A DNA stretch of 64,000 bases. It comes from Methanobacteriota archaeon. Its GTDB lineage: Archaea; Halobacteriota; Methanomicrobia; Methanomicrobiales; Methanoculleaceae. This document shows, one piece after another, positions 1 to 64,000 of this stretch; position 1 is the stretch's first letter, and each line of letters opens with the position of its first letter. The DNA lies in NCBI GenBank assembly GCA_016841955.1, contig JAENYE010000005.1, positions 49,849 to 113,848 on the forward strand, given 5' to 3'. The translations under genes and the position numbers were made by a program. The notes under the pieces are model-generated. The model searched no databases and was not told the DNA's origin. It saw only the letters and a list, made by a program, of their open reading frames with translations.

Positions 1-100
1 GCGATGGCGAGGTTCCGCAGGAACCGAGTTCAAGCCCCGTCAGGTGCGATGGCGAGGTTCCGCAGGAACCGAGTTCAAGCCCCGTCAGGTGCGATGGCGA
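1..100 (+). repeat. Perfect 45-bp tandem repeat with mini-hairpins
   Basis: Two identical 45-bp units occupy 1-45 and 46-90, and the first 10 bases of a third follow at 91-100. Each unit carries a perfect 6-bp hairpin with a GCA loop (GGTTCC-GCA-GGAACC at 11-25 and 56-70) followed by a GTCAGGT stretch also found in the other intergenic arrays of the window. The left edge is cut by the window, so more units may lie upstream. No gene is convincing here. It is not a CRISPR: the repeats are adjacent with no spacers. Confidence 0.9.
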
Positions 101-250
101 CAGGCCGGAGGGTGCGACGGTTCGTTACGCGACTGGCCTTAGTGCAGGAACTCGAGGAGGACCTTGTTCTTCGAGGGGACAGGGGGGGATGCTCCCCCCC
201 GTCAGCCCCACCCCCAATGGCGATAGCCACTGGAAATCCGTGCTTGGGAG
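101..250 (+). repeat. Foldback element copy R1 (partial) and array remnant
   Basis: Bases 175-246 match the right half of the dispersed foldback element: a G7-ATG-CTC7-type hairpin at 182-200, then the GTCAGCCCC block, then AATGGCGATA and the terminal TGGAAATCCGTG at 230-242. The left half (GGGCGGGGTGGGGG block) is missing and is replaced by array-like sequence at 101-174. From 251 to 450, downstream of the TBP gene, I see no gene and no further repeat, only GC-rich sequence. Confidence 0.75.
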
Positions 251-450
251 TTGCGGTGATTCGAGGAACGACTTCCGCACACTCCAAGCACGAGTTCCCT
301 CAGATGCGGGCACCAAAAAGACCCGCTTCAGGTCAGGATACTCCGCCAGACATACTGGCAGGCTCTCCCGACAGCCACACCGCACCCGCCAAAAAAAACG
401 GAGGCCCCCGGGCCCCCTTCCCATGTTAGAAAGAACTACGAAAAACAGGT

Positions 451-1032
451 TCACATAATGGTTTCGAGCCGCTGCTCCAGGAAATCAAGCCCTCTCTTGA
501 TGTCCTCGATATTCTTTCCGCCGGTCAGGATAATCTTGCCGGAACTGAAGAGAAGGGCGACGATCTTCGGATCCTCGATGCGGTATACGAGCCCCGGGAA
601 CTGCTCGGGTTCGTACTCGATGTTCTCGAGGTTGAGGGTGATGACCACCTTGTTCAGGTTGATGTACCTGCCCATGTCGTACGAACAGACGATGTTCGTG
701 ATCGCGACCTGCGGCTCGTTGTAGGTATCGACGCCGGCATCCCGGAGCGAATGCATGATGATACCCAGGCCGTCATGGAGGTCCTGTTTGTTCCTGATAC
801 CGGTGAGCACCACTTTTCCCGAGGAGAATATCAGGGATGCGATCTTGGGTTTCTCGATGCGGTAGACCGCGCCGGGGAACCGCTTCGTATTCAGCTCACA
901 GTTTTTTATTTTATCCGATACGTTTTCGAGGTCGATCGAGTCTGCAATCACCCCGGAGGCAACGATGTTCTCAATTTTCAGTGACTCGTATCCCTTCTCA
1001 TCCATTGATATGAGTATTATTTTTTGAACCAT
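451..1032 (-). CDS. tbp: TATA-box-binding protein
   Basis: General transcription initiation factor that binds the TATA box and recruits TFB and RNA polymerase. The protein is 193 residues and consists of the two imperfect direct repeats of the TBP saddle (about residues 10-100 and 101-190), each with the phrases FPG-VYRIE-PKI and FSSGK--LTG. The ATG at 1032 is used. A TATA-like ATAAAGATT about 20 bases upstream suggests a very short leader, and no Shine-Dalgarno sequence is seen. A start at the Met of MDEKGYESL (1005) is possible and closer to the usual family N-terminus. It is monocistronic, divergent from the acyl-CoA synthetase gene. Confidence 0.96.
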   Translation of the reverse strand: MVQKIILISMDEKGYESLKIENIVASGVIADSIDLENVSDKIKNCELNTKRFPGAVYRIEKPKIASLIFSSGKVVLTGIRNKQDLHDGLGIIMHSLRDAGVDTYNEPQVAITNIVCSYDMGRYINLNKVVITLNLENIEYEPEQFPGLVYRIEDPKIVALLFSSGKIILTGGKNIEDIKRGLDFLEQRLETIM

Positions 1033-1133
1033 AATACTAATGGGTAATCTTTATGGCTATTCCGGATACGGAGCGCCCTTCAACTTCGTGAATGCTTTAA
1101 ACCATAAACGCGCAACTTTTTATCGATCGCGTT

Positions 1134-2837
1134 ATGGCAGATGATGAGCAAAAACCACCGTCCTACGAAGACCTCTGCGCCAACTTTACGATAGACGTCC
1201 CTGAATACTATAACTTCGGCTTCGACGTGATCGACGCATGGGCGAAGAAGGACCGGAATAAACTGGCGATGATCTGGGTGGACCAGGAGGGGAACGAGAA
1301 GAAATACACCTTCTTCGACCTCATGCGCCTCTCGAACCAGGCGGTCAACATGTGCCTGAAATACGGCATCAAGAAGGGCGACCGGGTCATGCTGATGCTC
1401 CCCCGGACACCTGAGTGGTGGATCTTCACCATCGCCCTCATCAAGCTCGGCGCCGTGTACTGTCCCGCAACGACGATGCTGACCCCCAAAGACCTGAAAT
1501 ACCGCATCCAGGCGGCCGACATCAGGATGATCATCACCATGGCCGAGTATGCGGAGAAGGTCGAGGAGGTTCGGGAAGAGTGCCCCACGCTTGCTGTCCG
1601 GCTCATGATCGACGGCGTGCGGGACGGGTGGGTCAGTTACCCCGTCGAACTCGACTATCCCGCTCCCTGCTCGCACAAACTGGTGAACCTTCCCGGCATG
1701 CACCGGACCAGGTCCACGGACCCGCTGCTGATCTTCTTCACCTCCGGCACCACCGGCGAGCCGAAGATGGTGGTCCACGACCACTCCTACCCGCTCGGGC
1801 ATATCGTCACCGGGCGCCTGTGGCACGACCTGCGCCCGAACGACCTGCACCTGACGATCTCCGATACCGGCTGGGGAAAGAGCGCGTGGGGAAAACTCTT
1901 CGGCCAGTGGATCGTCGGCGCGTGCATCTTCGTCTACGACATCAGGGGCAGGTTCCACGCCACCGAGATCCTGCCGCTGCTGGAGAAGTACGGAGTCACG
2001 ACGTTCTGCTGCCCCCCGACCATCTACCGGATGCTGATCCTCGCCGACCTCGACAAGTTCGATCTCGCCGACATGCGCCACTGCTGCAGCGCCGGTGAAG
2101 CGCTCAACCCCGAGGTGATCCGGGCGTGGCAGGAGGGAACGGGCAGGACGATCTACGAAGGCTACGGCCAGACCGAGACGGTGCTCTGCATCGGGACGCT
2201 GCCTGGCATGAAGCCCAAACCCGGCTCCATGGGGAGACCCATGCCGGGCTGGCAGATCGAGCTCCACGACGACGACGGGAAGGTGGTCGGCGTCGGGGAG
2301 GAAGGACGCATCGCGATCAAACTCGACCCGCGCCCGGTGGGGCTCTTCCGCGGCTACTTAAACAACGAAGAGGAGACCCGTAAGGTCTGCCAAAACGGGT
2401 TCTACTACACCGGCGACAAGGCACGGATGGATCAGGACGGCTACTTCTGGTTCATCGGCCGGGACGACGACGTCATCAAGTCCTCCGGGTACAGGATCGG
2501 GCCGTTCGAGGTCGAGAGCGCGCTCATGGAGCATCCCGCCGTGCAGGAGGCAGCGGTCGTCGGGTCGCCCGACGTGCTCCGGGGGCTGGTCGTCAAGGCC
2601 TTCATCGTGTTGAAGCCCGGATACCGGCCCACGGAATCCCTGATCAAGGATATCCAGGGGCAGGTCAAGCGGGTGACGGCACCCTACAAGTACCCCCGCG
2701 TGGTCGAGTTCGTGGAGTCGCTCCCGAAGACTATCTCCGGCAAGATCAAGCGGTACGAACTCCGTGAGATGGAGATGAAGCGGTTTATGGACAACAACTC
2801 CCGGAGCTCCCCCCCCATCGGGGAAGGCGGGGAGTAA
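1134..2837 (+). CDS. AMP-forming acyl-CoA synthetase (MacsA-like)
   Basis: ANL-superfamily ligase that adenylates a carboxylic acid with ATP and transfers the acyl group to CoA. Visible motifs are the P-loop FFTSGTTGEPK (about residues 200-210), the A5 motif GYGQTE (about 343), the hinge and A8 region GDKARMDQDGYFWFIGR (about 428-445) and the catalytic lysine region PKTISGKIKR (about 533-542). At 567 residues it has the length of medium-chain or branched acyl-CoA synthetases and lacks the N-terminal extension of acetyl-CoA synthetase. The closest family known in methanogens is MacsA of Methanosarcina; the true substrate cannot be read from sequence. It is followed by tRNA-Leu. Confidence 0.9.
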   Translation: MADDEQKPPSYEDLCANFTIDVPEYYNFGFDVIDAWAKKDRNKLAMIWVDQEGNEKKYTFFDLMRLSNQAVNMCLKYGIKKGDRVMLMLPRTPEWWIFTIALIKLGAVYCPATTMLTPKDLKYRIQAADIRMIITMAEYAEKVEEVREECPTLAVRLMIDGVRDGWVSYPVELDYPAPCSHKLVNLPGMHRTRSTDPLLIFFTSGTTGEPKMVVHDHSYPLGHIVTGRLWHDLRPNDLHLTISDTGWGKSAWGKLFGQWIVGACIFVYDIRGRFHATEILPLLEKYGVTTFCCPPTIYRMLILADLDKFDLADMRHCCSAGEALNPEVIRAWQEGTGRTIYEGYGQTETVLCIGTLPGMKPKPGSMGRPMPGWQIELHDDDGKVVGVGEEGRIAIKLDPRPVGLFRGYLNNEEETRKVCQNGFYYTGDKARMDQDGYFWFIGRDDDVIKSSGYRIGPFEVESALMEHPAVQEAAVVGSPDVLRGLVVKAFIVLKPGYRPTESLIKDIQGQVKRVTAPYKYPRVVEFVESLPKTISGKIKRYELREMEMKRFMDNNSRSSPPIGEGGE

Positions 2838-2923
2838 TTACCTTTATTTTGTTGGAGATACTACAGTATCAGGCGCGAGGATCGCCGGGACACGTCAACG
2901 GCGGAGGTTCGCCACACTTTCGT

Positions 2924-3008
2924 GCGAGGGTTGCCAAGCCAGGTCAAAGGCGCTGGGTTCAGGGCCCAGTCTCGTAGGAGTTCGAGCGTTCGAATCGCTC
3001 CCCTCGCA
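2924..3008 (+). tRNA. tRNA-Leu (anticodon CAG)
   Basis: The acceptor stem GCGAGGG (2924-2930) pairs with CCCTCGC (3001-3007), with discriminator A at 3008. The D arm is GCC...GGC, the anticodon stem is CTGGG/CCCAG around the loop TTCAGGG (anticodon CAG), there is a long variable arm as in class II tRNAs, and the T arm is GAGCG-TTCGAAT-CGCTC. No CCA is encoded and no intron is present. The long variable arm and the anticodon both indicate leucine. Confidence 0.95.
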
Positions 3009-3085
3009 TTCTCTGTTCGTTCTGCTGTTTCCGCCGGAGGCGGTTCTCCGCCGGGGCGGTTTTGAAGCATCTAAAAAAGGTGGGG

Positions 3086-3276
3086 TTATTTGATCCTGTC
3101 GAACTTCTGGCTAACGTCTGTTGCGGACTGGAAGGTCATATCCTGGAACATCTCAAGAACCTGGATCACTGCATCGGGTGCGTTGTTCTTCCGTGCATGG
3201 TTGATCAGGTCCTGCTTCCCGGCAGTGCCCCGTTCACCCGGTCGATGACGGCGGCGTATTGACCCGGTTCTGTCAC
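3086..3276 (-). pseudogene. DUF2795-domain gene, probably frameshifted
   Basis: The C-terminal 45 residues (KQDLINHARKNNAPD through QSATDVSQKFDRIK, stop at 3086) match the DUF2795 domains found intact in the gene at 6814-7290. The N-terminal helix of the domain is absent from that frame but seems to continue in another frame as YAAVIDRVNGALPG, just upstream of about 3212, preceded by a possible GTG at 3276. This fits a single indel in the CCGGG run. The alternative is a longer single-frame ORF from 3355 whose N-terminus does not resemble the family. Function of DUF2795 is unknown. Confidence 0.55.
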
Positions 3277-3415
3277 GTGCGGTAGAGTGGCTACATCCGG
3301 ACAGGGGAACCGGCAACGAGACCGTACGTGCCGGATAATCAGAGGTGAGGTTCACCTGAACCCCGACTCCTTAAAAGTGTGGGATATTCGGAATGCTGTT
3401 CTTCCGGGGAAGTGC

Positions 3416-3676
3416 TTAATACCGCCGGAAGTCGCTTCTCGGTCTCGGAGGCCGGGCCTCGTCGATCTTCAGGGTGCGACCTTCAAATACAGTGTTGTTC
3501 AGGGCTTCCTTTGCCGCCTCAGCCTCTTCGGGGCTGGACATCTCGACAAACCCGAATCCTTTACGCTCAATGACTCTGACGTCATTCACCGTCCCGTACT
3601 GGCTGAATAAGTCTTTCAACTGTTCTTCATTTACCGAGTAGGTGAGGTTGCCGACGTACAGCTTGCTGCTTTCCAT
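3416..3676 (-). CDS. RRM-type RNA-binding protein
   Basis: A single RNA recognition motif of 86 residues. RNP2 is LYVGNL (residues 6-11), RNP1 is KGFGFVEM (about 39-46), and the C-terminal tail PRPRSDFRRY is basic. Such stand-alone RRM proteins resemble bacterial and plant glycine-rich RNA-binding proteins and are common in methanogens of this group. A TATA-like GTATATGTG lies about 20-25 bases upstream of the start. RNA binding is a safe inference from the RNP motifs; the specific target is unknown. Confidence 0.93.
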   Translation of the reverse strand: MESSKLYVGNLTYSVNEEQLKDLFSQYGTVNDVRVIERKGFGFVEMSSPEEAEAAKEALNNTVFEGRTLKIDEARPPRPRSDFRRY

Positions 3677-3986
3677 TCAAAGATCCTCTTCACACATATA
3701 CGCTCAAACCTTAATTACCCTTCGGATGAAAAACCGGACAGCGGTTTGGGGGGCAACTCCCCTGATGCGGGACGCACCTGCTGGTAGAGTTGCGCTTTTC
3801 CGGAGACTGTTTTACACCCCCGATCCCTGATCCGGGGCAGGATAACTCTTTGAACCAGGAGTGTGCTGCGTCGGGCACGCTACTCGTTCCCGCAGCAGGC
3901 CTCCCCTGTGCCCGGCACCGTCCGCCATACCGGGATCCGGCGGGAAGAACCCGGGACAGATACTTTAATGGTGGCTTGGGTCATTG

Positions 3987-3995
3987 GTATAAATC
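3987..3995 (+). promoter_or_regulatory. TATA box of the aIF1A gene
   Basis: GGTATAAATC lies about 60 bases upstream of the aIF1A start and predicts a transcript starting near 4015 with a leader of about 35 bases that contains the GGAG ribosome-binding site at 4038-4041. The rest of the interval 3677-4049 shows no gene I can support. Confidence 0.6.
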
Positions 3996-4049
3996 TCTAA
4001 TGAAAATATTCAGGCGGGTCGCGCCGCCGTCTATTACGGAGTTGATTAA

Positions 4050-4367
4050 CTGACGAATACAAGAGGATCACATAACAACGAAAGTGAAGAGATCGTACGT
4101 GTACGATTACCGAAGAAGAGAAATCGGGAGATATTCGCCCGGGCCGACCTGATGCTCGGGGCAAACCACATCCGTGTCCGTTGCGAGGACGGCGTCACGC
4201 GCACAGGAAGAATCAAGGGCAAGATCAAGAAGCGGCTCTGGATACGCGAAGGCGACCTCCTGATCGTCGTTCCCTGGAGTTTCCAGGACGAGAAGTGCGA
4301 TATTATCTACCGCTACATCAGGCCTCAGGTAGATTGGCTCAAGAAGCACAACTATCTCAGCCAGTAA
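4050..4367 (+). CDS. eif1A: Translation initiation factor aIF1A, apparent CTG start
   Basis: Archaeal IF1A binds the A site of the small ribosomal subunit during initiation. The 105-residue product begins with the family-typical TNTRGSHNN, followed by the basic KKRNREIF segment and the OB fold (HIRVRCEDG through GDLLIVVPW). The first in-frame ATG (4152) would delete the N-terminal 34 residues. An in-frame stop TAA sits at 4047-4049 and no ATG, GTG or TTG exists between it and the conserved N-terminus, so the only start that keeps the family N-terminus is CTG at 4050. A GGAG at 4038-4041 is spaced 8 bases before it. Confidence 0.9.
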   Translation: MTNTRGSHNNESEEIVRVRLPKKRNREIFARADLMLGANHIRVRCEDGVTRTGRIKGKIKKRLWIREGDLLIVVPWSFQDEKCDIIYRYIRPQVDWLKKHNYLSQ

Positions 4368-4440
4368 CCCCGCGTTTCTGCGCCGTCGCCGGTCTCCGGC
4401 AGGGCCCCGCACCGGAGCGGAGGTGGACACAATCCGGGAT

Positions 4441-5022
4441 TCATCCTTTCCGCGAATCCCGATCGATCGCGTCGGCCAGATTGGCCGCGAGATCGGTATG
4501 CACCAGTATGAACGTTCTGCTCACCGATGCCGTCACGCTCGCCGCTATCTGCATGGTGAGCATGATGAGCCGCAGGGCATCCTGAATCGTTCCCCCCTCC
4601 CACATCCCCTGGATGCACTGGTTGGCGGTCCGTTTCGTGATATCGTTTCCCAGCACCACGAAGTTGCTTGCCCTGCCCCTCTGCGTTACCCGTAACCGGG
4701 AATCGAGGACCTCGGCAATTGCGTAACTGCCTGTCGTAGCGTATAGCCTCTTCCTCGCGATCGCCGTCCCCTCCGTCTCGGTCACCTCGCCGATGAGCAC
4801 CCCGCCCTGTTGCGAGACCTTGGCTTTGTCGTCCCTGACCCGGATTGTTACGCCAAGCTCGTCCGCCCGCTTCTTCAGATCGTTGTCGGAAGCGATCGAA
4901 CCGCTATAGAGTTCGCGTTCCAGCTCTTCGATGCAAGAATCGTCCCCCCCAAATGCGATCTCACGCATATCTCCCGCCATCACGGCGCCCTTTTTCCCGA
5001 TGAATGCGATCACAAGAGTCAT
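4441..5022 (-). CDS. DUF2121 family protein (methanogen-conserved)
   Basis: A 193-residue protein starting MTLVIAFIGKKGAVMAGDMREI. It matches my recollection of the DUF2121 family restricted largely to methanogens, whose N-terminus resembles proteasome-like Ntn folds (beta strand, then GAVMAGD). No catalytic N-terminal Thr or Ser is exposed in the written sequence. The ATG at 5022 is preferred over an upstream one at 5037 because a GGAGGT lies just before it. Function unknown. The upstream leader is long (see 5193-5254). Confidence 0.8.
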   Translation of the reverse strand: MTLVIAFIGKKGAVMAGDMREIAFGGDDSCIEELERELYSGSIASDNDLKKRADELGVTIRVRDDKAKVSQQGGVLIGEVTETEGTAIARKRLYATTGSYAIAEVLDSRLRVTQRGRASNFVVLGNDITKRTANQCIQGMWEGGTIQDALRLIMLTMQIAASVTASVSRTFILVHTDLAANLADAIDRDSRKG

Positions 5023-5192
5023 ACGGTGAACCTCCAACCCCCGGCACGGAGCGGGGAGTTGCGCTCACCCCCACTCTCCCGCATCCCGTATCAATATGTT
5101 GATGCCTCTCCGGATGCCGCTCCACCGTCGCCTTTCGCTGCCCCAAGTTGGTCCCCCGGAACCCCTTCCGACAGCGGCGGGGCACGCCTGGG

Positions 5193-5254
5193 GGCGAAAA
5201 AACATTCACGCTTTGCAGCAGGTGCGTGAACATCAGTCACGCATACATATATAC
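5193..5254 (-). promoter_or_regulatory. TATA box and T6 leader motif upstream of DUF2121 gene
   Basis: Read on the minus strand there is a TATA (GGTATATATG, 5246-5254) and, 37 bases downstream, the 17-base motif GTGAATGTTTTTTCGCC (5209-5193). The same 17 bases occur at 45768-45752 in the same arrangement upstream of the aromatic operon. The predicted leader to the DUF2121 gene is about 200 bases. It could be an attenuator-type T-tract or a short terminated RNA; this is inference. The rest of 5023-5429 is gene-free. Confidence 0.4.
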
Positions 5255-5400
5255 CGGAATTCAGGGTCGGTATAATTATCCTGATTTGAGTATATTATGT
5301 TTAAAGTTAGATAAAAATGACCTGAATCGATTATGGCCCATCTAGAATCCTTAGATTTTAATATTTTACCATAAGATAACGAATTGATAAAAGATAGATT

Positions 5401-5409
5401 AATATATTA
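5401..5409 (+). promoter_or_regulatory. TATA box predicting a leaderless HAMP-gene mRNA
   Basis: AATATATTA is centred about 26 bases upstream of the ATG at 5430, which is the normal TATA-to-transcription-start distance in archaea. No Shine-Dalgarno sequence precedes the ATG, so the mRNA is probably leaderless. Confidence 0.55.
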
Positions 5410-5429
5410 AAATAAGAAATTACTCTTCC

Positions 5430-5858
5430 ATGGCTGAAATCTTCCCGCAAGAAGTCGGGATATTGCAGGATGGACTCGTTATCCAGATCCCGATATTCTA
5501 TAAACTTATGGCGAGCATGCTCACCGTTGCGGTCATCCCTATCTTCCTGCTGGGGATCGTCTCGGCAGGGGATACCGGGAGCGTCATCGCCACACTCGGT
5601 CTGCAGAACAGCATCATTTTCATGACCCTGCTCACGCTCTCTATGATCCTGATGTGGAGTTTCTGTCTCGCAAAGAGCATCACGACCCCTATCGAGCAGC
5701 TGTCGAAAGTTGCGACCAGTGTAAGCCAGGGCGACCTCGCGAACACCGAGATCGCGGTGATGAGCAACGATGAGATCGGCGAACTCGCAGTCGCGTTCAA
5801 CCGCCTGATCAACTCCTACAGGATCCTCGATACCCTTGCAAAGGACGACGCCGAGTAG
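5430..5858 (+). CDS. HAMP-domain membrane protein with internal TAG
   Basis: Two hydrophobic segments (about residues 24-46 and 57-80) are followed by a HAMP linker (SITTPIEQLSKVATSVSQGDL) and a helix ending in AFNRLINSYRILDTLAKDDAE. It resembles the membrane-HAMP part of chemoreceptors or sensor kinases without any output domain. The frame stops at TAG (5856-5858). Beyond it the same frame continues with plausible helix-like residues (EKRLERTLAFDTDDAL) to a TGA at 5922-5924 that overlaps the next ATG by 4 bases, the junction style used elsewhere in this genome. The TAG may therefore be a nonsense mutation, a sequencing error or a recoded codon. A signalling role with the roadblock-like neighbour is inference. 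Confidence 0.75.
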   Translation: MAEIFPQEVGILQDGLVIQIPIFYKLMASMLTVAVIPIFLLGIVSAGDTGSVIATLGLQNSIIFMTLLTLSMILMWSFCLAKSITTPIEQLSKVATSVSQGDLANTEIAVMSNDEIGELAVAFNRLINSYRILDTLAKDDAE

Positions 5859-5920
5859 GAGAAACGGCTGGAGAGGACGCTTGCTTTCGACACAGACGAC
5901 GCGCTCAGGCAGGAATCCGG

Positions 5921-6670
5921 ATGATGGATAAGTTACCAGAGGGAAAGGCGATCGGAGAGATGCAGGCACCGCTCCAGTGGATCTTCTCCCACACGGCCCG
6001 CTTTGTCGGGGCGGTGCGGATCACGATGCAGGATGGAGAGGGGTTCCTGCTGGTGCAGAAAGGGGAACCTCTCGCTGCGCAGTTCATGCACCCGCTGAAA
6101 TCCCTGAGCGGGCCGTCGGCGTTGAAATACTTCAGCAGTCAGCCAATCCTCGACTTCGGTCTCTGGAAGTACGAGCCCGGCGAGATGCAGGAGGCCCTCG
6201 CCTTATCGGCAAAGACGCAGGCCCTCCTGCATCCCGACCGTGAATTTCCCGTGGCCGACCTGTCCGGGGAGAGCGACAGGCGCAGTCTCGTGACCGGGGC
6301 CGTGGAGGATGGTGAAGATGACTCCTACGATGCCCCTCCCGGACCGGAACCCGGTCCGCTCAAAGCGGTGCTGCAGCAACCGGGGGTGACTGCGGTTGCC
6401 TGCTTCGCCGACGGCCTCTGCATCTCTTCCGCCGGGGAGATCGATGCCGACTATACCGTTGCCTTCGCCGAGGACCTGCTTCGGTGGGCGCTCAGCCTGC
6501 ACTCGGCTGCGCCGGCGAGCGGGGCATTCGTACAGATGACACTCTTCTATCGCGGCGGAAACGTCATCATCGCTCCCTACGGGGACGAGTATCTCTGCGT
6601 CTTTACCACGCCGGGGGTGCAGTTCGGCCAGATACGGCGGATGATCAGGGAGCTGCAGAGCGGAGTATGA
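5921..6670 (+). CDS. Roadblock/LC7-like protein
   Basis: A 249-residue soluble protein. The N-terminal half (about 1-110) has a beta-rich pattern (ARFVGAVRITMQDGEGFLLVQKGEPLAAQF) reminiscent of DUF4388-type modules. A Pro/Asp-rich linker (about 118-146) leads to a C-terminal domain (about 147-249) with the roadblock pattern: LQQPGVTAVACFADGLCISS, helix, and GNVIIAPYGDEYLCVFTTPG. Roadblock proteins regulate small GTPases and motility systems in prokaryotes. The ATG at 5921 or 5924 could be used. Its start overlaps the would-be stop of the HAMP gene, suggesting the two work together. The family assignment is by pattern only. Confidence 0.65.
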   Translation: MMDKLPEGKAIGEMQAPLQWIFSHTARFVGAVRITMQDGEGFLLVQKGEPLAAQFMHPLKSLSGPSALKYFSSQPILDFGLWKYEPGEMQEALALSAKTQALLHPDREFPVADLSGESDRRSLVTGAVEDGEDDSYDAPPGPEPGPLKAVLQQPGVTAVACFADGLCISSAGEIDADYTVAFAEDLLRWALSLHSAAPASGAFVQMTLFYRGGNVIIAPYGDEYLCVFTTPGVQFGQIRRMIRELQSGV

Positions 6671-6768
6671 GCATATCCTGCACAGAGCCCCTGAAGGTTC
6701 CATCCCGGCCATCGAACTGCATTCGCTGAACGGACGGTTTTTCTGCCGTCGCGAATGGTAGAACAACC

Positions 6769-6779
6769 ATTTTATAATA
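6769..6779 (+). promoter_or_regulatory. TATA box of the tandem DUF2795 gene
   Basis: TTTTATAATAG lies about 40 bases before the ATG at 6814 and predicts a transcript start near 6800, leaving room for the GGGAGGTGA ribosome-binding site. Confidence 0.6.
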
Positions 6780-6813
6780 GTTGCTCTATTCACCGGCCGT
6801 CACGGGAGGTGAC

Positions 6814-7290
6814 ATGATGGCAGAGGCAAGGTTCAAGGTGAACCCGGCGATGGTCGAGAAGTACCTGGCCGGGGTGGATTACCCGGCGAACAGGCAGGAC
6901 CTGATCGACCGGGCCAGGATGAACAATGCGGACAGGGATGTCATGGATACCCTCGACAACCTGCCCGACCAGACCTACCACTCGCCGATAGACGTCAGCA
7001 AGGCGATGGCCGGGTCGGAGTCGGCGTCAAGGCGGAGATCGTCGTCCGGTGAAGGAGCCGGCCTTGCGCCCGAGCGGGAGGCACCGGCCGGCAGAACCAC
7101 AGCCGTCAGTGTGGCTGAAGTGCAGCGGTATCTCCGCGGCATGCACTATCCTGCGGGCATAAGCGAGGTCACCAGCCAGGCGCAGAAGAACAACGCACCC
7201 GGCGATGTGCTCGACATCCTGAACCGGATTCGGGACCGGGAGTTCCGTTCCGCCGCCGACCTGAGCAAGGCCCTCGGCGAGGTCATGTAG
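6814..7290 (+). CDS. Tandem DUF2795-domain protein
   Basis: The 158-residue protein has two DUF2795 domains: residues about 8-62 (MVEKYLAGVDYPANRQDLIDRARMNNAD...) and about 96-155 (EVQRYLRGMHYPAGISEVTSQAQKNNAP...), joined by a low-complexity Ser/Arg/Glu linker. DUF2795 is a small helical family of unknown function; a nucleic-acid or stress role is speculative. The ATG at 6814 has GGGAGGTGA directly upstream; ATG 6817 is also possible. A third, damaged copy of the domain lies at 3086-3276. Confidence 0.85.
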   Translation: MMAEARFKVNPAMVEKYLAGVDYPANRQDLIDRARMNNADRDVMDTLDNLPDQTYHSPIDVSKAMAGSESASRRRSSSGEGAGLAPEREAPAGRTTAVSVAEVQRYLRGMHYPAGISEVTSQAQKNNAPGDVLDILNRIRDREFRSAADLSKALGEVM

Positions 7291-7650
7291 ACGGCAAACC
7301 TGCACGGAAGACAGGTGGGATACGGTCCTGTATACCGGGTGGCCGGCCGGCATGATACCGCCCGACCCGGCCCGGCCAGAACGACTTTTTTCGGGTATGG
7401 TGTACCTCCTTCCCGTACCTCAGAGGGTGACGCGCTGAGGAAACCGAATGATCATTAAAATGACAATATTTTTATAATTATCACACATGGCTGGCGTGCC
7501 AGGGGGCATGACAGAGTATGGCAGAACGGAGGGTGAGGGGAAGTACGGCAGGATCCAGGTGGTGTGGACCGCCCTGCAACCAGGGGAGACCGGGTGAATG
7601 GGGACAACACACCGGGCGAGGATAATCCGGGGGAGTCGGTGGTATGACCT
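7291..7650. other. Gene-free interval with terminator and promoter
   Basis: A T6 tract (ACTTTTTTCGG, about 7384-7392) shortly after the DUF2795 gene is a likely archaeal terminator. A TATA-rich stretch (ATATTTTTATAATTATC, about 7467-7483) is a plausible promoter for the KGG-like gene, although its leader would be about 150 bases. A 29-codon ATG frame at 7508-7597 lies in that leader and may be chance. Nothing else is recognisable. Confidence 0.45.
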
Positions 7651-7992
7651 ATGACCGGGGAGGAGAAGAAGACGAGGCGTGGCCTCGCATCCACAGACGA
7701 AGCGACCCGGAAGCGTGTCGCGAGGATTGGCGGGATGGCGCCGCACACGAAACGGGGACTCCAGGCCGCTTCCCGCGAGACCCGGCGGCGGGTCGCGAGG
7801 GCCGGGGGGAGGGCCCCGCACGAGGCGAGAGGGCTCCAGGCCGCAAGTGAGGAGACCCGGAAGCGTGTTGCCCGGGCCGGCGGAAGGTCCCCGCACGGAG
7901 AGCGGGGACTTCAGGCTGCGTCCGAGGAGACTCGCAGGCGGGTCTCGCGAAGAGGTGACCGGTCTTCAGGCGGCTCGAAACGCTCCCCGTAG
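7651..7992 (+). CDS. KGG-like repeat protein (stress-type)
   Basis: A 113-residue, very Arg-rich protein built from four tandem 25-residue units of the form GL-A-(S/T)-ETRKRVAR-GG-(A/S)PH. The units are about residues 11-35, 36-60, 61-85 and 86-110; the last is degenerate (RRGDRSSGG). The ETR-RVAR-GG core resembles KGG-motif general stress proteins and plant Em-type proteins, which are hydrophilic and linked to desiccation or stress. The homology is by motif, so function is inferred. The repeats are also clear at DNA level (75-bp period), so copy number may vary between strains. Confidence 0.75.
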   Translation: MTGEEKKTRRGLASTDEATRKRVARIGGMAPHTKRGLQAASRETRRRVARAGGRAPHEARGLQAASEETRKRVARAGGRSPHGERGLQAASEETRRRVSRRGDRSSGGSKRSP

Positions 7993-8031
7993 GCCGGGAG
8001 CCCCCGGCGCTTCACACCCTCTCGGACGAGA

Positions 8032-10269
8032 TCATTCGCTCCATTCTCCGGCTTTCCCCTGCCCCTGCGGTTTCCAGACCGGAACCCGGGGTTTCGCCGC
8101 TGCCGGGCGCCGGGCATACTCCGCTCCCGCGCCCTTCAGGAGAGCCGGGTAGTACCGGGCGACGTACTCCTTCACCATCCGGCGGGACGAGAACCGGGGG
8201 CCGTTGCTCTTGATTGACTCCTTCATCATCTTCACCCAGCCGTGGGGGACGTCGTCGATGGAGCGGTTGTAGTAGAGCGGGACGACCTCCTTCTCCAGGA
8301 GGTCGTAGATCGCCGCGGCATCGACGGCATTCCGTCCGTCGCAGGCGGCCGTCTCGTCCCCGAACGCCCAGCCGTTTCTGCCGTTGTAGCCTTCGGTCCA
8401 CCATCCGTCAAGGATGGAGAGGTTCAGCACCCCGTTCAGCGCCGCCTTCATGCCGCTCGTGCCGCTCGCCTCCATCGGGGGCAACGGGTTGTTCAGCCAG
8501 ACGTCGACGCCGTGCACCAGGTACTGGGCCACCTGGTCGTTGTAGTCCTCGATGAACGCGACCCTTCCAGCGAACCCGGGATCCTGCGTGTAGTGGTAGA
8601 TCTGCTGGAGCACCCGCTTTCCATCGTTATCAGACGGGTGGGCCTTGCCGGCGAAGACGATCTGGACGGGGTACCAGGGGTTGTTCAGGATGCGTTTCAA
8701 CCGTTCCAGGTCCTCGAAGATGAGATGCGCCCGCTTGTAGGTCGAGAACCGCCGGGCAAACCCGATCGTCAGGACGGAGGGGTTGAGGAACGCCCCCTCG
8801 GCCGCGGCGTTTGGTGCCCCGCCGCGGTGCGTCGCCCACTTGATCCGCTCCCGCTCCCGGATCCGGTTGAGGAGTTTCGCCTTCAGCCAGAGATGCAGTT
8901 GCCAGAGTTCGGCGTCCGGGATCTCGTCGATGAGTTCCCATAACACCGGATCGTCGTGCTCCGAGAGCCAGTCAGGAGAGGTCGGCCCGATCCACCGGTC
9001 GTAAAGCTCCTTCATCCGGGTGTTCAGCCAGGTCGGCACATGGACGCCGTTCGTGACGTAGTCGATGGGCACCGTTGCCTCCGGAGGCCCGGGCCACAGA
9101 CATTTCCACATATCGCAGGCGACGATCCTGTTTGCCCGCGAGACGCCGTTGTGGTGCGCCGACGCACGCAGGGCGAACGCGGTCATGTTGAAGCCCGTGC
9201 CGGGGCTCTCCGGGTGGACCCCGAGCTGCAGGAACCTGAGCCGGTCGATGCCGAGCGCCGGGTAGTAGGTCCTGAAGTAGCGGTCGATGAGGTCGACGGG
9301 GAAGACGTCGTGCCCTGCAGGGACGGGCGTATGCGTGGTGAAGACGGACGTCGCCCGCACTTCTTCGAGCGCCGCTTCGAAGTCCATTCCCCGCTCGACC
9401 CGCTCCCGGACCCGTTCGAGCAGCGCGAACGCCGGGTGGCCTTCGTTCAGGTGCACCGCCGCGTACTCGATGCCGAGCGCATGAAGCACCTTCCTCCCGC
9501 CGATGCCGAGGACGATCTCCTGCCGGAGGCGCTGCTCCTGGTCGCCCGCATAAAGCCGGGACGATATGCCCCGGTTCCGGGGGTCGTTGCAGGGGATATC
9601 CGTATCCAGGAGGTAGAGCGGGATCCTGCCGACCTGGACTTTCCGGACGGCGACGTAGATGGGCGGGTCGATATGCGGGACCCGGACCACCAGGTCTTCG
9701 CCGTCGGAGTCGAGCACCCGGGTGACGGGCGCCGCATCGCGGTCGAGCGGTTCGGTGACGTCCTCCTGCCAGCCGTCGGGATTGATCTGCTGGTGCAGGT
9801 AGCCCTGCGAGTACAGGAACCCGACGGCGACCATTGGGAGGCCGAGGTCGCTCGCCTCTTTTAAATGATCGCCGGCGAGGAACCCGAGCCCGCCCGCGTA
9901 GATGGGGAGCGAGTGATGGAGCCCGTATTCCGCCGAGAAGTAGGCGACCGTCAACGGTGGACGGCCGGCGTACTCTTCGGAGAACCAGGTCCCGGTGGCG
10001 GTCATGTACTTCCTGAACCGGCGCATGATGATGTCGTAGCGGTGACAGTAGGCGGGGTTCTCCGCTGCCCGGTTCAGGAACTCGGCCGGTATCTCGCGGA
10101 GCATCCGGATCGGGTTGTGGACGCTTGCCTTCCACGCCTGATGGTTCAATTGCTTGAAGAGTATCCGGGCCTCCGGGTTCCAGCTCCACCAGAGGTTGTA
10201 TGCCAGGTCGACGAGCCCGGAGATCCGCTCCGGGATGTGGGCGAACTGATCGCGTATGGAATCATCCAT
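8032..10269 (-). CDS. glgP: Alpha-glucan phosphorylase (GT35)
   Basis: Phosphorolyses alpha-1,4-glucan to glucose-1-phosphate using pyridoxal phosphate. The 745-residue protein has the N-terminal DUF3417-like region of short prokaryotic phosphorylases (LVDLAYNLWWSWNPEA), the AYFSAEYGLHHSLPIYAGGLG segment and the PLP-lysine motif EASGTSGMKAALNG (about residue 600). It is leftward, downstream of the malQ-amyA cluster but separated by about 700 bases that hold its own promoter and a foldback element, so it is probably transcribed separately. It would mobilise the polymer made by the GT4 enzyme and GlgB. The start has AGGGGACAGG shortly upstream. Confidence 0.95.
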   Translation of the reverse strand: MDDSIRDQFAHIPERISGLVDLAYNLWWSWNPEARILFKQLNHQAWKASVHNPIRMLREIPAEFLNRAAENPAYCHRYDIIMRRFRKYMTATGTWFSEEYAGRPPLTVAYFSAEYGLHHSLPIYAGGLGFLAGDHLKEASDLGLPMVAVGFLYSQGYLHQQINPDGWQEDVTEPLDRDAAPVTRVLDSDGEDLVVRVPHIDPPIYVAVRKVQVGRIPLYLLDTDIPCNDPRNRGISSRLYAGDQEQRLRQEIVLGIGGRKVLHALGIEYAAVHLNEGHPAFALLERVRERVERGMDFEAALEEVRATSVFTTHTPVPAGHDVFPVDLIDRYFRTYYPALGIDRLRFLQLGVHPESPGTGFNMTAFALRASAHHNGVSRANRIVACDMWKCLWPGPPEATVPIDYVTNGVHVPTWLNTRMKELYDRWIGPTSPDWLSEHDDPVLWELIDEIPDAELWQLHLWLKAKLLNRIRERERIKWATHRGGAPNAAAEGAFLNPSVLTIGFARRFSTYKRAHLIFEDLERLKRILNNPWYPVQIVFAGKAHPSDNDGKRVLQQIYHYTQDPGFAGRVAFIEDYNDQVAQYLVHGVDVWLNNPLPPMEASGTSGMKAALNGVLNLSILDGWWTEGYNGRNGWAFGDETAACDGRNAVDAAAIYDLLEKEVVPLYYNRSIDDVPHGWVKMMKESIKSNGPRFSSRRMVKEYVARYYPALLKGAGAEYARRPAAAKPRVPVWKPQGQGKAGEWSE

Positions 10270-10308
10270 GAGTCCTGTCCCCTAATTGACGATGTACTGT
10301 CCGTGTTA

Positions 10309-10345
10309 ATTATTATATATGTTTTTATATTCTTGCAAAATATTG
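10309..10345 (-). promoter_or_regulatory. Probable glgP promoter
   Basis: A very AT-rich block (minus strand ATATAAAAACATATATAAT and flanks) stands out from the GC-rich surroundings and lies 40-75 bases upstream of glgP. It contains more than one TATA-like hexamer, so the exact start is uncertain. The stretch 10380-10680 to its right has no gene. Confidence 0.5.
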
Positions 10346-10682
10346 AGAAAATAAAAAATAAGTGATAATATGGAGTTATTTGATGGGTGTGGAAGTCTGA
10401 TTGACCGATCCAGCATACGGTGTGCCGGGCGTCTGCGGGATACCCGAAAGCGGATGGGGGAGGGCCCGGGGGTGATGAAACCATGCAATCATCTTCCGTT
10501 GTGGCTGTTATCGCAGGGATGTCCGGGCGATGGAGTGGAGCAGTCTTTCTGCAGAGATGAGTGAATGGGGTGATTTAGATCCATCGCTGGAACGGTAGGG
10601 TGCGAAATATGGAACCGTGATCGAAAAATGGGTTTCGATTACCACTAGATACACCAGCCAAGAGACGATGAAAAAGTCCGAC

Positions 10683-10866
10683 ACACTGGACCGTGGGAGA
10701 ATCGCCACGCACTGCCCCCGCCCCTCAGGGGCGGGGGAGGAGGCCGGAGGCCAGGCGGGGTGGGGGTTACAGGTACCTCCTTATGAGGTGGAGACAGGGG
10801 AGGGGGGATGCTCCCCCCTCCCCGTCAGCCCCACCCCCAATGGCGATATCCGGTGGGAATCCGTGT
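10683..10866 (+). repeat. Foldback element copy R2 (most intact)
   Basis: The cleanest copy. The left end holds ACTGGACCGTGGGAG then ATCGCCA (to 10707); next come the CCCCGCCCC/GGGGCGGGG hairpin (about 10714-10737), GGCCGGAGGCC, GGGGTGGGGG (about 10758-10767), a GGGGAGGGGGG-ATG-CTCCCCCCTCCCC hairpin (about 10798-10823), CCCCACCCCC (about 10829-10838), TGGCGAT (10841-10847) and a right end GGTGGGAATCCGTG. ATCGCCA pairs with TGGCGAT, GGGGTGGGGG with CCCCACCCCC, and the central G and C runs pair, so the unit folds into one nested hairpin. No ORF inside is credible. Confidence 0.85.
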
Positions 10867-10972
10867 ACGAGGATGTGTACAGTTATCAAATTCGGCTTTC
10901 GAGAAACCTAGCGGATTTCAGTATTGCATTGCCAGAGTGAACTCAAACGCTTCACGCCAAAGTTCTCCCCCT

Positions 10973-12469
10973 TCACCCCCTCCCGTAGATCCCCGTAACC
11001 TCGGAGAACTCCTGCATGGCCTGCTCCCCCGCCTGCTCCGGCCGGAGCCGCCACTCCCAGTTCCCCTCCATCGTGCCCGGCCGGTTCATCCGCGCCTCCT
11101 CCCCGAGGCCGAGGACGTCCTGCATCGGGATGATGACGGTATCGGCAGAGGAGAGCATCGCGAGACGTATGAGAATCCGGTGCATCTCGTCGGCGCTCAC
11201 CGATCCGCCGATGTAGCGGAACAGGATATTCTTCTGGTCCTCGGAGGCCGCGTGCTCGAACCACCCCCGGACCGTGTTGTTGTCGTGCGTCCCCGTGTAG
11301 GCGACGCAGTTTTTCGTGATGTTGTGGGGCGCGTGAGGGTTTCTTGCGACGTCGCCGGCGAAACCGAAGGTCAGGATCTTCATCCCCGGGAACCCGAAGT
11401 GGGCCATCAGCTCGTGGACGTCGGAGGTGATGTAGCCGAGGTCCTCGGCGACGATGGGCAGGCACGACCTGCTCCGCGCGAGCAGGGTGAAGAGGTCCCG
11501 GCCGGGTGCATCGACCCAGTGTCCGTTCTGTGCGGTCTCTTCCCCGGCAGGCACCTCCCAGAACTGCACGAAGCCCCGGAAGTGGTCGAGACGCAGCCGG
11601 TCGACGAGGGCGAGGGTGCGGTCGATCCGGCTCTCCCACCACGAGAATCCCTGCCCCCGGTGCGCATCCCAGTTGTAGACCGGGTTCCCCCAGAGCTGCC
11701 CTGTCTCGCTGAACATATCCGGGGGGACACCCGCGACAACGGCCGGTTTCTTATACTCGTTCAATTTGAAGAGCCCGGGATTTGCCCAGAGATCGACGCT
11801 GTCGTAGGTGAGGTAGATCGGGATATCCCCGATGACCTGGAGGTGGCGCTCGCGGCAGTGGTTCTTGAGCACCTCCCACTGGTGGTCAAAGACGTACTGG
11901 AGGAACTTCTCCCGGAAGATCCGGTCGGCAAGTTCGGTACCGTGCTTCCGCAACGCCTCCTCGCGCCGGTCCCGGATCCCGGCCGGCCAGTCGCCCCAGA
12001 CCTTCCCCGGGAACACCTCCTTGAGGGCTACGAATATAGCGTAGTCGTTGAGCCACGAGACGTTGTCGGCCGCGAAATCCTTGTAGCGGAAGCCGGGCCC
12101 GCGTTCTTTGAACCGCTCGAACGCCCGGTCGAAGAGGCCGTTCTTGTAGTCCAGGACCGCCCGGTAGTCAACCCGGTCCTGTGGGAAGCCGGGAGGATCC
12201 CCGATATCCTCCGGGGCGAGGAGACCGTCGCTGACCATCTGTTCGGGGCTGATGAGCCAGGTGTTTCCGGCAAACGCCGAGGTGCTCTGGTAGGGCGAGT
12301 TGCCGAACGCCGGGCATGTCGGGTTGAGAGGGAGAATCTGCCAGTAGCGCTGTCCTGCCCCGGCAAGGAGGTCCACGAACCGGTGCGCCGCCGGCCCAAG
12401 GTCGCCGATGCCGTATGCCGACGGCAGGGACGTGATGTGCAGGAGAACCCCGCTGCCCCGCCGGTTCAT
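10973..12469 (-). CDS. malQ: 4-alpha-glucanotransferase (amylomaltase, GH77)
   Basis: Transfers alpha-1,4-glucan segments between chains. The protein has about 498 residues, the usual length. GH77 signatures are SGVLLHITSLPSAYGIGDLG at the N-terminus, the catalytic Asp in RLRLDHFRGF, the acid/base Glu in PIVAEDLGYI and THDNNTVRGWF. The start is taken at the ATG of MNRRGSG (12469), which has GGTGGAG spaced 6 bases before it; a GTG at 12481 would add four residues. It is the last gene of the leftward glucan operon, directly after the GH57/DUF3536 gene. Confidence 0.94.
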   Translation of the reverse strand: MNRRGSGVLLHITSLPSAYGIGDLGPAAHRFVDLLAGAGQRYWQILPLNPTCPAFGNSPYQSTSAFAGNTWLISPEQMVSDGLLAPEDIGDPPGFPQDRVDYRAVLDYKNGLFDRAFERFKERGPGFRYKDFAADNVSWLNDYAIFVALKEVFPGKVWGDWPAGIRDRREEALRKHGTELADRIFREKFLQYVFDHQWEVLKNHCRERHLQVIGDIPIYLTYDSVDLWANPGLFKLNEYKKPAVVAGVPPDMFSETGQLWGNPVYNWDAHRGQGFSWWESRIDRTLALVDRLRLDHFRGFVQFWEVPAGEETAQNGHWVDAPGRDLFTLLARSRSCLPIVAEDLGYITSDVHELMAHFGFPGMKILTFGFAGDVARNPHAPHNITKNCVAYTGTHDNNTVRGWFEHAASEDQKNILFRYIGGSVSADEMHRILIRLAMLSSADTVIIPMQDVLGLGEEARMNRPGTMEGNWEWRLRPEQAGEQAMQEFSEVTGIYGRG

Positions 12470-12482
12470 GCCCCGCTCCACC

Positions 12483-14879
12483 TTACGTCACCTTCACGCC
12501 GAGGCATGCCGCCGCCCTCCTGAAGGCCTTTGCCCACTGTTCTGCATCCCCATCACCCCGGCCAGCACGCTCCTGCATTTCGGCATAGCGCCCGCGCATC
12601 CCGATGCAGAGGTTCTGGCTCTCCCAGAGAGTGAGCGGCAATGGAAATACTTTCGCACACCGGACGGTGCGGACGATCTCCTCGAGCGGAGCCGGGTCGC
12701 CGGGCCGGGCTGCCGCCGTCCTGGCGGAGAGCGTAATCCGCCTGCTCGCCGCCGCCCCGAGAGCGAGAAGATCGGGCTCGAGGTTCCGGGTTCTCATCAT
12801 CTCCGCGAGCGCCGTAAAGCGGTCCGGGTCGGGACACCCGCGGTCGAGCATCGCGAGCAGCCGCTCGGTGCAGGCGTGCGCCTGAAGATGAACGGCAGCT
12901 CCCGGTGCGGGGATCCCGAGGTCATCGAGCGCGTCGATCAGCGGCGCGGCGTCGCGGTAGACCGCGCATACGGCCTGCCCGATTTCGGGAGCGGTCCGGC
13001 GGGCGATCGCCCACCGTTCCTCGTCGGAGAGGTCGGGTGCCGTATAGACCCGGGAAAAGGCCCCGGATACGGCACCTGCGGGGTCGAGGCCCATCACCTC
13101 TTCCCACGCCGCCTGGAGCGCCTCATCGCCGCCGGGCTCGCGCACGCCAAAGACGACCCGGTCCATCCCGGTAAAGAGCGCGACCGCATCGAGGAGCGCC
13201 TCATCGCCCGTCACCCGGGACCGCACCCGGACAATCCCGAGGATGCGGCGCCGGGACCCGGCGTCCGACCGGTAACGCCAGTCTCCGTGGACGGCGTACA
13301 TACCCGATGCGGCTGCGAGGGATTCGAGGCCGAAGAGTGCGTAGAGGGCGGCTCCTGCCCCGATCCGGGCGAGGTCGACCGCCGCCGGCCGGGCCAGGGC
13401 CTCGTAGACCGCAGCGCCGGTCGCGTACCGTGGGTCATTCGTCGGGGCGCGGCGGAGGATATCGATGAACCCCGGCTCGAGATCGAGCCCGAGGGCCTGC
13501 CGGGCAAGGTCCATCACGCGGCCTGCGTGCCGCATCACCTGGACGCTCCCCGGCTCCGTGATATCGTCGAAGAACCAGCCGCAACTCGTCTGCATCAGCA
13601 TCGCCTGCCGCTCCAGCTCGAGAAGCGCAAGCACCCGCCGCCGCCCTTCGGGAGATAGGTCGCAGGGCGCGTGCCGGGAAAAGTTCGCCGCCGTAGTCTC
13701 ATCGGACCACCGGCCGAGGACGAGGCCGACGGCGTCGGCCCGGGCTTCCGCGGGGTCCCTGACAAGGCGCTCAAGCGCCTCCGCGGACCGGGGGGCGAGG
13801 ACATCGCGGACCATGACGACCGCTTCCCGGAGCGGCCCGCGCCATGTCTGCGACCACCCGGGATGCGTCCCGCTGTGGCACCCGCACTCCCCCTGCCAGC
13901 GCCCGACGCCGTGTGTGCAGCTCCAGGACGTCCTCTCGCAGACGGCGACCTCGTGCGTGGGCGGGTGGGCGGCGAGGTACTCGGCGTAGACCGTGAGACG
14001 GGCGTCGTGGCGCGCCTCGATGGTGCGGAGGCAGTATGCGAGCGCCATCTCCCCAAAGTCACGATGGTGGCCGTAGGTCTCGGCGTCGGTTGCGATATGC
14101 ACGAGTTCCGGGCGCTCTCTCCCACGGGAGAACGCACCGAGCAGCCTTTCGGCGAACCGCCGCCCGTCGGCGAGCAGGTCGCCGAACGCAACGTCGCGGG
14201 CTATGCCTCCGTTGTAGAAGAAAACGGCGATGCTCCGCCCGGAAGGGAGACGGCAGAGATAGGGCATCGTCGTGTCGACCCGGCCGCCGGAGACGTCGGT
14301 CCAGGCCTCCGCCCCGACCGGCCGTACTCTCCCTGCCTGGTGGGGTGCAAGAACCGTGAACCGGACCCCTGCCCCGGCCATCAGGTCCAGGGACTCGAGA
14401 TCGACCGCCGTCTCCGGGAGCCACATCCCTTCGGGCGTCCTGCCGAACCTTGATGCGAAGTCGCGGACCCCCCAGGCGACCTGGATCCGCCTGTCCTCGC
14501 CGGTCGCAAGCGGCATGATGAGATGGTTGTAGCAACAGGCGATCGCGGACCCGTGGCCGGCGTAACGCTCTCGGCTCTCCCGGTCGGCCTCGACGATCGC
14601 CCCGTAGATAGCCGGACGGTGCCGCTCCAGCCAGGCAAGAAGCGTCGGGGCGGCCGTGAAACTGATCCGCGAGCAGGTGTTTACGATCTGGTCGATCATG
14701 CCGTCCGCGTCGAGGATGCGTGCGGCGGTATTCGGACGGTAACACTCCGCGGCCACCCGTTCGTTCCAGTCGTGGTACGGCGCGGCGGAGCGCTGGACCT
14801 CGACATCGCCGAGCCAGGGGTTCTCCCTTGAGGGCTGGTAGAAGTGGCCGTGAATGCAGACGGCGCGGTCCACCGTCAC
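12483..14879 (-). CDS. GH57 family glycoside hydrolase with DUF3536 domain
   Basis: A 798-residue protein starting VTVDRAVCIHGHFYQPSRENPW; the HFYQP phrase is GH57 motif 1. GMWLPETAVD carries the predicted nucleophile Glu and HIATDAETYGHH the second catalytic Asp region. The C-terminal half corresponds to the DUF3536 domain. Probable role: amylase or glucan-branching/debranching activity on stored glucan. The start is GTG at 14879, whose GTGA overlaps the glgB stop by 4 bases and has a GAGGGGG just upstream. A longer in-frame extension to 15338 is a shadow over glgB. Exact specificity cannot be read. Confidence 0.9.
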   Translation of the reverse strand: MTVDRAVCIHGHFYQPSRENPWLGDVEVQRSAAPYHDWNERVAAECYRPNTAARILDADGMIDQIVNTCSRISFTAAPTLLAWLERHRPAIYGAIVEADRESRERYAGHGSAIACCYNHLIMPLATGEDRRIQVAWGVRDFASRFGRTPEGMWLPETAVDLESLDLMAGAGVRFTVLAPHQAGRVRPVGAEAWTDVSGGRVDTTMPYLCRLPSGRSIAVFFYNGGIARDVAFGDLLADGRRFAERLLGAFSRGRERPELVHIATDAETYGHHRDFGEMALAYCLRTIEARHDARLTVYAEYLAAHPPTHEVAVCERTSWSCTHGVGRWQGECGCHSGTHPGWSQTWRGPLREAVVMVRDVLAPRSAEALERLVRDPAEARADAVGLVLGRWSDETTAANFSRHAPCDLSPEGRRRVLALLELERQAMLMQTSCGWFFDDITEPGSVQVMRHAGRVMDLARQALGLDLEPGFIDILRRAPTNDPRYATGAAVYEALARPAAVDLARIGAGAALYALFGLESLAAASGMYAVHGDWRYRSDAGSRRRILGIVRVRSRVTGDEALLDAVALFTGMDRVVFGVREPGGDEALQAAWEEVMGLDPAGAVSGAFSRVYTAPDLSDEERWAIARRTAPEIGQAVCAVYRDAAPLIDALDDLGIPAPGAAVHLQAHACTERLLAMLDRGCPDPDRFTALAEMMRTRNLEPDLLALGAAASRRITLSARTAAARPGDPAPLEEIVRTVRCAKVFPLPLTLWESQNLCIGMRGRYAEMQERAGRGDGDAEQWAKAFRRAAACLGVKVT

Positions 14880-16807
14880 GCCCCCTCGGGAGCGAAGATG
14901 ACTGCGCCGAGCGGGGGCAGGGTGAGCGGGAGGGACCACGGCCGGCCGTGCGCCGGAACCGGCTCCGCCTCCACCCCCCCGAGGTTCCCGACCCCGCTCC
15001 CGCCGTACTCGACCGCATCGCTGTTGAGCACCTCTTCCCAGAACCCGCCGAACGGAACGCCGACCCGGTAGCCGTAGCGCGGCACCGGGGTGCAGTTGCA
15101 GGCGACGAGGACGACGTTGTCGGCCGAGAGCCCCCGCCTCAGGTAACTGACGATGCTCTTCTCCACGTCCGAGAAGTCGACCCACTCGAACCCCGCCGGG
15201 TCGGCGTCCCGCTCGTGGAGGGCGGGCTCCCGCCGGTAGAGGCGGTTTAAATCCCCGACCCACCGGAGGATCCCCTGGTGGGGCGGGTACTGCAGGAGAT
15301 CCCACGCAAGCCCGGCGTCGTGGTTCCACTCCGACCACTGCCCGAACTCAGCCCCCATGAAGAGGAGTTTCTTGCCCGGGTGCGTGAACATGTACCCGTA
15401 GAGGAGACGGAGGTTTGCCCGTTTCCGCCACTCGTCGCCGGGCATCTTTCCTGCGAGCGAACTCTTCTCGTGGACGACTTCGTCGTGCGAGAGGGGGAGG
15501 ACATAGCGCTCCCGAAACGCGTACCATATGCTGAACGTAAGGAGATCGGGCCGGTACTTCCGGAAGACCGGATCGAGCGTGAAGTAGTCCAGGGTATCGT
15601 GCATCCAGCCCATGTTCCACTTCAGGTCGAACCCGAGACCCCCGGTCGTGGTCGGGGCGGTCACCCCCGGCCAGGAGGTCGCTTCCTCGGCGATGACGAG
15701 TACATCGGGGAAGTTTGCGTGGACCGTGTCGTTCACCTTCCGGAGGAACCCTATCGCCTCGAGGTTCTCCCTCCCGCCGTAGATATTCGGTATCCACTCC
15801 CCGGCACTCCGCGCGTAGTCGAGGTAGAGCATCGAGGAGACCGCATCCACCCGCAGACCGTCCGCGTGGTAGCGTTCAAGCCAGAAGATGGCGCTGCTCA
15901 GGAGGAACGACCGGACCTCGTTTCTTGCAAGGTTGAAGATGTAGCTCTTCCACTCGGGGTGGTAGCGCTGCCCGGGAAGCGCGTGCTCGTAGAGGTGCGT
16001 GCCGTCGAAGTAGGAGAGCCCGTAGCCGTCGGAGGGGAAGTGGGACGGCACCCAGTCGAGGAGCACCCCGATCCCGCGCTGGTGGAGGTGTTCGACAAGG
16101 TGCATGAAGTCCTGCGGGGTGCCGTACCTGCTCGTGGGGGCGAAGTAGCCGAGCGACTGGTAGCCCCAGGAAGCGTAGAGCGGGTGTTCCATGACGGGGA
16201 GGAACTCGACGTGGGTGAACCCGGCTTCAAGCAGGTATTCGGCGAGCTCGGTCGCCAGCTCCCGGTAGTTCAGGGACCGGTTCTCCTCCTCCGGCACCTT
16301 CCGCCACGAACCGGGGTGCACCTCGTAGACGGAGATCGGGGCATCCGGGGTGTTCTCCTCCTCCCGGCACCGCATCCACGCCCGGTCCCGCCAGGCGTAG
16401 GCGAGGTCCCAGATGACGGATGCGGTCTTTGGCGGTACCTCCCAGAAGTACGCGAACGGATCGCCCTTCTCCACCGAGTAGTCGTTGTACCTGCTTTTGA
16501 TGTGATATTTGTAGAGCATCCCGTGACCGATATCCGGGATAAACCCTTCCCAGATGCCGGAATCGTCGCTCCGTGCGAGGAGCGGGTCCCGGCCGGCCTC
16601 CCATCCGTTGAAGTCCCCGATGACCGAGACTTCCGCGGCATTCGGCGCCCAGACCGAAAAGTTCGTCCCCCGCGTGCCACCGGCGACGGCGAGGTGTGAA
16701 CCCAGTCTGTCGTGCAGGCGGGAGTGGTTCCCCTGCCTGAAGAGGTAGACGTCGTAGCTGCTGATGAGGCTCCCTGTCTTCGTGATATCCGGTAACACCT
16801 GCTGCAT
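14876..16807 (-). CDS. glgB: 1,4-alpha-glucan branching enzyme (GH13)
   Basis: Introduces alpha-1,6 branches into glycogen. The protein has an N-terminal CBM48 domain (GTNFSVWAPNAAEVSVIGDFNGW, about residues 45-70), a (beta/alpha)8 domain with nucleophile Asp in DGLRVDAVSSMLYLDY, acid/base Glu in VIAEEATSWPGV and transition-state Asp in LSHDEVVHEKSSL, and a C-terminal beta domain. The start is the ATG at 16807 because AGGAGG lies 8 bases upstream; the ATG at 16837 has none. It is 26 bases after the GT4 gene. At 643 residues it is normal length. Confidence 0.95.
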   Translation of the reverse strand: MQQVLPDITKTGSLISSYDVYLFRQGNHSRLHDRLGSHLAVAGGTRGTNFSVWAPNAAEVSVIGDFNGWEAGRDPLLARSDDSGIWEGFIPDIGHGMLYKYHIKSRYNDYSVEKGDPFAYFWEVPPKTASVIWDLAYAWRDRAWMRCREEENTPDAPISVYEVHPGSWRKVPEEENRSLNYRELATELAEYLLEAGFTHVEFLPVMEHPLYASWGYQSLGYFAPTSRYGTPQDFMHLVEHLHQRGIGVLLDWVPSHFPSDGYGLSYFDGTHLYEHALPGQRYHPEWKSYIFNLARNEVRSFLLSSAIFWLERYHADGLRVDAVSSMLYLDYARSAGEWIPNIYGGRENLEAIGFLRKVNDTVHANFPDVLVIAEEATSWPGVTAPTTTGGLGFDLKWNMGWMHDTLDYFTLDPVFRKYRPDLLTFSIWYAFRERYVLPLSHDEVVHEKSSLAGKMPGDEWRKRANLRLLYGYMFTHPGKKLLFMGAEFGQWSEWNHDAGLAWDLLQYPPHQGILRWVGDLNRLYRREPALHERDADPAGFEWVDFSDVEKSIVSYLRRGLSADNVVLVACNCTPVPRYGYRVGVPFGGFWEEVLNSDAVEYGGSGVGNLGGVEAEPVPAHGRPWSLPLTLPPLGAVIFAPEGA

Positions 16808-16833
16808 GGTCTCATCCTCCTGGCTTGGTATCA

Positions 16834-17985
16834 TCATGGACCGCCGGAGAGAAGTTTTCTATAGACGCCGAGCGTCTGCTCCGTGACGACATCCCACCTG
16901 AACTTCTCCATCACTTTCCTGCGGCCGGCCCTCCCGAGTTTCTGCATGTAGGCCGGGTCGTCGATGAGGTGGCAGATCCCCCAGGCGATCGAGTCCGGCC
17001 GGACGGGAACCTTGATGCCGTTTACGTAGTTGTCGATGTTCTCGGAGAGCCCCCCGACATCCGTCGCGACGACGCAGCGCTCCGCACTCCAGGCCTCCGT
17101 GAGGACGAGCCCGAACGGTTCGTTTCTGCTCGGGACGGCGACGAGGTCGCAGGCGTTCAGGAGCCGGATGTGGTCCGCGTCGGAGACGTAGCCGAGGAAC
17201 TGCACGGGAAGACCGTGCGCCATCCCTTCCAGGTAGCCGCGCATATCCCCGGTGCCGGCGAAGAGGAACTGCACGTCCCAGCGTTTGGCGAGGATCTCGG
17301 GGATGGCCTGGACCAGGAGGTCGGGTCCCTTCTGGTAGGTGAGGCGCCCGACGAAGAGGACGACGGGCGCGAGCGGGTGGATGCCGTAGCGTTTCTTCAC
17401 CTCGCCCGGGTCGAGCCGGATACGGTAGGCGTCGGGGTCGATCCCGTTCGGGATGACGGTGACCTTCCATTCAGGGACGTTGTAGAGCCACATTACCTCC
17501 GTCTTCGTCGAGTTCGAGACAGTCGTGACCGCCTTTGCGATGTAGCTTCCGTACCACTCCTTACCCGATATCTCCTGGAATTCCCACCAGCTGCCGAAGT
17601 TTCCCCCGTGCCGCCCGTACTCGGTGGAGTGAAAGGAGAGGACGGTGTTTCGGTCGCGGAGGGTGTGCAGCGCCTCGACGAGGTGCCAGTCGTGGAAGTG
17701 GAGGATGTCGAACGGCGGTATATCGTAAGCGCGGAAAGCGTCCACGAGCATGTTGCTCATGGTCCTGCAGTACTCGATGACATTGTCGCCGAAGGGCAGG
17801 CAGTAGTGGTAGTGAACGTTGTTGATCACCGCATCCCCTGGCTCTCCCCGCGTGAAGAAGTGGACCTCGTGCCCCCTCCGGGCGAGACGCTCGGCAAGGT
17901 GGGTAGCCGCCGGCGCAAGGCCGCCCACCTTGAACGTGGAGTGGAGCGACTCCCAGCAGAAGAATGCTAACTTAAGCGTTTCCAT
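16834..17985 (-). CDS. GT4 family glycosyltransferase (glycogen synthase-like)
   Basis: A 383-residue GT-B fold enzyme. The N-terminal Rossmann part contains KVGGLAPAATHLAERLARRGHEV, as in glycogen/starch synthases and GT4 enzymes, and the C-terminal part holds the donor-binding motif EPFGLVLTEAW (EX7E) and GGLSENIDNYVNG. No separate GT5 GlgA is present, so this protein is the best candidate for the chain-elongating synthase of the cluster, perhaps using an NDP-glucose donor. That role is inferred from context. Its start overlaps the end of the GH57 amylase gene by 19 bases. Confidence 0.88.
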   Translation of the reverse strand: METLKLAFFCWESLHSTFKVGGLAPAATHLAERLARRGHEVHFFTRGEPGDAVINNVHYHYCLPFGDNVIEYCRTMSNMLVDAFRAYDIPPFDILHFHDWHLVEALHTLRDRNTVLSFHSTEYGRHGGNFGSWWEFQEISGKEWYGSYIAKAVTTVSNSTKTEVMWLYNVPEWKVTVIPNGIDPDAYRIRLDPGEVKKRYGIHPLAPVVLFVGRLTYQKGPDLLVQAIPEILAKRWDVQFLFAGTGDMRGYLEGMAHGLPVQFLGYVSDADHIRLLNACDLVAVPSRNEPFGLVLTEAWSAERCVVATDVGGLSENIDNYVNGIKVPVRPDSIAWGICHLIDDPAYMQKLGRAGRRKVMEKFRWDVVTEQTLGVYRKLLSGGP

Positions 17986-19409
17986 AGTTTGTCGATCCTC
18001 TCCTGAATCGTCGACTGGAGGTCGTCCCTGTCGGAGACGCCCCGGATCTTTTCTGCCAGTTTCGTATCGCCGATGACCTGGTCGATCCACCGGTAAAAGT
18101 CCTCCCGCTCCACGTGGTACCTGATGACGTCGTCCGGAGCAAATTCCAGCATATGTGCAAGTTCCTGGAGGCTGTGGGCCGCGTACCCTGCCGGCCTGTC
18201 GTACGACGAGAAGGAGAACGCCTTGTCGGGGGGGACGCACCTGAGCGAGAGAGCGGCTTTCGGCGACCGTGCGCTGGCTGCAGACCGCACCTCGGCGTGC
18301 GAGAGGATCCGCATAAAGGAGGCGAAGTAGTCGTAGGTCGCCTGGTGGCTGACAGCGTGGAGCGGCTTTCCGCACGAGGGCGAGCGCATGGCCATCCGGC
18401 GGATGTGCTCGGTTTCAAGAAGGCAGCGCCAGACCGCCGGGTCCGCGACCAGACCGCCTGCCTCTTCGAGCGCCTCGATGGCGGATTGCTGCAGGATGGT
18501 CCTCAGCCGGCCGGACCCGGCGGTCTCCCCGAGATCGCCGTGCGGGACGAGCCGGGCGGCGTCCGACGGGCGTATGGTCTCGATCCCTTCCTCCGCGAGG
18601 GCGGACGGGAGCGCCTGCAGGAATTCGAGGATACCCGTCTCGGGACCGATGAAATCCCCGAAGATGCGGGAATCGAGGAAGAGCGTGATGCAGTCGCCGG
18701 GGGACACGGAGAGCCACCCTGCATACTGGTCGGCCATGAGCGGCCATTTGTCCCATCCCCGCCACGGAAACCGCACGGCGATGTCGTCGGCAAGGTCGCA
18801 GTGGGTGACGAGGACCGGGAGGCCCCGGTAGGTGTAGATGCGGTTCGGGTCCCTCTCAAGAGCGGGCCCCTCGCCCCCCTCGATGATGGCCGCCTCGATC
18901 CCGGCACCGGCAAGCGCCTCCGTGGTGGCGGGGGTGATGGGGTAGTCGGTATGCGCAAAGGTGGTCGGCGCGACCGAGAAACGCTCCTTCATCAGGTTCC
19001 GGTGCATGAGGACTTCATCGGTGAACTCCGCGAGATCGGCAAACTGCCCGGCGACGCTGTGGTAGTAGGTCTGGGCGAGGAGTTCGGCGTTGCGGTGGGT
19101 TGCCGCATGGTGCAGGAGTTCGAGCATCTCCGGGTACCACGCATCAAGGTGCTCCACCACCGTTCCGGAGATAGTAAAGGCGCACGTAAACCCCTCATCG
19201 AGAAGTTCGAGGAGGAGCTCCGTCGTCGGCCGAAAAGAGCGGTCGATGACCCCTCCAAGGTCTTCCTTCGCGTCCGGGTTAAAGTAACTGTCTTTTGCGT
19301 TTCTCTTTCCCTTTACCACGTCAGGTTGAAACCCGGGATTGAGATAGCAGGGATAGTGAATATCGAATCCCAGACAGACCTTCGGTGGATTTGAGCCCTC
19401 GCCCGTCAT
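17967..19409 (-). CDS. GH57 alpha-amylase-type glycoside hydrolase
   Basis: A 480-residue GH57 protein beginning MTGEGSNPPKVCLGFDIHYPCYLNPGF; HYP stands where many relatives have HQP. Nearby landmarks are AAIIEGGEG (position of the predicted nucleophile Glu) and LFLDSRIFGDFIGPETGILEFLQALP, aligned with the family phrase around the catalytic Asp. The C-terminus has a helical bundle. Family members hydrolyse or transfer alpha-1,4-glucans, mostly inside the cell. It is the first gene of the leftward glucan operon. No clear Shine-Dalgarno precedes 19409. The unusual motif residues make exact activity uncertain. Confidence 0.88.
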   Translation of the reverse strand: MTGEGSNPPKVCLGFDIHYPCYLNPGFQPDVVKGKRNAKDSYFNPDAKEDLGGVIDRSFRPTTELLLELLDEGFTCAFTISGTVVEHLDAWYPEMLELLHHAATHRNAELLAQTYYHSVAGQFADLAEFTDEVLMHRNLMKERFSVAPTTFAHTDYPITPATTEALAGAGIEAAIIEGGEGPALERDPNRIYTYRGLPVLVTHCDLADDIAVRFPWRGWDKWPLMADQYAGWLSVSPGDCITLFLDSRIFGDFIGPETGILEFLQALPSALAEEGIETIRPSDAARLVPHGDLGETAGSGRLRTILQQSAIEALEEAGGLVADPAVWRCLLETEHIRRMAMRSPSCGKPLHAVSHQATYDYFASFMRILSHAEVRSAASARSPKAALSLRCVPPDKAFSFSSYDRPAGYAAHSLQELAHMLEFAPDDVIRYHVEREDFYRWIDQVIGDTKLAEKIRGVSDRDDLQSTIQERIDKLWKRLS

Positions 19410-19625
19410 CGGTGGTAGATGACCGTTTCCGTATATAAATGTCGTCGGCCCGGAGTACCTTCCGATCTTCTGCCTCCTCATGGGGTCGGATCTCCATATT
19501 GCCGGAATATCGGGCCTCCCGGAAAGATCCGGGCTTTTCAGGGCCTGAGGGGAGGGATTCGCTGCCGTATCGTCCTCTGGATATCATCAAATGGGAGAAA
19601 CACTTACCGCATAGTGAGGAACAGC

Positions 19626-20474
19626 GTGAGCAGCGATGGATTTCATGTGAGAACGATGAGGCAGGAGGAGGTTCGAGTTGCCGTCGGCTGGGCGGAGCAG
19701 GAGGGGTGGAACCCGGGAATTCACGATGCGGAGGCCTTCTATGCCGCCGATCCGGAGGGATTCTTCATCGCCGAACTCGACGGCGAGCCGGTAGGAACGG
19801 TCTCGGTCGTCAACTACGACGAAACGTTCGCCTTCGCCGGGCTGTATGTCGTGAAGCCCGAATACCGGAACGGGGGCTACGGGAGCAGGCTGTTTGCCGC
19901 CGGCATGGCTCATGCCGGCGACCGGAACGTCGGGGGCGACGGTGTCGTCGCGATGCAGGAGAAGTACCGCACGCGGTCGGGATTCACTCTGGCCTACAGA
20001 AACATCAGGTTCGAGGGCACCGGCGGCGGCAGCGAGCCCGAAGGGCTCCTCGATCTTGCCGCGGTGCCGTTTGAACCGCTCGCCGCATACGATGCCCGGC
20101 ACTTCCCGGCGCCGCGTCCTCGCTTCCTCGAAGCCTGGATCCGGCAGGAGGGGACCTATGGCCGGGCCGTTCTCGCGGACGACGGCGAGGTCGCGGGGTA
20201 CGGCGTCATCCGGAGGTGTCATCACGGCCACAAGATCGGGCCGCTCTTTGCGGATACGCCCGGGATTGCGGAGGATATCTTCTTCGCGCTCTCTGCGCAG
20301 GCGCCGGGCGAGCCGATCTACCTGGATACGCCGGAGCCGAACGCCGCCGCCGTGGCGCTCGCCCGCCGGCATGGAATGGTCCCCGTCTTTGAGACGGCAC
20401 GGATCTACACAAAGACGGCCCCCTACCTGCCCCTGGACGAGATCTTCGGCGTGACATCGTTCGAGCTCGGGTGA
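19626..20474 (+). CDS. GNAT family N-acetyltransferase with Acetyltransf_18 region
   Basis: A 282-residue two-domain protein. The N-terminal GNAT domain (about 1-130) has the acetyl-CoA site GLYVVKPEYRNGGYGSRLF. The C-terminal half (about 150-280) matches the domain often attached to such enzymes (GRAVLADDGEVAGYGVIRRC...YLDTPEPNAAAVALARRHGMVPVFETARIY). GTG at 19626 is used because GTGAGG lies 6 bases before it; GTG 19614, GTG 19647 and ATG 19656 are alternatives. The substrate is unknown. It is divergent from the GH57 amylase gene. Confidence 0.85.
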   Translation: MSSDGFHVRTMRQEEVRVAVGWAEQEGWNPGIHDAEAFYAADPEGFFIAELDGEPVGTVSVVNYDETFAFAGLYVVKPEYRNGGYGSRLFAAGMAHAGDRNVGGDGVVAMQEKYRTRSGFTLAYRNIRFEGTGGGSEPEGLLDLAAVPFEPLAAYDARHFPAPRPRFLEAWIRQEGTYGRAVLADDGEVAGYGVIRRCHHGHKIGPLFADTPGIAEDIFFALSAQAPGEPIYLDTPEPNAAAVALARRHGMVPVFETARIYTKTAPYLPLDEIFGVTSFELG

Positions 20475-20545
20475 AGGTCTCCCCCGCCGGACCAACACAT
20501 TCTAAAGAGACCTCCGGGGAGTACTCCTCCGGGAAGTGTGGCCGC

Positions 20546-20901
20546 ATGGACTACCTGGAGGAGTTTCCCGTTCTCATCATCGACGACGGACTGCACTCGG
20601 ATACCGCAGAAGGCCGGGCTTCGCGGGAGATCGTGAAAGAACTGAAAAGTGAGGATTTTCCCGTAATCGAGGCGCTGACCGCCCGTGACGGGGTCCACGC
20701 ATTCCTCTCGCACCCCCATGTGAGCTGCATCGTCACCGACTGGGAACTCACCTCTGAGGCCGCGGACGGCATGCTCACCGCCGCAGACGTCCTCCCGCCG
20801 TTTTTCCGGGGGCTGATGGACTACGTCGAGGAGTCCCGCTATTCCTGGCACACGCCGGGGCACACGGGGGGCGTCGCGTTCCTCGAGAGCGCCGCCGGCG
20901 G
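20546..20901 (+). pseudogene. Remnant of Orn/Lys/Arg decarboxylase (group III, PLP)
   Basis: The N-terminus (VLIIDDGLHSDTAEGRASREIVKEL..., CIVTDWEL) is the response-regulator-like wing domain of inducible Lys/Arg/Orn decarboxylases. It then jumps to LPPFFRGLMDYVEESRYSWHTPGHTGGVAFL, the start of the PLP domain, with about 70 residues missing between them. The homology stops at ESAAGG (about 20901), exactly where the convergent MFS gene ends, so the remaining 550 or so residues, including the PLP lysine, are lost. The frame runs on antisense to the MFS gene to 21127, but those residues have no resemblance to the enzyme. Confidence 0.85.
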
Positions 20902-22281
20902 TCACTCCCGCACCCTGCCGCGGGCGAGCGAGGCGAAGATGCCCACGGTGCAGAGGGCGGCAAAGACGGTGAACGCCACCCGGAGGCTCGTCATGAAGGG
21001 CTCCTGGACCTCCGGCCCGATCTGGGTGCTGCCGATGAAGAGGGCGAACGTGACGGTGGCGATAGCGAGCGAGAACATCATCCCCGTCGTCCGCATGGTG
21101 GCGAGCATCCCCGAGGCGAGACCGTAGAAGGACCGGTCGACCGAACTCATGACCGCGTTCGTGTTCGGGGAGGAGAAGAGGGCGAACCCGAACCCGAGGA
21201 GGACGAGGCTTGCGATGATGTAAGTCATCGGGGTCGTTGCGGTGAGAAGCGTGAGGAGGGCGAGACCGACGGCGGTGAGCCCCATCCCAGCTGAAGCGAC
21301 GTACCGGGGCTCGACCCGGTCGGAGAGTCTCCCGGCCGGAGTGGCAAAGAGCGCCTGGATGACCGGCTGCGTGATCAGGACAAGCCCCGCGGTGCCGGGG
21401 TCGAGCCCCCGGACGACCTGAAGGTAGAGGGAGAGAAGGAACCCGACGGCAAACGTCGCGCCGTAGTTGATCAGGGCGGCGAGGTTGGAGAAGGCGAATG
21501 CCCGGTTCGACGTGAGGAGCGGGATGTTGAGGACCGGGCTTTCCACCCGCGTTTCCCAGGCATAGAAGACTATGGAGAGTGCTACACCGGTGACGATTGC
21601 TGCGACGCCGCCGGGCTCCGGGAGGTGCGAGAACCCGTACATCACGGCAAGGAGCATCCCGCCGTAGAAGACCGAGCCGACGATGTCGAACCGTTCCCCG
21701 GCCGCGTCGGCCCACTCTTCAGCAAGGTGGCGGCGGATCTGGTAGATGATATAGATGCCGAGCGGGATGTTGGTGAGGAAGATGCTCCGCCAGGTGAGGA
21801 ACTCGGTGAGGTAGCCACCGAGGAGCGGCCCGATGGAGAGGCCGACGTAGACGGCGGTGACGTTGATCCCGAGCGCCCGCCCCCGCTCCTCTGGCGGGAA
21901 GACCGACGTTATCATGGCGACGCCGGTGCCGTATATCATGGCGCTCCCCATGCCTTCGAGGAACCGGAAGAGGATGAGCGCGAGTCCCGACGTCGCGAGC
22001 GCGGAGAGCAGGGCCGATGCGGTAAATACCGCGACCCCGAGGGTGAAGACCCGTTTGCGCCCGTAAATGTCGGCGTACCGCCCGAGCGGGACGAGGAAGA
22101 TCGCGGTCGCGAGGAGGTACGAGGAGGCCACGAGGCTGAGCGAAACCGCGTCCAGGCCGAAATCGGCGGCGATGGATGGGAGCGCGATGTTCACCGCCGA
22201 GCCCATGAACGGGGTGAGGAACGCGGCAAGGGTGGCGATGATGAGGACGGTCCGGCGCTCGACGACATCGGGAGTGGGCAT
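20902..22281 (-). CDS. MFS transporter, DHA2 (14-TM) type
   Basis: A 459-residue membrane protein of the drug:H+ antiporter 2 type. The N-terminal pattern ATLAAFLTPFMGSAVNIALPSIAADFGLD is typical of DHA2 exporters, motif A is GRYADIYGRKRVF (loop 2-3), and motif C is INVTAVYVGLSIGPLLGGYLTE (TM5). About 14 hydrophobic segments can be counted. The substrate is unknown. The stop abuts the truncated decarboxylase, and downstream of its start the region 22282-23020 is taken up by repeats. Confidence 0.92.
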   Translation of the reverse strand: MPTPDVVERRTVLIIATLAAFLTPFMGSAVNIALPSIAADFGLDAVSLSLVASSYLLATAIFLVPLGRYADIYGRKRVFTLGVAVFTASALLSALATSGLALILFRFLEGMGSAMIYGTGVAMITSVFPPEERGRALGINVTAVYVGLSIGPLLGGYLTEFLTWRSIFLTNIPLGIYIIYQIRRHLAEEWADAAGERFDIVGSVFYGGMLLAVMYGFSHLPEPGGVAAIVTGVALSIVFYAWETRVESPVLNIPLLTSNRAFAFSNLAALINYGATFAVGFLLSLYLQVVRGLDPGTAGLVLITQPVIQALFATPAGRLSDRVEPRYVASAGMGLTAVGLALLTLLTATTPMTYIIASLVLLGFGFALFSSPNTNAVMSSVDRSFYGLASGMLATMRTTGMMFSLAIATVTFALFIGSTQIGPEVQEPFMTSLRVAFTVFAALCTVGIFASLARGRVRE

Positions 22282-22415
22282 GGGGGTTCCTTTCTGTGGT
22301 ACTTACTGGAACTAGGGGCGGCCGGGGAGTAAAGGGTTGTGATATAGCGTGTTTCGTAGCCCTGTTGTCAAGTGGCTTTCGTATGGAACTCGCACTCTTC
22401 CCCCAGCAGCCCGAT

Positions 22416-22785
22416 AACTGGACCGTGGGGACGGCGCACCTTCGCACCTCTGGTGCTCAAACTCCGTTCCTACCGGAACGTCGTTCTCCGGTGCTCGTGC
22501 TCCGGACGTTCTGTCCATCGCTAGTCCAAGGCCTAAGTTCTTCTCCTGCTCCTGCCCTTCGGCCAGTCGCATATCGCCACACACTGCCCCCGCCCCTTGG
22601 GGCGGGGAACGACTGCCGGAACGGCAGGAGTTCGAGCACCGTCAGGTGCGAATGAGGAGCGCGGAGCGCGGGTGGGGTGGGGGTTACAGGTGTCTGAGTA
22701 TAAGGTAGAGACAGGGGAGGGGGCGAGCCCCCCTCCCCGTCAGCCCCTCCCCAATGGCGATACTCCCACGGTCCACTAGACCGGG
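22416..22785 (+). repeat. Foldback element copy R3 with two inserted hairpin arrays
   Basis: The ends are ACTGGACCGTGGGG (22418-22430) and ATGGCGATACTCCCACGGTCCACT (to about 22777), inverted repeats of each other. One array of mini-hairpins (22431-22565) sits between the outer end and TATCGCCA; a second (about 22611-22665) follows the CCCCGCCCC hairpin. Hairpins include GCACC-TCT-GGTGC (22444-22456), CGTTCC-TACC-GGAACG (22465-22480), CTGCCG-GAA-CGGCAG (22613-22627) and GCACC-GTCA-GGTGC (22636-22649). The core G and C runs are at about 22715-22740. Confidence 0.85.
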
Positions 22786-22857
22786 ATTTGTGGCAACTTC
22801 TGCCTGTCCGACTATTTCTCCATCAAAAATGCTTGCCCTACCATGGAGGTCACCCAG

Positions 22858-22935
22858 AATGCCTCTGTCGGGAGGGGGACACCCCTTCGCACCGCAAGGT
22901 GCGAGGTGCGCAGTCCGATGGAAATCCGTTGATGG
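22858..22935 (+). repeat. Short element fragment with CGCACC-GCAA hairpin
   Basis: A fragment of the same family: GGGAGGGGG-ACA-CCCC, then the hairpin CGCACC-GCAA-GGTGCG (22888-22903), then the terminal GATGGAAATCCGTTG. It lies 70 bases from R3, so two insertions or a rearranged one share this gap. From 22936 to 23020 I see nothing further. Confidence 0.65.
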
Positions 22936-23020
22936 CCAGTCTGAACACCAAAACAGCGTTAAACGGTCTCATATCAAACCCAGGCACCATCAGCCCCGGG
23001 CCAACCCCGAAAAAAAGTGG

Positions 23021-24364
23021 TTATTCTTCCTTTAACATCGCGTCGATCGCCGCCGCCGCACGCTTCGCCGAGCCCATCGCCTCGATCACCGTCGCTGCGC
23101 CGGTGGCGATATCCCCGCCGGCGTAGACGTGGGGAATGGACGTCCGGCCGTTCTCGTCGACGACGACGTTGCCCTTCCGCCCGCGTTCAAGCCCCGGGAT
23201 CAGGGAGACGAGGAGCGGGTTCGGGCTCGTGCCGATCGCCTGGATCACCATGTCCACGTCGAGGGTGAACTCGCTCCCCTCGATGGGCTCCGGGGACGGG
23301 CGGCCGCTCGCGTCGAGGTCGCAGAGGGACATCTTCACGCACTCGATGCCGGAGACGCACTGTTCGCCGAGGATCCGGGTCGGGTTCGTGCAGGTGAGGA
23401 ACTCGATCCCCTCCTCCTTTGCGTGCCCGACCTCGGCCTTCCGTGCCGGCATCTCCTCCTCGCCCCGCCGGTAGATCAGGGAGACCTTCGCCCCCAGGCG
23501 GCGCGCCACCCTTGCGGAGTCCATCGCGACGTTGCCGCCGCCGATCACCGCTACGCGGGCCCCGTGCAGGACCGGCGTATCGAACTCCGGGAACGCGTCG
23601 GCGTGCATCAGGTTCACCCTCGTGAGGAACTCGTTCGCCGAGTAGACGCCGTTGTAGTTCTCCCCGGGAATGCCCATGAACGCGGGGAGCCCCGCCCCGG
23701 TCGCGAGGAAGACCGCGTCGTAGCCGAGGAGTTCGTCCGTGCCGACGCTCCTCCCCACGAGGTGGTTCTTCTTCAGCCGGACACCGAGGGCGAGCACCTG
23801 GTCGAGTTCCGTCTTGACGACGTCCTTGGGGAGCCGGAACGCGGGGATGCCGTAGGTCAGGACTCCTCCGGCCTCGTGGAGCGACTCGAAGATCGTGACG
23901 GCGTGGCCGGCACGGGCGAGCTCGGCCGCAGCCGTCAGCCCCGCCGGGCCGGACCCCACGACTACCACCCGCTTCCCGGTCGGCCTCGCTACCTCAGGCA
24001 GCTCAGGACCATTTCCCCGCTCCCAGTCGGCCACGAACCGCTCGAGCGCGCCGATCCTGATCGGGGTCTCCTTGTTGCCGAGGATGCAGACGCCCTCGCA
24101 CTGCGTCTCCTGCGGGCAGACACGCCCGCAGATGGCGGGGAGCATGTTCTGCTCCTTGAGCGCCCGTGCGGCTGCGGGGAAGTTCCCGTCCGCGACCTCC
24201 CGGACGAATGCGGGGATATCGATGCAGACCGGACAGCCCCTTACGCAGAGCGGTTTTTTGCACTGCAGACACCGTTCCGCCTCGGCGATGGCCTCTGCGG
24301 GAGAGAGGCCGCAATCGACCTCCTTGAAGTCGTGGACCCGGATGTCGGCCGGCCGGTCACTCAT
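23021..24364 (-). CDS. NfnB/SudA-like, GltD-family flavoprotein subunit
   Basis: A GltD-family NAD(P)H-dependent oxidoreductase subunit, 447 residues. N-terminal cysteines (CLQCKKPLCVRGCPV; CGRVCPQETQCEGVC) bind 4Fe-4S clusters, VVVVGSGPAGLTAAAELARAG is the FAD Rossmann motif, and VAVIGGGNVAMDSARVARRLG is the NAD(P) motif. With the overlapping neighbour it forms the pair known as NfnAB, sulfide dehydrogenase, or ferredoxin:NADP oxidoreductase. The ATG at 24364 has GGAGG before it and overlaps the end of the neighbour by 8 bases. The electron-bifurcating role is inferred from the pairing. Confidence 0.9.
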   Translation of the reverse strand: MSDRPADIRVHDFKEVDCGLSPAEAIAEAERCLQCKKPLCVRGCPVCIDIPAFVREVADGNFPAAARALKEQNMLPAICGRVCPQETQCEGVCILGNKETPIRIGALERFVADWERGNGPELPEVARPTGKRVVVVGSGPAGLTAAAELARAGHAVTIFESLHEAGGVLTYGIPAFRLPKDVVKTELDQVLALGVRLKKNHLVGRSVGTDELLGYDAVFLATGAGLPAFMGIPGENYNGVYSANEFLTRVNLMHADAFPEFDTPVLHGARVAVIGGGNVAMDSARVARRLGAKVSLIYRRGEEEMPARKAEVGHAKEEGIEFLTCTNPTRILGEQCVSGIECVKMSLCDLDASGRPSPEPIEGSEFTLDVDMVIQAIGTSPNPLLVSLIPGLERGRKGNVVVDENGRTSIPHVYAGGDIATGAATVIEAMGSAKRAAAAIDAMLKEE

Positions 24365-25208
24365 GGTGGTGGCCTCCCTCGCCGCACCGGCACTGGTGCT
24401 CCGCAAACCGCTCAAGCGAGACCTTCTCCTGTCCGGTGTAGATCCGCTGCCGCTGCATCAGCTCGGTGAAGTCGACCTGGTGGGCGTCGAACTCCGGGCC
24501 GTCGACGCAGGCGAACTTCGTCTCCCCGCCGACGGTCACCCGGCAGGAGCCGCACATCCCCGTCCCGTCGACCATGATCGGGTTGAGGCTCACGTAGGTC
24601 TTCACACCGTAGGGAACCGTCACGCTGGAGGTGACCTTCATCATGATGGCGGGGCCGATGATCCAGACCCGGTTGATCGGCCTCTCCTCGAGCAACTTTT
24701 TAAGGACGTCGCTTGCAAACCCGTGAACGCCCTTGCTCCCGTCGTCGGTCGTGATGTAGAGTTCATCGCAGACCTCCTGCATCTCGTCCTCGAGGATGAG
24801 GAGGTCGGCGTTCCGCGCCCCGATGATGCCGATGACGTGGTTGCCCGCTTCTTTGAGTTCCTTTGCGATGAGGGGGGTGCTCGCGATCCCCACGCCTCCG
24901 CCGATGACGCAGCAGGTGCCGTAGTCCTCGATCTCGCTCGGCTTTCCGAGCGGTCCCACGACGTCGCGGATGCTGTCGCCCGCACGGAGGGTCGCAAGCT
25001 CCTCGGTCGTCTTGCCGACGGCCATAAAGATCACCCGGACTGCGTCTCCCCTGACAGCGGAGATGGTGAGCGGTATCCGCTCGCCTTTTTCGTGCAGGCG
25101 CAGGATGATAAACTGACCTGCCCGTGCATGCTGCGCCACCTGCGGCGCACGTATCCAGTATTCGTAAACCCGGTCGGCGAGCATTGTCGCCAATTCCACC
25201 TTATACAA
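24357..25208 (-). CDS. NfnA/SudB-like FAD/2Fe-2S subunit
   Basis: A 283-residue ferredoxin-NADP reductase-type protein like PyrK and SudB. RIPLTISAVRGDAV is the FAD-binding RxPLT region, CCVIGGGVGIASTPLIAKEL is the NAD(P) region, and DGTGMCGSCRVTVGGETKFACVDGPEFDA contains the 2Fe-2S cysteines. It probably works with the downstream GltD-family subunit. The start is chosen at TTG 25208 (LYKVELATM), which is preceded by AGGAG at 8 bases; a GTG at 25217 has no usable ribosome-binding site. The C-terminal tail is His-rich (GHHHE). Confidence 0.88.
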   Translation of the reverse strand: MYKVELATMLADRVYEYWIRAPQVAQHARAGQFIILRLHEKGERIPLTISAVRGDAVRVIFMAVGKTTEELATLRAGDSIRDVVGPLGKPSEIEDYGTCCVIGGGVGIASTPLIAKELKEAGNHVIGIIGARNADLLILEDEMQEVCDELYITTDDGSKGVHGFASDVLKKLLEERPINRVWIIGPAIMMKVTSSVTVPYGVKTYVSLNPIMVDGTGMCGSCRVTVGGETKFACVDGPEFDAHQVDFTELMQRQRIYTGQEKVSLERFAEHQCRCGEGGHHHE

Positions 25209-25396
25209 CCGCTTCACTCCTGATGATGTTGGTCGTCTCAACGTCAAAATGCATCTAACGCTTCATACATATTGTGACTCCAGCCTCTTTACTGCAGCTA
25301 CTCAACCTTGAACACTACCCCGGGGCCTGACCGCCACGAGCATGGATTCGGAGCAAAAAACGAACGATTATCCCCGCATCCGTCACATGACTATGT

Positions 25397-25573
25397 ATGC
25401 GGAGCCAGGTACTCTGGGGGATCGCACTGACCGCCATCGGCGCGGTGATCGCGGCCATAGCGATCTTGGTGCTCCCGTTCCTCCTCATATACGGCATCCC
25501 GCTCATTGTGGTCGGCCTCGCGCTGATCATATGGCAGGGGCGCGAGGAGACCATCGAAGCGATCAAGGAATGA
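25397..25573 (+). CDS. 58-residue small membrane protein
   Basis: A short gene: ATG at 25397, TGA at 25571-25573. The product starts MRSQVLWGIALTAIGAVIAA and continues through a second hydrophobic stretch (IPLIVVGLALIIWQG) to a charged tail REETIEAIKE, that is, two membrane segments with a tight turn at LIYGIP. It ends 7 bases before the YbjQ-family gene, so the two are probably cotranscribed. I do not recognise a named family. Codon use matches neighbours (GC-rich third positions), which supports it being real. Confidence 0.75.
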   Translation: MRSQVLWGIALTAIGAVIAAIAILVLPFLLIYGIPLIVVGLALIIWQGREETIEAIKE

Positions 25574-25580
25574 GTGAAGC

Positions 25581-25904
25581 ATGATACTGACAACGACTGC
25601 AGAAGTGCCGGGCTACGCCGTAGGGGAGGTCCTCGGCGTGGTCTTCGGCAACACGGTACGGACGAAGAACCTGGGAAAGGATGTCATGGCCGGGCTGAAG
25701 AGCCTCGTCGGCGGCGAACTCGAGGAGTATACCAATATGCTCGCCGACGCCCGGACCGAGGCGTACAACCGGATGGTCAACGCCGCGCGCGACCTCGGGG
25801 CCGATGCCGTGGTGAACATCCGGTTCACGACGTCCCAGACGATGGCGACGGCGGCGGAACTTCTCGCCTACGGGACGGCGGTGAAGCTCGTCCCGAAGCC
25901 GTAG
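25581..25904 (+). CDS. YbjQ family (UPF0145/DUF74) protein
   Basis: A 107-residue protein with the family signature VPGYAVGEVLGVVFGNTVRTKN at the N-terminus and ARDLGADAVVNIRF...LLAYGTAVKLV at the C-terminus. The fold forms oligomeric rings and is sometimes called a heavy-metal-binding domain, but the function is unsettled. It is paired with the small membrane protein upstream. Confidence 0.92.
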   Translation: MILTTTAEVPGYAVGEVLGVVFGNTVRTKNLGKDVMAGLKSLVGGELEEYTNMLADARTEAYNRMVNAARDLGADAVVNIRFTTSQTMATAAELLAYGTAVKLVPKP

Positions 25905-25907
25905 GGT

Positions 25908-25957
25908 TTTTGGGTTTTTTTCAGGGCAGGAGATCCTGCTTTCTTTTTTTTGGGGTT
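25908..25957 (+). terminator. T-rich transcription terminator
   Basis: Immediately after the YbjQ gene there are three T runs (TTTTT, TTTTTTT, TTTTTTTT) separated by short G-containing segments and a small AGGAGATCCT hairpin (about 25930-25940). Oligo-T tracts terminate archaeal RNA polymerase. Confidence 0.65.
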
Positions 25958-26075
25958 CGCGGGCACAAGCGGAGCTCGTAGTTATGGGGAAGGAGTCTGA
26001 CGCCTTAGCAGGTGTAACTCTCTTTCTGGTAAGGAGGCTGGTGGTGAAGTGCCCGTAGGATATTGTGTAGACCCA

Positions 26076-26350
26076 TACACGGATTCCCACCGGGCTGCGC
26101 ACCTGACGGTGCTCATGCTCCGGACGTTCCGTCCATCGCATATCGCCATGACTGCCCCCGCCCCGGGGCGGGGAACGACTGGCCGAAGGGCAGGAGTTCG
26201 AGCACCGAAGGTGCGAATGAGGAGGCCGGAGGCCGGGCGGGGTGGGGGTTATAGCTATCCTCGTATGAGTTGGAGACAGGGGAGGGGGCAGGCCCCCTCC
26301 CCGTCAGCCCCTCCCCCATGGCGATACTCCCACGGTCCACTGTACCGGGC
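26076..26350 (+). repeat. Foldback element copy R4 with arrays
   Basis: The left end is type B (CACGGATTCCCACCGG, 26079-26094) and the right end type A (GGCGATACTCCCACGGTCCACTGTACC, to about 26346). Between the left end and TATCGCCA (about 26141) an array holds GCACC-TGAC-GGTGC (26099-26112) and GGACG-TTC-CGTCC (26122-26134). After the CCCCGCCCC hairpin a second array holds GCACC-GAA-GGTGC (26202-26214). The core hairpin GGGGAGGGGG/CCCCCTCCCC lies at about 26279-26302. The remaining bases of 25958-26474 show no gene. Confidence 0.85.
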
Positions 26351-26474
26351 TTTATCCTCGCTCGACTGTTTTGACCCTTGAGCGTCACAGACATGAATAA
26401 CGACGCCCTGCAGCGATTCCATGTTCAACCGCCGCAAAACGTGAGTCCCAGAGGAACAAAACTCCTGGACTTGC

Positions 26475-28112
26475 TCACTCCCCAACCTTCCTCGTCTTCC
26501 TCACCCTCACCGCGACGCCGCGCTTTGACCGGAGCATCTCGTCCGCCCCCATCATCGCCCGGCCGGTCGCGACCGCAAGCGGCCCTTCCACCAGCACCTC
26601 GTCGCCCTCCCGTATCCGGGGGTCGCAGCCCGTGATCCCCGGGGCGAGGACGTCGCCCTGCGGCACGAACGCGTCGATCCTGACCCGGTACCCCTCCGGT
26701 AGCAGGTCCCATCCTGCAAACGTCGGCCGGAAGAGCCCGGTCCCCGGGTCGATGCTGAAGAGTTGCTGCTTCCCGCGGAGCACCGCCATCTGCATGCCCC
26801 TGCCCCGTATCTGGAGTCCCTTTGTGTCGATCTTCGTCGCGAACTGCCAGGAGACCGTGCCCCGGACGGTGTCGGTCTGCACCCGCCGCTCGCCCTCGAG
26901 GGCATCGTTGAGCGCCCCGAGCGAACCCGGCGATGTCGGGTGCCCGTGGCAGGTCACCTCGAGGTCGAGCCCGGAGGCCTCTGCCGCCATCCGGGCGACG
27001 GTGAGCGCGCCGCCCTCGAGGTGGGCGATCACCCGGCGGTGGGGGTGCGCGGCGAAGTAGCGGGCGAGGATATCGGCGATGAAGGCGCACTCCTCGCGGT
27101 CCCAGTAGCCGGTCACCGGCACGTCGTAGTGGCCTGCCGGGTAGACACGCTCCAGTTCCCGGGGGACGAGGCCGAGCGGCGAGGTGACGATCAGTTCGTG
27201 CGCCCGCCGGTTCACCGTATTTACAAAGAGCCGGTGGCTTCGGGAGAACGAGTAGGGCTTCCGCGCCGAGCAGGGGAGGAGGACCGCGACGTCGGTCCGG
27301 GTCGGAACGAACCGCTCGATCACCCGGTCGGCGAACCGCCGGATCTCCGCCCGGTTCTGCGACTCGGCGGTGGCGGCAAGCATCGGCACCGCCCGCGCCA
27401 CCGGGAGCGACCGCTCCATGAAGGCGTAGTTCAGGTCGAGGAACCGGAGGATGCCCACCTGTGCGGCGTCCACACGGCACCGGGACTCCATCAGCTCCCG
27501 GAGCCTCCCCGCCTCGATGTAGTGCCGCACGAGGGCGAGCTCGCGGTCCAGCGCCAGGCGGTTGTGCCGCATAAGATCGCCGTCCCGGCACCCTTCGCAC
27601 CCGCAGACCCCGGTCTCCATGAGCGAGGCGGGGAACTCGCCTTCCGGCAGGCAGAAGGCCTTCTGTGCGGATGCGAGGTCGACGGCCCGATAGTCGAAGA
27701 GGTCGAAGCCCGAGTATACGAGGAGGCAGGCGGTCGAGGGGAGCGCCGAGGCCGGGGCGTACCACGCGGTGTCCGGCGGGACGCTCTCTTTCAAGCCGGC
27801 AAGCCATGCCGCGTAACTCCGGGGGTTCTTGAGTGCCGTATGCCAGTTTGCAACCAGGACGCAGTCGCCGGACTCCGGCTCCGAAGCGGCGAGCGGGTGG
27901 ACGGTCACCGGCTGTCCCTCACCCGGTGAGAAGTAGTTGCTGACGAATGCCGGGTCCGCGGAGAGCGGGACATTCGAGAGGGCACGCTCGCGGAGTGCCG
28001 GGAAGAGACCGTCCGTATCGAGCGCGGCAGGGAGCGACATGCTCTTCTCACCCTCTTCATAGGTTCCTATCCGCGCGAGGCCGTCGCGTTTCCCCGCCTC
28101 ATACCTGCTCAT
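26475..28112 (-). CDS. arcS: Archaeosine synthase ArcS
   Basis: Converts preQ0 at position 15 of archaeal tRNAs to archaeosine, downstream of TgtA. The 545-residue protein has an N-terminal TGT-derived region, the DUF5591 core with the conserved [17 protein letters not shown] and [22 protein letters not shown], and a C-terminal PUA RNA-binding domain ([18 protein letters not shown]...[12 protein letters not shown]). The Cys-rich [16 protein letters not shown] is also typical. The ATG at 28112 has GGAGGTG upstream and overlaps the tgtA end by 14 bases, so the two successive steps are translationally coupled. Confidence 0.93.
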
Positions 28113-29550
28113 AATACACCTCCGCATCGGGGATCTCTTCGAGGACGAGACGCATCCACTCTTCGCCGCACCGGACGGCAAAGCGGCTCTCCGGGTGCGC
28201 CTCCATCAGGGCCCGGATGCCGGCGCACCCCGACCTGACCATATCGTCGTCCCACTCCGGGACCTCGCTCTGGCCTATCGGGAACGTCTCCGCAAGTTCC
28301 ACGGGATACGGGCCGAAGGGGGGTTTGAAGTTCAGGACGGTATCGAACCCGGGGACCGCCCGTCCGTCGAACGAGACCAGCACCCGGTCACCGAGCGGAA
28401 TGCGGGGGATGACCTCCTGGAACCGGAGCACCTCCGTTCGCCGGCAACTCTCCGAGCCCCGGTAGAAGAACCGGCGCTTGGAGACGGTATCGTCGCGCTC
28501 AAGGTCGGTCGCGTGGGCGAGGAGCTCCCGGTAGCCGTCAAGCAGGCGCGGGTGGCTCCGGCACCGCTCGTCGACCAGCTCCCAGAGGGTCCCGTCCTGG
28601 ATCGCCTGCCGGATGCGGGCGATCTCCGCGAGGGTGACGTGCAGGTTGTGGAGGGCGAGCAGCCGCTCCCGGTCTTCGGACTTCCGGAGTTCGTCGGCGG
28701 TCATCGAGCGGCAGACCCGGCAGGGGCAGGGGAGTTCCGCGAGTTCGTCGATCTTGAGGCTCCCGTGCGGGGTGATGTAGCGCCCCTCCCTGGCAAAGAG
28801 GGCGTATGCGGCCGAGTCGAAGAGGTCGCATCCCATCGCGACCGCGAGGGCGAACATCGACGGGTGGCCTGCGCCGAAGAGGTGCACAGCGGTCGCCGGG
28901 GAGAGGCCGCGTTTTGCCGCAAGGACGACCTGCACCAGGTCGCGGTAACGGTAGCTCTCCATCAGCGGCACCACGGCGCCGACCGGGCAGAAGGTGAAGT
29001 TGAGGTCCTGAACGGCCCGTCCGGCCTCCTCGCGGAGGTCGGTGAAGATGCCGCCCTGCACCGGCGCTGCCAGGTTCGCGTCGGGGAAGAGTTGTTGGGC
29101 CTCCCGGATCCGGTCCATGGTAACCGAGAGTTCCCGTGCTGCTCTCTCGCGGCCCGCATCCGGCGGGGTGGGGATGTCCAGGGGGACGACGATGTCGCTC
29201 CCGATCGCCTGCTGGAACTCGAGAGTGTCCTGGTTGCTCACCTCGACCTCCCCGTAGACGGAGAGCTGAAACGATCCCGAGTCGGTCATGATGACGCCGT
29301 CGAAGTCGAGGACGCCATGAAGCCCCTCCGCAAGCGCCCGGTCGCGGTACTCCGTGCTCCGCCTGAAGATGTAGGCGTTCGTGATCAGGGCCTCGATGCC
29401 CATCTCCTGCATCTCGCGGGGGGTAACCAGGGGAAGGTGGGGGTTGACGACGGGAAGGAGCGCGGGCGTCCGAACCGTTTTATTGTTCACCCTGAGCCTG
29501 CCGACCCTTCCCGCGATATCTTTGTGTATGACCTCAAAAGTAATTGCCAT
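28099..29550 (-). CDS. tgtA: tRNA-guanine(15) transglycosylase TgtA
   Basis: Exchanges guanine-15 in the D loop for preQ0, the first step of archaeosine synthesis. The 483-residue protein has the catalytic domain with [16 protein letters not shown] (active-site Asp), the base-binding AAPVQGGIF segment and the zinc ligands CPCRVC plus a downstream His. C-terminal regions bind tRNA. The start is the ATG at 29550, beginning [11 protein letters not shown]. It is about 5 bases after AMMECR1 in the same leftward run. Confidence 0.94.
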
Positions 29551-29555
29551 TCGGG

Positions 29556-30122
29556 TTAAACCGCCTTTTCTTCGAATATCTGCCCATCGAAAGTCTGCAC
29601 GGCGACATCGTCGCGCTTCCAGCACCCGGGCCGGAGCCCGGCCTTGACGCAGGTCTGGTCGAGGAACTCCCTGCTGGTCCAGCCGTACTCGGTCGGGACC
29701 TGCGGGAGGAGGAGGCCTCCGGTCCCGAGGCCGCTGACGATCAGGCCGTGCTTCCCGACCTCGACGCAGCCGGGGCGCTCCTCCGGCGGGCACTCAAGCG
29801 GCCGGGGCTCGCTGAGCACCGTCACCTCGAGGTTGAGATCGGTGAGTTCCTGCCGCGATACCGGCGGGAACCGGGGGTCCTCAAGAGCGGCCGATGCGGC
29901 CGCCTCGACGATCGCGTCGCCAAGCGGTCTGATCGGGTACGGGAGGCCGATACATCCGCGGAGACGCCCCTGCCGCTTGATCGTGACGAAGACGCCGCGT
30001 TTCTCCCCAAAGACCGGGGGGAGAGCGGGCAGCACCATCCGTCCGCCGTCGACGGCTTTCTCGATGGCCTTGCGTGCCAGACGAACTGCCGTTCTGCCTT
30101 CTTCCGGGGTCAGCATTTCCAT
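29556..30122 (-). CDS. AMMECR1 domain protein
   Basis: A 188-residue protein of the AMMECR1 family found in archaea, eukaryotes and some bacteria. The signature [18 protein letters not shown] (about residues 54-71) is complete, as are the [11 protein letters not shown] and GLIV...[19 protein letters not shown] blocks. Its biochemical role is unresolved. The ATG at 30122 is preferred over the TTG at 30125. It is probably cotranscribed with tgtA and arcS. Confidence 0.92.
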
Positions 30123-30151
30123 CAAAATGGGTCGTATGATATTGAATACTT

Positions 30152-30736
30152 TTAGTCTTTATCAGGAGAAGAGAGAACGTTAGCGTCGGCCGCGGGAACC
30201 CTGACCGGTCCGGTGATCGAGCAGGGTGCGTTGCCCTCGGGGCGCACCCTGACGGTCAGGACCTCGCCTGCAGGGACGGGGCGATCGAGGCACAGGCGGA
30301 TCATGCATTCCTCCCCGGCGAGAAGGAGCGTGCCGGCGTCCCCGTCCCGGAGCGGTGTTGCTGTCCACATCCCCGGCCCCGGGAGAGGGCCTTCGGACAG
30401 CGTGAGGATCTCAAGGTAACTTCCTGCCATGACCGTCACGGTGACCCGGGCGATGTCGACGGCCCCGCCCTCTCCGGTATGGGCGACGCGGAAGGCGAGG
30501 GTATCGACGTATGCATCGGAGAATCCCGGGACCGATGAGGAGCCGGTGACTTCCCCGACCGGCACAAGAAGCGGCTCGCCTGCGGTCAGGACCGGGTATG
30601 CGCCCGCACCGGGTGAGGTCCCGCCGTCCATAGCGCTCGCCCCGAGCGAGACGAGCGAGAAGAGTGTGGTGACGGCAACGAACGCCGCGAAGATCGCCGC
30701 AAGCTCCAGATGTGTATAGGCCTCGCCCCCCCCCAT
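30152..30736 (-). CDS. Archaellin/pilin-like secreted protein
   Basis: A 194-residue protein. The N-terminus GEAYTHLELAAIFAAFVAVTTLFSLVSLGA has the hydrophobic helix of archaellins and type IV pilins, with a Glu near its start, followed by a beta-rich domain (LTVRVRPEGNAPCSITGPVRV). The class III signal peptide is minimal: only MGGG precedes the E, with no basic residues. Either processing is unusual or the protein is anchored unprocessed. The start is next to a TATA (TTTATATAC, about 30768-30776 on the minus strand), giving a short leader. Function unknown. Confidence 0.65.
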   Translation of the reverse strand: MGGGEAYTHLELAAIFAAFVAVTTLFSLVSLGASAMDGGTSPGAGAYPVLTAGEPLLVPVGEVTGSSSVPGFSDAYVDTLAFRVAHTGEGGAVDIARVTVTVMAGSYLEILTLSEGPLPGPGMWTATPLRDGDAGTLLLAGEECMIRLCLDRPVPAGEVLTVRVRPEGNAPCSITGPVRVPAADANVLSSPDKD

Positions 30737-30878
30737 GGTAACGCCAATGGTAAGACCCGGGAACGAGTATATAAATCTATCCGGGCCGGGAGGCGTGCGC
30801 GGTTGGTCTGGAAGACTTCACGGAGGGGTTCGCAGTGCCCGGCGGCAGGGGGAGAGTCCGGGTGTCCCACCCGGACGG

Positions 30879-30887
30879 CTTTATACT
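30879..30887 (+). promoter_or_regulatory. TATA box of the RNase P RNA gene
   Basis: CTTTATACT is centred about 27 bases before the predicted 5' end of the RNA at about 30910. A second AT-rich hexamer nearer the RNA (ATTATATG, 30901-30908) would be too close to direct that start. Confidence 0.6.
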
Positions 30888-30909
30888 CTCACCGCAAAAT
30901 ATTATATGG

Positions 30910-31255
30910 GAGAGGGAGAGTGCGGCCGACGGTGGCACATCCTGTGCTGCTGAGGAAAGTCCTCCCACCGGCCAGACACGCAGCCGCATGCAAGTGCGGG
31001 TGGCGAGAGTCACGGCAATGACACAGAAACGACACGGCCCGCCGTCAGTGATGAAACGACCGAGCCCTCCGTTCGGGGGGCGAGAGGCGCGGGTTTCCGC
31101 GCAACTCGTTGAACGTAGCGGCGGGATACGATGAAACGGTGAACCCCTGCGGGTGCAAGCCAGAATAGGGCAGATGGATTGTCTGGTATCCGCCCAGGTA
31201 TGGCGCGTAGCTGAATGCCGCACAGAACAGAAGGAGGCTTACTCCTCCCACTCTT
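30910..31255 (+). ncRNA. rnpB: Archaeal RNase P RNA
   Basis: The catalytic RNA of the 5'-tRNA processing enzyme. Universal elements are in order: GAGGAAAGTCC (about 30952-30962), the GGCGAGAGT and CGGCAATGACACAGAAACGACACGG type region, GGGTGCAAGCC (about 31149-31159) and the 3' CACAGAACAGAAGGAGGCTTA. The two ends pair imperfectly (AGAGGGAGAGT with ACTCCTCCCACTCT) to form P1. The exact ends are uncertain by a few bases. About 345 nt is normal for euryarchaea. Confidence 0.92.
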
Positions 31256-31297
31256 CACATTGCGAAGCTCTTCTCGATGGAACGTTTTTATAGGATC

Positions 31298-31558
31298 TCA
31301 GCCACCCTTTGGTTTCAGTTCGATCTCCTCAAACGTCACGACATGCGAGTCGAAGACATCGCCCCGGTCGTTCACGAAGAGCTGGACGAAGATCTCGGCG
31401 GGTGCGTTCTCCATGGATATGACGTCCCCGTGCTCCGCCCTGACGTCGAAACCGAGGAACTCCAGTTCGCTCCGGACGGCGTCCCGGGTATAGTAGGTCG
31501 AGAGTATATCCCTGACCTTTGCGAGGACGTTCTGCTGCTCCTCCTCCTTCACGGCCAT
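31298..31558 (-). CDS. Conserved small protein of unknown function
   Basis: An 86-residue protein (MAVKEEEQQNVLAKVRDILST...) with an alpha/beta pattern ending FDSHVVTFEEIELKPKGG. It is acidic, and no cysteines or motifs stand out. The start is taken at ATG 31558; an upstream ATG at 31624 would add 22 residues that overlap the promoter region of the divergent regulator. It resembles short methanogen-restricted proteins, but I cannot name the family. It converges with the RNase P RNA gene. Confidence 0.7.
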   Translation of the reverse strand: MAVKEEEQQNVLAKVRDILSTYYTRDAVRSELEFLGFDVRAEHGDVISMENAPAEIFVQLFVNDRGDVFDSHVVTFEEIELKPKGG

Positions 31559-31645
31559 ACTCCCTTCATGCGCCCTGTGGTATATTAACCTCTCCAGGGG
31601 TACACAGGCAGATATATATGCCAAAAAATTACCTATAGTAATAAT

Positions 31646-32200
31646 ATGGAGATACCCACCCCGGCCGAGCTGCGGGAGAAAAGGCTCCGTATGGGCTTAA
31701 AACAGGCAGATGTGGCCCGTATGGCAGGAATCAGCCAGTCCATGGTCGCGCGGATCGAGGCAGGCAGTGTGGACCCGAGGGTGAGCACGCTTGCGAGGAT
31801 CGTGGAGGTCCTGCAGGCAGCCGAACACTCGGCAATCACGGCGGCCGACGTGATGAACGCGCCCGTGCTCTCCGTTGCCCCGGACGATCCCGTCAGCCGT
31901 GCCGTCGAGATCATGGGGCACAACGGCATCTCCCAGCTGCCGGTGCTCGAGAACGGGGTGCCTGTCGGGTGCATATCAGAGTCGGCGATCACGAACGCCA
32001 TGGAGGAAGGGGGACTCCACCAGACGCACCGGAAGCTGGTGCAGGACCACATGGAGCCCGGTTTCCCGACGGTTCCTCCTACGGCGTCCATCGATACGGT
32101 CGTCCATCTCCTGCACCACAGTCACGCGATCGTCGTGCTCGAGAAGGGAAAAGTGCAGGGTGTGATCACCAAGCACGACCTGATATCGCTGATTACGTAG
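31646..32200 (+). CDS. HTH-CBS transcriptional regulator
   Basis: A 184-residue predicted DNA-binding protein. Residues about 7-58 are an XRE-type helix-turn-helix (LREKRLRMGLKQADVARMAGISQSMVARIEAG). Residues about 66-184 are two CBS domains (MNAPVLSVAPDDPVSRAVEIMGHNGISQLPV; VPPTASIDTVVHLLHHSHAIVVLEKGKVQGVITKHDL). The CBS pair may bind an adenosyl ligand such as AMP, ATP or SAM. Targets unknown. It lies 3 bases from the convergent tpiA gene. Confidence 0.92.
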   Translation: MEIPTPAELREKRLRMGLKQADVARMAGISQSMVARIEAGSVDPRVSTLARIVEVLQAAEHSAITAADVMNAPVLSVAPDDPVSRAVEIMGHNGISQLPVLENGVPVGCISESAITNAMEEGGLHQTHRKLVQDHMEPGFPTVPPTASIDTVVHLLHHSHAIVVLEKGKVQGVITKHDLISLIT

Positions 32201-32203
32201 TTT

Positions 32204-32878
32204 TTAGAGCAGCGATACCAGGTCCCGGAGGACCGCTTCGGGATCGTCGGCCTTGACCACGCTCGACGCCAGGAGGACGCCGCAGGTCCCGAGGTCGATG
32301 GCGATTTTCACGCACTCGCCCGACTGGATGCCTGCCCCGGTCAGGACTTTCGCATCCTGGTTCACCGCCCTGACGGCGTTGACCGACCGCTCGATGATCC
32401 CGGGATCGGCCTTTGAGACCGAGACACCGCTCCCGATCAGCTCGGGGGGCTCGATCGCCACGTAGTCTGGCCGGAGCGTTGCGGCGGCGGCGCTGGTGGA
32501 ATCGTTGTTCGTGCAGACGACCGACTCGAGGTTGAGACGCCGTGCAGCCTGGACGCAGGCGTCGATATCGGCCAGGGTGAGGCGGCGCTCGGAGTGGTTG
32601 ATCAGGGTGCCGCGTGCGCCCGCCGACCTGACGGCTTCCGGGAGAATATGGCCGGTATGGGCGCCGGGGGTGATCGCATCGATATGCTGGGCGTACACGG
32701 GTATCGCGTAGTGGTGGCTCATCGGGTGAATCTCGGTGAAGACCGGCGCAATGCCGATGACGGCGCCGCTCTCTTTCGCCACGGTCTCGGCCGCAGCGGC
32801 GATCCGGTGAGCGTTGCTACCCATACCTTCCTGATAGGTCTTGAGATTGACCAGAATCAACGGTGAAACCATATCCAT
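32204..32878 (-). CDS. tpiA: Triosephosphate isomerase (archaeal type)
   Basis: Interconverts glyceraldehyde-3-phosphate and dihydroxyacetone phosphate. The 224-residue length is the short archaeal form. NLKTY holds the catalytic Asn/Lys, [10 protein letters not shown] the catalytic His, [12 protein letters not shown] the catalytic Glu, and LTGAGIQSG the phosphate site. The ATG at 32878 or the Met of MVSPLILVN at 32872 is likely the start. Confidence 0.95.
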
Positions 32879-32962
32879 CACGTCTGCCTGATAGGTTGCT
32901 CCCCCTGATATTAACTCTGATGCCGGACGCGGGAACCGGCGACGGCCGCCGGGGGTGCTCCC

Positions 32963-35503
32963 TCACTCCTCAAGCCCCCGGACGAAGTGCCCGCCGGTGA
33001 TGCCCCCGAGCGCCCGCCGTTTCACCTCGTCCTTGAGCCCGGGGAGCATGCCGGGGTCTCCCCGGCCCACCGCGTCGATCCCTACCCGGTAGAGGCGGGC
33101 CATATCCCCGGCGTAGCGCGCCCCCCGCCCCCGTGCGTCGATCGCGACGGCTTCGATGCCCATCCCGGCGATCCCGGGAAGGTGGTCAAGCAGGCAGGTC
33201 TCGACGGCGTTTGCGATGTAGGTCCGCCCCTCGCCGTCGCATCGGAGCGGAAAGACGCGGTTCCGCCGGTCCTTGAGGCCCAGGAACCGGCTGTCGGGCA
33301 TCTCCCCGACGACCGCTGCCGCCAGCCGGTCCTCGGTCACCATCGCCTCGATGTTGCCCTGCACAAGTACTTCGAGTTCGGGAGCGTCCCCGGCCGCCGT
33401 CGCCACCCGGGCCAGGTCTGCGGCCGGGAGTTCGGGGGAGGTCGTGCACCGCAGGAAGAGCGGAGCCAGTGCCCCGGCGGTGCGGCGATTCCAGACGTTC
33501 AGCCCGGCGGCACCATAGAGGTTCATCCGGGGTTCGGCCCGCCGCACCGCGTCCGCAGCACCGAGCCCGCTCACCATCACCCCACGGACGCCCGCCTCGT
33601 AGAGCGGCGGAAGAAGCGGTGATGCTGCGTCGAGAAAGTCGCGCCGGGTGATCGACGGCCATTTCCAGACAAGATCCGCACCCACCTCCCGGCAGACGGC
33701 GGCGGCCTCTTCCAGGAGGCCGGGGTCCACCGGGGTGCAGGGCTCCAGGTAGACGGTGCGGGCGCCGCCCCGGACGACGGCCTCCGCACCCTCGAGGGTG
33801 TCGGTGTAGACCGAGACCGACGGGAGCCGGGGGCTTCGGTGAGAACCTGCCGGCCGCTCCATCCCGGCAATCGCCGCCTCGGTTCGTTCCCGGGCCGCAC
33901 GCACTGCATCCGGCCCAGGTCGCCATGCGACGAGCACGGCATCCTCGACCCTCTCCAGGAACGTTCGCCGGACCCGGTTCAACTCCCCGAGCGGCGCAAA
34001 GAGCCCGCCCGGGTACCGGAGGTCCATCTTGCGTATCGTAAACGGTGTTCCCCCGGTCTTTCCGAGCTGCTCCGCGATCTGGTCCCGGGTAAGCGGCCGG
34101 CTCCGTGCGGGTTCCATCAGGAGGTCCGAGCGGTAGCGCACCCGGAGCGGTTCGCCGCCATTCCGGGCGACGATCGCCTCCAGACAGGGTGTGCCGTCCT
34201 CCCAGGTGACCGTCACGTCGAGCGGCAACGGCTGCAGCGGTTTTTCCATGACCCGCTTTGCCCGCTCCTCGAGGTCCGCGCTCCTCGTCAGGAAGACCCG
34301 GGAACCCTGCCCGACGGGCGCGGGGACGGAAAGCCGCACCGTGCCGCGGCGGACGGCGGGGGTGCCGCGGACGACCGCCCCCACGTCCTCGTCGGGGTCG
34401 TCAGTGCAGAAGGCCAGCCCGTCGCCGGAGCGGGGCACCGTATCGCCGGTGAGGCGCACGGTCGCCTCCTGCCTCCGCGGGTCGTAGCCGATGACCGTGC
34501 CGAGCAGGATGCCCCGGTTCCCGGGCCGGTCGCGGGCCATGATATCGGGGGCGCCGAGGAGGTAGCCCTCCGTGAACTCCCGGTTGAACGCGAGCGCAAG
34601 GTCACGTATATCCTCCCGCGAGGGGGACCAGGCCTCCCCGGCGGCGATCGCGTCGAGGGCACGCCGGTAGATGCTCGTCACCGTGGCGACGTACTCCGCC
34701 GAGCGCATCCTCCCCTCGATCTTGAGCGACGCCACCGGTGCACGAGCGAGGAGGTCGAGGTGCGGGTATACACAGAGATCCCGCGTCGAGAGCAGGTAGC
34801 GGTCTTCCCCGGGCACGGCCCGGAGGTCTTTCGGGCGCCCGTAATCGTCCATCCCGGCGGTCACGAGCAGGTAGGGCTTCCTGCACGGCTGGGCGCACAT
34901 CCCGCGGTTCCCGCTCCGCCCCCCGATGACCGAGGAGAGGAGGCACTGGCCCGAGTAGCAGTAGCAGAGCGCACCGTGGGCAAAGACCTCGATACCGACC
35001 CGCCGCGCCTCCGCGTCCTCTGCGATCCCCTCGATCTCGGGAAGGGTGAGTTCCCGCGCCAGCACCACGCGGGAGAACCCTTCCCTCGCGGCCCGGGCCA
35101 CGCCTTCGCGGTTGTGGACCGTCATCTGGGTGGAGGCATGGAGGGGGAGGTCCGGGACCGCCTCACGGGCGAGCGACGCCACCCCGGTGTCCTGCACCAG
35201 GACGGCATCTGCCCCGATCTCGTAGAGCCAGAGGAGGTAACGGGCCACGTCGGGAAGTTCGGCGTCCCGGACGAGGGTGTTTACGGTGACATAGACCCGG
35301 ACTCCCCGGAGGTGTGCGTAGTCGACGGCGGACCGGAGTTCCTCGTCGGAGAAGTTCGCCGCGTAATGCCGGGCCCCAAAACGCCTCCCGGCAAGGTAGA
35401 CGGCGTCGGCGCCGGCGGCAACCGCTGCGGCCAGGGCCTCCGGCGACCCGGCCGGCGCAAGCAGTTCCGGCGACCCGGATCCCTGGTGGTGATCTTGCGG
35501 CAT
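32963..35503 (-). CDS. U32 family peptidase with DUF3656-type C-terminus
   Basis: An 846-residue protein of the U32 family, whose bacterial members (RlhA, TrhP) act in RNA hydroxylation rather than proteolysis. The N-terminal barrel has ELLAPAGSPEALAAAVAAGADAVYLAG and the family signature EVFAHGALCYCYSGQCLLSSVIGGRSGNRGMCAQPCR with its Cys cluster. A middle beta domain and a second barrel-like C-terminal region (VYTDTLEGAEAVVRGGARTVYLEP) follow. The long architecture is as in archaeal and RlhA-like members. The substrate is unknown. It diverges from proC. Confidence 0.92.
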   Translation of the reverse strand: MPQDHHQGSGSPELLAPAGSPEALAAAVAAGADAVYLAGRRFGARHYAANFSDEELRSAVDYAHLRGVRVYVTVNTLVRDAELPDVARYLLWLYEIGADAVLVQDTGVASLAREAVPDLPLHASTQMTVHNREGVARAAREGFSRVVLARELTLPEIEGIAEDAEARRVGIEVFAHGALCYCYSGQCLLSSVIGGRSGNRGMCAQPCRKPYLLVTAGMDDYGRPKDLRAVPGEDRYLLSTRDLCVYPHLDLLARAPVASLKIEGRMRSAEYVATVTSIYRRALDAIAAGEAWSPSREDIRDLALAFNREFTEGYLLGAPDIMARDRPGNRGILLGTVIGYDPRRQEATVRLTGDTVPRSGDGLAFCTDDPDEDVGAVVRGTPAVRRGTVRLSVPAPVGQGSRVFLTRSADLEERAKRVMEKPLQPLPLDVTVTWEDGTPCLEAIVARNGGEPLRVRYRSDLLMEPARSRPLTRDQIAEQLGKTGGTPFTIRKMDLRYPGGLFAPLGELNRVRRTFLERVEDAVLVAWRPGPDAVRAARERTEAAIAGMERPAGSHRSPRLPSVSVYTDTLEGAEAVVRGGARTVYLEPCTPVDPGLLEEAAAVCREVGADLVWKWPSITRRDFLDAASPLLPPLYEAGVRGVMVSGLGAADAVRRAEPRMNLYGAAGLNVWNRRTAGALAPLFLRCTTSPELPAADLARVATAAGDAPELEVLVQGNIEAMVTEDRLAAAVVGEMPDSRFLGLKDRRNRVFPLRCDGEGRTYIANAVETCLLDHLPGIAGMGIEAVAIDARGRGARYAGDMARLYRVGIDAVGRGDPGMLPGLKDEVKRRALGGITGGHFVRGLEE

Positions 35504-35603
35504 ATTGTCAGGTACAGTCGCCCCGCCGGCCTATATACTCCACCCCGGCAGGAACGGGTATCCTTTTGGGGCAGTAGAGCGATGTGAAGAGGAGGCCTGG
35601 AGT

Positions 35604-36428
35604 ATGGACCGCGTGGGGATTATCGGCTACGGGCACATGGGCAGCATGCTGGTGAACGGGTTTCTCGCATCCGGTGCACTCCGCATCGATGAGGTCGTGG
35701 TTGCGTCCAGGAGTCAGGAGAGCCGGGACGCATGCGCCGCAGCATGGCCGGGAATCGGCATCGCCGCGACGAACGGGGAACTCGCCCGGCGGTGTCGGCT
35801 TATCATCCTCGCCGTCAGGCCGCAGGAGACGCGCGGCGTCCTCCACGAGATCGTCTCCGTAATGGACGGGGACGAGCATATCGTCTCGCTTGCCGCAGGC
35901 GTCGATCTGGAGGATCTCGAGGAGTTGTTCCCGGGATCGGTCACCAGGGTCGTGCCTACGGCCACGTCCGTTGTCGGGCAGGGTACGACGCTGGTCTGCC
36001 ACGGGCGGCAGGTGGGCATGCACGATGCTCTCAGGGTGGAGGGGCTCTTCTCGCCCATCGGGAACGTGATGCTTGTCGATGAGGATAACCTCCCTGCGGG
36101 CACGCTTCTTTCGAGCTGCGGGCCTGGGCTGCTTGCCGCTATCATCAAGGAACTGGCGGATGCGACAGCCCGTGCGAGCGGACTTCCGACGGACCGGGCG
36201 CTCGTGCTCGCAACGGAGATGGTCGCGGCCACAGCCGCCTACCTCCGGGAGACCGGCGAGGCACCCCGGGACCTGATCGAACAGGTCGCGACCGGCGGCG
36301 GCGTCACGGAGGTCGGGGTGCAGGGGCTCCGGGAACGGCTGCCAGGTGTCTTTGACGAGGTGGTCGCCGCCATGCTGGAGCGCTACGGTGCGGTGGGAAA
36401 GTGTGACGGAGGCGGGAGCCGCTCCTGA
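35604..36428 (+). CDS. proC: Pyrroline-5-carboxylate reductase
   Basis: NAD(P)H-dependent last step of proline synthesis. The 274-residue protein has the N-terminal Rossmann motif VGIIGYGHMGSMLVNGFL and the RVVPTATSVVGQGTTLV block. Its C-terminal region AGTLLSSCGPGLLAAIIKEL...EQVATGGGVTEVGVQGL matches the ProC dimerisation domain, where SCGPAY and PGGTT are usual; here the variants SCGPGL and TGGGVTE occur. ATG 35604 has GGAGG upstream. A ProC-like function is likely, but the altered motifs leave room for a relative acting on another imine. Confidence 0.82.
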   Translation: MDRVGIIGYGHMGSMLVNGFLASGALRIDEVVVASRSQESRDACAAAWPGIGIAATNGELARRCRLIILAVRPQETRGVLHEIVSVMDGDEHIVSLAAGVDLEDLEELFPGSVTRVVPTATSVVGQGTTLVCHGRQVGMHDALRVEGLFSPIGNVMLVDEDNLPAGTLLSSCGPGLLAAIIKELADATARASGLPTDRALVLATEMVAATAAYLRETGEAPRDLIEQVATGGGVTEVGVQGLRERLPGVFDEVVAAMLERYGAVGKCDGGGSRS

Positions 36429-36485
36429 TCCACGGAGATCGCAGGCAGACTTTTAAGTGATAGAGCAGGAATACATCCGGTAAGT

Positions 36486-37115
36486 ATGAAGATCGTCGTC
36501 TCTGTGGAGAATGCCGGCGTTATCGATGAGGTGGCGGAGTACAACCCGACATTCATCGAGGTCAGGCTCGACCGGATGGATGGAGACCCGCTGGACCAGG
36601 TCCGTGCTATCCGGGAGAAGACCGCCATACCCCTGATTGCCACGCTCAGGAGCAGAGAGGAGGGAGGGCGGTTTGTCGGCGATGTGGATCTCTGGGCCCG
36701 GATCGTCGGGCCGATAGCAAGATACGTCGATATCGTGGACGTGGAGGCACGTTACCGGGACCACGCGCCGTTCATCAAGAGCCAGGGGGTCCAGATCCTC
36801 GCATCGCTGCACACGAACGAGATGCCCACCCCGCCGGAGCTCGGAAGGATCGAGGAGATGCTCAGGTCCTACGGCGATATTCCGAAGATTGTCGTGAAGC
36901 CCCGGACCCGGGAGGACCTCTTCGAACTCATCATGTTTACCTTCCGTGCCCAGAAACCCATCTGCACGAGCATCATGGGCGCCGAGTTCCGCTACGCCCG
37001 TGCAATCATGCCGCTCTTCGGGTCGGAGTTCACGTTCAGCCATGCCGGCACCCCGACGGCCGAAGGGCAGTACCATATCCGGGAGATGCGGCAGATCGCG
37101 AACCTGCTGAAGTGA
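36486..37115 (+). CDS. aroD: 3-dehydroquinate dehydratase type I
   Basis: Third step of the shikimate pathway. The 209-residue type I enzyme has the N-terminal [17 protein letters not shown] (substrate binding), the catalytic His in ILASLHTNE and the Schiff-base Lys in [12 protein letters not shown]. It lies on the opposite strand to, and converges with, the large aromatic operon, separated from it by a foldback element and hairpin array. It is the only pathway gene outside that operon. It is 57 bases after proC. Confidence 0.94.
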
Positions 37116-37270
37116 GAGGGGATGGGGGTTCGGCACGGGCCTCTGTTGAGTCTTTGGGGGTCGGGTGATTCTTAAAGTCAGGGCTTGCTGCGCTTCTGCG
37201 CGTTGTGGTTCGGGGCTGGTGCTCCAATTCATTGTTCAGTGAGATCTAACGACTTCTTATCCTGCGGATC

Positions 37271-37600
37271 CATCCACGGCTTTCCACTAAATATCGCCAT
37301 TGGGGGAGGGGCTGACGGGGAGTGCGACGTTCCGATAGGAACGGAGCTCGACCACCGTCAGGTGGGGAGGGGGGCACGCCCCCCTCCCCTGTCTCCACAT
37401 ACTAAGGAATTCCTGTAACCCCCACCTCACCCGGCCTCCGGCCTCCTCCTCCGCCCCTGTGGGGCGGAGGCAGTGCGTGGCGATATGCGACTGGCTGAAG
37501 GGCAGGAGCAGGAGAAGACCGAAGGTCTTGGATTGGCGAGGTTCCAGTAGGAACAGAGTTCGAGCACTGCAAGTGCGTAGTCAGGTGGAAAGCCGTATGC
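37271..37600 (-). repeat. Foldback element copy R5 (reverse) with arrays
   Basis: Reverse-orientation copy. The left boundary is CCACGGCTTTCCACTAAATATCGCCA (37274-37300) and the right boundary is GGTGGAAAGCCG (37584-37595), both type B ends. An array inside the core holds CGTTCC-GATA-GGAACG (37328-37343) and CCACC-GTCA-GGTGG (37352-37365). A second array (37481-37583), between TGGCGATA and the right end, holds AAGACC-GAA-GGTCTT (37515-37529) and GCACT-GCA-AGTGC (37564-37576). The interval 37116-37270 has no gene. Confidence 0.85.
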
Positions 37601-37679
37601 AGGTTTATGCGACCGGCGTGTGCCTGAATATTAAAAGGGACGCAGGCCGGGGATCCTGGAATCCCCTCCCTCTACTCCC

Positions 37680-37790
37680 CTACTCGAAGACCTCCGGTCT
37701 TTTCGAACTCCTTCCCCTGCGGGGAAGTCGTCCTTCGCACCTTAACGGTGCTCACGCTCCGGCCCTTCGGCCCGTCGCGCCCATCCCCGG
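37680..37790 (-). repeat. Mini-hairpin array running into the 3' end of aroC
   Basis: Contains CGAAGACC-TCC-GGTCTT (about 37685-37701) and CTTCCCC-TGC-GGGGAAG (37711-37727), then the units GCACCTTAACGGTGC and CTCACGCTCCGGCCC that recur in the other arrays. The last of these lie inside the aroC frame (37742-37780). Confidence 0.8.
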
Positions 37791-38770
37791 TACTTCGCCA
37801 GTTCGAGCATCGCATCAACAATAACAAGCGCGAGCATGCACTCGGCGACCGGGACGATCCGGGGGGCGATGCAGGGGTCATGCCGCCCTTCGACCGTTAT
37901 CTCACGCTCCTCCCCGGCCGTATCGACGGTCCGCTGTGCCTTGCGTATCGAGGGCGTCGGCTTGACGGCAATCCGGACGACGATATCCTGCCCGGTGCTG
38001 ATCCCGCCGAGGACGCCGCCCGCGTGGTTGGCCGCAAACCCTGTCCCGGTAATGGGATCGTTCATCTCGCTCCCGAAGAGCCGGGCGGCGCCGAACCCCT
38101 CGCCGATCTCGACGCCCTTCACCGCACCGATGCCCATCATCGCCCCGGCGATGGCGGCGTCGAGCTTCCCGAAGACCGGGTCCCCAAGGCCCGCGGGACA
38201 CCCGGTCGCCGTCACCTCGACGACCCCGCCCACGGAATCGCCCGCATCCCGTGCGGCACGGATCTCCTCCTCCATCGCTTCCGGCTCCGTCGCCCCGTGC
38301 ACCTCGGTCAACCTCCCCCGGACTGCGATGCCGTAGGGTGCAAGGCAGCGCACCGCCACCGCTCCGGCGGCGACCCGGGCAAGGGTTTCCCGGCCCGAAC
38401 TCCTCCCGCCGCCGCGATGGTCGCGGAGCCCGTACTTCGCCTGCCAGGTATAGTCTGCGTGCCCCGGCCGGAATACGTCCCGGAGCGCGTCGTAGTCCTC
38501 CGACCGGACGTCCCTGTTCCTGACGACGAGCGCGATCGGGGCGCCGGTCGTCTGCCCCTGAAACGTCCCCGAGAGGATCTCCACCCGGTCGGACTCCTGC
38601 CTTCCGGACTCGAGCGGGCTCTTCCCCGGCCGCCTCCTATCAAGGTAGGGCTGGATATCCGCCTCCGCGAGGGGGACACCCGGCAGGCAGCCGTCGACGA
38701 CCACGCCCACCGCCTTCCCGTGGCTCTCACCGAACGTGGTGCACCTGAAGTTTCTCCCGAACGTGTTCAT
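37742..38770 (-). CDS. aroC: Chorismate synthase
   Basis: Converts EPSP to chorismate using reduced FMN. The 342-residue protein starts [28 protein letters not shown] and contains the family signatures [22 protein letters not shown] and [22 protein letters not shown]. The final residues [12 protein letters not shown] are encoded by mini-hairpin array sequence and replace the ordinary C-terminus. The FMN-binding and catalytic parts are untouched. It is the last gene of the eight-gene operon; its ATGA overlaps the aroK-aroE stop. Confidence 0.95.
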
Positions 38771-40131
38771 GCAAGCATCTCCCTCACCAGCGCAGGCGGG
38801 ACTGTAATCCCGGTTATCAGCCGGAACTGCTCCGCCGCCTGGTGGACAAACATCTCAGTGCCGGGTATCGTCTCGCACCCGGCCTCCATTGCGGCCCTGA
38901 TGAGGGGTGTCTCCGGCGGCGTGTAGACGAGGTCGAATACGGTCGTCCCCCGCTCAAGGTCGCGAGGAGCAAGCAGGCTCCGGGTGTCGGGCTCCATCCC
39001 GACCGGGGTCGCGTGTACAACTACATCGGCGTCGCTCCCCTTGAAGTCTTCCAGTCTCCCCCACCGGCACCCAAACCGACCGGCGAGCCTCTGCGCCGCA
39101 TCCGGCGTCCGGGAAAGCACCGTCACGTCCATATCGAGCGATATGAGGGCGTAGACCGCCGCAGCCGCCGCACCGCCGGCGCCAAGGACCACCGCCCGGC
39201 CGCCCCGCCGGTGGACGAGCGGGGCCCGGACACCCAGCCAGTCGGTGTTGTGGCCGTACATCCTGCCGCCGCATCGAACAACGGTGTTCACCGCCCCGAT
39301 CGCCGCCGCATGATCGTCCACCTCGTCGAGGTGGCGCATCACGTCGGCCTTGAACGGGATGGTGACGGAGAGGCCCTTTAAGGGAAGGAGGTTTGCGAGG
39401 CGGATGATGGTCCCGGCATCCGGCCACTCGAAGCGGGTGTAGTGATAGCGCATACCGAAGTGCGCAAAGAGCCGGTTGTAGAGGAGCGGGCTCTTGCTAT
39501 GGGCGCACGGGTTGCCGGCGATGCCGCATACCCGGAGCCCCGGGTCCCGCTCGATCATCTCCCGGACGGCCGTAAGCCCGAACTTCCCGAGGAGATCGTC
39601 CCGCTCGCGCTGCTTGTCCGGGGAGAGCACTGCCTCCCCGCCGATCTGCCGGAGGATCATATCCGCGACCTCGACGGGGGTGCGGGTCCCGGTATCGATG
39701 CAGGCATCGGCCGCGCCCAGGTAGGCCTCCTTTCTTTGGGCAAGGAGTGTGCGCACCTCCTCTGCCGGCGGGAGAGCCGTCAGCCCCGGCCGGTCGCTCC
39801 CGGCGATCCGCCCATGGATGATGTCCGGCGCGGCCGAGAGGAGGAAGACCGTGCCGTTCCACCGGAGGTCGGCGACGTTCTCCGGGTTCATGACCGCACC
39901 CCCGCCGGTGCCGATCACGCCCTCCACCGTCCGGAGCGACGCGATCACTTCCCGTTCGAGGGTCCGGAAATGCGCCTCCCCGTACTCTCCGAAGATCTCC
40001 GTGATCGGCATCCCCGCCCGGCGCTCGACCAGCACATCGGCATCGAAGAACGGCACCCGCAGCCGGTTCGCGAGGATTCGCCCGACCGAGGTCTTCCCGG
40101 TCCCCCGGAAGCCCACAAGGACGATCTTCAC
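38767..40131 (-). CDS. Fused shikimate kinase-shikimate dehydrogenase
   Basis: A bifunctional protein of 454 residues. Residues about 1-165 are a bacterial-type AroK P-loop kinase ([33 protein letters not shown]), not the GHMP-type kinase most archaea use. Residues about 190-454 are Aro[18 protein letters not shown] (shikimate site), the catalytic Lys in VTIPFK, NTDW, and the NADP motif [16 protein letters not shown]. The start is GTG at 40131, overlapping the aroA stop as GTGA. It joins non-consecutive steps (shikimate formation and phosphorylation follow each other chemically) in one chain. Confidence 0.93.
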
Positions 40132-41396
40132 AGCAGTCCCTCCCGGTAGAGTGCTTCCCAGAACCCGGGGAAGGACTTCTCCACGCACCCGGGTTCAAGG
40201 ATCGCCATGCCTCCGACCGCGAGCCCGAGCACGGCAAACGCCATTGCCGTCCGGTGGTCGTCGTGCGGGTCGACGGCCACGCCGTGGAGGGGAGCGGGCG
40301 TGATGGTGAGGGAGTCGTCTGCGACCCCGACGCCTGCACCCATCCTCCGGAGGGTATCCGACGTCACCCCGACACGGTCGCTCTCCTTGTACTGCAGGTG
40401 CGCAATCCCGGTGATCGTCGTCGGCGACTCCGCCACCGCCGCCACCGCCGCGAGCGTCTGGACGGTGTCGGGGGACGAGGACATATCGATCTCGATACCC
40501 TCCAGATCGCCCGTCCGCTCCACCGTCACCGTATCGGCGCCGGCGGTCACCCGGCACCCCATCGCCTCGAGGGCTTCGAGGAACAGGCGGTCGCCCTGGA
40601 CCGACGCCGGGTTCAGGCCGGCGACCGTGACCCTCCCGCCGCAGACGGCCGCGACCGCGAAGAGGTATGACGCCGAGGAGTAATCCCCCTCGACCCGGTA
40701 GCCCCTCCCCCGGTAGGGTACGCCGCTCTCCACCCGGAACCAGTCGTAGCCCCGCCGCTCGAGCCGGGCTCCGAACCGGAGCATCACGTCAGCGGTCACG
40801 TCGAGGTAGGACCGGGAGGCAGGGGTTGCCGGGAGCGTGAGTTCCACGTCCTCGTCCGCGTACGGCGCTGCCATCAGGATGGACGATACGAACTGGCTGC
40901 TGATGCTCCCGTCGATGAGCGCCTTCCCGCCCCGGAGCCTGCCGGAGACCCGGACGGGCGGGTAGCCGGGCCGGCCGGTGAACGCGACGTCGCCGCCGAG
41001 GGCCCGGAGCGCCCCGGCGAGGGGGCCGACCGGCCGCTCGAGCATCCTCGGACTCCCCGTCAGCACCACCGGGTGCCGGGCAAGAAGCGCCGCCGAGGTG
41101 AGGAGCCGGAGTGTCGTCCCGGAGTTCCCGCAGTCGATGGTCACTTCTCCCGGCGCCGGGAAGGTGCCGCCGCACCCGGCAACAGCGATCTCCCCCGGCA
41201 GCCACTCGATCGGCACCCCGAGGCTCTCGAGCCCCCGGGCGGTCAGTTCCGTATCGGCCGCCCGGAGCGGCGCTGCTATCCGTGACTTTCCTGAGGCGAG
41301 CGCCCCCGCAATCAGGGCCCGGTGGGTGTAACTCTTGGAAGGAGGGGCCGGAAACGTCGCGTCGACCGGGCCTATCCGGGATACCCTGACGATCAT
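40128..41396 (-). CDS. aroA: EPSP synthase
   Basis: 5-Enolpyruvylshikimate-3-phosphate synthase, 422 residues. It has PPSKSYTHRALIAGALASGKS near the N-terminus, DCGNSGTTLRLLTSAALLA, LIDGSISSQFVSSILMAAP, the core LKYKESDRV-type region (LQYKESDRVGVTSDTLRRMG) and the C-terminal DPHDDHRTAMAFAVLGLA. It overlaps neighbours by 4 bases at both ends. The LASGKS variant is in the phosphate-binding region. Confidence 0.95.
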   Translation of the reverse strand: MIVRVSRIGPVDATFPAPPSKSYTHRALIAGALASGKSRIAAPLRAADTELTARGLESLGVPIEWLPGEIAVAGCGGTFPAPGEVTIDCGNSGTTLRLLTSAALLARHPVVLTGSPRMLERPVGPLAGALRALGGDVAFTGRPGYPPVRVSGRLRGGKALIDGSISSQFVSSILMAAPYADEDVELTLPATPASRSYLDVTADVMLRFGARLERRGYDWFRVESGVPYRGRGYRVEGDYSSASYLFAVAAVCGGRVTVAGLNPASVQGDRLFLEALEAMGCRVTAGADTVTVERTGDLEGIEIDMSSSPDTVQTLAAVAAVAESPTTITGIAHLQYKESDRVGVTSDTLRRMGAGVGVADDSLTITPAPLHGVAVDPHDDHRTAMAFAVLGLAVGGMAILEPGCVEKSFPGFWEALYREGLL

Positions 41397-42187
41397 ATGC
41401 CCGGCACCTCACGGCGGGCGTAACACCCGAGTTCCCTGACGGTGGTCATTCTTTTGAGTTCTTCCTTTGCTTCCCGCCAGCCTTCGGAGACCTCGATGTC
41501 GATGAAGAAGATGTACCTCCCGATGCCCCGGCGGGAGGGCCGCGACTCGATCCGGGTCAGGTTGATCCCACGCCGGGCGAAGACTCCGAGCAGGTCGGCA
41601 AGGAGACCGACCCGGTCGATCTCCGGGTCCACGAGGAGGCTACACTTCGTGCATCCCGCACTCCCGCGGGGGACGGCGGATATCTCCACGAACCGGGTGG
41701 TGTTTTCCCTGCTGTTCTGGAGATCCCGAATGGCGATCGGGAGGGCGTAAATCTGTGCCGCCATCTCCGAGACGACCGCGCCGGCATGTTCGTTGTTCAG
41801 CATGGCGACAGCGCTTGCGGCATTGCTGCTCGTGTGCACGACCTCCACCCCGAGACTGTCGAGGAGGACGGAGCACTGCTCGTGCGTCTGCGGGTGGGCG
41901 TAGATGACCGACAGGCGTCCGGGCTCCTGGTGGGCCGCAAGGTGGTGCCGGACGGGCATGTAGGCTTCCCCGGTAATCGAGACGTTGAACTCCATGAGCC
42001 CCTGGAGCGTCTCACCCACGCCGCCGGCCTCCGAGTTCTCGATCGGGACGAGGCCTTTCGCTGCGCTGGCTGCCACGCGCTCGATGATGGCCCGGATGGT
42101 CGGCAGGAGTTCGATATCGTCGCCAAAGAGTGCGGCGGCGAGTTCGTGGCTGAATGTCCCGGCCGGCCCGAGCGTCAGGACGGTCAT
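41393..42187 (-). CDS. pheA: Prephenate dehydratase
   Basis: Converts prephenate to phenylpyruvate. The 264-residue protein has the periplasmic-binding-protein-like catalytic domain (LTLGPAGTFSHELAAALFG; VPIENSEAGGVGETLQGL; NTTRFVEIS, the TRF motif) and a C-terminal ACT domain (LLVDPEIDRVGLLADLLGVFARRGINLTRIESRPSRRGIGRYIFFIDIE) for phenylalanine feedback, including the ESRP signature. The start ATGA overlaps the tyrA stop. No chorismate mutase domain is attached, and none is seen in the window. Confidence 0.95.
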   Translation of the reverse strand: MTVLTLGPAGTFSHELAAALFGDDIELLPTIRAIIERVAASAAKGLVPIENSEAGGVGETLQGLMEFNVSITGEAYMPVRHHLAAHQEPGRLSVIYAHPQTHEQCSVLLDSLGVEVVHTSSNAASAVAMLNNEHAGAVVSEMAAQIYALPIAIRDLQNSRENTTRFVEISAVPRGSAGCTKCSLLVDPEIDRVGLLADLLGVFARRGINLTRIESRPSRRGIGRYIFFIDIEVSEGWREAKEELKRMTTVRELGCYARREVPGI

Positions 42188-43017
42188 CGGTTCACCACAT
42201 GGTCGATGAGGTCGTCCGTCTCTTCCGTCGCGGTCGTGAGGTACGAGGCGTAGTGGCCGGCGTTCCCGGCAAAGAACGCCCTGAACCGCTCGTCGTCCCC
42301 GGACTCGACGATCTCCCGCAACGTCCGGACCGCTGTCTCGAACGCCGCAAGCACCTCCGGGACTGCCGGGTTCATCTGCAGGATGTCGCCGTAGAGGCCT
42401 GCATCCTGGGCGAGGAGCCGCCCGACGAGCCCCATCTCGATCCTGTAGACGGGGCTCGTGAATAGAAGGGTCTCCGCGACGTCGGCACCGGTCCGGCGGA
42501 TGGCCTCCGCCTTCGCGAGCGTCCCGAAGTGGGTGAGCCCCTGGATCACCGCCATCATCCGGTCGTGCTCTTCCGGTGTCGAGAGAGTGATCGCCGCCCC
42601 CTGGTCGCGGAAGACGGAGAAGAGAGCTTCGAGGGTCTCCGGGCCGCACCGGGCCGGGGTTGCGACGATCGTCTGGCCCCGGAGCGACGCGGCGCCCGGC
42701 CCGAACATCGGGTGGAGGCCGATCACCTCCGCACGGGAGGAGAGCATCGCCCGAACCGGTTCGACTTTGAGGGACGTCAGGTCGCAGAAGACCTGCTCCT
42801 CCGAGAGAAGCGGAGCAATCTCCCGGATCACGCCGACGGTGGCGCGGATCGGCACCGAGACCATGACTAGGTCCGCCATCTCAGCGACATCCCGGCTGGT
42901 GAGGGATGTTTTCGTCCCGGAGACGATCGTCTCCCAGCCGGCCGCCTCGAAGACTCCTGCAAAGAACCGTCCCATCTGTCCCGTGCCGCCGATGATGCCT
43001 GCAAGCATTGCCGTCAT
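42184..43017 (-). CDS. tyrA: Prephenate dehydrogenase
   Basis: NAD(P)-dependent conversion of prephenate to 4-hydroxyphenylpyruvate. The 277-residue protein has the N-terminal GIIGGTGQMGRFFAGVFEAAG dinucleotide fold, VSVPIRATVGVIREIAP and the catalytic-region ...EVIGLHPMFGPGAASLRGQTIV, then the helical dimerisation domain (MMAVIQGLTHFGTLAKAEA). It overlaps aroB' and pheA by 4 bases each. Confidence 0.95.
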   Translation of the reverse strand: MTAMLAGIIGGTGQMGRFFAGVFEAAGWETIVSGTKTSLTSRDVAEMADLVMVSVPIRATVGVIREIAPLLSEEQVFCDLTSLKVEPVRAMLSSRAEVIGLHPMFGPGAASLRGQTIVATPARCGPETLEALFSVFRDQGAAITLSTPEEHDRMMAVIQGLTHFGTLAKAEAIRRTGADVAETLLFTSPVYRIEMGLVGRLLAQDAGLYGDILQMNPAVPEVLAAFETAVRTLREIVESGDDERFRAFFAGNAGHYASYLTTATEETDDLIDHVVNR

Positions 43018-44000
43018 TTCTCCAGGATGGTTTCCTTGACGGCGACGCCGAAATGCCGCCCGCCCTCCGCGACGCTGCCGAGCACCTTATCACCCACCGC
43101 GAGGGCGGCGACCGATACGGGCGTGCCGTCTTCCCTGACGAGCCGGATCGTCTCGGCGTTCTGGAGGACCAGGCTCACCTTTGCGTCCCCGGCCTTTGCC
43201 TCGACGACGAGGAGCGGGCGGCGCTCGATCTTCACCCTGCCGACGACCGCCTCGTGGGTCGGGCCGGTATGCTCCGCGACGAGCACCTTATCGCCCACCG
43301 CGAGGTCGGCGAGGTATGCGGTCTTCCCGTCCGGGAGGAGGATGTAGGCGTGCACCGCCCCGGCGTTCACCCGGAACGGGCGCGGCGCCACGTAGGGGTT
43401 CTCCAGGGTCTCGGGGTGCACCAGCAGGAACGCCGAGGAGGTGTTCCCGACGAGCATCCCCTCCCCGTCGGCGAGGATCGAGCAGGTGTCCACGCAGACC
43501 CGGTCCCCCATGCCGACGGGGGCGATCCGGGTCACCTCGAACGGGACGAGGGGGACCTCTGCGCCGGCGCCTGTGATCACGTCCGCCACCCGCCGGATCT
43601 CCGCCGGGTCGTCGGTCGTAAGAAGGACGCCCGCCGTCCCGCGTTCGAGGACGGTCAGGGCGACCGCCGCCTCATCGGCGTTCTTGACCGCGGCGATGAT
43701 CCGGTTCGACTGCGCAACGAGGTTCTCGAGGGGTATGACCGTCCAGTCCCGTGTCCGGACGATTACAGGGCCCACGTGGGATAGCCGGAGCGCCTCCTCC
43801 TCGGTCGCTTTATCGACGATCTCGACCTCGAAGACGTCTTTTCCGGGGACGAGATCGCCGTTCTGGGCGACCGTCGTCACCCGGCCGAGTTCCCTCACGC
43901 GCTCTGCGTCGTCCGTCACCAGGGCGTCGGCACCGCTCTCGATCGCGGTAGTCGCGAGATCCTTCCTCCACGGCCTGAGATCGACCCAGAACTGTTTCAT
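43014..44000 (-). CDS. aroB': 3-dehydroquinate synthase II (archaeal)
   Basis: Oxidatively deaminates and cyclises 2-amino-3,7-dideoxy-D-threo-hept-6-ulosonate to 3-dehydroquinate, replacing bacterial DAHP/DHQ synthase. The 328-residue protein begins MKQFWVDLRPWRKDLATTAIESGADAL, then VIPLENLVAQ and DRVCVDTCSILADGEGMLVGNTSSAFLLVHPE, the family hallmark. It overlaps the ADTH synthase gene by 4 bases. Presence shows the archaeal DKFP entry to aromatics. Confidence 0.95.
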   Translation of the reverse strand: MKQFWVDLRPWRKDLATTAIESGADALVTDDAERVRELGRVTTVAQNGDLVPGKDVFEVEIVDKATEEEALRLSHVGPVIVRTRDWTVIPLENLVAQSNRIIAAVKNADEAAVALTVLERGTAGVLLTTDDPAEIRRVADVITGAGAEVPLVPFEVTRIAPVGMGDRVCVDTCSILADGEGMLVGNTSSAFLLVHPETLENPYVAPRPFRVNAGAVHAYILLPDGKTAYLADLAVGDKVLVAEHTGPTHEAVVGRVKIERRPLLVVEAKAGDAKVSLVLQNAETIRLVREDGTPVSVAALAVGDKVLGSVAEGGRHFGVAVKETILEK

Positions 44001-44791
44001 CGCTCCATCTCCAGGGCATCGGCCGGGCTTCTTCCCTCGTGCACCACCCGGCAGATCGACCGGATGAACCGGGCGGGGTCTTCACGCTGGAAGGCGTTGC
44101 GCCCCATGCAGACGCCCGCCGCGCCCGCCCCGATCGCGTCCCGGATGGTAGTGAGCGCATCGAGGTCGCCACCCTTCTCGCCGCCGGCGATCATCACCGG
44201 CACCGAGCAGGCAGCGGTGATCCGGCGGAATGTCTCCGGATCCCCGGTGTAGTTCGTCTTGATCAGGTCGGCCCCGAGCTCCTCGGCGACCCGGACGCAG
44301 TGCCCGATCGCCCGCGGCGAGGTGGGATCGATCCCCTTGCCGCGGGGGTAGATCATGATCAGGAGCGGTATCCCCCAGCGGTTGCAGTCCCGCACCACCT
44401 CGCCCGCCGACTCGATCATCCGCGACTCGTTCGGGGCACCCAGGTTGATGTGGATCGAGACCGCATCGGCGCCGAGCGCGACAGCCTCCTCCACGGTGCA
44501 GACGAGCACTTTGTCGTTCGGGTCCGGGTTCAGCGAAGTGCTTGCGGAGAGGTGTACGATGAGGCCGATGTCCTTTCCGTGTTTCCGGTGCCCTCCCTTC
44601 ACCATGCCCTTGTGAAGCACGATGGCGTTTGCCCCGCCCTCGCTCACCGCGTTGACGGTCTCGGTCATGTTGCAGAGCCCCTCGATCTGGCCCAGCGTGA
44701 ACCCGTGATCCATGGGAATGATCACGGCGCGGCCGGTGTTCCGGTCCATAATCCGCTCCAGGCGGATCTCTTTTCCTATCATATTCATCAC
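43997..44791 (-). CDS. ADTH synthase / class I FBP aldolase family, copy 1
   Basis: 2-Amino-3,7-dideoxy-D-threo-hept-6-ulosonate synthase-type enzyme (MJ0400 family), forming the first carbon skeleton of archaeal aromatics from aspartate semialdehyde and a ketose phosphate. The 264-residue protein has MDHGFTLGQIEGL, the Schiff-base Lys in ADLIKTNYTGDPETF, and AGVCMGRNAFQ (phosphate binding). The start is either the GTG at 44791 (GTGA overlap with the previous stop) or the ATG at 44788. It is tandem with a paralog and directly ahead of dehydroquinate synthase II. Confidence 0.93.
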   Translation of the reverse strand: MMNMIGKEIRLERIMDRNTGRAVIIPMDHGFTLGQIEGLCNMTETVNAVSEGGANAIVLHKGMVKGGHRKHGKDIGLIVHLSASTSLNPDPNDKVLVCTVEEAVALGADAVSIHINLGAPNESRMIESAGEVVRDCNRWGIPLLIMIYPRGKGIDPTSPRAIGHCVRVAEELGADLIKTNYTGDPETFRRITAACSVPVMIAGGEKGGDLDALTTIRDAIGAGAAGVCMGRNAFQREDPARFIRSICRVVHEGRSPADALEMER

Positions 44792-45585
44792 GTCCGGAGA
44801 ATCTCCATCGCTTCCTCTGCCGTGCGCCCTTCATGAATGATCAGCGCAGCGGCACGGATCAGGCGGTCTGGCGCCGAATGCTGGAAGGCGTTCCTCCCGA
44901 TCGATATGCCGGCGGCACCACCCTCCATCGCGCCCTCCACCAGGTCGAGGATCGCCGCATCGTCGGTCTTTGAGCCTCCGGCGACCACGACCGGCACCGG
45001 GCATCCCCGGGTCACCTCCCGGAACGAGTCCGCATCGCCGGTGTAGACGGTCTTGACGATATCGGCGCCGAGCTCCGCCGCCACCCGTGCCGAGAGTTTG
45101 ACGCTCTCGAGGTCGTGCTCGTCCGCCACCTTCCTGCCCCTCGGGTACATCATCGCAAGGAGCGGCATCCCCCACTCCATGCACGCGACCGCGACCTTGC
45201 CCAGATCCTCGAGCATCCTTGCTTCGGAGTCGGCGCCGACGTTGATATGCACCGAGACGCCGTCGGCGCCCATCTTCAGGGCGTTCGTGACGGTGTTCAC
45301 GAGCACCTTGTCGTTGGGGTCCGGGCCGATGCTGGTGCTCGCCGAGAGATGCATGATAAGGCCGACATCCCGCCCATGCCCCCGGTGCCCGTGCAGCGCA
45401 AGCCCCACGTGGCCGATTACCGCGTTTGCTCCGCCCTCGGCGACGAGGTCGATGGTCCTCCCGACGTCGACCAGCCCCGGGATGGGGCCGAGGGTCACCC
45501 CGTGGTCGAGCGGCACGATGATGGTCTTGCCGGTGTTCCGATCCATGATACGTTCCAGACGAATCTCTTTTCCTCTCATAACCAT
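44788..45585 (-). CDS. ADTH synthase / class I FBP aldolase family, copy 2
   Basis: A 265-residue paralog of the next gene with the same fold and key residues: PLDHGVTLGPIPGL, the catalytic Lys in ADIVKTVYTGDADSF, and AGISIGRNAFQ. Differences cluster in the loops (GHVGLALHGHRGHGRD instead of HKGMVKGGHRKHGKD), so it may make the keto-sugar partner (6-deoxy-5-ketofructose-1-phosphate) or act as FBP aldolase, as the two MJ proteins do. This division of labour is inference. It is the first gene of the operon; GGGAGG precedes its two candidate ATGs (45585, 45579). Confidence 0.92.
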   Translation of the reverse strand: MVMRGKEIRLERIMDRNTGKTIIVPLDHGVTLGPIPGLVDVGRTIDLVAEGGANAVIGHVGLALHGHRGHGRDVGLIMHLSASTSIGPDPNDKVLVNTVTNALKMGADGVSVHINVGADSEARMLEDLGKVAVACMEWGMPLLAMMYPRGRKVADEHDLESVKLSARVAAELGADIVKTVYTGDADSFREVTRGCPVPVVVAGGSKTDDAAILDLVEGAMEGGAAGISIGRNAFQHSAPDRLIRAAALIIHEGRTAEEAMEILRT

Positions 45586-45804
45586 AGTCCTCCCGGGTTC
45601 GAGTGAATAATCTCCGGGAATGATTTAAAACTGGGTAAAATAGCGATAGAACGCTGCCGCTCCGTCATTACGGGTATCGGCGGTCAAAAACTGGCGATTC
45701 GCTCCTGCGCAAGTGGTGGTTACTCCGTTAACCGAGGTAAAAGCAGTCACCGGCGAAAAAACATTCACCACGCATTGCCTATACCGTTCGGCGTTCTTAT
45801 ATAA
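45586..45804 (-). promoter_or_regulatory. Promoter/leader region of the aromatic operon
   Basis: On the minus strand a TATA (CTTATATAA complement, 45796-45804) and the 17-base motif GTGAATGTTTTTTCGCC (45768-45752) match the arrangement at 5193-5254. Nearer the operon, GTTTTAAATC (about 45623-45632) could act as a second TATA giving a 20-base leader. The first promoter would give a leader of about 190 bases in which a T6 tract could attenuate transcription. Which is used is unknown. The interval holds no gene. Confidence 0.45.
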
Positions 45805-45881
45805 AAATATGCCGGATTTCCGCGCGAGAGATGAACTCGGGCCAGGACCGGGTCCCCGGGGAAAAAAGTATGGTGATTGCC

Positions 45882-46370
45882 TTACTTCCGGCTCTTCTTG
45901 AACGATATGACATCGCCGACGGTCATGGTCACCCGGCCCGGCCCGCCTGTGGAGGTGCTGTCTTCGGCCGAGTCAATCAGCCTGATATTGAGCGCTTTCT
46001 CAAGTTTTCGCCGGACGTCGTCTTCGGGGATGAGGTCTCCCTTCTCGATCTTCTTGACCAGGATTTCACGCTCCTTGATCGCCCGTGCAAGGTCGAGAGC
46101 AGACCATCCTTTCTCTTCCCGTGCGGCCCGGATCCGGTCGGCATAATCGTCGACGATCTCTCCTTCCATCAGGTCAAAGACGTCCCGCGGCCTTCTCCGG
46201 GCCTGTGGGGCGGCGAGTCCCGGTTTCTTCTGCGGGGCACCTCTTCGTCGCGGTTGCTGGACTTCTGTACCGTGTTTCGCGCATCGAACGCAGACGCAGA
46301 GCTCTGCGCCCTCGATCTGGATGGTTTTCGACGGTCCTTGGATGGGAGCGCCGCATAGTTCGCACTGCAT
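45882..46370 (-). CDS. Multiprotein bridging factor aMBF1
   Basis: Archaeal homologue of eukaryotic MBF1. The 162-residue protein has an N-terminal zinc ribbon (CELCGAPI ... CVCVRCAKHG), a Pro/Arg-rich linker (about 40-60) and a helix-turn-helix (YADRIRAAREEKGWSALDLARAIKEREILVKKIEKGDL, about 75-125) with the C-terminal tail GRVTMTVGDVISFKK. It may bind ribosomes or transcription factors in archaea. The start is the ATG at 46370 (MQCELCG). It is divergent from PAN-1 across a 57-bp spacer. Confidence 0.94.
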   Translation of the reverse strand: MQCELCGAPIQGPSKTIQIEGAELCVCVRCAKHGTEVQQPRRRGAPQKKPGLAAPQARRRPRDVFDLMEGEIVDDYADRIRAAREEKGWSALDLARAIKEREILVKKIEKGDLIPEDDVRRKLEKALNIRLIDSAEDSTSTGGPGRVTMTVGDVISFKKSRK

Positions 46371-46427
46371 AAGTCTCGCAAACAATTTTATATTCATTTT
46401 AACCTATATAATTAATCGAGGAGACCC
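46371..46427. promoter_or_regulatory. Divergent aMBF1/PAN-1 promoter
   Basis: Only 57 bases separate the two divergent starts. The spacer is AT-rich with TTTTATATTCAT (about 46385-46396) and CTATATAATTA (about 46402-46412); the former suits the rightward gene and the latter, read on the minus strand, the leftward gene. A GAGGAG (46418-46423) precedes PAN-1. Confidence 0.6.
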
Positions 46428-47666
46428 ATGGGAGATATCGCTCGGCAGGCACCAGAGAAGGATACCGGTGAAGACATCTACCAGTATCTCCTAGAACGGA
46501 TTACGAACCTCGAAAACCGAAACCTGGAGCTACGCGAACAATTTCGCCAGATGGAGTCCGAGAAACGATACGTTGAAACCCAGAAGATCCGCTACGAACG
46601 CGAGCTGCGAAAACTGAAGAGTGAGATCGAGCAGCTCAGAAGCCCTCCTCTCGTGATCGGGACCGTTACCGACGTCATCGACAACAGCCGGGTGATTGTG
46701 CGAAGCAGCGCAGGACCGCGGTTTTTAGTCCGTACATCCCAGCTTATTGACCCCGATCTCCTCAAACCGGGTGTACGGTGCACGCTCAACCAGCAGTCCC
46801 TGGCGATCGTGGATGTGCTCCCCACAAGTTACGACGCGCAGATCTACGGCATGGAACTGGTCGAGTCCCCGGAGGAGACCTACGAGAATATCGGCGGCCT
46901 TGAACCGCAGATCGAGGAGATCCGGGAAGCCGTCGAGCTCCCCCTGACAAAACCGCAACTCTTCGAGAAGGTCGGCATCTCCCCGCCGAAGGGCGTGCTC
47001 CTCTACGGACCCCCCGGCACGGGGAAGACGCTCCTCGCACGGGCGGTAGCCCATCAGACGAACGCGCACTTCCTCCGCGTGGTCGGTTCGGAGCTGGTGC
47101 AGAAGTACATCGGTGAGGGGGCCCGCCTTGTCCGGGAGCTCTTCGACCTCGCGAAACAGAGGGCGCCGTCGATCATCTTCATCGACGAGATCGATGCTAT
47201 CGGGGCGCACCGGAACGACTCGACGACGTCCGGGGACCGCGAAGTCCAGCGGACGCTGATGCAGCTCCTCGCGGAGATGGACGGCTTCGACAACCGGGGG
47301 GACGTCAAGATCGTCGCGGCGACGAACCGGATCGATATCCTCGACCGCGCTCTCCTCCGCCCGGGCCGGTTCGACCGGATGATCGAGATCCCGCTCCCCG
47401 ACCACGCAGGAAGGCTTGCCATCTTAAAGATCCACACCATGCACATGAACCTCGGCGAGGACGTCAACCTCTCGGAGGTTTCCCGGCTCACGGAAGGCAA
47501 GAACGGCGCCGACCTCCGGGCGATATGCATGGAAGCGGGCATGTTCGCCATCAGAATGGAGCGCGACGCGGTCAACACCGACGACTTCATGAAGGCGATC
47601 GACAAGCTCGCGGTGGACTTCGACCGCCACCACTTCCACACCACCTTCGGCGAGATGTTCGCCTGA
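46428..47666 (+). CDS. pan: Proteasome-activating nucleotidase, copy 1 (C-terminus MFA)
   Basis: AAA+ unfoldase of the archaeal proteasome. The 412-residue protein has an N-terminal coiled coil (about 20-70, [19 protein letters not shown]), an OB domain ([22 protein letters not shown]), Walker A GPPGTGKT (about 194-201), Walker [12 protein letters not shown], and the second region of homology [16 protein letters not shown]. The canonical C-terminal HbYX motif is replaced: the protein ends GEMFA, with Phe in place of Tyr. A second copy at 49609-50781 ends MYT. The start has GAGGAG upstream. Confidence 0.95.
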
Positions 47667-47732
47667 AGGATACCTCTTTTTTGAATAACGGCTTGTCGAA
47701 CCGTATACGCAGCATCAACCCGTAGCCAGACG

Positions 47733-48326
47733 CTATGCCGTGAACGCCTCCCCCAGTGCCGAAAGGCGCTCCGGGGTAAGATCGCTCTTCAGGAGGCCGA
47801 AGATCAGGCGATCGTAGTACCCGTCCCTGGCATGCCAGTATTGCCGCTGGATACCCTCCAGGACAAAACCGCATCCCTCCATCACCCGCCGTGATGCCGT
47901 ATTATCGGCAACGGTGTCGCCGTTCAGCCGGTAACTGTCGAGCACGGTGAACGCGAAATAGACCAGAAAGGTGCAGGCCAGAGTGCCGTAGCCTCTCCCC
48001 CAGTAGATATCGTCGAGCTGGTAGCCGATCAAAAACGATCCGGGACTGAAATCGACCGGTAATAGCGCACACTGCCCGACGAAGTCCCCGGAATGCTCCA
48101 GTCTCACTGTGAACACGTGGTGATCCGGCGTTCTCCCCTCCGCGAGCGCTGCCTGCATCTCCTCGATCAGAGGGAGAAAATAGGATCGTGTGACCTCTTC
48201 TGTATTCGGTCCGAAAAACAGCCACCTGCAGACCGACTCCTTCGAGAGCATCCGGGATATATCGGGAAGGTCGTGCTCGGTGCAGTAGGAAAACCTCAGA
48301 TCTCCGCCGATCCAGCTGTGCTGCAT
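47733..48326 (-). CDS. GNAT family N-acetyltransferase (RimJ/RimL type)
   Basis: A 197-residue acetyltransferase with EHDLPDISRML near the N-terminus, HVFTVRLEHSGDFVGQCALLPVD, IGYQLDDIYWGRGYGTLACTFLVYFAF (acetyl-CoA motif A) and NTASRRVMEGCGFVLEGIQRQYWHARDGYYDRLIFGLL, the typical RimJ/RimL close. It likely acetylates a protein N-terminus or a small amine; unknown. It converges with PAN-1. Confidence 0.9.
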   Translation of the reverse strand: MQHSWIGGDLRFSYCTEHDLPDISRMLSKESVCRWLFFGPNTEEVTRSYFLPLIEEMQAALAEGRTPDHHVFTVRLEHSGDFVGQCALLPVDFSPGSFLIGYQLDDIYWGRGYGTLACTFLVYFAFTVLDSYRLNGDTVADNTASRRVMEGCGFVLEGIQRQYWHARDGYYDRLIFGLLKSDLTPERLSALGEAFTA

Positions 48327-48440
48327 GTATCAGTGTTCGATCTTCCCACATATAATGAAGAGAGACCTGAAACGAGGAGAGGCGCCCAGGCGGAACTACG
48401 TCTCCGTAGATGATTTGCAGCGGAGGGCATGAACACCAAT

Positions 48441-48664
48441 TAGTGCGAGTTGGAGACAAAGGGGAGTGCGAGCGTAGCGAGCATGAGAAACTCGAAGAGT
48501 TTCGAGGGGGGGCACGCCCCTCCCCACCTGACGGTGGTCGAGCTCCGCTCCTTCGAACCTTCGGTGCTCACGCTCCGGTTCTAACGAACCGTCGCGCTTC
48601 GGAACGTCGCACTCCCTGTCAGCCCCTCCCCAATGGCGATATCCAATGGAAATCCGTGCCAGGG
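48441..48664 (+). repeat. Foldback element copy R6a (right half with inserted array)
   Basis: Runs from GTTGGAGACA to TGGCGATATCCAATGGAAATCCGTGC. The core G/C hairpin is interrupted by an array flanked by GGAGTGCG (48463-48470) and CGCACTCCC (about 48608-48616), which are inverted. Hairpins are GAAACTC-GAA-GAGTTTC (48487-48503), CCACC-TGAC-GGTGG (about 48525-48538) and GGTTC-TAAC-GAACC (48577-48590). The left half of an element lies separately at 48775-48860. The gap 48665-48774 is unremarkable, with no gene. Confidence 0.8.
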
Positions 48665-48774
48665 ATGCGGATAAACAGGACTCCGTTTCCTCTTAACTAC
48701 GATTTTCATGTGAGACACATCTTGGCTCTGCAGATTAGCCTTGCCCAGATCGCATACACCCATCAACCGATTTA

Positions 48775-48990
48775 CCTAGACATCGCCACGCACTGCCCCC
48801 GCCCCCCCCCCGGGGCGGGGGAGGAGGCCGGAGGCCGGGCGGGGTGGGGGAGACACCCATCGCACTCCCTATTGTCCCTACAGCGAAGACTCGGTCTTCT
48901 CATGCTCGCTATGCTCACACAGCGAAGAACTTCGTTCTTCTTTATGTTCCCTTTGGTCACACAACGAAACCTTTCGGTCTTCACGAACCG
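48775..48990 (+). repeat. Foldback element copy R6b (left half) plus hairpin array
   Basis: Starts ACATCGCCACGCACTGCCCCC, has the C-run/G-run hairpin (about 48794-48821), GGCCGGAGGCC and GGGCGGGGTGGGGG (to 48850), then breaks into an array with GAAGAC-TCG-GTCTTC (48885-48899) and GAAGAAC-TTC-GTTCTTC (48924-48940). Its right end supplies the stop of the ferredoxin fragment. Confidence 0.8.
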
Positions 48991-49094
48991 GGCAGCATGA
49001 CGATCACGCCTTCGGGACATACATAGGAACACAGGCTGCACCCGTCACATCGGTCCGTATCGATCACGACTGCTTCTGCTTGCTCCCGCCACAC
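48981..49094 (-). pseudogene. Single-cluster ferredoxin fragment
   Basis: A 37-residue frame from a possible GTG at 49094 (VWREQAEAVVIDTDRCDGCSLC...) or only 28 residues from the GTG at 49067. It contains one CxxCxxCxxxCP motif (CDGCSLCSYVCPEGVIVM), enough for one 4Fe-4S cluster. Ordinary small ferredoxins carry two clusters in 55-60 residues, so this looks truncated. The stop codon TGA (48981-48983) lies in mini-hairpin array sequence, so the array may have cut the gene. It may also be a real mini-ferredoxin; no strong ribosome-binding site. Confidence 0.4.
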
Positions 49095-49098
49095 CGGC

Positions 49099-49542
49099 CT
49101 ACCCGGTCGGATACTCCTCTCTGGTGCACCAGACTTCGAGCACTGTATCCCCGGGCTCCGTACGGTCGGCATACGCCTCCGGCGTCGTGCCTTCGTCCAT
49201 CCATACGGTATCGACCAGATGGTCCCCGGGGATCCGGTAGAGGCATCGGTACTTCCACGGAGACACAGGCTTCACGTCCCGCTCGTAGATCTGCCGGGCA
49301 AGGCCGGACGAGCAGAATATGCCCTCCCCGGGCTCGAAGAGGACCTCCTCGACGTATCGCTGGATGTACCACCGGAGTTCGGAGGCGAGGGCAAGCGCAC
49401 TCCCGAGCGACGCCGTTCGGATGCGTATGCCGTACTCCAGCCTGTCGGGCTGATAAAAACGAAGGGCTCCCCTGCTGGTATCTGATTTGAGCAGGGTGGC
49501 GTAGAGGTCAACCCCCTCCGGCTGAATGAGGAGGACGTTCAT
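49099..49542 (-). CDS. Conserved hypothetical protein, possibly DUF5804
   Basis: A 147-residue protein starting MNVLLIQPEGVDLYATLLKSDTSRGALRFYQPD, with a helix (SALALASELRWYIQRYVEEVLFE) and a C-terminal half with YRCLYRIPGDHLVDTVW and TVLEVWCTREEYPTG. The pattern recalls short methanogen families such as DUF5804, but I cannot confirm it. It lies directly upstream of the ferredoxin fragment (4-base gap to the fragment's GTG), so the two may once have been one operon. No motif points to an activity. Confidence 0.7.
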   Translation of the reverse strand: MNVLLIQPEGVDLYATLLKSDTSRGALRFYQPDRLEYGIRIRTASLGSALALASELRWYIQRYVEEVLFEPGEGIFCSSGLARQIYERDVKPVSPWKYRCLYRIPGDHLVDTVWMDEGTTPEAYADRTEPGDTVLEVWCTREEYPTG

Positions 49543-49608
49543 TGCATATCTGGTGGGCCGGAGAGGTCGATAAGGTTTCCTCTAAAATCAGGGATGGAGG
49601 AATCCCCA

Positions 49609-50781
49609 TCAGGTATACATGCGGCTATCGGGTGCCGCCACCTCGCGCTTCACCTTCCTGATCGCCGCGAGGAAGTCTTCCTGGTCGACGGCATCGGCAT
49701 CCCGCCGGATCGCCATCATCCCGCCCTCGCGGCAGATCGCCTGCAGCTCCGCACCGGTGGTGTCCCCGGCGAGTTCTGCAATCCCGGGCAGATCCACGTT
49801 CCCGGAAAGGCTCATCTTCGCGGTGTGGATCTTTAAGATCTCGAGGCGTGCTCCGGCGTCGGGCAGCGGGACCTGGATGATCCGGTCGAACCGGCCGGGG
49901 CGGAGGAGAGCCGGGTCCAGCATATCGATCCGGTTGGTTGCCGCCATGATCCGGACGTTGCCGCGGTTCCCGAAGCCGTCCATCTCCGCGAGGAGCTGCA
50001 TAAGCGTTCGCTGGACCTCGGCGCTGCCGGAGGTCCCGTCGTTGGTGCGCATGCTCCCGATCGCATCGATCTCGTCGATGAAGACGATTGCCGGAGCGCG
50101 CTCCCGGGCGAGGATAAAGAGCTCCCGCACGAGCTGCGCGCCCTCCCCGATGTACTTGTGGACGAGTTCGCTCCCGGACATCCTGATGAACCGGGCCTGG
50201 GACTGGCGGGCAACCGCCTTTGCGATCAGGGTCTTTCCCGTACCGGGCGGCCCGTAGAGGAGGATGCCCTTCGGGGGCTCCACGCCCACGCGCTCGTAGA
50301 TCTCGGGTTTCGTGAGCGGGTACTCGACGGCTTCCCGGACCTCCTCGATTTCGTCCCTCAGGCCGCCTATCTGCTCGAACGTCACGCTCGGCTGTTCGTC
50401 AAGCTCCATGACCCTGACCCTCGCATCGTAGATATTGCCGATCGTCTTGACGATCGAGAGGGTGTTGTTCACCGCCACCTTCATTCCGGGCTTGAGGGTA
50501 CGGTGGAGTTTCTCGTTGACCGCGGTGACGTATTCCTGGTTGTTGCCCTGCTGCCGGAGATACACTTCTCCGTTCTCGAGCACATCAACCACAGCGGCAA
50601 CAAACAGCGGCACCCGTTTTAACTGGGCGTTCTCTTTCCTGAGTTGCAGGAGCTCTTTTTCCAGCAACTCATTTTTGAGTTTGTAATCCAGGATCTGCGC
50701 CTTCAGGTCCTGAATCTGGAGGGTGAGCATGTCGTGCTCGCTGCCAGGAGTGCTGCCAATGGTTTCGTCCATGTCACTCAT
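49609..50781 (-). CDS. pan: Proteasome-activating nucleotidase, copy 2 (C-terminus MYT)
   Basis: A second AAA+ proteasomal unfoldase, 390 residues. It has a coiled coil (about 18-55, MLTLQIQDLKAQILDYKLKNELLEKELLQL), an OB domain (LFVAAVVDVLENGEVYLRQ), Walker A GPPGTGKT (about 176-183), Walker [12 protein letters not shown], and [16 protein letters not shown]. It ends SRMYT, a normal HbYX motif for docking on and opening the 20S gate. It differs from copy 1 along its whole length, so this is an old duplication. It is divergent from the phosphomevalonate dehydratase subunit gene across 43 bases (50782-50824). A GGAGATCC precedes the start. Confidence 0.95.
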   Translation of the reverse strand: MSDMDETIGSTPGSEHDMLTLQIQDLKAQILDYKLKNELLEKELLQLRKENAQLKRVPLFVAAVVDVLENGEVYLRQQGNNQEYVTAVNEKLHRTLKPGMKVAVNNTLSIVKTIGNIYDARVRVMELDEQPSVTFEQIGGLRDEIEEVREAVEYPLTKPEIYERVGVEPPKGILLYGPPGTGKTLIAKAVARQSQARFIRMSGSELVHKYIGEGAQLVRELFILARERAPAIVFIDEIDAIGSMRTNDGTSGSAEVQRTLMQLLAEMDGFGNRGNVRIMAATNRIDMLDPALLRPGRFDRIIQVPLPDAGARLEILKIHTAKMSLSGNVDLPGIAELAGDTTGAELQAICREGGMMAIRRDADAVDQEDFLAAIRKVKREVAAPDSRMYT

Positions 50782-50824
50782 ATAGTTGGATCTCCAATCA
50801 CATTATAATGTGGTGGCAGTGACC

Positions 50825-51223
50825 ATGCAAGGCAGAAGCATATCCAGGGGTATTGCAGACGGAGAACTTCTCGTTTCGTCCGAACCCATATCGTTCCTCT
50901 CTGGTGTCGACCCGAATACCGGTACCGTCGTGGAGCACGGGCACCCGCTTGAAGGGCAATCCATCGCCGGACGCGTGCTGGTCTTCCCGTACGGGAAGGG
51001 ATCGACGGTCGGGTCCTACGTGATCTACGCGCTGAAGCAGAACGGCCTTGCCCCTGCGGCGATCATCAATACGGAGGCCGAACCGATCATCGCGGTCGGG
51101 GCGATCATCGCGGGGATCCCCATGGTCGACCGTCTCCCACCGGAGTTCTCCCGCCTCCCGCCCGGCACCCGGGTGACGGTGAACGGGGATACGGGCGAAG
51201 TCTCCTGCGACGGGGCCACATGA
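50825..51223 (+). CDS. Phosphomevalonate dehydratase small subunit (AcnX swivel, DUF126)
   Basis: The swivelling small subunit of the aconitase-X-type enzyme that dehydrates mevalonate-5-phosphate in the archaeal mevalonate pathway. The 132-residue protein has [25 protein letters not shown] and [22 protein letters not shown] (the swivel signature), then [28 protein letters not shown] 50825 is used. Its stop overlaps the DnaJ gene by 4 bases. The large subunit is not in the window. Confidence 0.92.
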
Positions 51224-51660
51224 AGGCCGCTATGGAGACCTGCTACGATATCCTGGGCGTCTTCCCCGACGCCACGCCCGACGAGATCCGGGCGGCGTAC
51301 CGGAGGCTGGCGAAACAGTACCACCCGGACATCAACCCGGACCCGGGTGCGGGCGAGCGATTCATCGCCATCCAGCAGGCATACGAGACGCTGATCGACC
51401 CTGACGCGCGGGCGCGCTACGACCTCGCCCTCCGGGGCGGTGCCGGTTTTGCGCCGCATGGCCCGTTCCAGTGGTACCGTCCTGACGGGCAGACGGCGTG
51501 GACGCCGGGATTCTCGTGGCAGGGGCAGGTGCCGAGATCCGGAATCGGCCGGATTGGCGTTATACTCCTTCTCTTCTTCGGGGGTATCCTGATCGTCCTC
51601 ACGCTCGTTCTGTCGCTCTTCTTCCGCGCTGTTACGGGCGGCATGCGGCAGGACTCCTAG
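51220..51660 (+). CDS. DnaJ-domain membrane-anchored protein
   Basis: A 146-residue protein. Residues about 7-70 are a J domain ([34 protein letters not shown]...) with intact HPD, which stimulates Hsp70 ATPase. Residues about 105-135 form one transmembrane helix ([24 protein letters not shown]), so the J domain is probably tethered to the membrane. No Gly/Phe or zinc domain exists, so it is not DnaJ proper. The ATGA start overlaps the upstream stop. The link to the mevalonate subunit is only positional. Confidence 0.9.
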
Positions 51661-51811
51661 AACCTTTTTGACGGAGGGGGGCCCCTCCCGGCGACAACCA
51701 GCCTCGCGATCCGGATAACAGGGAGGACCTGTGCCTGCGCCGGGCAGGAGACGGGAAATCTTATCAGGTAAAACTGCCTTCGTGCCGGGTGATTATCGCG
51801 AGGTGAACGTG

Positions 51812-52204
51812 ATGCCTATGGAGAAAGTGAAACGATACCGGTGCAAATATTGCAACTATGTCTATTCCCCGCTACGGGGCGAGCCCCACCGCGGCGTTCC
51901 GGTGGGTACTGCGTTTGAAGACCTGCCGGAAGACTACGTATGCCCGGTCTGCGGTGCGACCGGAAAAGGACAGATCGGGAAGTGGGGGTTCGAGCCCTGG
52001 GAACCGACGAAGTACATCTGCAAGATCTGCGGCTATGTGTATGACAAAAAACGCGGCGAGCCTCTCCGCGGCTACCCGAAGGGTACCGCATTCGAAGACC
52101 TGCCGGAAGACTACGTATGCCCGGTCTGCGGGATGGACCCGCAGATCACGAGTTTCCACGGCCCGGTCGGCAAGTCGCAGTTCGACCCCATCATGGACAT
52201 CTGA
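51812..52204 (+). CDS. Double rubredoxin
   Basis: A 130-residue protein with two rubredoxin domains. Each has CxxC ([18 protein letters not shown]) and a second CPVCG, binding one Fe per domain. The two segments [17 protein letters not shown] are identical in protein and nearly so in DNA (38 identical bases at 51917-51954 and 52094-52131). It probably serves as an electron carrier, for example to a rubrerythrin or reductase; partner not in the window. The start at ATG 51812 follows GAGGTGA; a second ATG is two codons later. Confidence 0.93.
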
Positions 52205-52509
52205 CCGGAGAGAAGACGGCCCGCCCCACCTCTCTCCCGGAACCGCATCGCACCGTGCATTGCCCCTGCAGCCTGCAGGAGGAACCCGGGCTCCGGCCCG
52301 GTGCATGGTTTTTGCGGCGGCACTCTTTTATGAATCCAGAACACCCACTATAGTCTAAACCCGCTTATCTACACAAACCGGTCCTTTCAAATACTGGCCG
52401 GCGCATCAATCCTAGAAAAACAACGGTTGCCTCCTCCACAGGCGACCGTCCAGAGAGAGTGCAGCGTTGAGTAATCGTGGAGTAAACGAGCAGCGGCAGA
52501 TGGTGTCGG
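52205..52509. other. Gene-free interval before the TPR gene
   Basis: Contains a C/G-rich hairpin (CCGGGCTCCGGCCCGG, about 52286-52301) followed by TTTTT near 52310, which could terminate the rubredoxin transcript, and weak TATA-like sites (CTTTTATGAATC, about 52325; CTTTCAAATAC, about 52384). No gene is supported. Confidence 0.4.
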
Positions 52510-55500
52510 ATGGATTTCTTCGGTAATATTCTGGGTCAGGGGAAGGATGCGAACCCCTCGATAAAGCAGGGGATCTCTCAGTTTGAGGCCGGGAACTACA
52601 GTGAGGCGGTGAAGAGTTTCGAGAAGGCGCTCAAGATCGATCCTGAAAACGGCCCGATCCGGCTTGCCATGGGTCAGGCGCTCGTCTGCCTCGGCAAAGA
52701 CAACGAAGCCGCGGAGTGGCTGAGGAAGGCTCTCGAGTCGTCTCCCGGCGATGCCGAAACACTGCGGGCACTGGGGCATGTCCTTGCCCGGGCCGGCGAC
52801 TACGAGGAGGCGGCCGGGTGTTTCACGACGATCGTCGAAGGGAAACCCGCAGACACGAACGCCTCGTACTGGCAGGGAGAGATGCTTGAGAAGCTCGGCC
52901 GGTACGCCGACGCTGCAGCAGCCTACGCACGAGCGCTGGCCGGAGACCCGGAGAACGTTGTCCTGCGCGAGAAACACGGGAAGATGCTCGAGCGGACCGG
53001 TGACTACCGGGAAGCAGCGGTCTGTCTTGAGAAGATCCTCACGGCGAACCCCGGCAGCACCGATGCGCTCGCGAGAATCGGGACCGCTCTTCTGTACCGG
53101 GGGGATTACTCCGGAGCCGTCGAGACGTTTGCCCGACTGCTCGATGCGGAACCCCACAACCTCGACGCGCTCTACGGCAAAGCCCGGGCGCTCGAGCACC
53201 TCGGCCGGCTCCAGGACGCTGCCGGCTGCTACGCCGAGATCGCTGCCGCCGAGCCCGGGAACATCCCCGCCTGGTATCACCGCGGCTCGCTGCTCCTCCG
53301 GGCGGGAAGATACACCGAGGCGATGGAGTGCTTCGATAAGGTCGCCCTCGCCGACCCGGACCATATCGCCGTGCGCTACTCCCTGGGGATGGTCTACGAT
53401 ACGCTCGGCCGTTACGACCGGGCGGTCAAGAGCTTCGACCATATCCTGAAGCACGACCAGAGCCAGGTCCAGGTATGGTACGCCCGCGGCATGGCGCTCT
53501 TCCATCTCGGTCAGTACGCCGAGGCGATCCGGTCGTTCGACCGCGTGCTCGAGAACCGGGCGATGACCGGGATGAAGTGGATCGGGAGCAGCACCGACCT
53601 TGCGCTCTTCGAGAGGGACGAGCAGGGGACGCCCCGGAAGCAGAAGCCGCTGAAGTTCGATGCATTAAACGAGATCGTTCTGAACTGCCGGGGGGTTGCA
53701 TTGCTTCACCTGGGCCGGTATGCGGAGGCGCAGGTGGACTTTGAGCACGTTCTTGAGGTCGACCCCGGGAACGTCTCCATCCTGCAACGGAGCAGTACCG
53801 CACTCCTCCATCTCGGCAGGTATGACGAGGCCGCCCGCTGCCTGGATACGATTCTTGAGAAAGAGCCGCACAACGCTGTCGCCCGCTCGATGAAGGCGGA
53901 TGTACTCATGAACCTCGGCAGGTACGGCGATGCGCTGACGTACCTCGACCGGGTGCAGGAAGCGGGTGGAGACGACCTCCCTCTCCTGTACAGGAAGGGA
54001 GATGCCCTGCTGCACCTCTCCCGGTATGCGGAGGCGGCGGAGACGTTCGATGCCTTTCTCAGGATCAATCCCGGGGATACGGCAGCGGAGAAGAGCAGGG
54101 GAGACGCGCTCATGCACCTTGGCAGGTATGGGGAGGCGCTCGCCTGCTTTGATGGGGTACTTTCGGGCGACCCCGACGACCGGGCCGCCCTGCTCGGCAG
54201 GAGCATGGCGCTTGAACGTCTCGGGCGATACGAGGAGGCGCTCGAATCCATCGACCGGGTGACAGAGGCAGGTCCCGGGGACACCGGGACGCTTATCCGG
54301 AAGGCACGGATCCTCGAGGCCCTCGGGCGCCATGCTGCGGCGGCCGACTGCTACGAAACGCTTCTTGCAGCCGATCCGGATTCCGGCGGCTACCTGGTGA
54401 ACCTCGGGATCGTGCTTGCCACGCTCGGGCGGTACGAGGAGGCTGCCGGGCGCTTTAAGCAGGCCGTCGAGACCGACCCGGGCAACCTCTTTGCGTGGTT
54501 CAACCGGGGCCGGGCCCTGGAGAGGATGGGGCAGTACGCGGATGCAGCGGAGTGCTACGCAAAAGTGACCGACGGGCGGCCGGATGATACCGGCGTCTGC
54601 TTTGCGCTCGCCGTCGCGTTCGCACGGCTCGGCAGGCACCAGGAAGCGATCGAGTGTTGCGACCGGGTGCTCGCCGTCGACGCTTCGAATGCCGCGGTTT
54701 TAAAGATCCGGGCGGATATGCTGGAAGCCGTCGGCAGGCACGAAGAGGCGGGAGGAGCATACGAACACTACCTGGAGATCTCCCCCGACGACCGCGATGC
54801 GAGAATGGCGTTCGGCATGGCGCTCGAGAGGGACGGGAAGTTCGGCGACGCGATCAAGCAGTACGCGCTGGTGCTCGAGGGCGATGAGCGTGACGCCGAA
54901 GCATGGTACACCCTCGAGAGCGCCCTCGTGCATATGGGCCGGTATGAAGAAGCGCTCGAGTGTTCCAACAGTATCGTCGAGGCCAGCCCGGAGAACTGGG
55001 CTGCGTGGCAGCGGCGCGGGGAGGTCTTCATGTGGCTCGGACGCTACGCCGATGCGGTGGAATGCTTCGAGAAGGTGATCGAGGCGGATCCGGCAGATGC
55101 TCTCACCCTGCGAAGACTCGGGGAGGCCCACGAGAAGGCCGGCAGGTACGAGGATGCCCTCGCCGCCTACACGCAGGTGCTGGACCGGGAACCGACCAGT
55201 ATCGAGACCCTCCATGCCCGTTCGTCGGTCCTCATCCATCTCGGACGTTACGGGGAGGCGGTCAAGTCGATCGACAAGATCATCGTCCTCCAGGACGAGA
55301 ACCCCGCCGCCCTCTTCATGCGGGGAACGGTGCTCGAGAAGGCGGGCAGGTATGACGACGCCCTCGCGAGCTACGAGAAGGCGCTCTCGGTCGACCCGAA
55401 GAACGCGGCCATCTGGAACGCTGCCGGAGTGCTCATGGATGCACTGGGACGCCACGAGGATGCCGTTAAAGCGTTCGATGAGGCTATCGAGCTGGGTGAC

Positions 55501-55713
55501 GGGAACGTCCACGCCTGGCTCTCCAGGGGGCTCGCCCTCGGTCACCTGGGCAAACCCGATCAGGCGACCGCATGCTTCGACAGGGTCCTGGAGGCGGACC
55601 CCCGCCATGCCCGGGCATGGTACCTGAAGGGGAGAGCGCTCGACCGGCAGGGCAGGTTTGCGGAAGCGGTGGAGTGTTTCAGGAAGGCGCTCGAGAGCGA
55701 GGGAGAACCATGA
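52510..55713 (+). CDS. Giant tetratricopeptide repeat protein
   Basis: A 1067-residue protein made of about 30 34-residue TPR units (typical unit: ALYGKARALEHLGRLQDAAGCYAEIAAAEPGN) running from residue about 18 to the end, with one break near residues 350-390 (MTGMKWIGSSTDLALFERDEQGTPRKQKPLKFD) where an unrelated segment is inserted. TPRs build a superhelix for protein binding. There is no signal peptide or membrane segment, so it is probably cytoplasmic. Its stop overlaps the FKBP gene as ATGA, suggesting a functional pair. No catalytic domain is visible. Confidence 0.9.
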   Translation: MDFFGNILGQGKDANPSIKQGISQFEAGNYSEAVKSFEKALKIDPENGPIRLAMGQALVCLGKDNEAAEWLRKALESSPGDAETLRALGHVLARAGDYEEAAGCFTTIVEGKPADTNASYWQGEMLEKLGRYADAAAAYARALAGDPENVVLREKHGKMLERTGDYREAAVCLEKILTANPGSTDALARIGTALLYRGDYSGAVETFARLLDAEPHNLDALYGKARALEHLGRLQDAAGCYAEIAAAEPGNIPAWYHRGSLLLRAGRYTEAMECFDKVALADPDHIAVRYSLGMVYDTLGRYDRAVKSFDHILKHDQSQVQVWYARGMALFHLGQYAEAIRSFDRVLENRAMTGMKWIGSSTDLALFERDEQGTPRKQKPLKFDALNEIVLNCRGVALLHLGRYAEAQVDFEHVLEVDPGNVSILQRSSTALLHLGRYDEAARCLDTILEKEPHNAVARSMKADVLMNLGRYGDALTYLDRVQEAGGDDLPLLYRKGDALLHLSRYAEAAETFDAFLRINPGDTAAEKSRGDALMHLGRYGEALACFDGVLSGDPDDRAALLGRSMALERLGRYEEALESIDRVTEAGPGDTGTLIRKARILEALGRHAAAADCYETLLAADPDSGGYLVNLGIVLATLGRYEEAAGRFKQAVETDPGNLFAWFNRGRALERMGQYADAAECYAKVTDGRPDDTGVCFALAVAFARLGRHQEAIECCDRVLAVDASNAAVLKIRADMLEAVGRHEEAGGAYEHYLEISPDDRDARMAFGMALERDGKFGDAIKQYALVLEGDERDAEAWYTLESALVHMGRYEEALECSNSIVEASPENWAAWQRRGEVFMWLGRYADAVECFEKVIEADPADALTLRRLGEAHEKAGRYEDALAAYTQVLDREPTSIETLHARSSVLIHLGRYGEAVKSIDKIIVLQDENPAALFMRGTVLEKAGRYDDALASYEKALSVDPKNAAIWNAAGVLMDALGRHEDAVKAFDEAIELGDGNVHAWLSRGLALGHLGKPDQATACFDRVLEADPRHARAWYLKGRALDRQGRFAEAVECFRKALESEGEP

Positions 55714-56225
55714 GATATGGGCATGCATACGGCGTCCTGCTGCTGATCGCGTGTGTTCTCACCTTCTCCTCAGGCTGCATTGCGACCGACGGCGGGCAGG
55801 CGCAGGTGAAGTCCGGGGATAGGGTGTTGGTCCACTACACCGGCACCTTCGAGAACGGGACGGTCTTCGATACCTCCACCGGGCGCGAGCCGCTCGGGTT
55901 TACCGTCGGCAGGGGCGAGGTGGTCGCGGGGTTTGACGCGGGCGTTATCGGGATGCGGGTAGGAGAGGAAAAAACCCTTCACATTCCCGCCGATCAGGCC
56001 TACGGGCCGTACCGGGAGGATCTCGTCTTTGTCTTCGACCCGGCCGGGATCCCCGGCGGGGAGAACCTGACGGTCGGAGAACCGGTCGGGATAACCCTGC
56101 CGGACGGGCAGGTGCTGCCCGCGACGGTCGCCGGCATCTCCCCCGGCGCGGTTACCGTCGACGCGAACCATCCCCTTGCGGGCGAAGACCTCACGTTCAC
56201 CGTCAGCCTCGTTGAGATCGGGTAG
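55710..56225 (+). CDS. FKBP-type prolyl isomerase lipoprotein (SlyD-like)
   Basis: A 171-residue secreted enzyme. Residues 1-23 form a signal peptide ending in a lipobox-like FSSGC, so the mature protein is probably lipid-anchored at the cell surface. The FKBP domain (VKSGDRVLVHYTGTFENGTVFDTSTGREPLGFTVGRGEVVAGFDAGVIGMRVGEEKTLHIP) carries an inserted flap like SlyD and archaeal long-type FKBPs (GENLTVGEPVGITLPDGQ). It catalyses cis-trans isomerisation of X-Pro bonds and may chaperone exported proteins. The start ATG overlaps the TPR stop by 3 bases. Confidence 0.92.
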   Translation: MRYGHAYGVLLLIACVLTFSSGCIATDGGQAQVKSGDRVLVHYTGTFENGTVFDTSTGREPLGFTVGRGEVVAGFDAGVIGMRVGEEKTLHIPADQAYGPYREDLVFVFDPAGIPGGENLTVGEPVGITLPDGQVLPATVAGISPGAVTVDANHPLAGEDLTFTVSLVEIG

Positions 56226-56228
56226 GGA

Positions 56229-57545
56229 TCACTCTTTTTTCTCCTCGCCGCCCCTCACCGGAGTGACAAGCACCTTGTCGACCCGGTGACCGTCCATATC
56301 GAGAACCTCGAACCGGAGCCTGTTCCAGGTGAACCGGTCGCCGGCCTCAGGTGTCCGCTCGAGGTACATCATCACGAACCCGCCGAGTGTCTGGTAGTAC
56401 CCGCGCCCCTCCCCGGGCAGGGTGCCCACGTCGAGGAGGTCGTGGAACTCGTCGACCGGGAGCATCCCGTCGAGAAGCCACGACCCGTCTTCACGGCGAA
56501 CCGCCGGACCCTCGGGCGGGTGCTCGGCCGACGGGATGCCGCCGACGATCGCCTCCATGATGTCGTGGATGGTGACCAGCCCCTGGATGCTCCCGTACTC
56601 GTCGGTAACGAGGGCGATCCGCGCCCCTGAGGTCTTGAACTCGTCGAGGACCGACAGGGCGAGGACGCTCTCGGGCACGAAAAGGGCAGGTTCGATCGCC
56701 GCTAAAAGGTCGGGGGACTCGCCCGCGATCATCCGTGCCCAGAGGTCGCGGACCGAGACGACACCGAGCAGGTTGTCGAGGTGGTCGCGGTAGACCGGGA
56801 AATAGACGTGCGCGGAATCCACCATCTTTCGCCAGTTCTCTTCGATGGGGTCCTCGACGTCCACGGCCACGATGTCGGGTCGCGGGGTCATCAGCACGCT
56901 GACCCGCCTGTCGGCGAGGCGGAATACGCTCTCCACCATATCCTGTTCAGCCTCCAGAAAGACGCCCGCCCGGGTGGCCTGCCCGATGAGGATCCTGACA
57001 TCCTCCTCCGTAACCTCGGGTTCCGAAGGCTGCCGCACCCTGAGCACCATGAGGACCCCCTCGGTCGAGGCGCTCAGCAGCCGGACGAGGGGTGCAGCGG
57101 CCCGGGAGAGGAGCCGTATCGGACGCGAAACCAGCGATGCGATACGGTCGGCATGGGTCATGGCCACCCGCTTCGGCACCAGTTCCCCGATCACCAGCGT
57201 CAGGTAGGTGATGACGGCGACGACGGTTGCGACCGCGAGCGGGCCGCTGTACGGGGCAACCAGGGGGATAGAGGCGAATACTTCTGCGAGAGGTCCCGCG
57301 AGCGTCGCCCCGCCGAAGGCTCCCGCCAGGATCCCGACGACGGTGATGCCGACCTGGACGGTGGAGAGGAACTGCGTCGGGTCCGCGGCAAGTTCGAGGG
57401 CGGCCGCCGCTCCGGCGTCGCCGTCCGCTGCTCTCTTCTGCAGGCGCGTCGTCCTTGCAGAGACGAGCGCAAACTCCGTCATCGAGAAGAAGCCGTTCGC
57501 GAGGATCAGCAGGACGATGATCGCGATGTTGGTGGCGAGTGGCAT
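56229..57545 (-). CDS. CNNM/CorC-type protein with CBS domains
   Basis: A 438-residue membrane protein of the HlyC/CorC family. An N-terminal CNNM transmembrane domain (about 1-190: ATNIAIIVLLILANGFFSMTEFALVSARTTRLQ...) is followed by two CBS domains (MTPRPDIVAVDVEDPIEENWRKMVDSAHVYFPVYRDHLDNLLGVVS; ALVTDEYGSIQGLVTIHDIMEAIVG) and a CorC_HlyC C-terminal domain (WLLDGMLPVDEFHDLLD...VRGGEEKKE). These proteins are linked to Mg2+ or Co2+ export. Start ATG 57545. It converges with the FKBP gene. Confidence 0.93.
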   Translation of the reverse strand: MPLATNIAIIVLLILANGFFSMTEFALVSARTTRLQKRAADGDAGAAAALELAADPTQFLSTVQVGITVVGILAGAFGGATLAGPLAEVFASIPLVAPYSGPLAVATVVAVITYLTLVIGELVPKRVAMTHADRIASLVSRPIRLLSRAAAPLVRLLSASTEGVLMVLRVRQPSEPEVTEEDVRILIGQATRAGVFLEAEQDMVESVFRLADRRVSVLMTPRPDIVAVDVEDPIEENWRKMVDSAHVYFPVYRDHLDNLLGVVSVRDLWARMIAGESPDLLAAIEPALFVPESVLALSVLDEFKTSGARIALVTDEYGSIQGLVTIHDIMEAIVGGIPSAEHPPEGPAVRREDGSWLLDGMLPVDEFHDLLDVGTLPGEGRGYYQTLGGFVMMYLERTPEAGDRFTWNRLRFEVLDMDGHRVDKVLVTPVRGGEEKKE

Positions 57546-57751
57546 TGCAGTATTCTTACTACCAGGAGTCTTAAATCTGCGGGGCTTTCGGGGGAGACGG
57601 ATGAAACCCTTCGGGCAACGGCTCAACCGCGAGGAATGCAGAGGTTCGCCGGACTTCACGGCTGTTTCGGTCCGGCGACGGTTCCCTGCACAGAGAATGG
57701 CCCGGAAGGGGTCTGTGTGACGGATCCGGGCCGAGAAGGATCGTTCGTGAG

Positions 57752-57762
57752 AAATATTTATC
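57752..57762 (+). promoter_or_regulatory. TATA box of the peroxiredoxin gene
   Basis: AATATTTATCA lies about 45 bases before the ATG at 57798. It predicts a transcript start near 57782 and a short leader. The rest of 57546-57797 is gene-free. Confidence 0.5.
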
Positions 57763-57797
57763 ATCGTCGGGACCGGAGTCTCACCCGGTGGTGTACG

Positions 57798-58292
57798 ATG
57801 GTCGAGATCGGCGAACAGGCTCAGGATTTCTCGATACCGGATCAGAACGGGAATGAAATCCGGTTGTCGGGCTTCCCCGGGAAGCGGGTTGTCCTCTCGT
57901 TTCACCCGCTGGCCTGGACCAGCATCTGTGCCAGACAGATGAAGGCGCTCGAGGCGAATCGGGAGGCGTTCGACGCCCTTGGTGCCGTTGCCCTCGGCAT
58001 CAGCGTGGATTCCGTCCCCTGCAAGCGGGCGTGGGCGGAGAGACTCGGCATCAAGAAAACCCGGCTCCTTGCGGACTTCTGGCCGCACGGCGGCGTAGCG
58101 CAGATTTACGGCGTCTTCGACAGCGTAAAGGGCTACTCCCGGCGGGCGAACATCGTCGTCGACGAGTTCCGACGCATCATATTCGTCGGGGAATATCCGG
58201 CGACAACGGTGCCCGATATGCAGGATGTCCTTGACGTTCTCCAGGCACAGGAGAAGAGCAGGCGGGCAGAGGAGCAGGTGCCGGAGATATAA
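57798..58292 (+). CDS. Peroxiredoxin (AhpE/BCP-like)
   Basis: A 164-residue thiol peroxidase. The peroxidatic Cys is in LAWTSICARQMKALE; the usual PVCT context is changed to SICA, but Thr and Cys keep their spacing. A second Cys in SVPCKRAWAE is a candidate resolving residue. It begins MVEIGEQAQDFSIPDQNGNEIRLSGFPGKRVVLSFHPL, as in this family. It reduces peroxides with an unidentified thiol donor. In an anaerobic methanogen this fits protection from oxygen exposure. Confidence 0.9.
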   Translation: MVEIGEQAQDFSIPDQNGNEIRLSGFPGKRVVLSFHPLAWTSICARQMKALEANREAFDALGAVALGISVDSVPCKRAWAERLGIKKTRLLADFWPHGGVAQIYGVFDSVKGYSRRANIVVDEFRRIIFVGEYPATTVPDMQDVLDVLQAQEKSRRAEEQVPEI

Positions 58293-58528
58293 CCCGGGGT
58301 CGAGCCCGGCTTTTTTACCCCGTAACCCGGAAGAAACTGCCGATAAGCGTGATCAGCAGGATTGCCGGAACGCTGTAGCGGATGAGCGCCATATAGACCT
58401 TCGCATGCCCGCCCGGGTCCGGCGTATCCCCGACCAATGCACTTTTGTACCGGGCGTCCTCATACGACTGCGGTTGGAAGCAGCATGAGCGCCAGTTCCC
58501 GGATCTGCCCCGGCGGGGGGAAGATGGA

Positions 58529-59320
58529 TTGAACGGCCGGTACCCGTTCCTCGTCTCGATCCGCCATGACGGCACCTCCGTTCCGCCCGAAGTCCACGGT
58601 CTCGTCAACCTCTCGCGAAAGGAGATCGTCTTCAACAGTGACCCCCATACCCGCCTTCTCTACGGGTTCGACGATGCTGTGGAGGCGCTGGTCGACTTCG
58701 ACGTCTCGCGGATCTTCGTCGACACCAACCGGGCACCCTACGATTACCCGCCCCGGGCCCAGGACGGCGTGGTCAAGGTCATCACGCAGGACGGGACCCC
58801 GGTGTTCCGGAAGGGCCGGGTGCCCGGCAGGGAGTTGATAGGGACCCTCCTGCAGAACTACTACCACCCGTTCCACAAACGGCTGGCCGGGGCCCTCGAT
58901 ACCCTGCCTGTCGAGATCGCCTTCGACTGTCACAGCATGCTGCCGCGTGCCCCGCCGGTCCGGATGGACGCCGGACGCCCGCGCCCGCTCTTCTGCCTGA
59001 GCAACCGGGGAGACCGGAACGGAAGGCCCAAAACAGCGGGCGGTCTCGTGACCTGCCCGCCGGAGTGGCTCCAGGCGCTCGCTCGGTCGTTCCAGGCGGA
59101 GTTCGACGGTGAGGGGCGGGTTGCGATGAATGATCCCTTCAGGGGCGGGTTCATCTCGGTAGCGCACTACCGGCGCAGAAGAATCCCCTGGGTCCAGGTC
59201 GAGATCAACCGCGGCTTCTACGAGACCCCAGATCGCGAGGCTGACGAGGCACGGCTCACCGAACTGCGGGAGAGGATCTTCTCCGCCTTCACCGGGTTCT
59301 GGGACGAGGTCTCACGGTGA
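58529..59320 (+). CDS. N-formylglutamate amidohydrolase-like protein
   Basis: A 263-residue hydrolase of the FGase family, similar in fold to zinc carboxypeptidases. It starts LNGRYPFLVSIRHDGTSVPP, then FDVSRIFVDTNRAPYDYPPRAQDGVVKV, and VEIAFDCHSMLPRAPP, with metal-binding His and Asp residues. The start is taken at TTG 58529, preceded by a G-rich Shine-Dalgarno-like run; an ATG at 58445 would add 28 residues that do not look like the family. It is immediately upstream of recQ. Which substrate it really uses is unknown. Confidence 0.85.
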   Translation: MNGRYPFLVSIRHDGTSVPPEVHGLVNLSRKEIVFNSDPHTRLLYGFDDAVEALVDFDVSRIFVDTNRAPYDYPPRAQDGVVKVITQDGTPVFRKGRVPGRELIGTLLQNYYHPFHKRLAGALDTLPVEIAFDCHSMLPRAPPVRMDAGRPRPLFCLSNRGDRNGRPKTAGGLVTCPPEWLQALARSFQAEFDGEGRVAMNDPFRGGFISVAHYRRRRIPWVQVEINRGFYETPDREADEARLTELRERIFSAFTGFWDEVSR

Positions 59321-59403
59321 GGGATCCCTACCGGATCGGGCCGTATTCCGCCGAATTTTTGTGCCGAAGATACTATGCCGGCAGAGCACCCACTTATATA
59401 GTG

Positions 59404-60675
59404 ATGGATCGCCTGAACCTGATCCTGCAACGTTACTTTGGGCATACGGCGTTTAACCCTTACCAGCGGGAGATCATCCAGGACCTTCTGGACGGACGCG
59501 ACGTCCTCGCGGTACTTGCGACCGGAGGCGGTAAGTCGCTCTGCTACCAGGTCCCCGCGCTCATGGGCGAAGGCGTCACGCTGGTGATATCGCCCCTCAT
59601 CGCCCTGATGAAGGACCAGGTCGACGACCTGCAGGCCCGCGGGGTCGGCGCAGAAGCCCTGAACTCCTCCGGGTCCTACGCAACGACACGGCGGATCCTC
59701 TCGGAACTCGGAGAGGGCCTGATCCAGATCCTCTACGTCTCGCCGGAGAAAGCGGTCAGCGACGACTTCCTCACGCTCATCGCATCCATCCCCGTCACGC
59801 TGATCGCGATCGACGAGGCGCACTGCATATCGATGTGGGGACACCAGTTCCGCACGGAGTACAGGTCGCTCGCGGTCCTCAAGGAACGATTCGGGGAGGT
59901 GCCGATGGTCGCCCTGACGGCGACCGCGACGCCGGACGTCCGCGACGATATCGTCCGGCAGCTCGATCTCGCGGACCCTTCGGTCTATGTCGGGAGTTTC
60001 AACCGGGAGAATCTCAGGTACGCCGTCGTCCCGAAGGAAGAAGGTGCATACGAACGGCTTCGCGCCTACCTGCGGGGCCACAGGAAGGACGCCGGGATCG
60101 TCTATGTCGCGACCCGGGAGGGGGCCGAGACGCTTGCGGCACGGCTCCGGGCCGGCGGAGTTTCGGCGCTCCCCTACCATGCCGGGATGACGGCGGCCGC
60201 ACGGGGGGAGACGCAGGACCGGTTTATCAGCGGGAAGGTCCCGGTCGTCTGCGCGACGAGCGCGTTTGGTATGGGCATCGACAAGCCGGACGTCAGGTTC
60301 GTCGTCCACTACGATATGCCAAAGACCCTCGAGGCCTACTACCAGGAGAGCGGCCGGGCGGGGAGGGACGGCGGCGAGAGCGACTGCATCCTCTTCTATA
60401 ACGACGACGACGCACGACGCCTCCGGTCCTTCATCGACCGCGATCTGGCGTCCGAGTTCCAGCGCGAGGTTGCACGCTCGAAACTGCAGAATATGATGGA
60501 TTACTGCACCACGACGGGGTGCCGGAGAAAGGTGCTCCTCGAGTATTTCGGGGAGCGATACGAAGCTCCCTGCGGGGGCTGCGACGCCTGTGCGCCGGCC
60601 GGAACCCCGACCGGGGATGCCCGCCCCAGGTCCGGGCGCCGGAAGCGCGGTGCCGTCCGCTCTGCGTCCGGCTGA
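59404..60675 (+). CDS. recQ: RecQ family helicase (short form)
   Basis: A 3'-5' DNA helicase of 423 residues. It has LNLILQRYFGHTAFNPYQREIIQDLL, motif I ATGGGKS, motif II DEAH, motif III LTATAT, motif V ATSAFGMGIDKPDVRFV and motif VI QESGRAGRDGG, then the zinc-binding cysteines CTTTGCRRKVLLEYFGE...CGGCDAC. It stops soon after zinc binding and lacks the winged-helix and HRDC domains, so it is a minimal RecQ. ATG 59404 is preferred; a GTG at 59317 would overlap the upstream stop as GTGA but adds a poorly conserved N-terminus. Confidence 0.92.
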   Translation: MDRLNLILQRYFGHTAFNPYQREIIQDLLDGRDVLAVLATGGGKSLCYQVPALMGEGVTLVISPLIALMKDQVDDLQARGVGAEALNSSGSYATTRRILSELGEGLIQILYVSPEKAVSDDFLTLIASIPVTLIAIDEAHCISMWGHQFRTEYRSLAVLKERFGEVPMVALTATATPDVRDDIVRQLDLADPSVYVGSFNRENLRYAVVPKEEGAYERLRAYLRGHRKDAGIVYVATREGAETLAARLRAGGVSALPYHAGMTAAARGETQDRFISGKVPVVCATSAFGMGIDKPDVRFVVHYDMPKTLEAYYQESGRAGRDGGESDCILFYNDDDARRLRSFIDRDLASEFQREVARSKLQNMMDYCTTTGCRRKVLLEYFGERYEAPCGGCDACAPAGTPTGDARPRSGRRKRGAVRSASG

Positions 60676-60759
60676 GCCGCCGGATGACGATGCCCCGCCT
60701 CCCGTTCTCCGGGGAAACATCTATTACACTGACAGCAGAATGCTGTTCGGGAGTTTGTC

Positions 60760-60987
60760 ATGGCAAAGAAGTTATACCGCTCGACAACCGACCGGTGGGT
60801 TGCCGGAATATGCGGCGGCATCGGGGAGTACCTCGAGATCGACCCGAACGTCATCCGGGCTATCTGGGTCATCATTACCGTGCTCACGGGGTTCCTACCC
60901 GGGATTATCGTCTATATCCTGCTCTGGATCATCCTGCCGGAGCAGGGGCAGGCACGCCCGGTTGCGGCGCCTCCTGCCGAGGCGTAA
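60760..60987 (+). CDS. PspC domain protein
   Basis: A 75-residue membrane protein with one PspC domain: KKLYRSTTDRWVAGICGGIGEYLEIDPNVIRAIWVIITVLTGFLPGIIVYILLWIILP. The domain is common in envelope stress and small stand-alone proteins. It has one or two membrane helices. Its stop codon TAA (60985-60987) is followed at once by a mini-hairpin array. Function unknown. Confidence 0.93.
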   Translation: MAKKLYRSTTDRWVAGICGGIGEYLEIDPNVIRAIWVIITVLTGFLPGIIVYILLWIILPEQGQARPVAAPPAEA

Positions 60988-61085
60988 GGGAGCGACGGGC
61001 CGAAGGATGCGACGTTCCAACGGAACGGGGCAAGAGCACCGAAGGTGCGGGGCCGGAGCTCGAGCACCGGAGGTGCGAGGGGGGT
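60988..61085 (+). repeat. Mini-hairpin array after the pspC gene
   Basis: Begins directly after the stop codon with GGAGCGACGGGCCGAAGG (a unit also found at the aroC end), then CGTTCC-AAC-GGAACG (61013-61027), GCACC-GAA-GGTGC (61036-61048) and GCACC-GGA-GGTGC (61064-61076). The remaining bases to 61327 show no gene. Confidence 0.85.
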
Positions 61086-61327
61086 GGCCGGGGGGCTGCG
61101 GGAGCTGACCACCCTATTTGTCCGGAATAAAGCTCTCCGGACTGCACATAGACCCGGTTTGTGCGACCCACTGATAACAGCAGAGCCCGTCTGGCAATTT
61201 CTGTGTTCCAGAACTCTGTGGTGGGGTCGGGATATCCGAAGGCGTGAGTCAGAATTGACTGAAGGGCAGGAGCGTGAAAAACTGTAGGCTTCAGACGTGA
61301 CAATAGAACAGTTAAGACAATGCAAAA

Positions 61328-61441
61328 GCCCGGTACACTGGACCGTGGTGGCTATCGCGTCTGGGGAGGGGTTTCAGGGGAGGGGGGAGACCCCCTCCCC
61401 TGTCCCCACCCCCCGTGGCGATATCCAGTGGAAATCCGTGC
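61328..61441 (+). repeat. Foldback element copy R7 (short)
   Basis: The left end CCCGGTACACTGGACCGTGG is the reverse complement of the right end of R4. The core has GGGGAGGGGGGAGACCCCCTCCCC and the right end is GTGGCGATATCCAGTGGAAATCCGTG. It lacks the CCCCGCCCC/GGGGCGGGG hairpin and GGCCGGAGGCC of R2. It lies between the PspC gene and uvrB. From 61442 to 61521 nothing else is evident. Confidence 0.85.
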
Positions 61442-61521
61442 ATACTGGGCAACCAAGAAATCTTGAACGCTTCCCGGTACGAGCGGGGCATATATATCGC
61501 CCTCTCCCTCTCCGCGGACCC

Positions 61522-63450
61522 TTACCGCGGCCCTCCTTCCTGCAGCTTCTTTATCATATCCCGGAGCGCGATCGCCCGCTCGAACTCCAGGCGTTCCGCC
61601 GCCTCCCGCATATCGGCCTCGAGCTCGATGATCAGGTTCGGGATCTCCGACTTCGGGACGTGTTTGATATCGGTTATCTCGACCTCTTTTTCCCGGATCG
61701 GCTTCTTGATCGTCTGCGGCGTGATGCCGTGCCGGGCGTTGTAGTCGAGCTGCATCGTGCGCCGCCGCTCGGTCTCGGTCAGTGCCTTCCGGATCGAGTC
61801 GGTCATGGTGTCGGCGTAGAGCACGACCTTCGCGTTGACGTTCCGGGCGGCCCGCCCGATGGTCTGGACCAGGCTCCGGGCGTCGCGGAGGAACCCCTCT
61901 TTGTCGGCATCGAGGATCCCGACGAGCCCGACCTCCGGGATATCGAGCCCCTCCCGCAGGAGGTTGATCCCGACCAGGACGTCGTACTTGCCGAGGCGAA
62001 GCTGCCGGATGATCTCGGTCCGCTCGATTGTGTTGATCTCGGAGTGGAGGTAGCGGGTCTTGATCCCCTGGTCGGCCAGGTACTCCGAGAGCTCCTCGGC
62101 GAGCCTCTTCGTGAGCGTCGTCAGCAGCACCCGGTCGCCGCGGTCGATCGTGGCACGGATCTCGGCGATCACGTCCGGGATCTGCCCCTCGATCGGCCGG
62201 ACCTCGACAGCCGGGTCCACGAGCCCCGTCGGCCGGATGATCTGCTCCGCGACGCTTGAGCGCTTCAGTTCGTAGTCGCCGGGGGTCGCCGAGACGAAGA
62301 TGACGTTTCTCATGTAGCGCGAGAACTCGTCGAACTTCAGCGGTCGGTTGTCGAACGCCGACGGCAGCCTGAATCCGTAATCGACGAGGGACTTCTTCCG
62401 CGAGAAGTCGCCGCGGTACATGCCGCGGACCTGGGGCAGGGTCTGATGGCTCTCGTCGATCACCATCAGGAAGTCCTCCGGGAAGTAGTCCAGCAGGCAG
62501 TAGGGCTGCTCCCCGGCCTTCCTTCCGTCGAAGTGGCGGGAATAGTTCTCGATCCCCTTGCAGGTCCCGGTCTCCCGGATCATCTCAAGGTCGTAGAGGG
62601 TCCGCTGGCGCAGGCGGTGCGCTTCGAGCATGCCGAGGTTCGGGAGCCACTCTTCGAGTTCCTGCTCGATGGAGGCTATCGCCCGCTCCTTCTCCTCCTC
62701 CGGGGCGACGAAGTGCCGGGCCGGGTAGACGAAGAAGTAGTCCATCGCTTCAAGCCGCTGGCCCGAGACCCGGTCGATCTCGCTGATCCGGTCCACCTCG
62801 TCCCCGAAGAGCTCGATACGGATGATGTTGTTGAAGTAGCCGGGCACGATGTCGATGGTGTCGCCGCGCGCCCGGAACCGGCCCGGCGCGAGCTCGATGT
62901 CGTTTCTCTCGAACTGGATATCGACGAGTTTCCGAATAATATCGTCCCGCCGCATCCGGTCCCGGACCTTCACCTCGAACCCCATCCCCCGGAAGTTCGC
63001 GGGGTTCCCGAGGCCGTAGATGCAGGAGACCGAGGCGACCACGATGGTGTCGGTGCGCGAGAGGACCGATGCGGTGGCCGCGAGGCGCATCTGCTCGATC
63101 TTGGGGTTGATCCGGGCGTCCTTCTCGATGTAGAGGTCGCGCTTCGGGATGTAGGATTCGGGCTGGTAGTAATCGTAGTAGGAGACGAAGTACTCCACCC
63201 GGTTCTCGGGGAAGAACGACTTGAACTCGTTGTAGAGCTGGGCCGCAAGCGTCTTGTTGTGGGCGATGACGAGCATGGGTTTCCGGGCTTCCTCGACGAC
63301 GTTTGCTATCGTAAACGTCTTGCCCGAACCCGTGACCCCGAGGAGGGTCTGGAACCGTTCGTCGCGGGAGAGCCCCCGGGCGAGTTCCCGGATCGCGTCG
63401 GGCTGCGAGCCCCGGGGCGCAAAGTCTGCCGTAAGGTGAAATGCCGTCAT
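61522..63450 (-). CDS. uvrB: Excinuclease ABC subunit B
   Basis: Damage-recognition helicase of nucleotide excision repair. The 642-residue protein has Walker A GVTGSGKT (about 38-45), the beta-hairpin YFVSYYDYYQPESYIP, motifs DESHQTLPQVRGMYRGD and SATPG, LREGLDIPEVGLVGILDADKEGFLR and a C-terminal UVR domain (LIIELEADMREAAERLEFERAIALRD). It is a bacterial-type gene found in many methanogens. Its ATG at 63450 overlaps the uvrC stop as ATGA, so uvrC-uvrB form an operon. Confidence 0.96.
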   Translation of the reverse strand: MTAFHLTADFAPRGSQPDAIRELARGLSRDERFQTLLGVTGSGKTFTIANVVEEARKPMLVIAHNKTLAAQLYNEFKSFFPENRVEYFVSYYDYYQPESYIPKRDLYIEKDARINPKIEQMRLAATASVLSRTDTIVVASVSCIYGLGNPANFRGMGFEVKVRDRMRRDDIIRKLVDIQFERNDIELAPGRFRARGDTIDIVPGYFNNIIRIELFGDEVDRISEIDRVSGQRLEAMDYFFVYPARHFVAPEEEKERAIASIEQELEEWLPNLGMLEAHRLRQRTLYDLEMIRETGTCKGIENYSRHFDGRKAGEQPYCLLDYFPEDFLMVIDESHQTLPQVRGMYRGDFSRKKSLVDYGFRLPSAFDNRPLKFDEFSRYMRNVIFVSATPGDYELKRSSVAEQIIRPTGLVDPAVEVRPIEGQIPDVIAEIRATIDRGDRVLLTTLTKRLAEELSEYLADQGIKTRYLHSEINTIERTEIIRQLRLGKYDVLVGINLLREGLDIPEVGLVGILDADKEGFLRDARSLVQTIGRAARNVNAKVVLYADTMTDSIRKALTETERRRTMQLDYNARHGITPQTIKKPIREKEVEITDIKHVPKSEIPNLIIELEADMREAAERLEFERAIALRDMIKKLQEGGPR

Positions 63451-64000
63451 GGTGCCACTGTCTTCTTTCGGAGGTTTCTGTGGTAGGCGATCGCGAACCG
63501 GTGCGCCTCGTCGCGGATCTCCTGGATGAAGAGCGACGCCTTCTCGTGCCGGTCGAGCGGCAGGGGATGGGAGAAGCCCGGCACGAAGACCTCCTCCTCC
63601 CGCTTGGCGATGGCGGCAATCGGGACCTTGATGCCGAGTTCTTTGAGCACCGCACCGGCCGCCGCAAGCTGCCCTTTCCCACCGTCGACGAGGATCAGGT
63701 CGGGGAGTTCGCCGCACTCCTTCTGCAGCCGCGAGTAGCGGCGGCGGACCACCTCTGCGATGGCGGCGAAGTCGTCGACCCCCTCGACCGTCCGTATCCG
63801 GAACCGCCGGTAGTTCCGTTTGTCGGGCTTCCCCCACAGGAACCGGACCATCGATCCCACCATCGCCGTCCCGGAGAGGTGGGAGATGTCGAAGCACTCG
63901 ATCGCGACCGGAAGGTCCGGGAGGTGCAGGCGGCGTTTCAGTTCGTCCAGCTTGATCCGGTCGCCGAAGAACGCGATCTCGACGTTCTTCCGGACAAGGT
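63447..64000 (-). CDS. uvrC: Excinuclease ABC subunit C (C-terminal part)
   Basis: Only the last 184 residues are inside the window; the gene continues beyond 64000. The visible part has AIECFDISHLSGTAMVGSMVRF (the UvrC nuclease domain signature), ELPDLILVDGGKGQLAAA, and RDEAHRFAIAYHRNLRKK. UvrC makes both incisions with UvrA/UvrB. The terminal helix-hairpin-helix domain of bacterial UvrC is absent: the protein ends about 20 residues after DEAHRFAIAYHR. Confidence 0.95.
   Translation of the reverse strand, partial: LVRKNVEIAFFGDRIKLDELKRRLHLPDLPVAIECFDISHLSGTAMVGSMVRFLWGKPDKRNYRRFRIRTVEGVDDFAAIAEVVRRRYSRLQKECGELPDLILVDGGKGQLAAAGAVLKELGIKVPIAAIAKREEEVFVPGFSHPLPLDRHEKASLFIQEIRDEAHRFAIAYHRNLRKKTVAP

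Follow-up and report, generated by a model that had tools for sequence, protein, structure and literature searches.

A probable genus-specific family of composite foldback DNA between the genes of Methanoculleus

The window analysed here is a 64-kb stretch (positions 49849-113848 of contig C6) of the source genome (G000; 2.43 Mb, nine contigs), in which a palindromic element at 10683-10866, the focal copy, is accompanied by relatives in further gaps. The relatives listed in the original prediction are all real by sequence comparison, and a 17-mer from the core of the element is matched seven times in the window against 0.95 expected, a count never reached in 100 shuffles. As had been claimed, none falls inside a gene, all eight sites in the window (8/8) lying between long open frames. 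For 48441-48850 and 61328-61441 the kinship stood but the structure had to be corrected, the former consisting of inside-out halves and the latter being a short form. The features are given below, where P denotes the half with the CCCCCGCCCC/GGGGCGGGGG hairpin and a GGCC-GGA-GGCC hairpin, Q the half with the GGGGAGGGGGG/CCCCCCTCCCC hairpin and GTCAGCCCC, and A and B the arms outside the core:

1-135, plus strand: tandem mini-hairpin modules beside a truncated copy, with a 45-nt unit in at least two perfect copies (repeat family D11)
175-246, plus strand: truncated copy, Q half and A arm
10667-10707, plus strand: the focal copy's B arm, read in the direction of the core (GATGAAAAAGTCCGACACACTGGACCGTGGGAGAATCGCCA); arm limits from the conservation profile
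10715-10752, plus strand: P half of the focal copy, with the CCCCCGCCCC/GGGGCGGGGG hairpin and the GGCC-GGA-GGCC hairpin (GNA loop)
10797-10838, minus strand: Q half of the focal copy, with the GGGGAGGGGGG/CCCCCCTCCCC hairpin and a third G-run, GGGGGTGGGG (minus strand), in the pattern of a class-II intrastrand triplex
10841-10869, plus strand: TGGCGAT and A arm of the focal copy
22416-22785, plus strand: full copy enlarged by hairpin modules, in a segment of about 385 nt that is inverted relative to the genomes G005 and G017
26076-26350, plus strand: full copy in the order A-P-Q-B with a module in P, in reverse orientation in G005 and G017
32882-32962, no strand: 81-nt gap without the element, occupied in G012, G005, G017 and G045; read as a loss by deletion
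37271-37600, minus strand: full copy carrying modules both within the Q hairpin and past P, in reverse orientation in G012, G005, G045 and G017
48441-48850, plus strand: inside-out copy, with Q half and A arm, a 141-nt spacer, then an arm and P half; the same form occurs at position 118824 of contig C6 and in G044
61328-61441, plus strand: short form without the P half, consisting of B arm, palindromic Q and A arm

Two other features of the window are three 75-nt tandem repeats within a long open frame (7699-7947; repeat family D2), which are unrelated to the element, and the archaeal RNase P RNA (30910-31253; 211 bits, Rfam).

The focal copy is the nested palindrome that had been predicted, as borne out by the coordinates of its arms and hairpins: the inner arms pair 10750-10773 with 10821-10844, a perfect 12-nt hairpin occupies the centre (10797-10808/10812-10823), a second perfect hairpin of 11 nt lies at 10715-10725/10727-10737, and GGCCGGAGGCC corresponds to 10742-10752. 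The folding energy of the palindrome as single-stranded DNA is -60.5 kcal/mol, whereas shuffles give -41.6 +/- 3.4 (z = -5.5). Its predicted size, however, did not hold, as the real unit is larger and comprises a GC core of about 150 nt between two different arms. The P and Q halves lie between ATCGCCA and TGGCGAT, with the arms outside; the consensus of arm A is CCCRTGCACGGMTTTCCAnnGGATATCGCCA. Conservation ends sharply beyond the arms, with the information content at background about 17 nt past GTGGACC on the B side and dropping to background about 6 nt past CACGG on the A side.

The arrangement of these parts varies considerably. Among 130 core records, the configuration B-QP-A is seen in 47, A-QP-B in 15, B-QP-B in nine and A-QP-A in eight, with an unclear arm in the remainder; these ratios are approximate because the record list is mechanical and includes some false joins. 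Short forms without the P half recur at the loci L024 and L029, as well as at 61328-61441 in the window. The inside-out forms have the order Q, arm, spacer, arm, P; many of them share a constant spacer of 62-82 nt, and for these a tandem arrangement of the unit is the best reading. Copies stand head-to-tail in tandem with near-constant spacers at L067 (in G023) and L162 (in G003), an arrangement that points to unequal recombination or to a circular form. An RNAalifold analysis of 72 cores gave a covariation term of -0.29, with a double change in only 3/25 pairs and mostly invariant G/C stems; thus, much of the core is held by sequence identity, and the stems offer weak evidence.

The Q half has an additional peculiarity. 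Class-II intrastrand triplexes are described as having three stems of 6-15 nt and loops of 1-6 nt, with T-A-A or T-A-T triplets allowed in C-G-G stems (PMC4666352). The Q half presents a third strand of the form GGGGG(A/T)GGGG, a CTGAC loop, the purine strand GGGGAGGGGGG, another loop and the pyrimidine strand CCCCCCTCCCC, and a parse by the ITxF rules accommodates 61 of the 72 aligned cores, with loops mostly of 5 and 3-5 nt. Exactly a T-A-A or T-A-T triplet is found in 57 of these 61, the variable base of the third strand being A in 31/61, T in 30/61 and never C (G is excluded by the design of the parse), counts that are to be read in the light of the shared descent of the copies. At the level of sequence, the Q half fits the class-II intrastrand-triplex pattern.

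A further component is provided by mini-hairpin modules of about 40 nt, inserted in and around the unit. In the source genome, where a perfect hairpin has GA on either side, the loop is GNA in 13/22 triloops and GNNA in all tetraloops (12/12); in the relatives the corresponding figures are 74/115 and 34/49, versus only 6-12% with such loops among other hairpins. When the stem is fixed as GAGCACC/GGTGCGA, loops of the type d(cGNAg) or d(cGNNAg) occupy 1,161 of 1,313 sites (88%) across 18 genomes, with none in a reversed-pattern control. GNNA loops, like GNA loops, are stable in DNA, and GA steps adjoining a stem can form sheared pairs. The middle bases of the module loops are variable, and in most of the tetraloops observed the third position is a pyrimidine, contrary to the GNRA rule of RNA, which favours selection on DNA. 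According to Yoshizawa 1997, as cited in PMC6479982, GNA loops give DNA mini-hairpins of very high stability in which G and A form a sheared pair. The prevalence of the loop rule therefore indicates that selection is probably on folded single-stranded DNA. Comparison of G005 with G017 at the same gap shows that a single 38-nt module has been cleanly inserted into the Q hairpin. The module pattern is present in 18 of the 19 genomes of the genus sampled and, among the 25 genera sampled, in no other except for a single 71%-complete bin (G066) that may be contaminated. It is conceivable, though we would put this forward only tentatively, that the modules constitute a new class of dispersed repeat that spreads via single-stranded DNA folding, characterized by free stems, GA flanks, GNA/GNNA loops on the same strand and clean insertion into palindromes.

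In the source genome as a whole, 66 BLAST places group into 40 loci, the best paralogue having E = 2.6e-51. The predicted density of one copy per 9 kb holds locally in the window but not genome-wide, where it is about one per 60 kb; the 934-kb contig C3 carries only six loci against 10 on C6 (and six on C9), so that the window is atypical in this respect. Of the assembly's 18 contig ends, seven lie within copies of the element (the end of C1, both ends of C2, the start of C3 and the ends of C4, C7 and C8). The element was recovered from all 24 Methanoculleus congeners of a first sample (24/24), with 4-44 BLAST places each, while three of twelve other genera gave one or two weak matches each and no recognizable full element. 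Among named genomes, matches to a core 19-mer are almost confined to records of Methanoculleus or to Methanomicrobiales/Euryarchaeota bins; those in Thauera and Prevotellamassilia were set aside as chance matches, the remainder of the element being missing there.

We also uncovered a transposon shell around a minority of the copies. It has 16-bp terminal inverted repeats (TIRs), GGCTYTGTTGAAACCC, and bounds the loci L011, L012, L039 and L060; a scan with the TIR pattern finds this end in 22 of 35 congeners, with none for the reversed control. Of 26 paired shells, 13 have a perfect 8-bp target duplication and 18 match at 7-8 of 8 positions, where permutation leads one to expect about 0.5 each for 7 and 8 bp; five of the 13 shells with perfect duplications carry the core. 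The comparison of occupied and empty gaps that had been proposed yielded two precise empty sites for core-bearing shells, each with a single target copy. The shell at L039 (position 101884 of contig C9 of the source genome), flanked by duplicated GAAAAAAC, is absent in G012, which has one uninterrupted target that is one A shorter; conversely, the core-bearing shell L107 of G015, flanked by duplicated CGAGGTCC, is absent in the source genome, which has one intact CGAGGTCC. These two empty sites settle that the shelled copies are mobile.

The matching transposase end that had been called for was likewise found, in a congener, as an IS5-family element of 1,010 bp that has this TIR and a perfect 8-bp duplication. 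Its protein product, of 297 aa and with the DDE domain PF01609, passes the NCBIfam IS5-family cut-off and has relatives in G041 and G022 and as fragments in G012. The claim that no transposase is present held when the source genome was searched for relatives of this enzyme, none being found. We infer that the shells may be mobilized in trans by an IS5-family transposase. Shells also come with other contents: some, of 96-245 bp, lack the core; a second cargo type, with a different palindrome (CACGCGAAGGCGCGAAG...), is seen in shells of 207-245 bp with perfect duplications (L106, L112, L113, L117 and L128); and a shell at 1501-2733 of L109 (G020, contig C1, 222314), also with a perfect 8-bp duplication, encloses about twenty tandem 54-nt hairpin modules.

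Most copies, including those in the window, have no such shell. A TIR within 150 nt is present at 7 of 84 B-arm flanks and 11 of 103 A-arm flanks, and the similarity to the shell is bimodal, being clear in about 10% and at background in nearly all others. No target duplication at the A and B arms rises above permutation at any fixed offset in 75 records, and the window copies have neither an adjoining TIR end nor a duplication at their arms. We regard the arm-core-arm unit as independent of the shell: either the shell acquired it, or the unit escaped from the shell long ago. The reading of the family as a MITE is accordingly right for the shelled tenth, with its TIRs, 8-bp duplications and empty sites, and unproven for the window copies, which lack shell and duplication and, in the gaps examined, have counterparts in relatives.

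At fixed positions, the window gaps examined are occupied in relatives too, mainly by reoriented versions. The focal gap contains the element, in several forms, in the source genome, G012, G017, G005, G006, G042, G020, G003 and G015, and recognizable copies are absent from it in others, such as G009, G013, G048, G010 and G011. Flips, as judged by comparison between species, are seen in three gaps: at 22282-23020 the segment inverted relative to G005 and G017 takes in about 80 nt of flank; at 25905-26424 the source genome and G012 are opposite in orientation to G005 and G017; and at 37233-37741 its orientation is the reverse of that in four relatives. In the gap at 32882-32962 a copy is present in each of the four relatives compared (4/4), which makes a loss in the source genome likelier than an insertion in the relatives. 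The species G020, G044 and G042, with about 94-96% identity in a neighbouring gene, carry different versions of the element in the same gaps. Inverted repeats that recombine or switch template would explain such flips and losses.

Taken together, these observations are probably best explained by a genus-specific composite foldback DNA family, in which a self-pairing unit, a TIR shell around roughly a tenth of the units and mini-hairpin modules are combined, and whose units flip, shrink and gain modules. The core with its arms A and B would fold back as single-stranded DNA, its G-rich half forming a hairpin or an intrastrand triplex; about a tenth of the units would travel as cargo of the non-autonomous shell, which an IS5-family transposase would insert between genes with an 8-bp duplication; and modules with stable DNA loops would insert into and beside the unit. 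Within a gap, the inverted halves and the modules might serve as points of recombination or template switching, whereby the unit could flip, drop one half, swap arms, become duplicated or add modules while the gap remains occupied. The driver of these changes would, we infer, be DNA folding. Against this account count the lack of shell traces and duplications in nearly all shell-less copies, the slight covariation of the core stems, the failure to find a relative of the matching transposase in the source genome and the fact that the flips come from comparisons between species.

A rather unlikely alternative would see functional sites between genes that selection maintains, be they terminators, insulators, nucleoid or supercoil sites, or structured RNAs, with mobility being incidental. 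The conserved GC core, the intergenic position and the occupation of the same gaps across species despite flips and replacements would suit this interpretation, whereas the free change of orientation, halves and arms at one gap, the loss from a gap in the source genome and the several congeners without a focal copy all speak against it. Moreover, at the gathering threshold Rfam returns nothing for the element, the RNase P RNA being its sole match in the window; sub-threshold matches to eukaryotic microRNA models were weak and judged to be chance.

Less probable still is a single MITE family whose TIR-less copies, the window's included, are old insertions with decayed ends. That both arms are common to core-bearing shells and shell-less copies, and that the latter, being common to several species in the gaps examined, seem to be older, is what one would then expect; decay, however, would erode the arms too, while conservation stops sharply at them, and it sits poorly with the bimodal distribution of shell similarity. 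Highly improbable, finally, are REP/BIME-like repeats moved by a REP-associated tyrosine transposase, since the Y1 transposase domain (PF01797) is absent from the source genome, in a search whose control finds it in five reference genomes, and neither a GTAG nor a CGTC tag was seen in the modules read, even though small hairpins abound between genes, in both orientations and partly clustered.

The composite family links a transposon shell with proven empty sites, a GC palindrome potentially capable of forming a triplex and hairpins under DNA-specific loop rules. Its many copies, spread over more than 30 related genomes, also offer a natural series in which to study how foldback DNA flips and grows between genes. 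On the practical side, the presence of copies at contig ends indicates that the repeats probably break short-read assemblies. A literature search for Methanoculleus MITEs and palindromic repeats gave no earlier account of these repeats beyond satellites of 45 and 51 nt in M. marisnigri; the combination of parts and the loop rule appear to be undescribed in searchable papers, though the parts resemble known kinds.

The M. marisnigri satellite families are given by length and species (PMC6749651), and they fit the modules (the 45-nt tandem at 1-90 of the window and the 54-nt one of G020) in unit length. Like REP/BIMEs (PMC3733652), the modules are multicopy intergenic palindromes of small size (20-40 bp) that form hairpins and lie in either orientation; they differ in that no GTAG tag is seen, that there is no Y1 transposase and that variable stems lie between constant GA flanks and enclose GN(N)A loops. 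With IS5-family MITEs the family shares 16-bp TIRs, 8-bp duplications, precise empty sites, a non-coding nature and the presence, in congeners, of an IS5-family element bearing this TIR. It differs in that MITE traits are confined to about a tenth of the copies, in that the shell shares little beyond the TIR with the 1,010-bp element and in that the foldback core also occurs free of the shell. The closest parallels to the Q half are the intrastrand triplex elements of Escherichia coli (BoxC/TM-ECO; PMC4666352), which likewise have consecutive G-rich third, purine and pyrimidine strands with stem and loop sizes within the same limits, allow a T-A-A or T-A-T triplet, are intergenic and are tied to local instability. 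For those elements no link to mobile elements was found (PMC4666352); the present family, unlike them, has another sequence and an archaeal host, includes the triplex pattern as one part of a larger palindrome that also has arms and a second half, and is partly transposon-borne.
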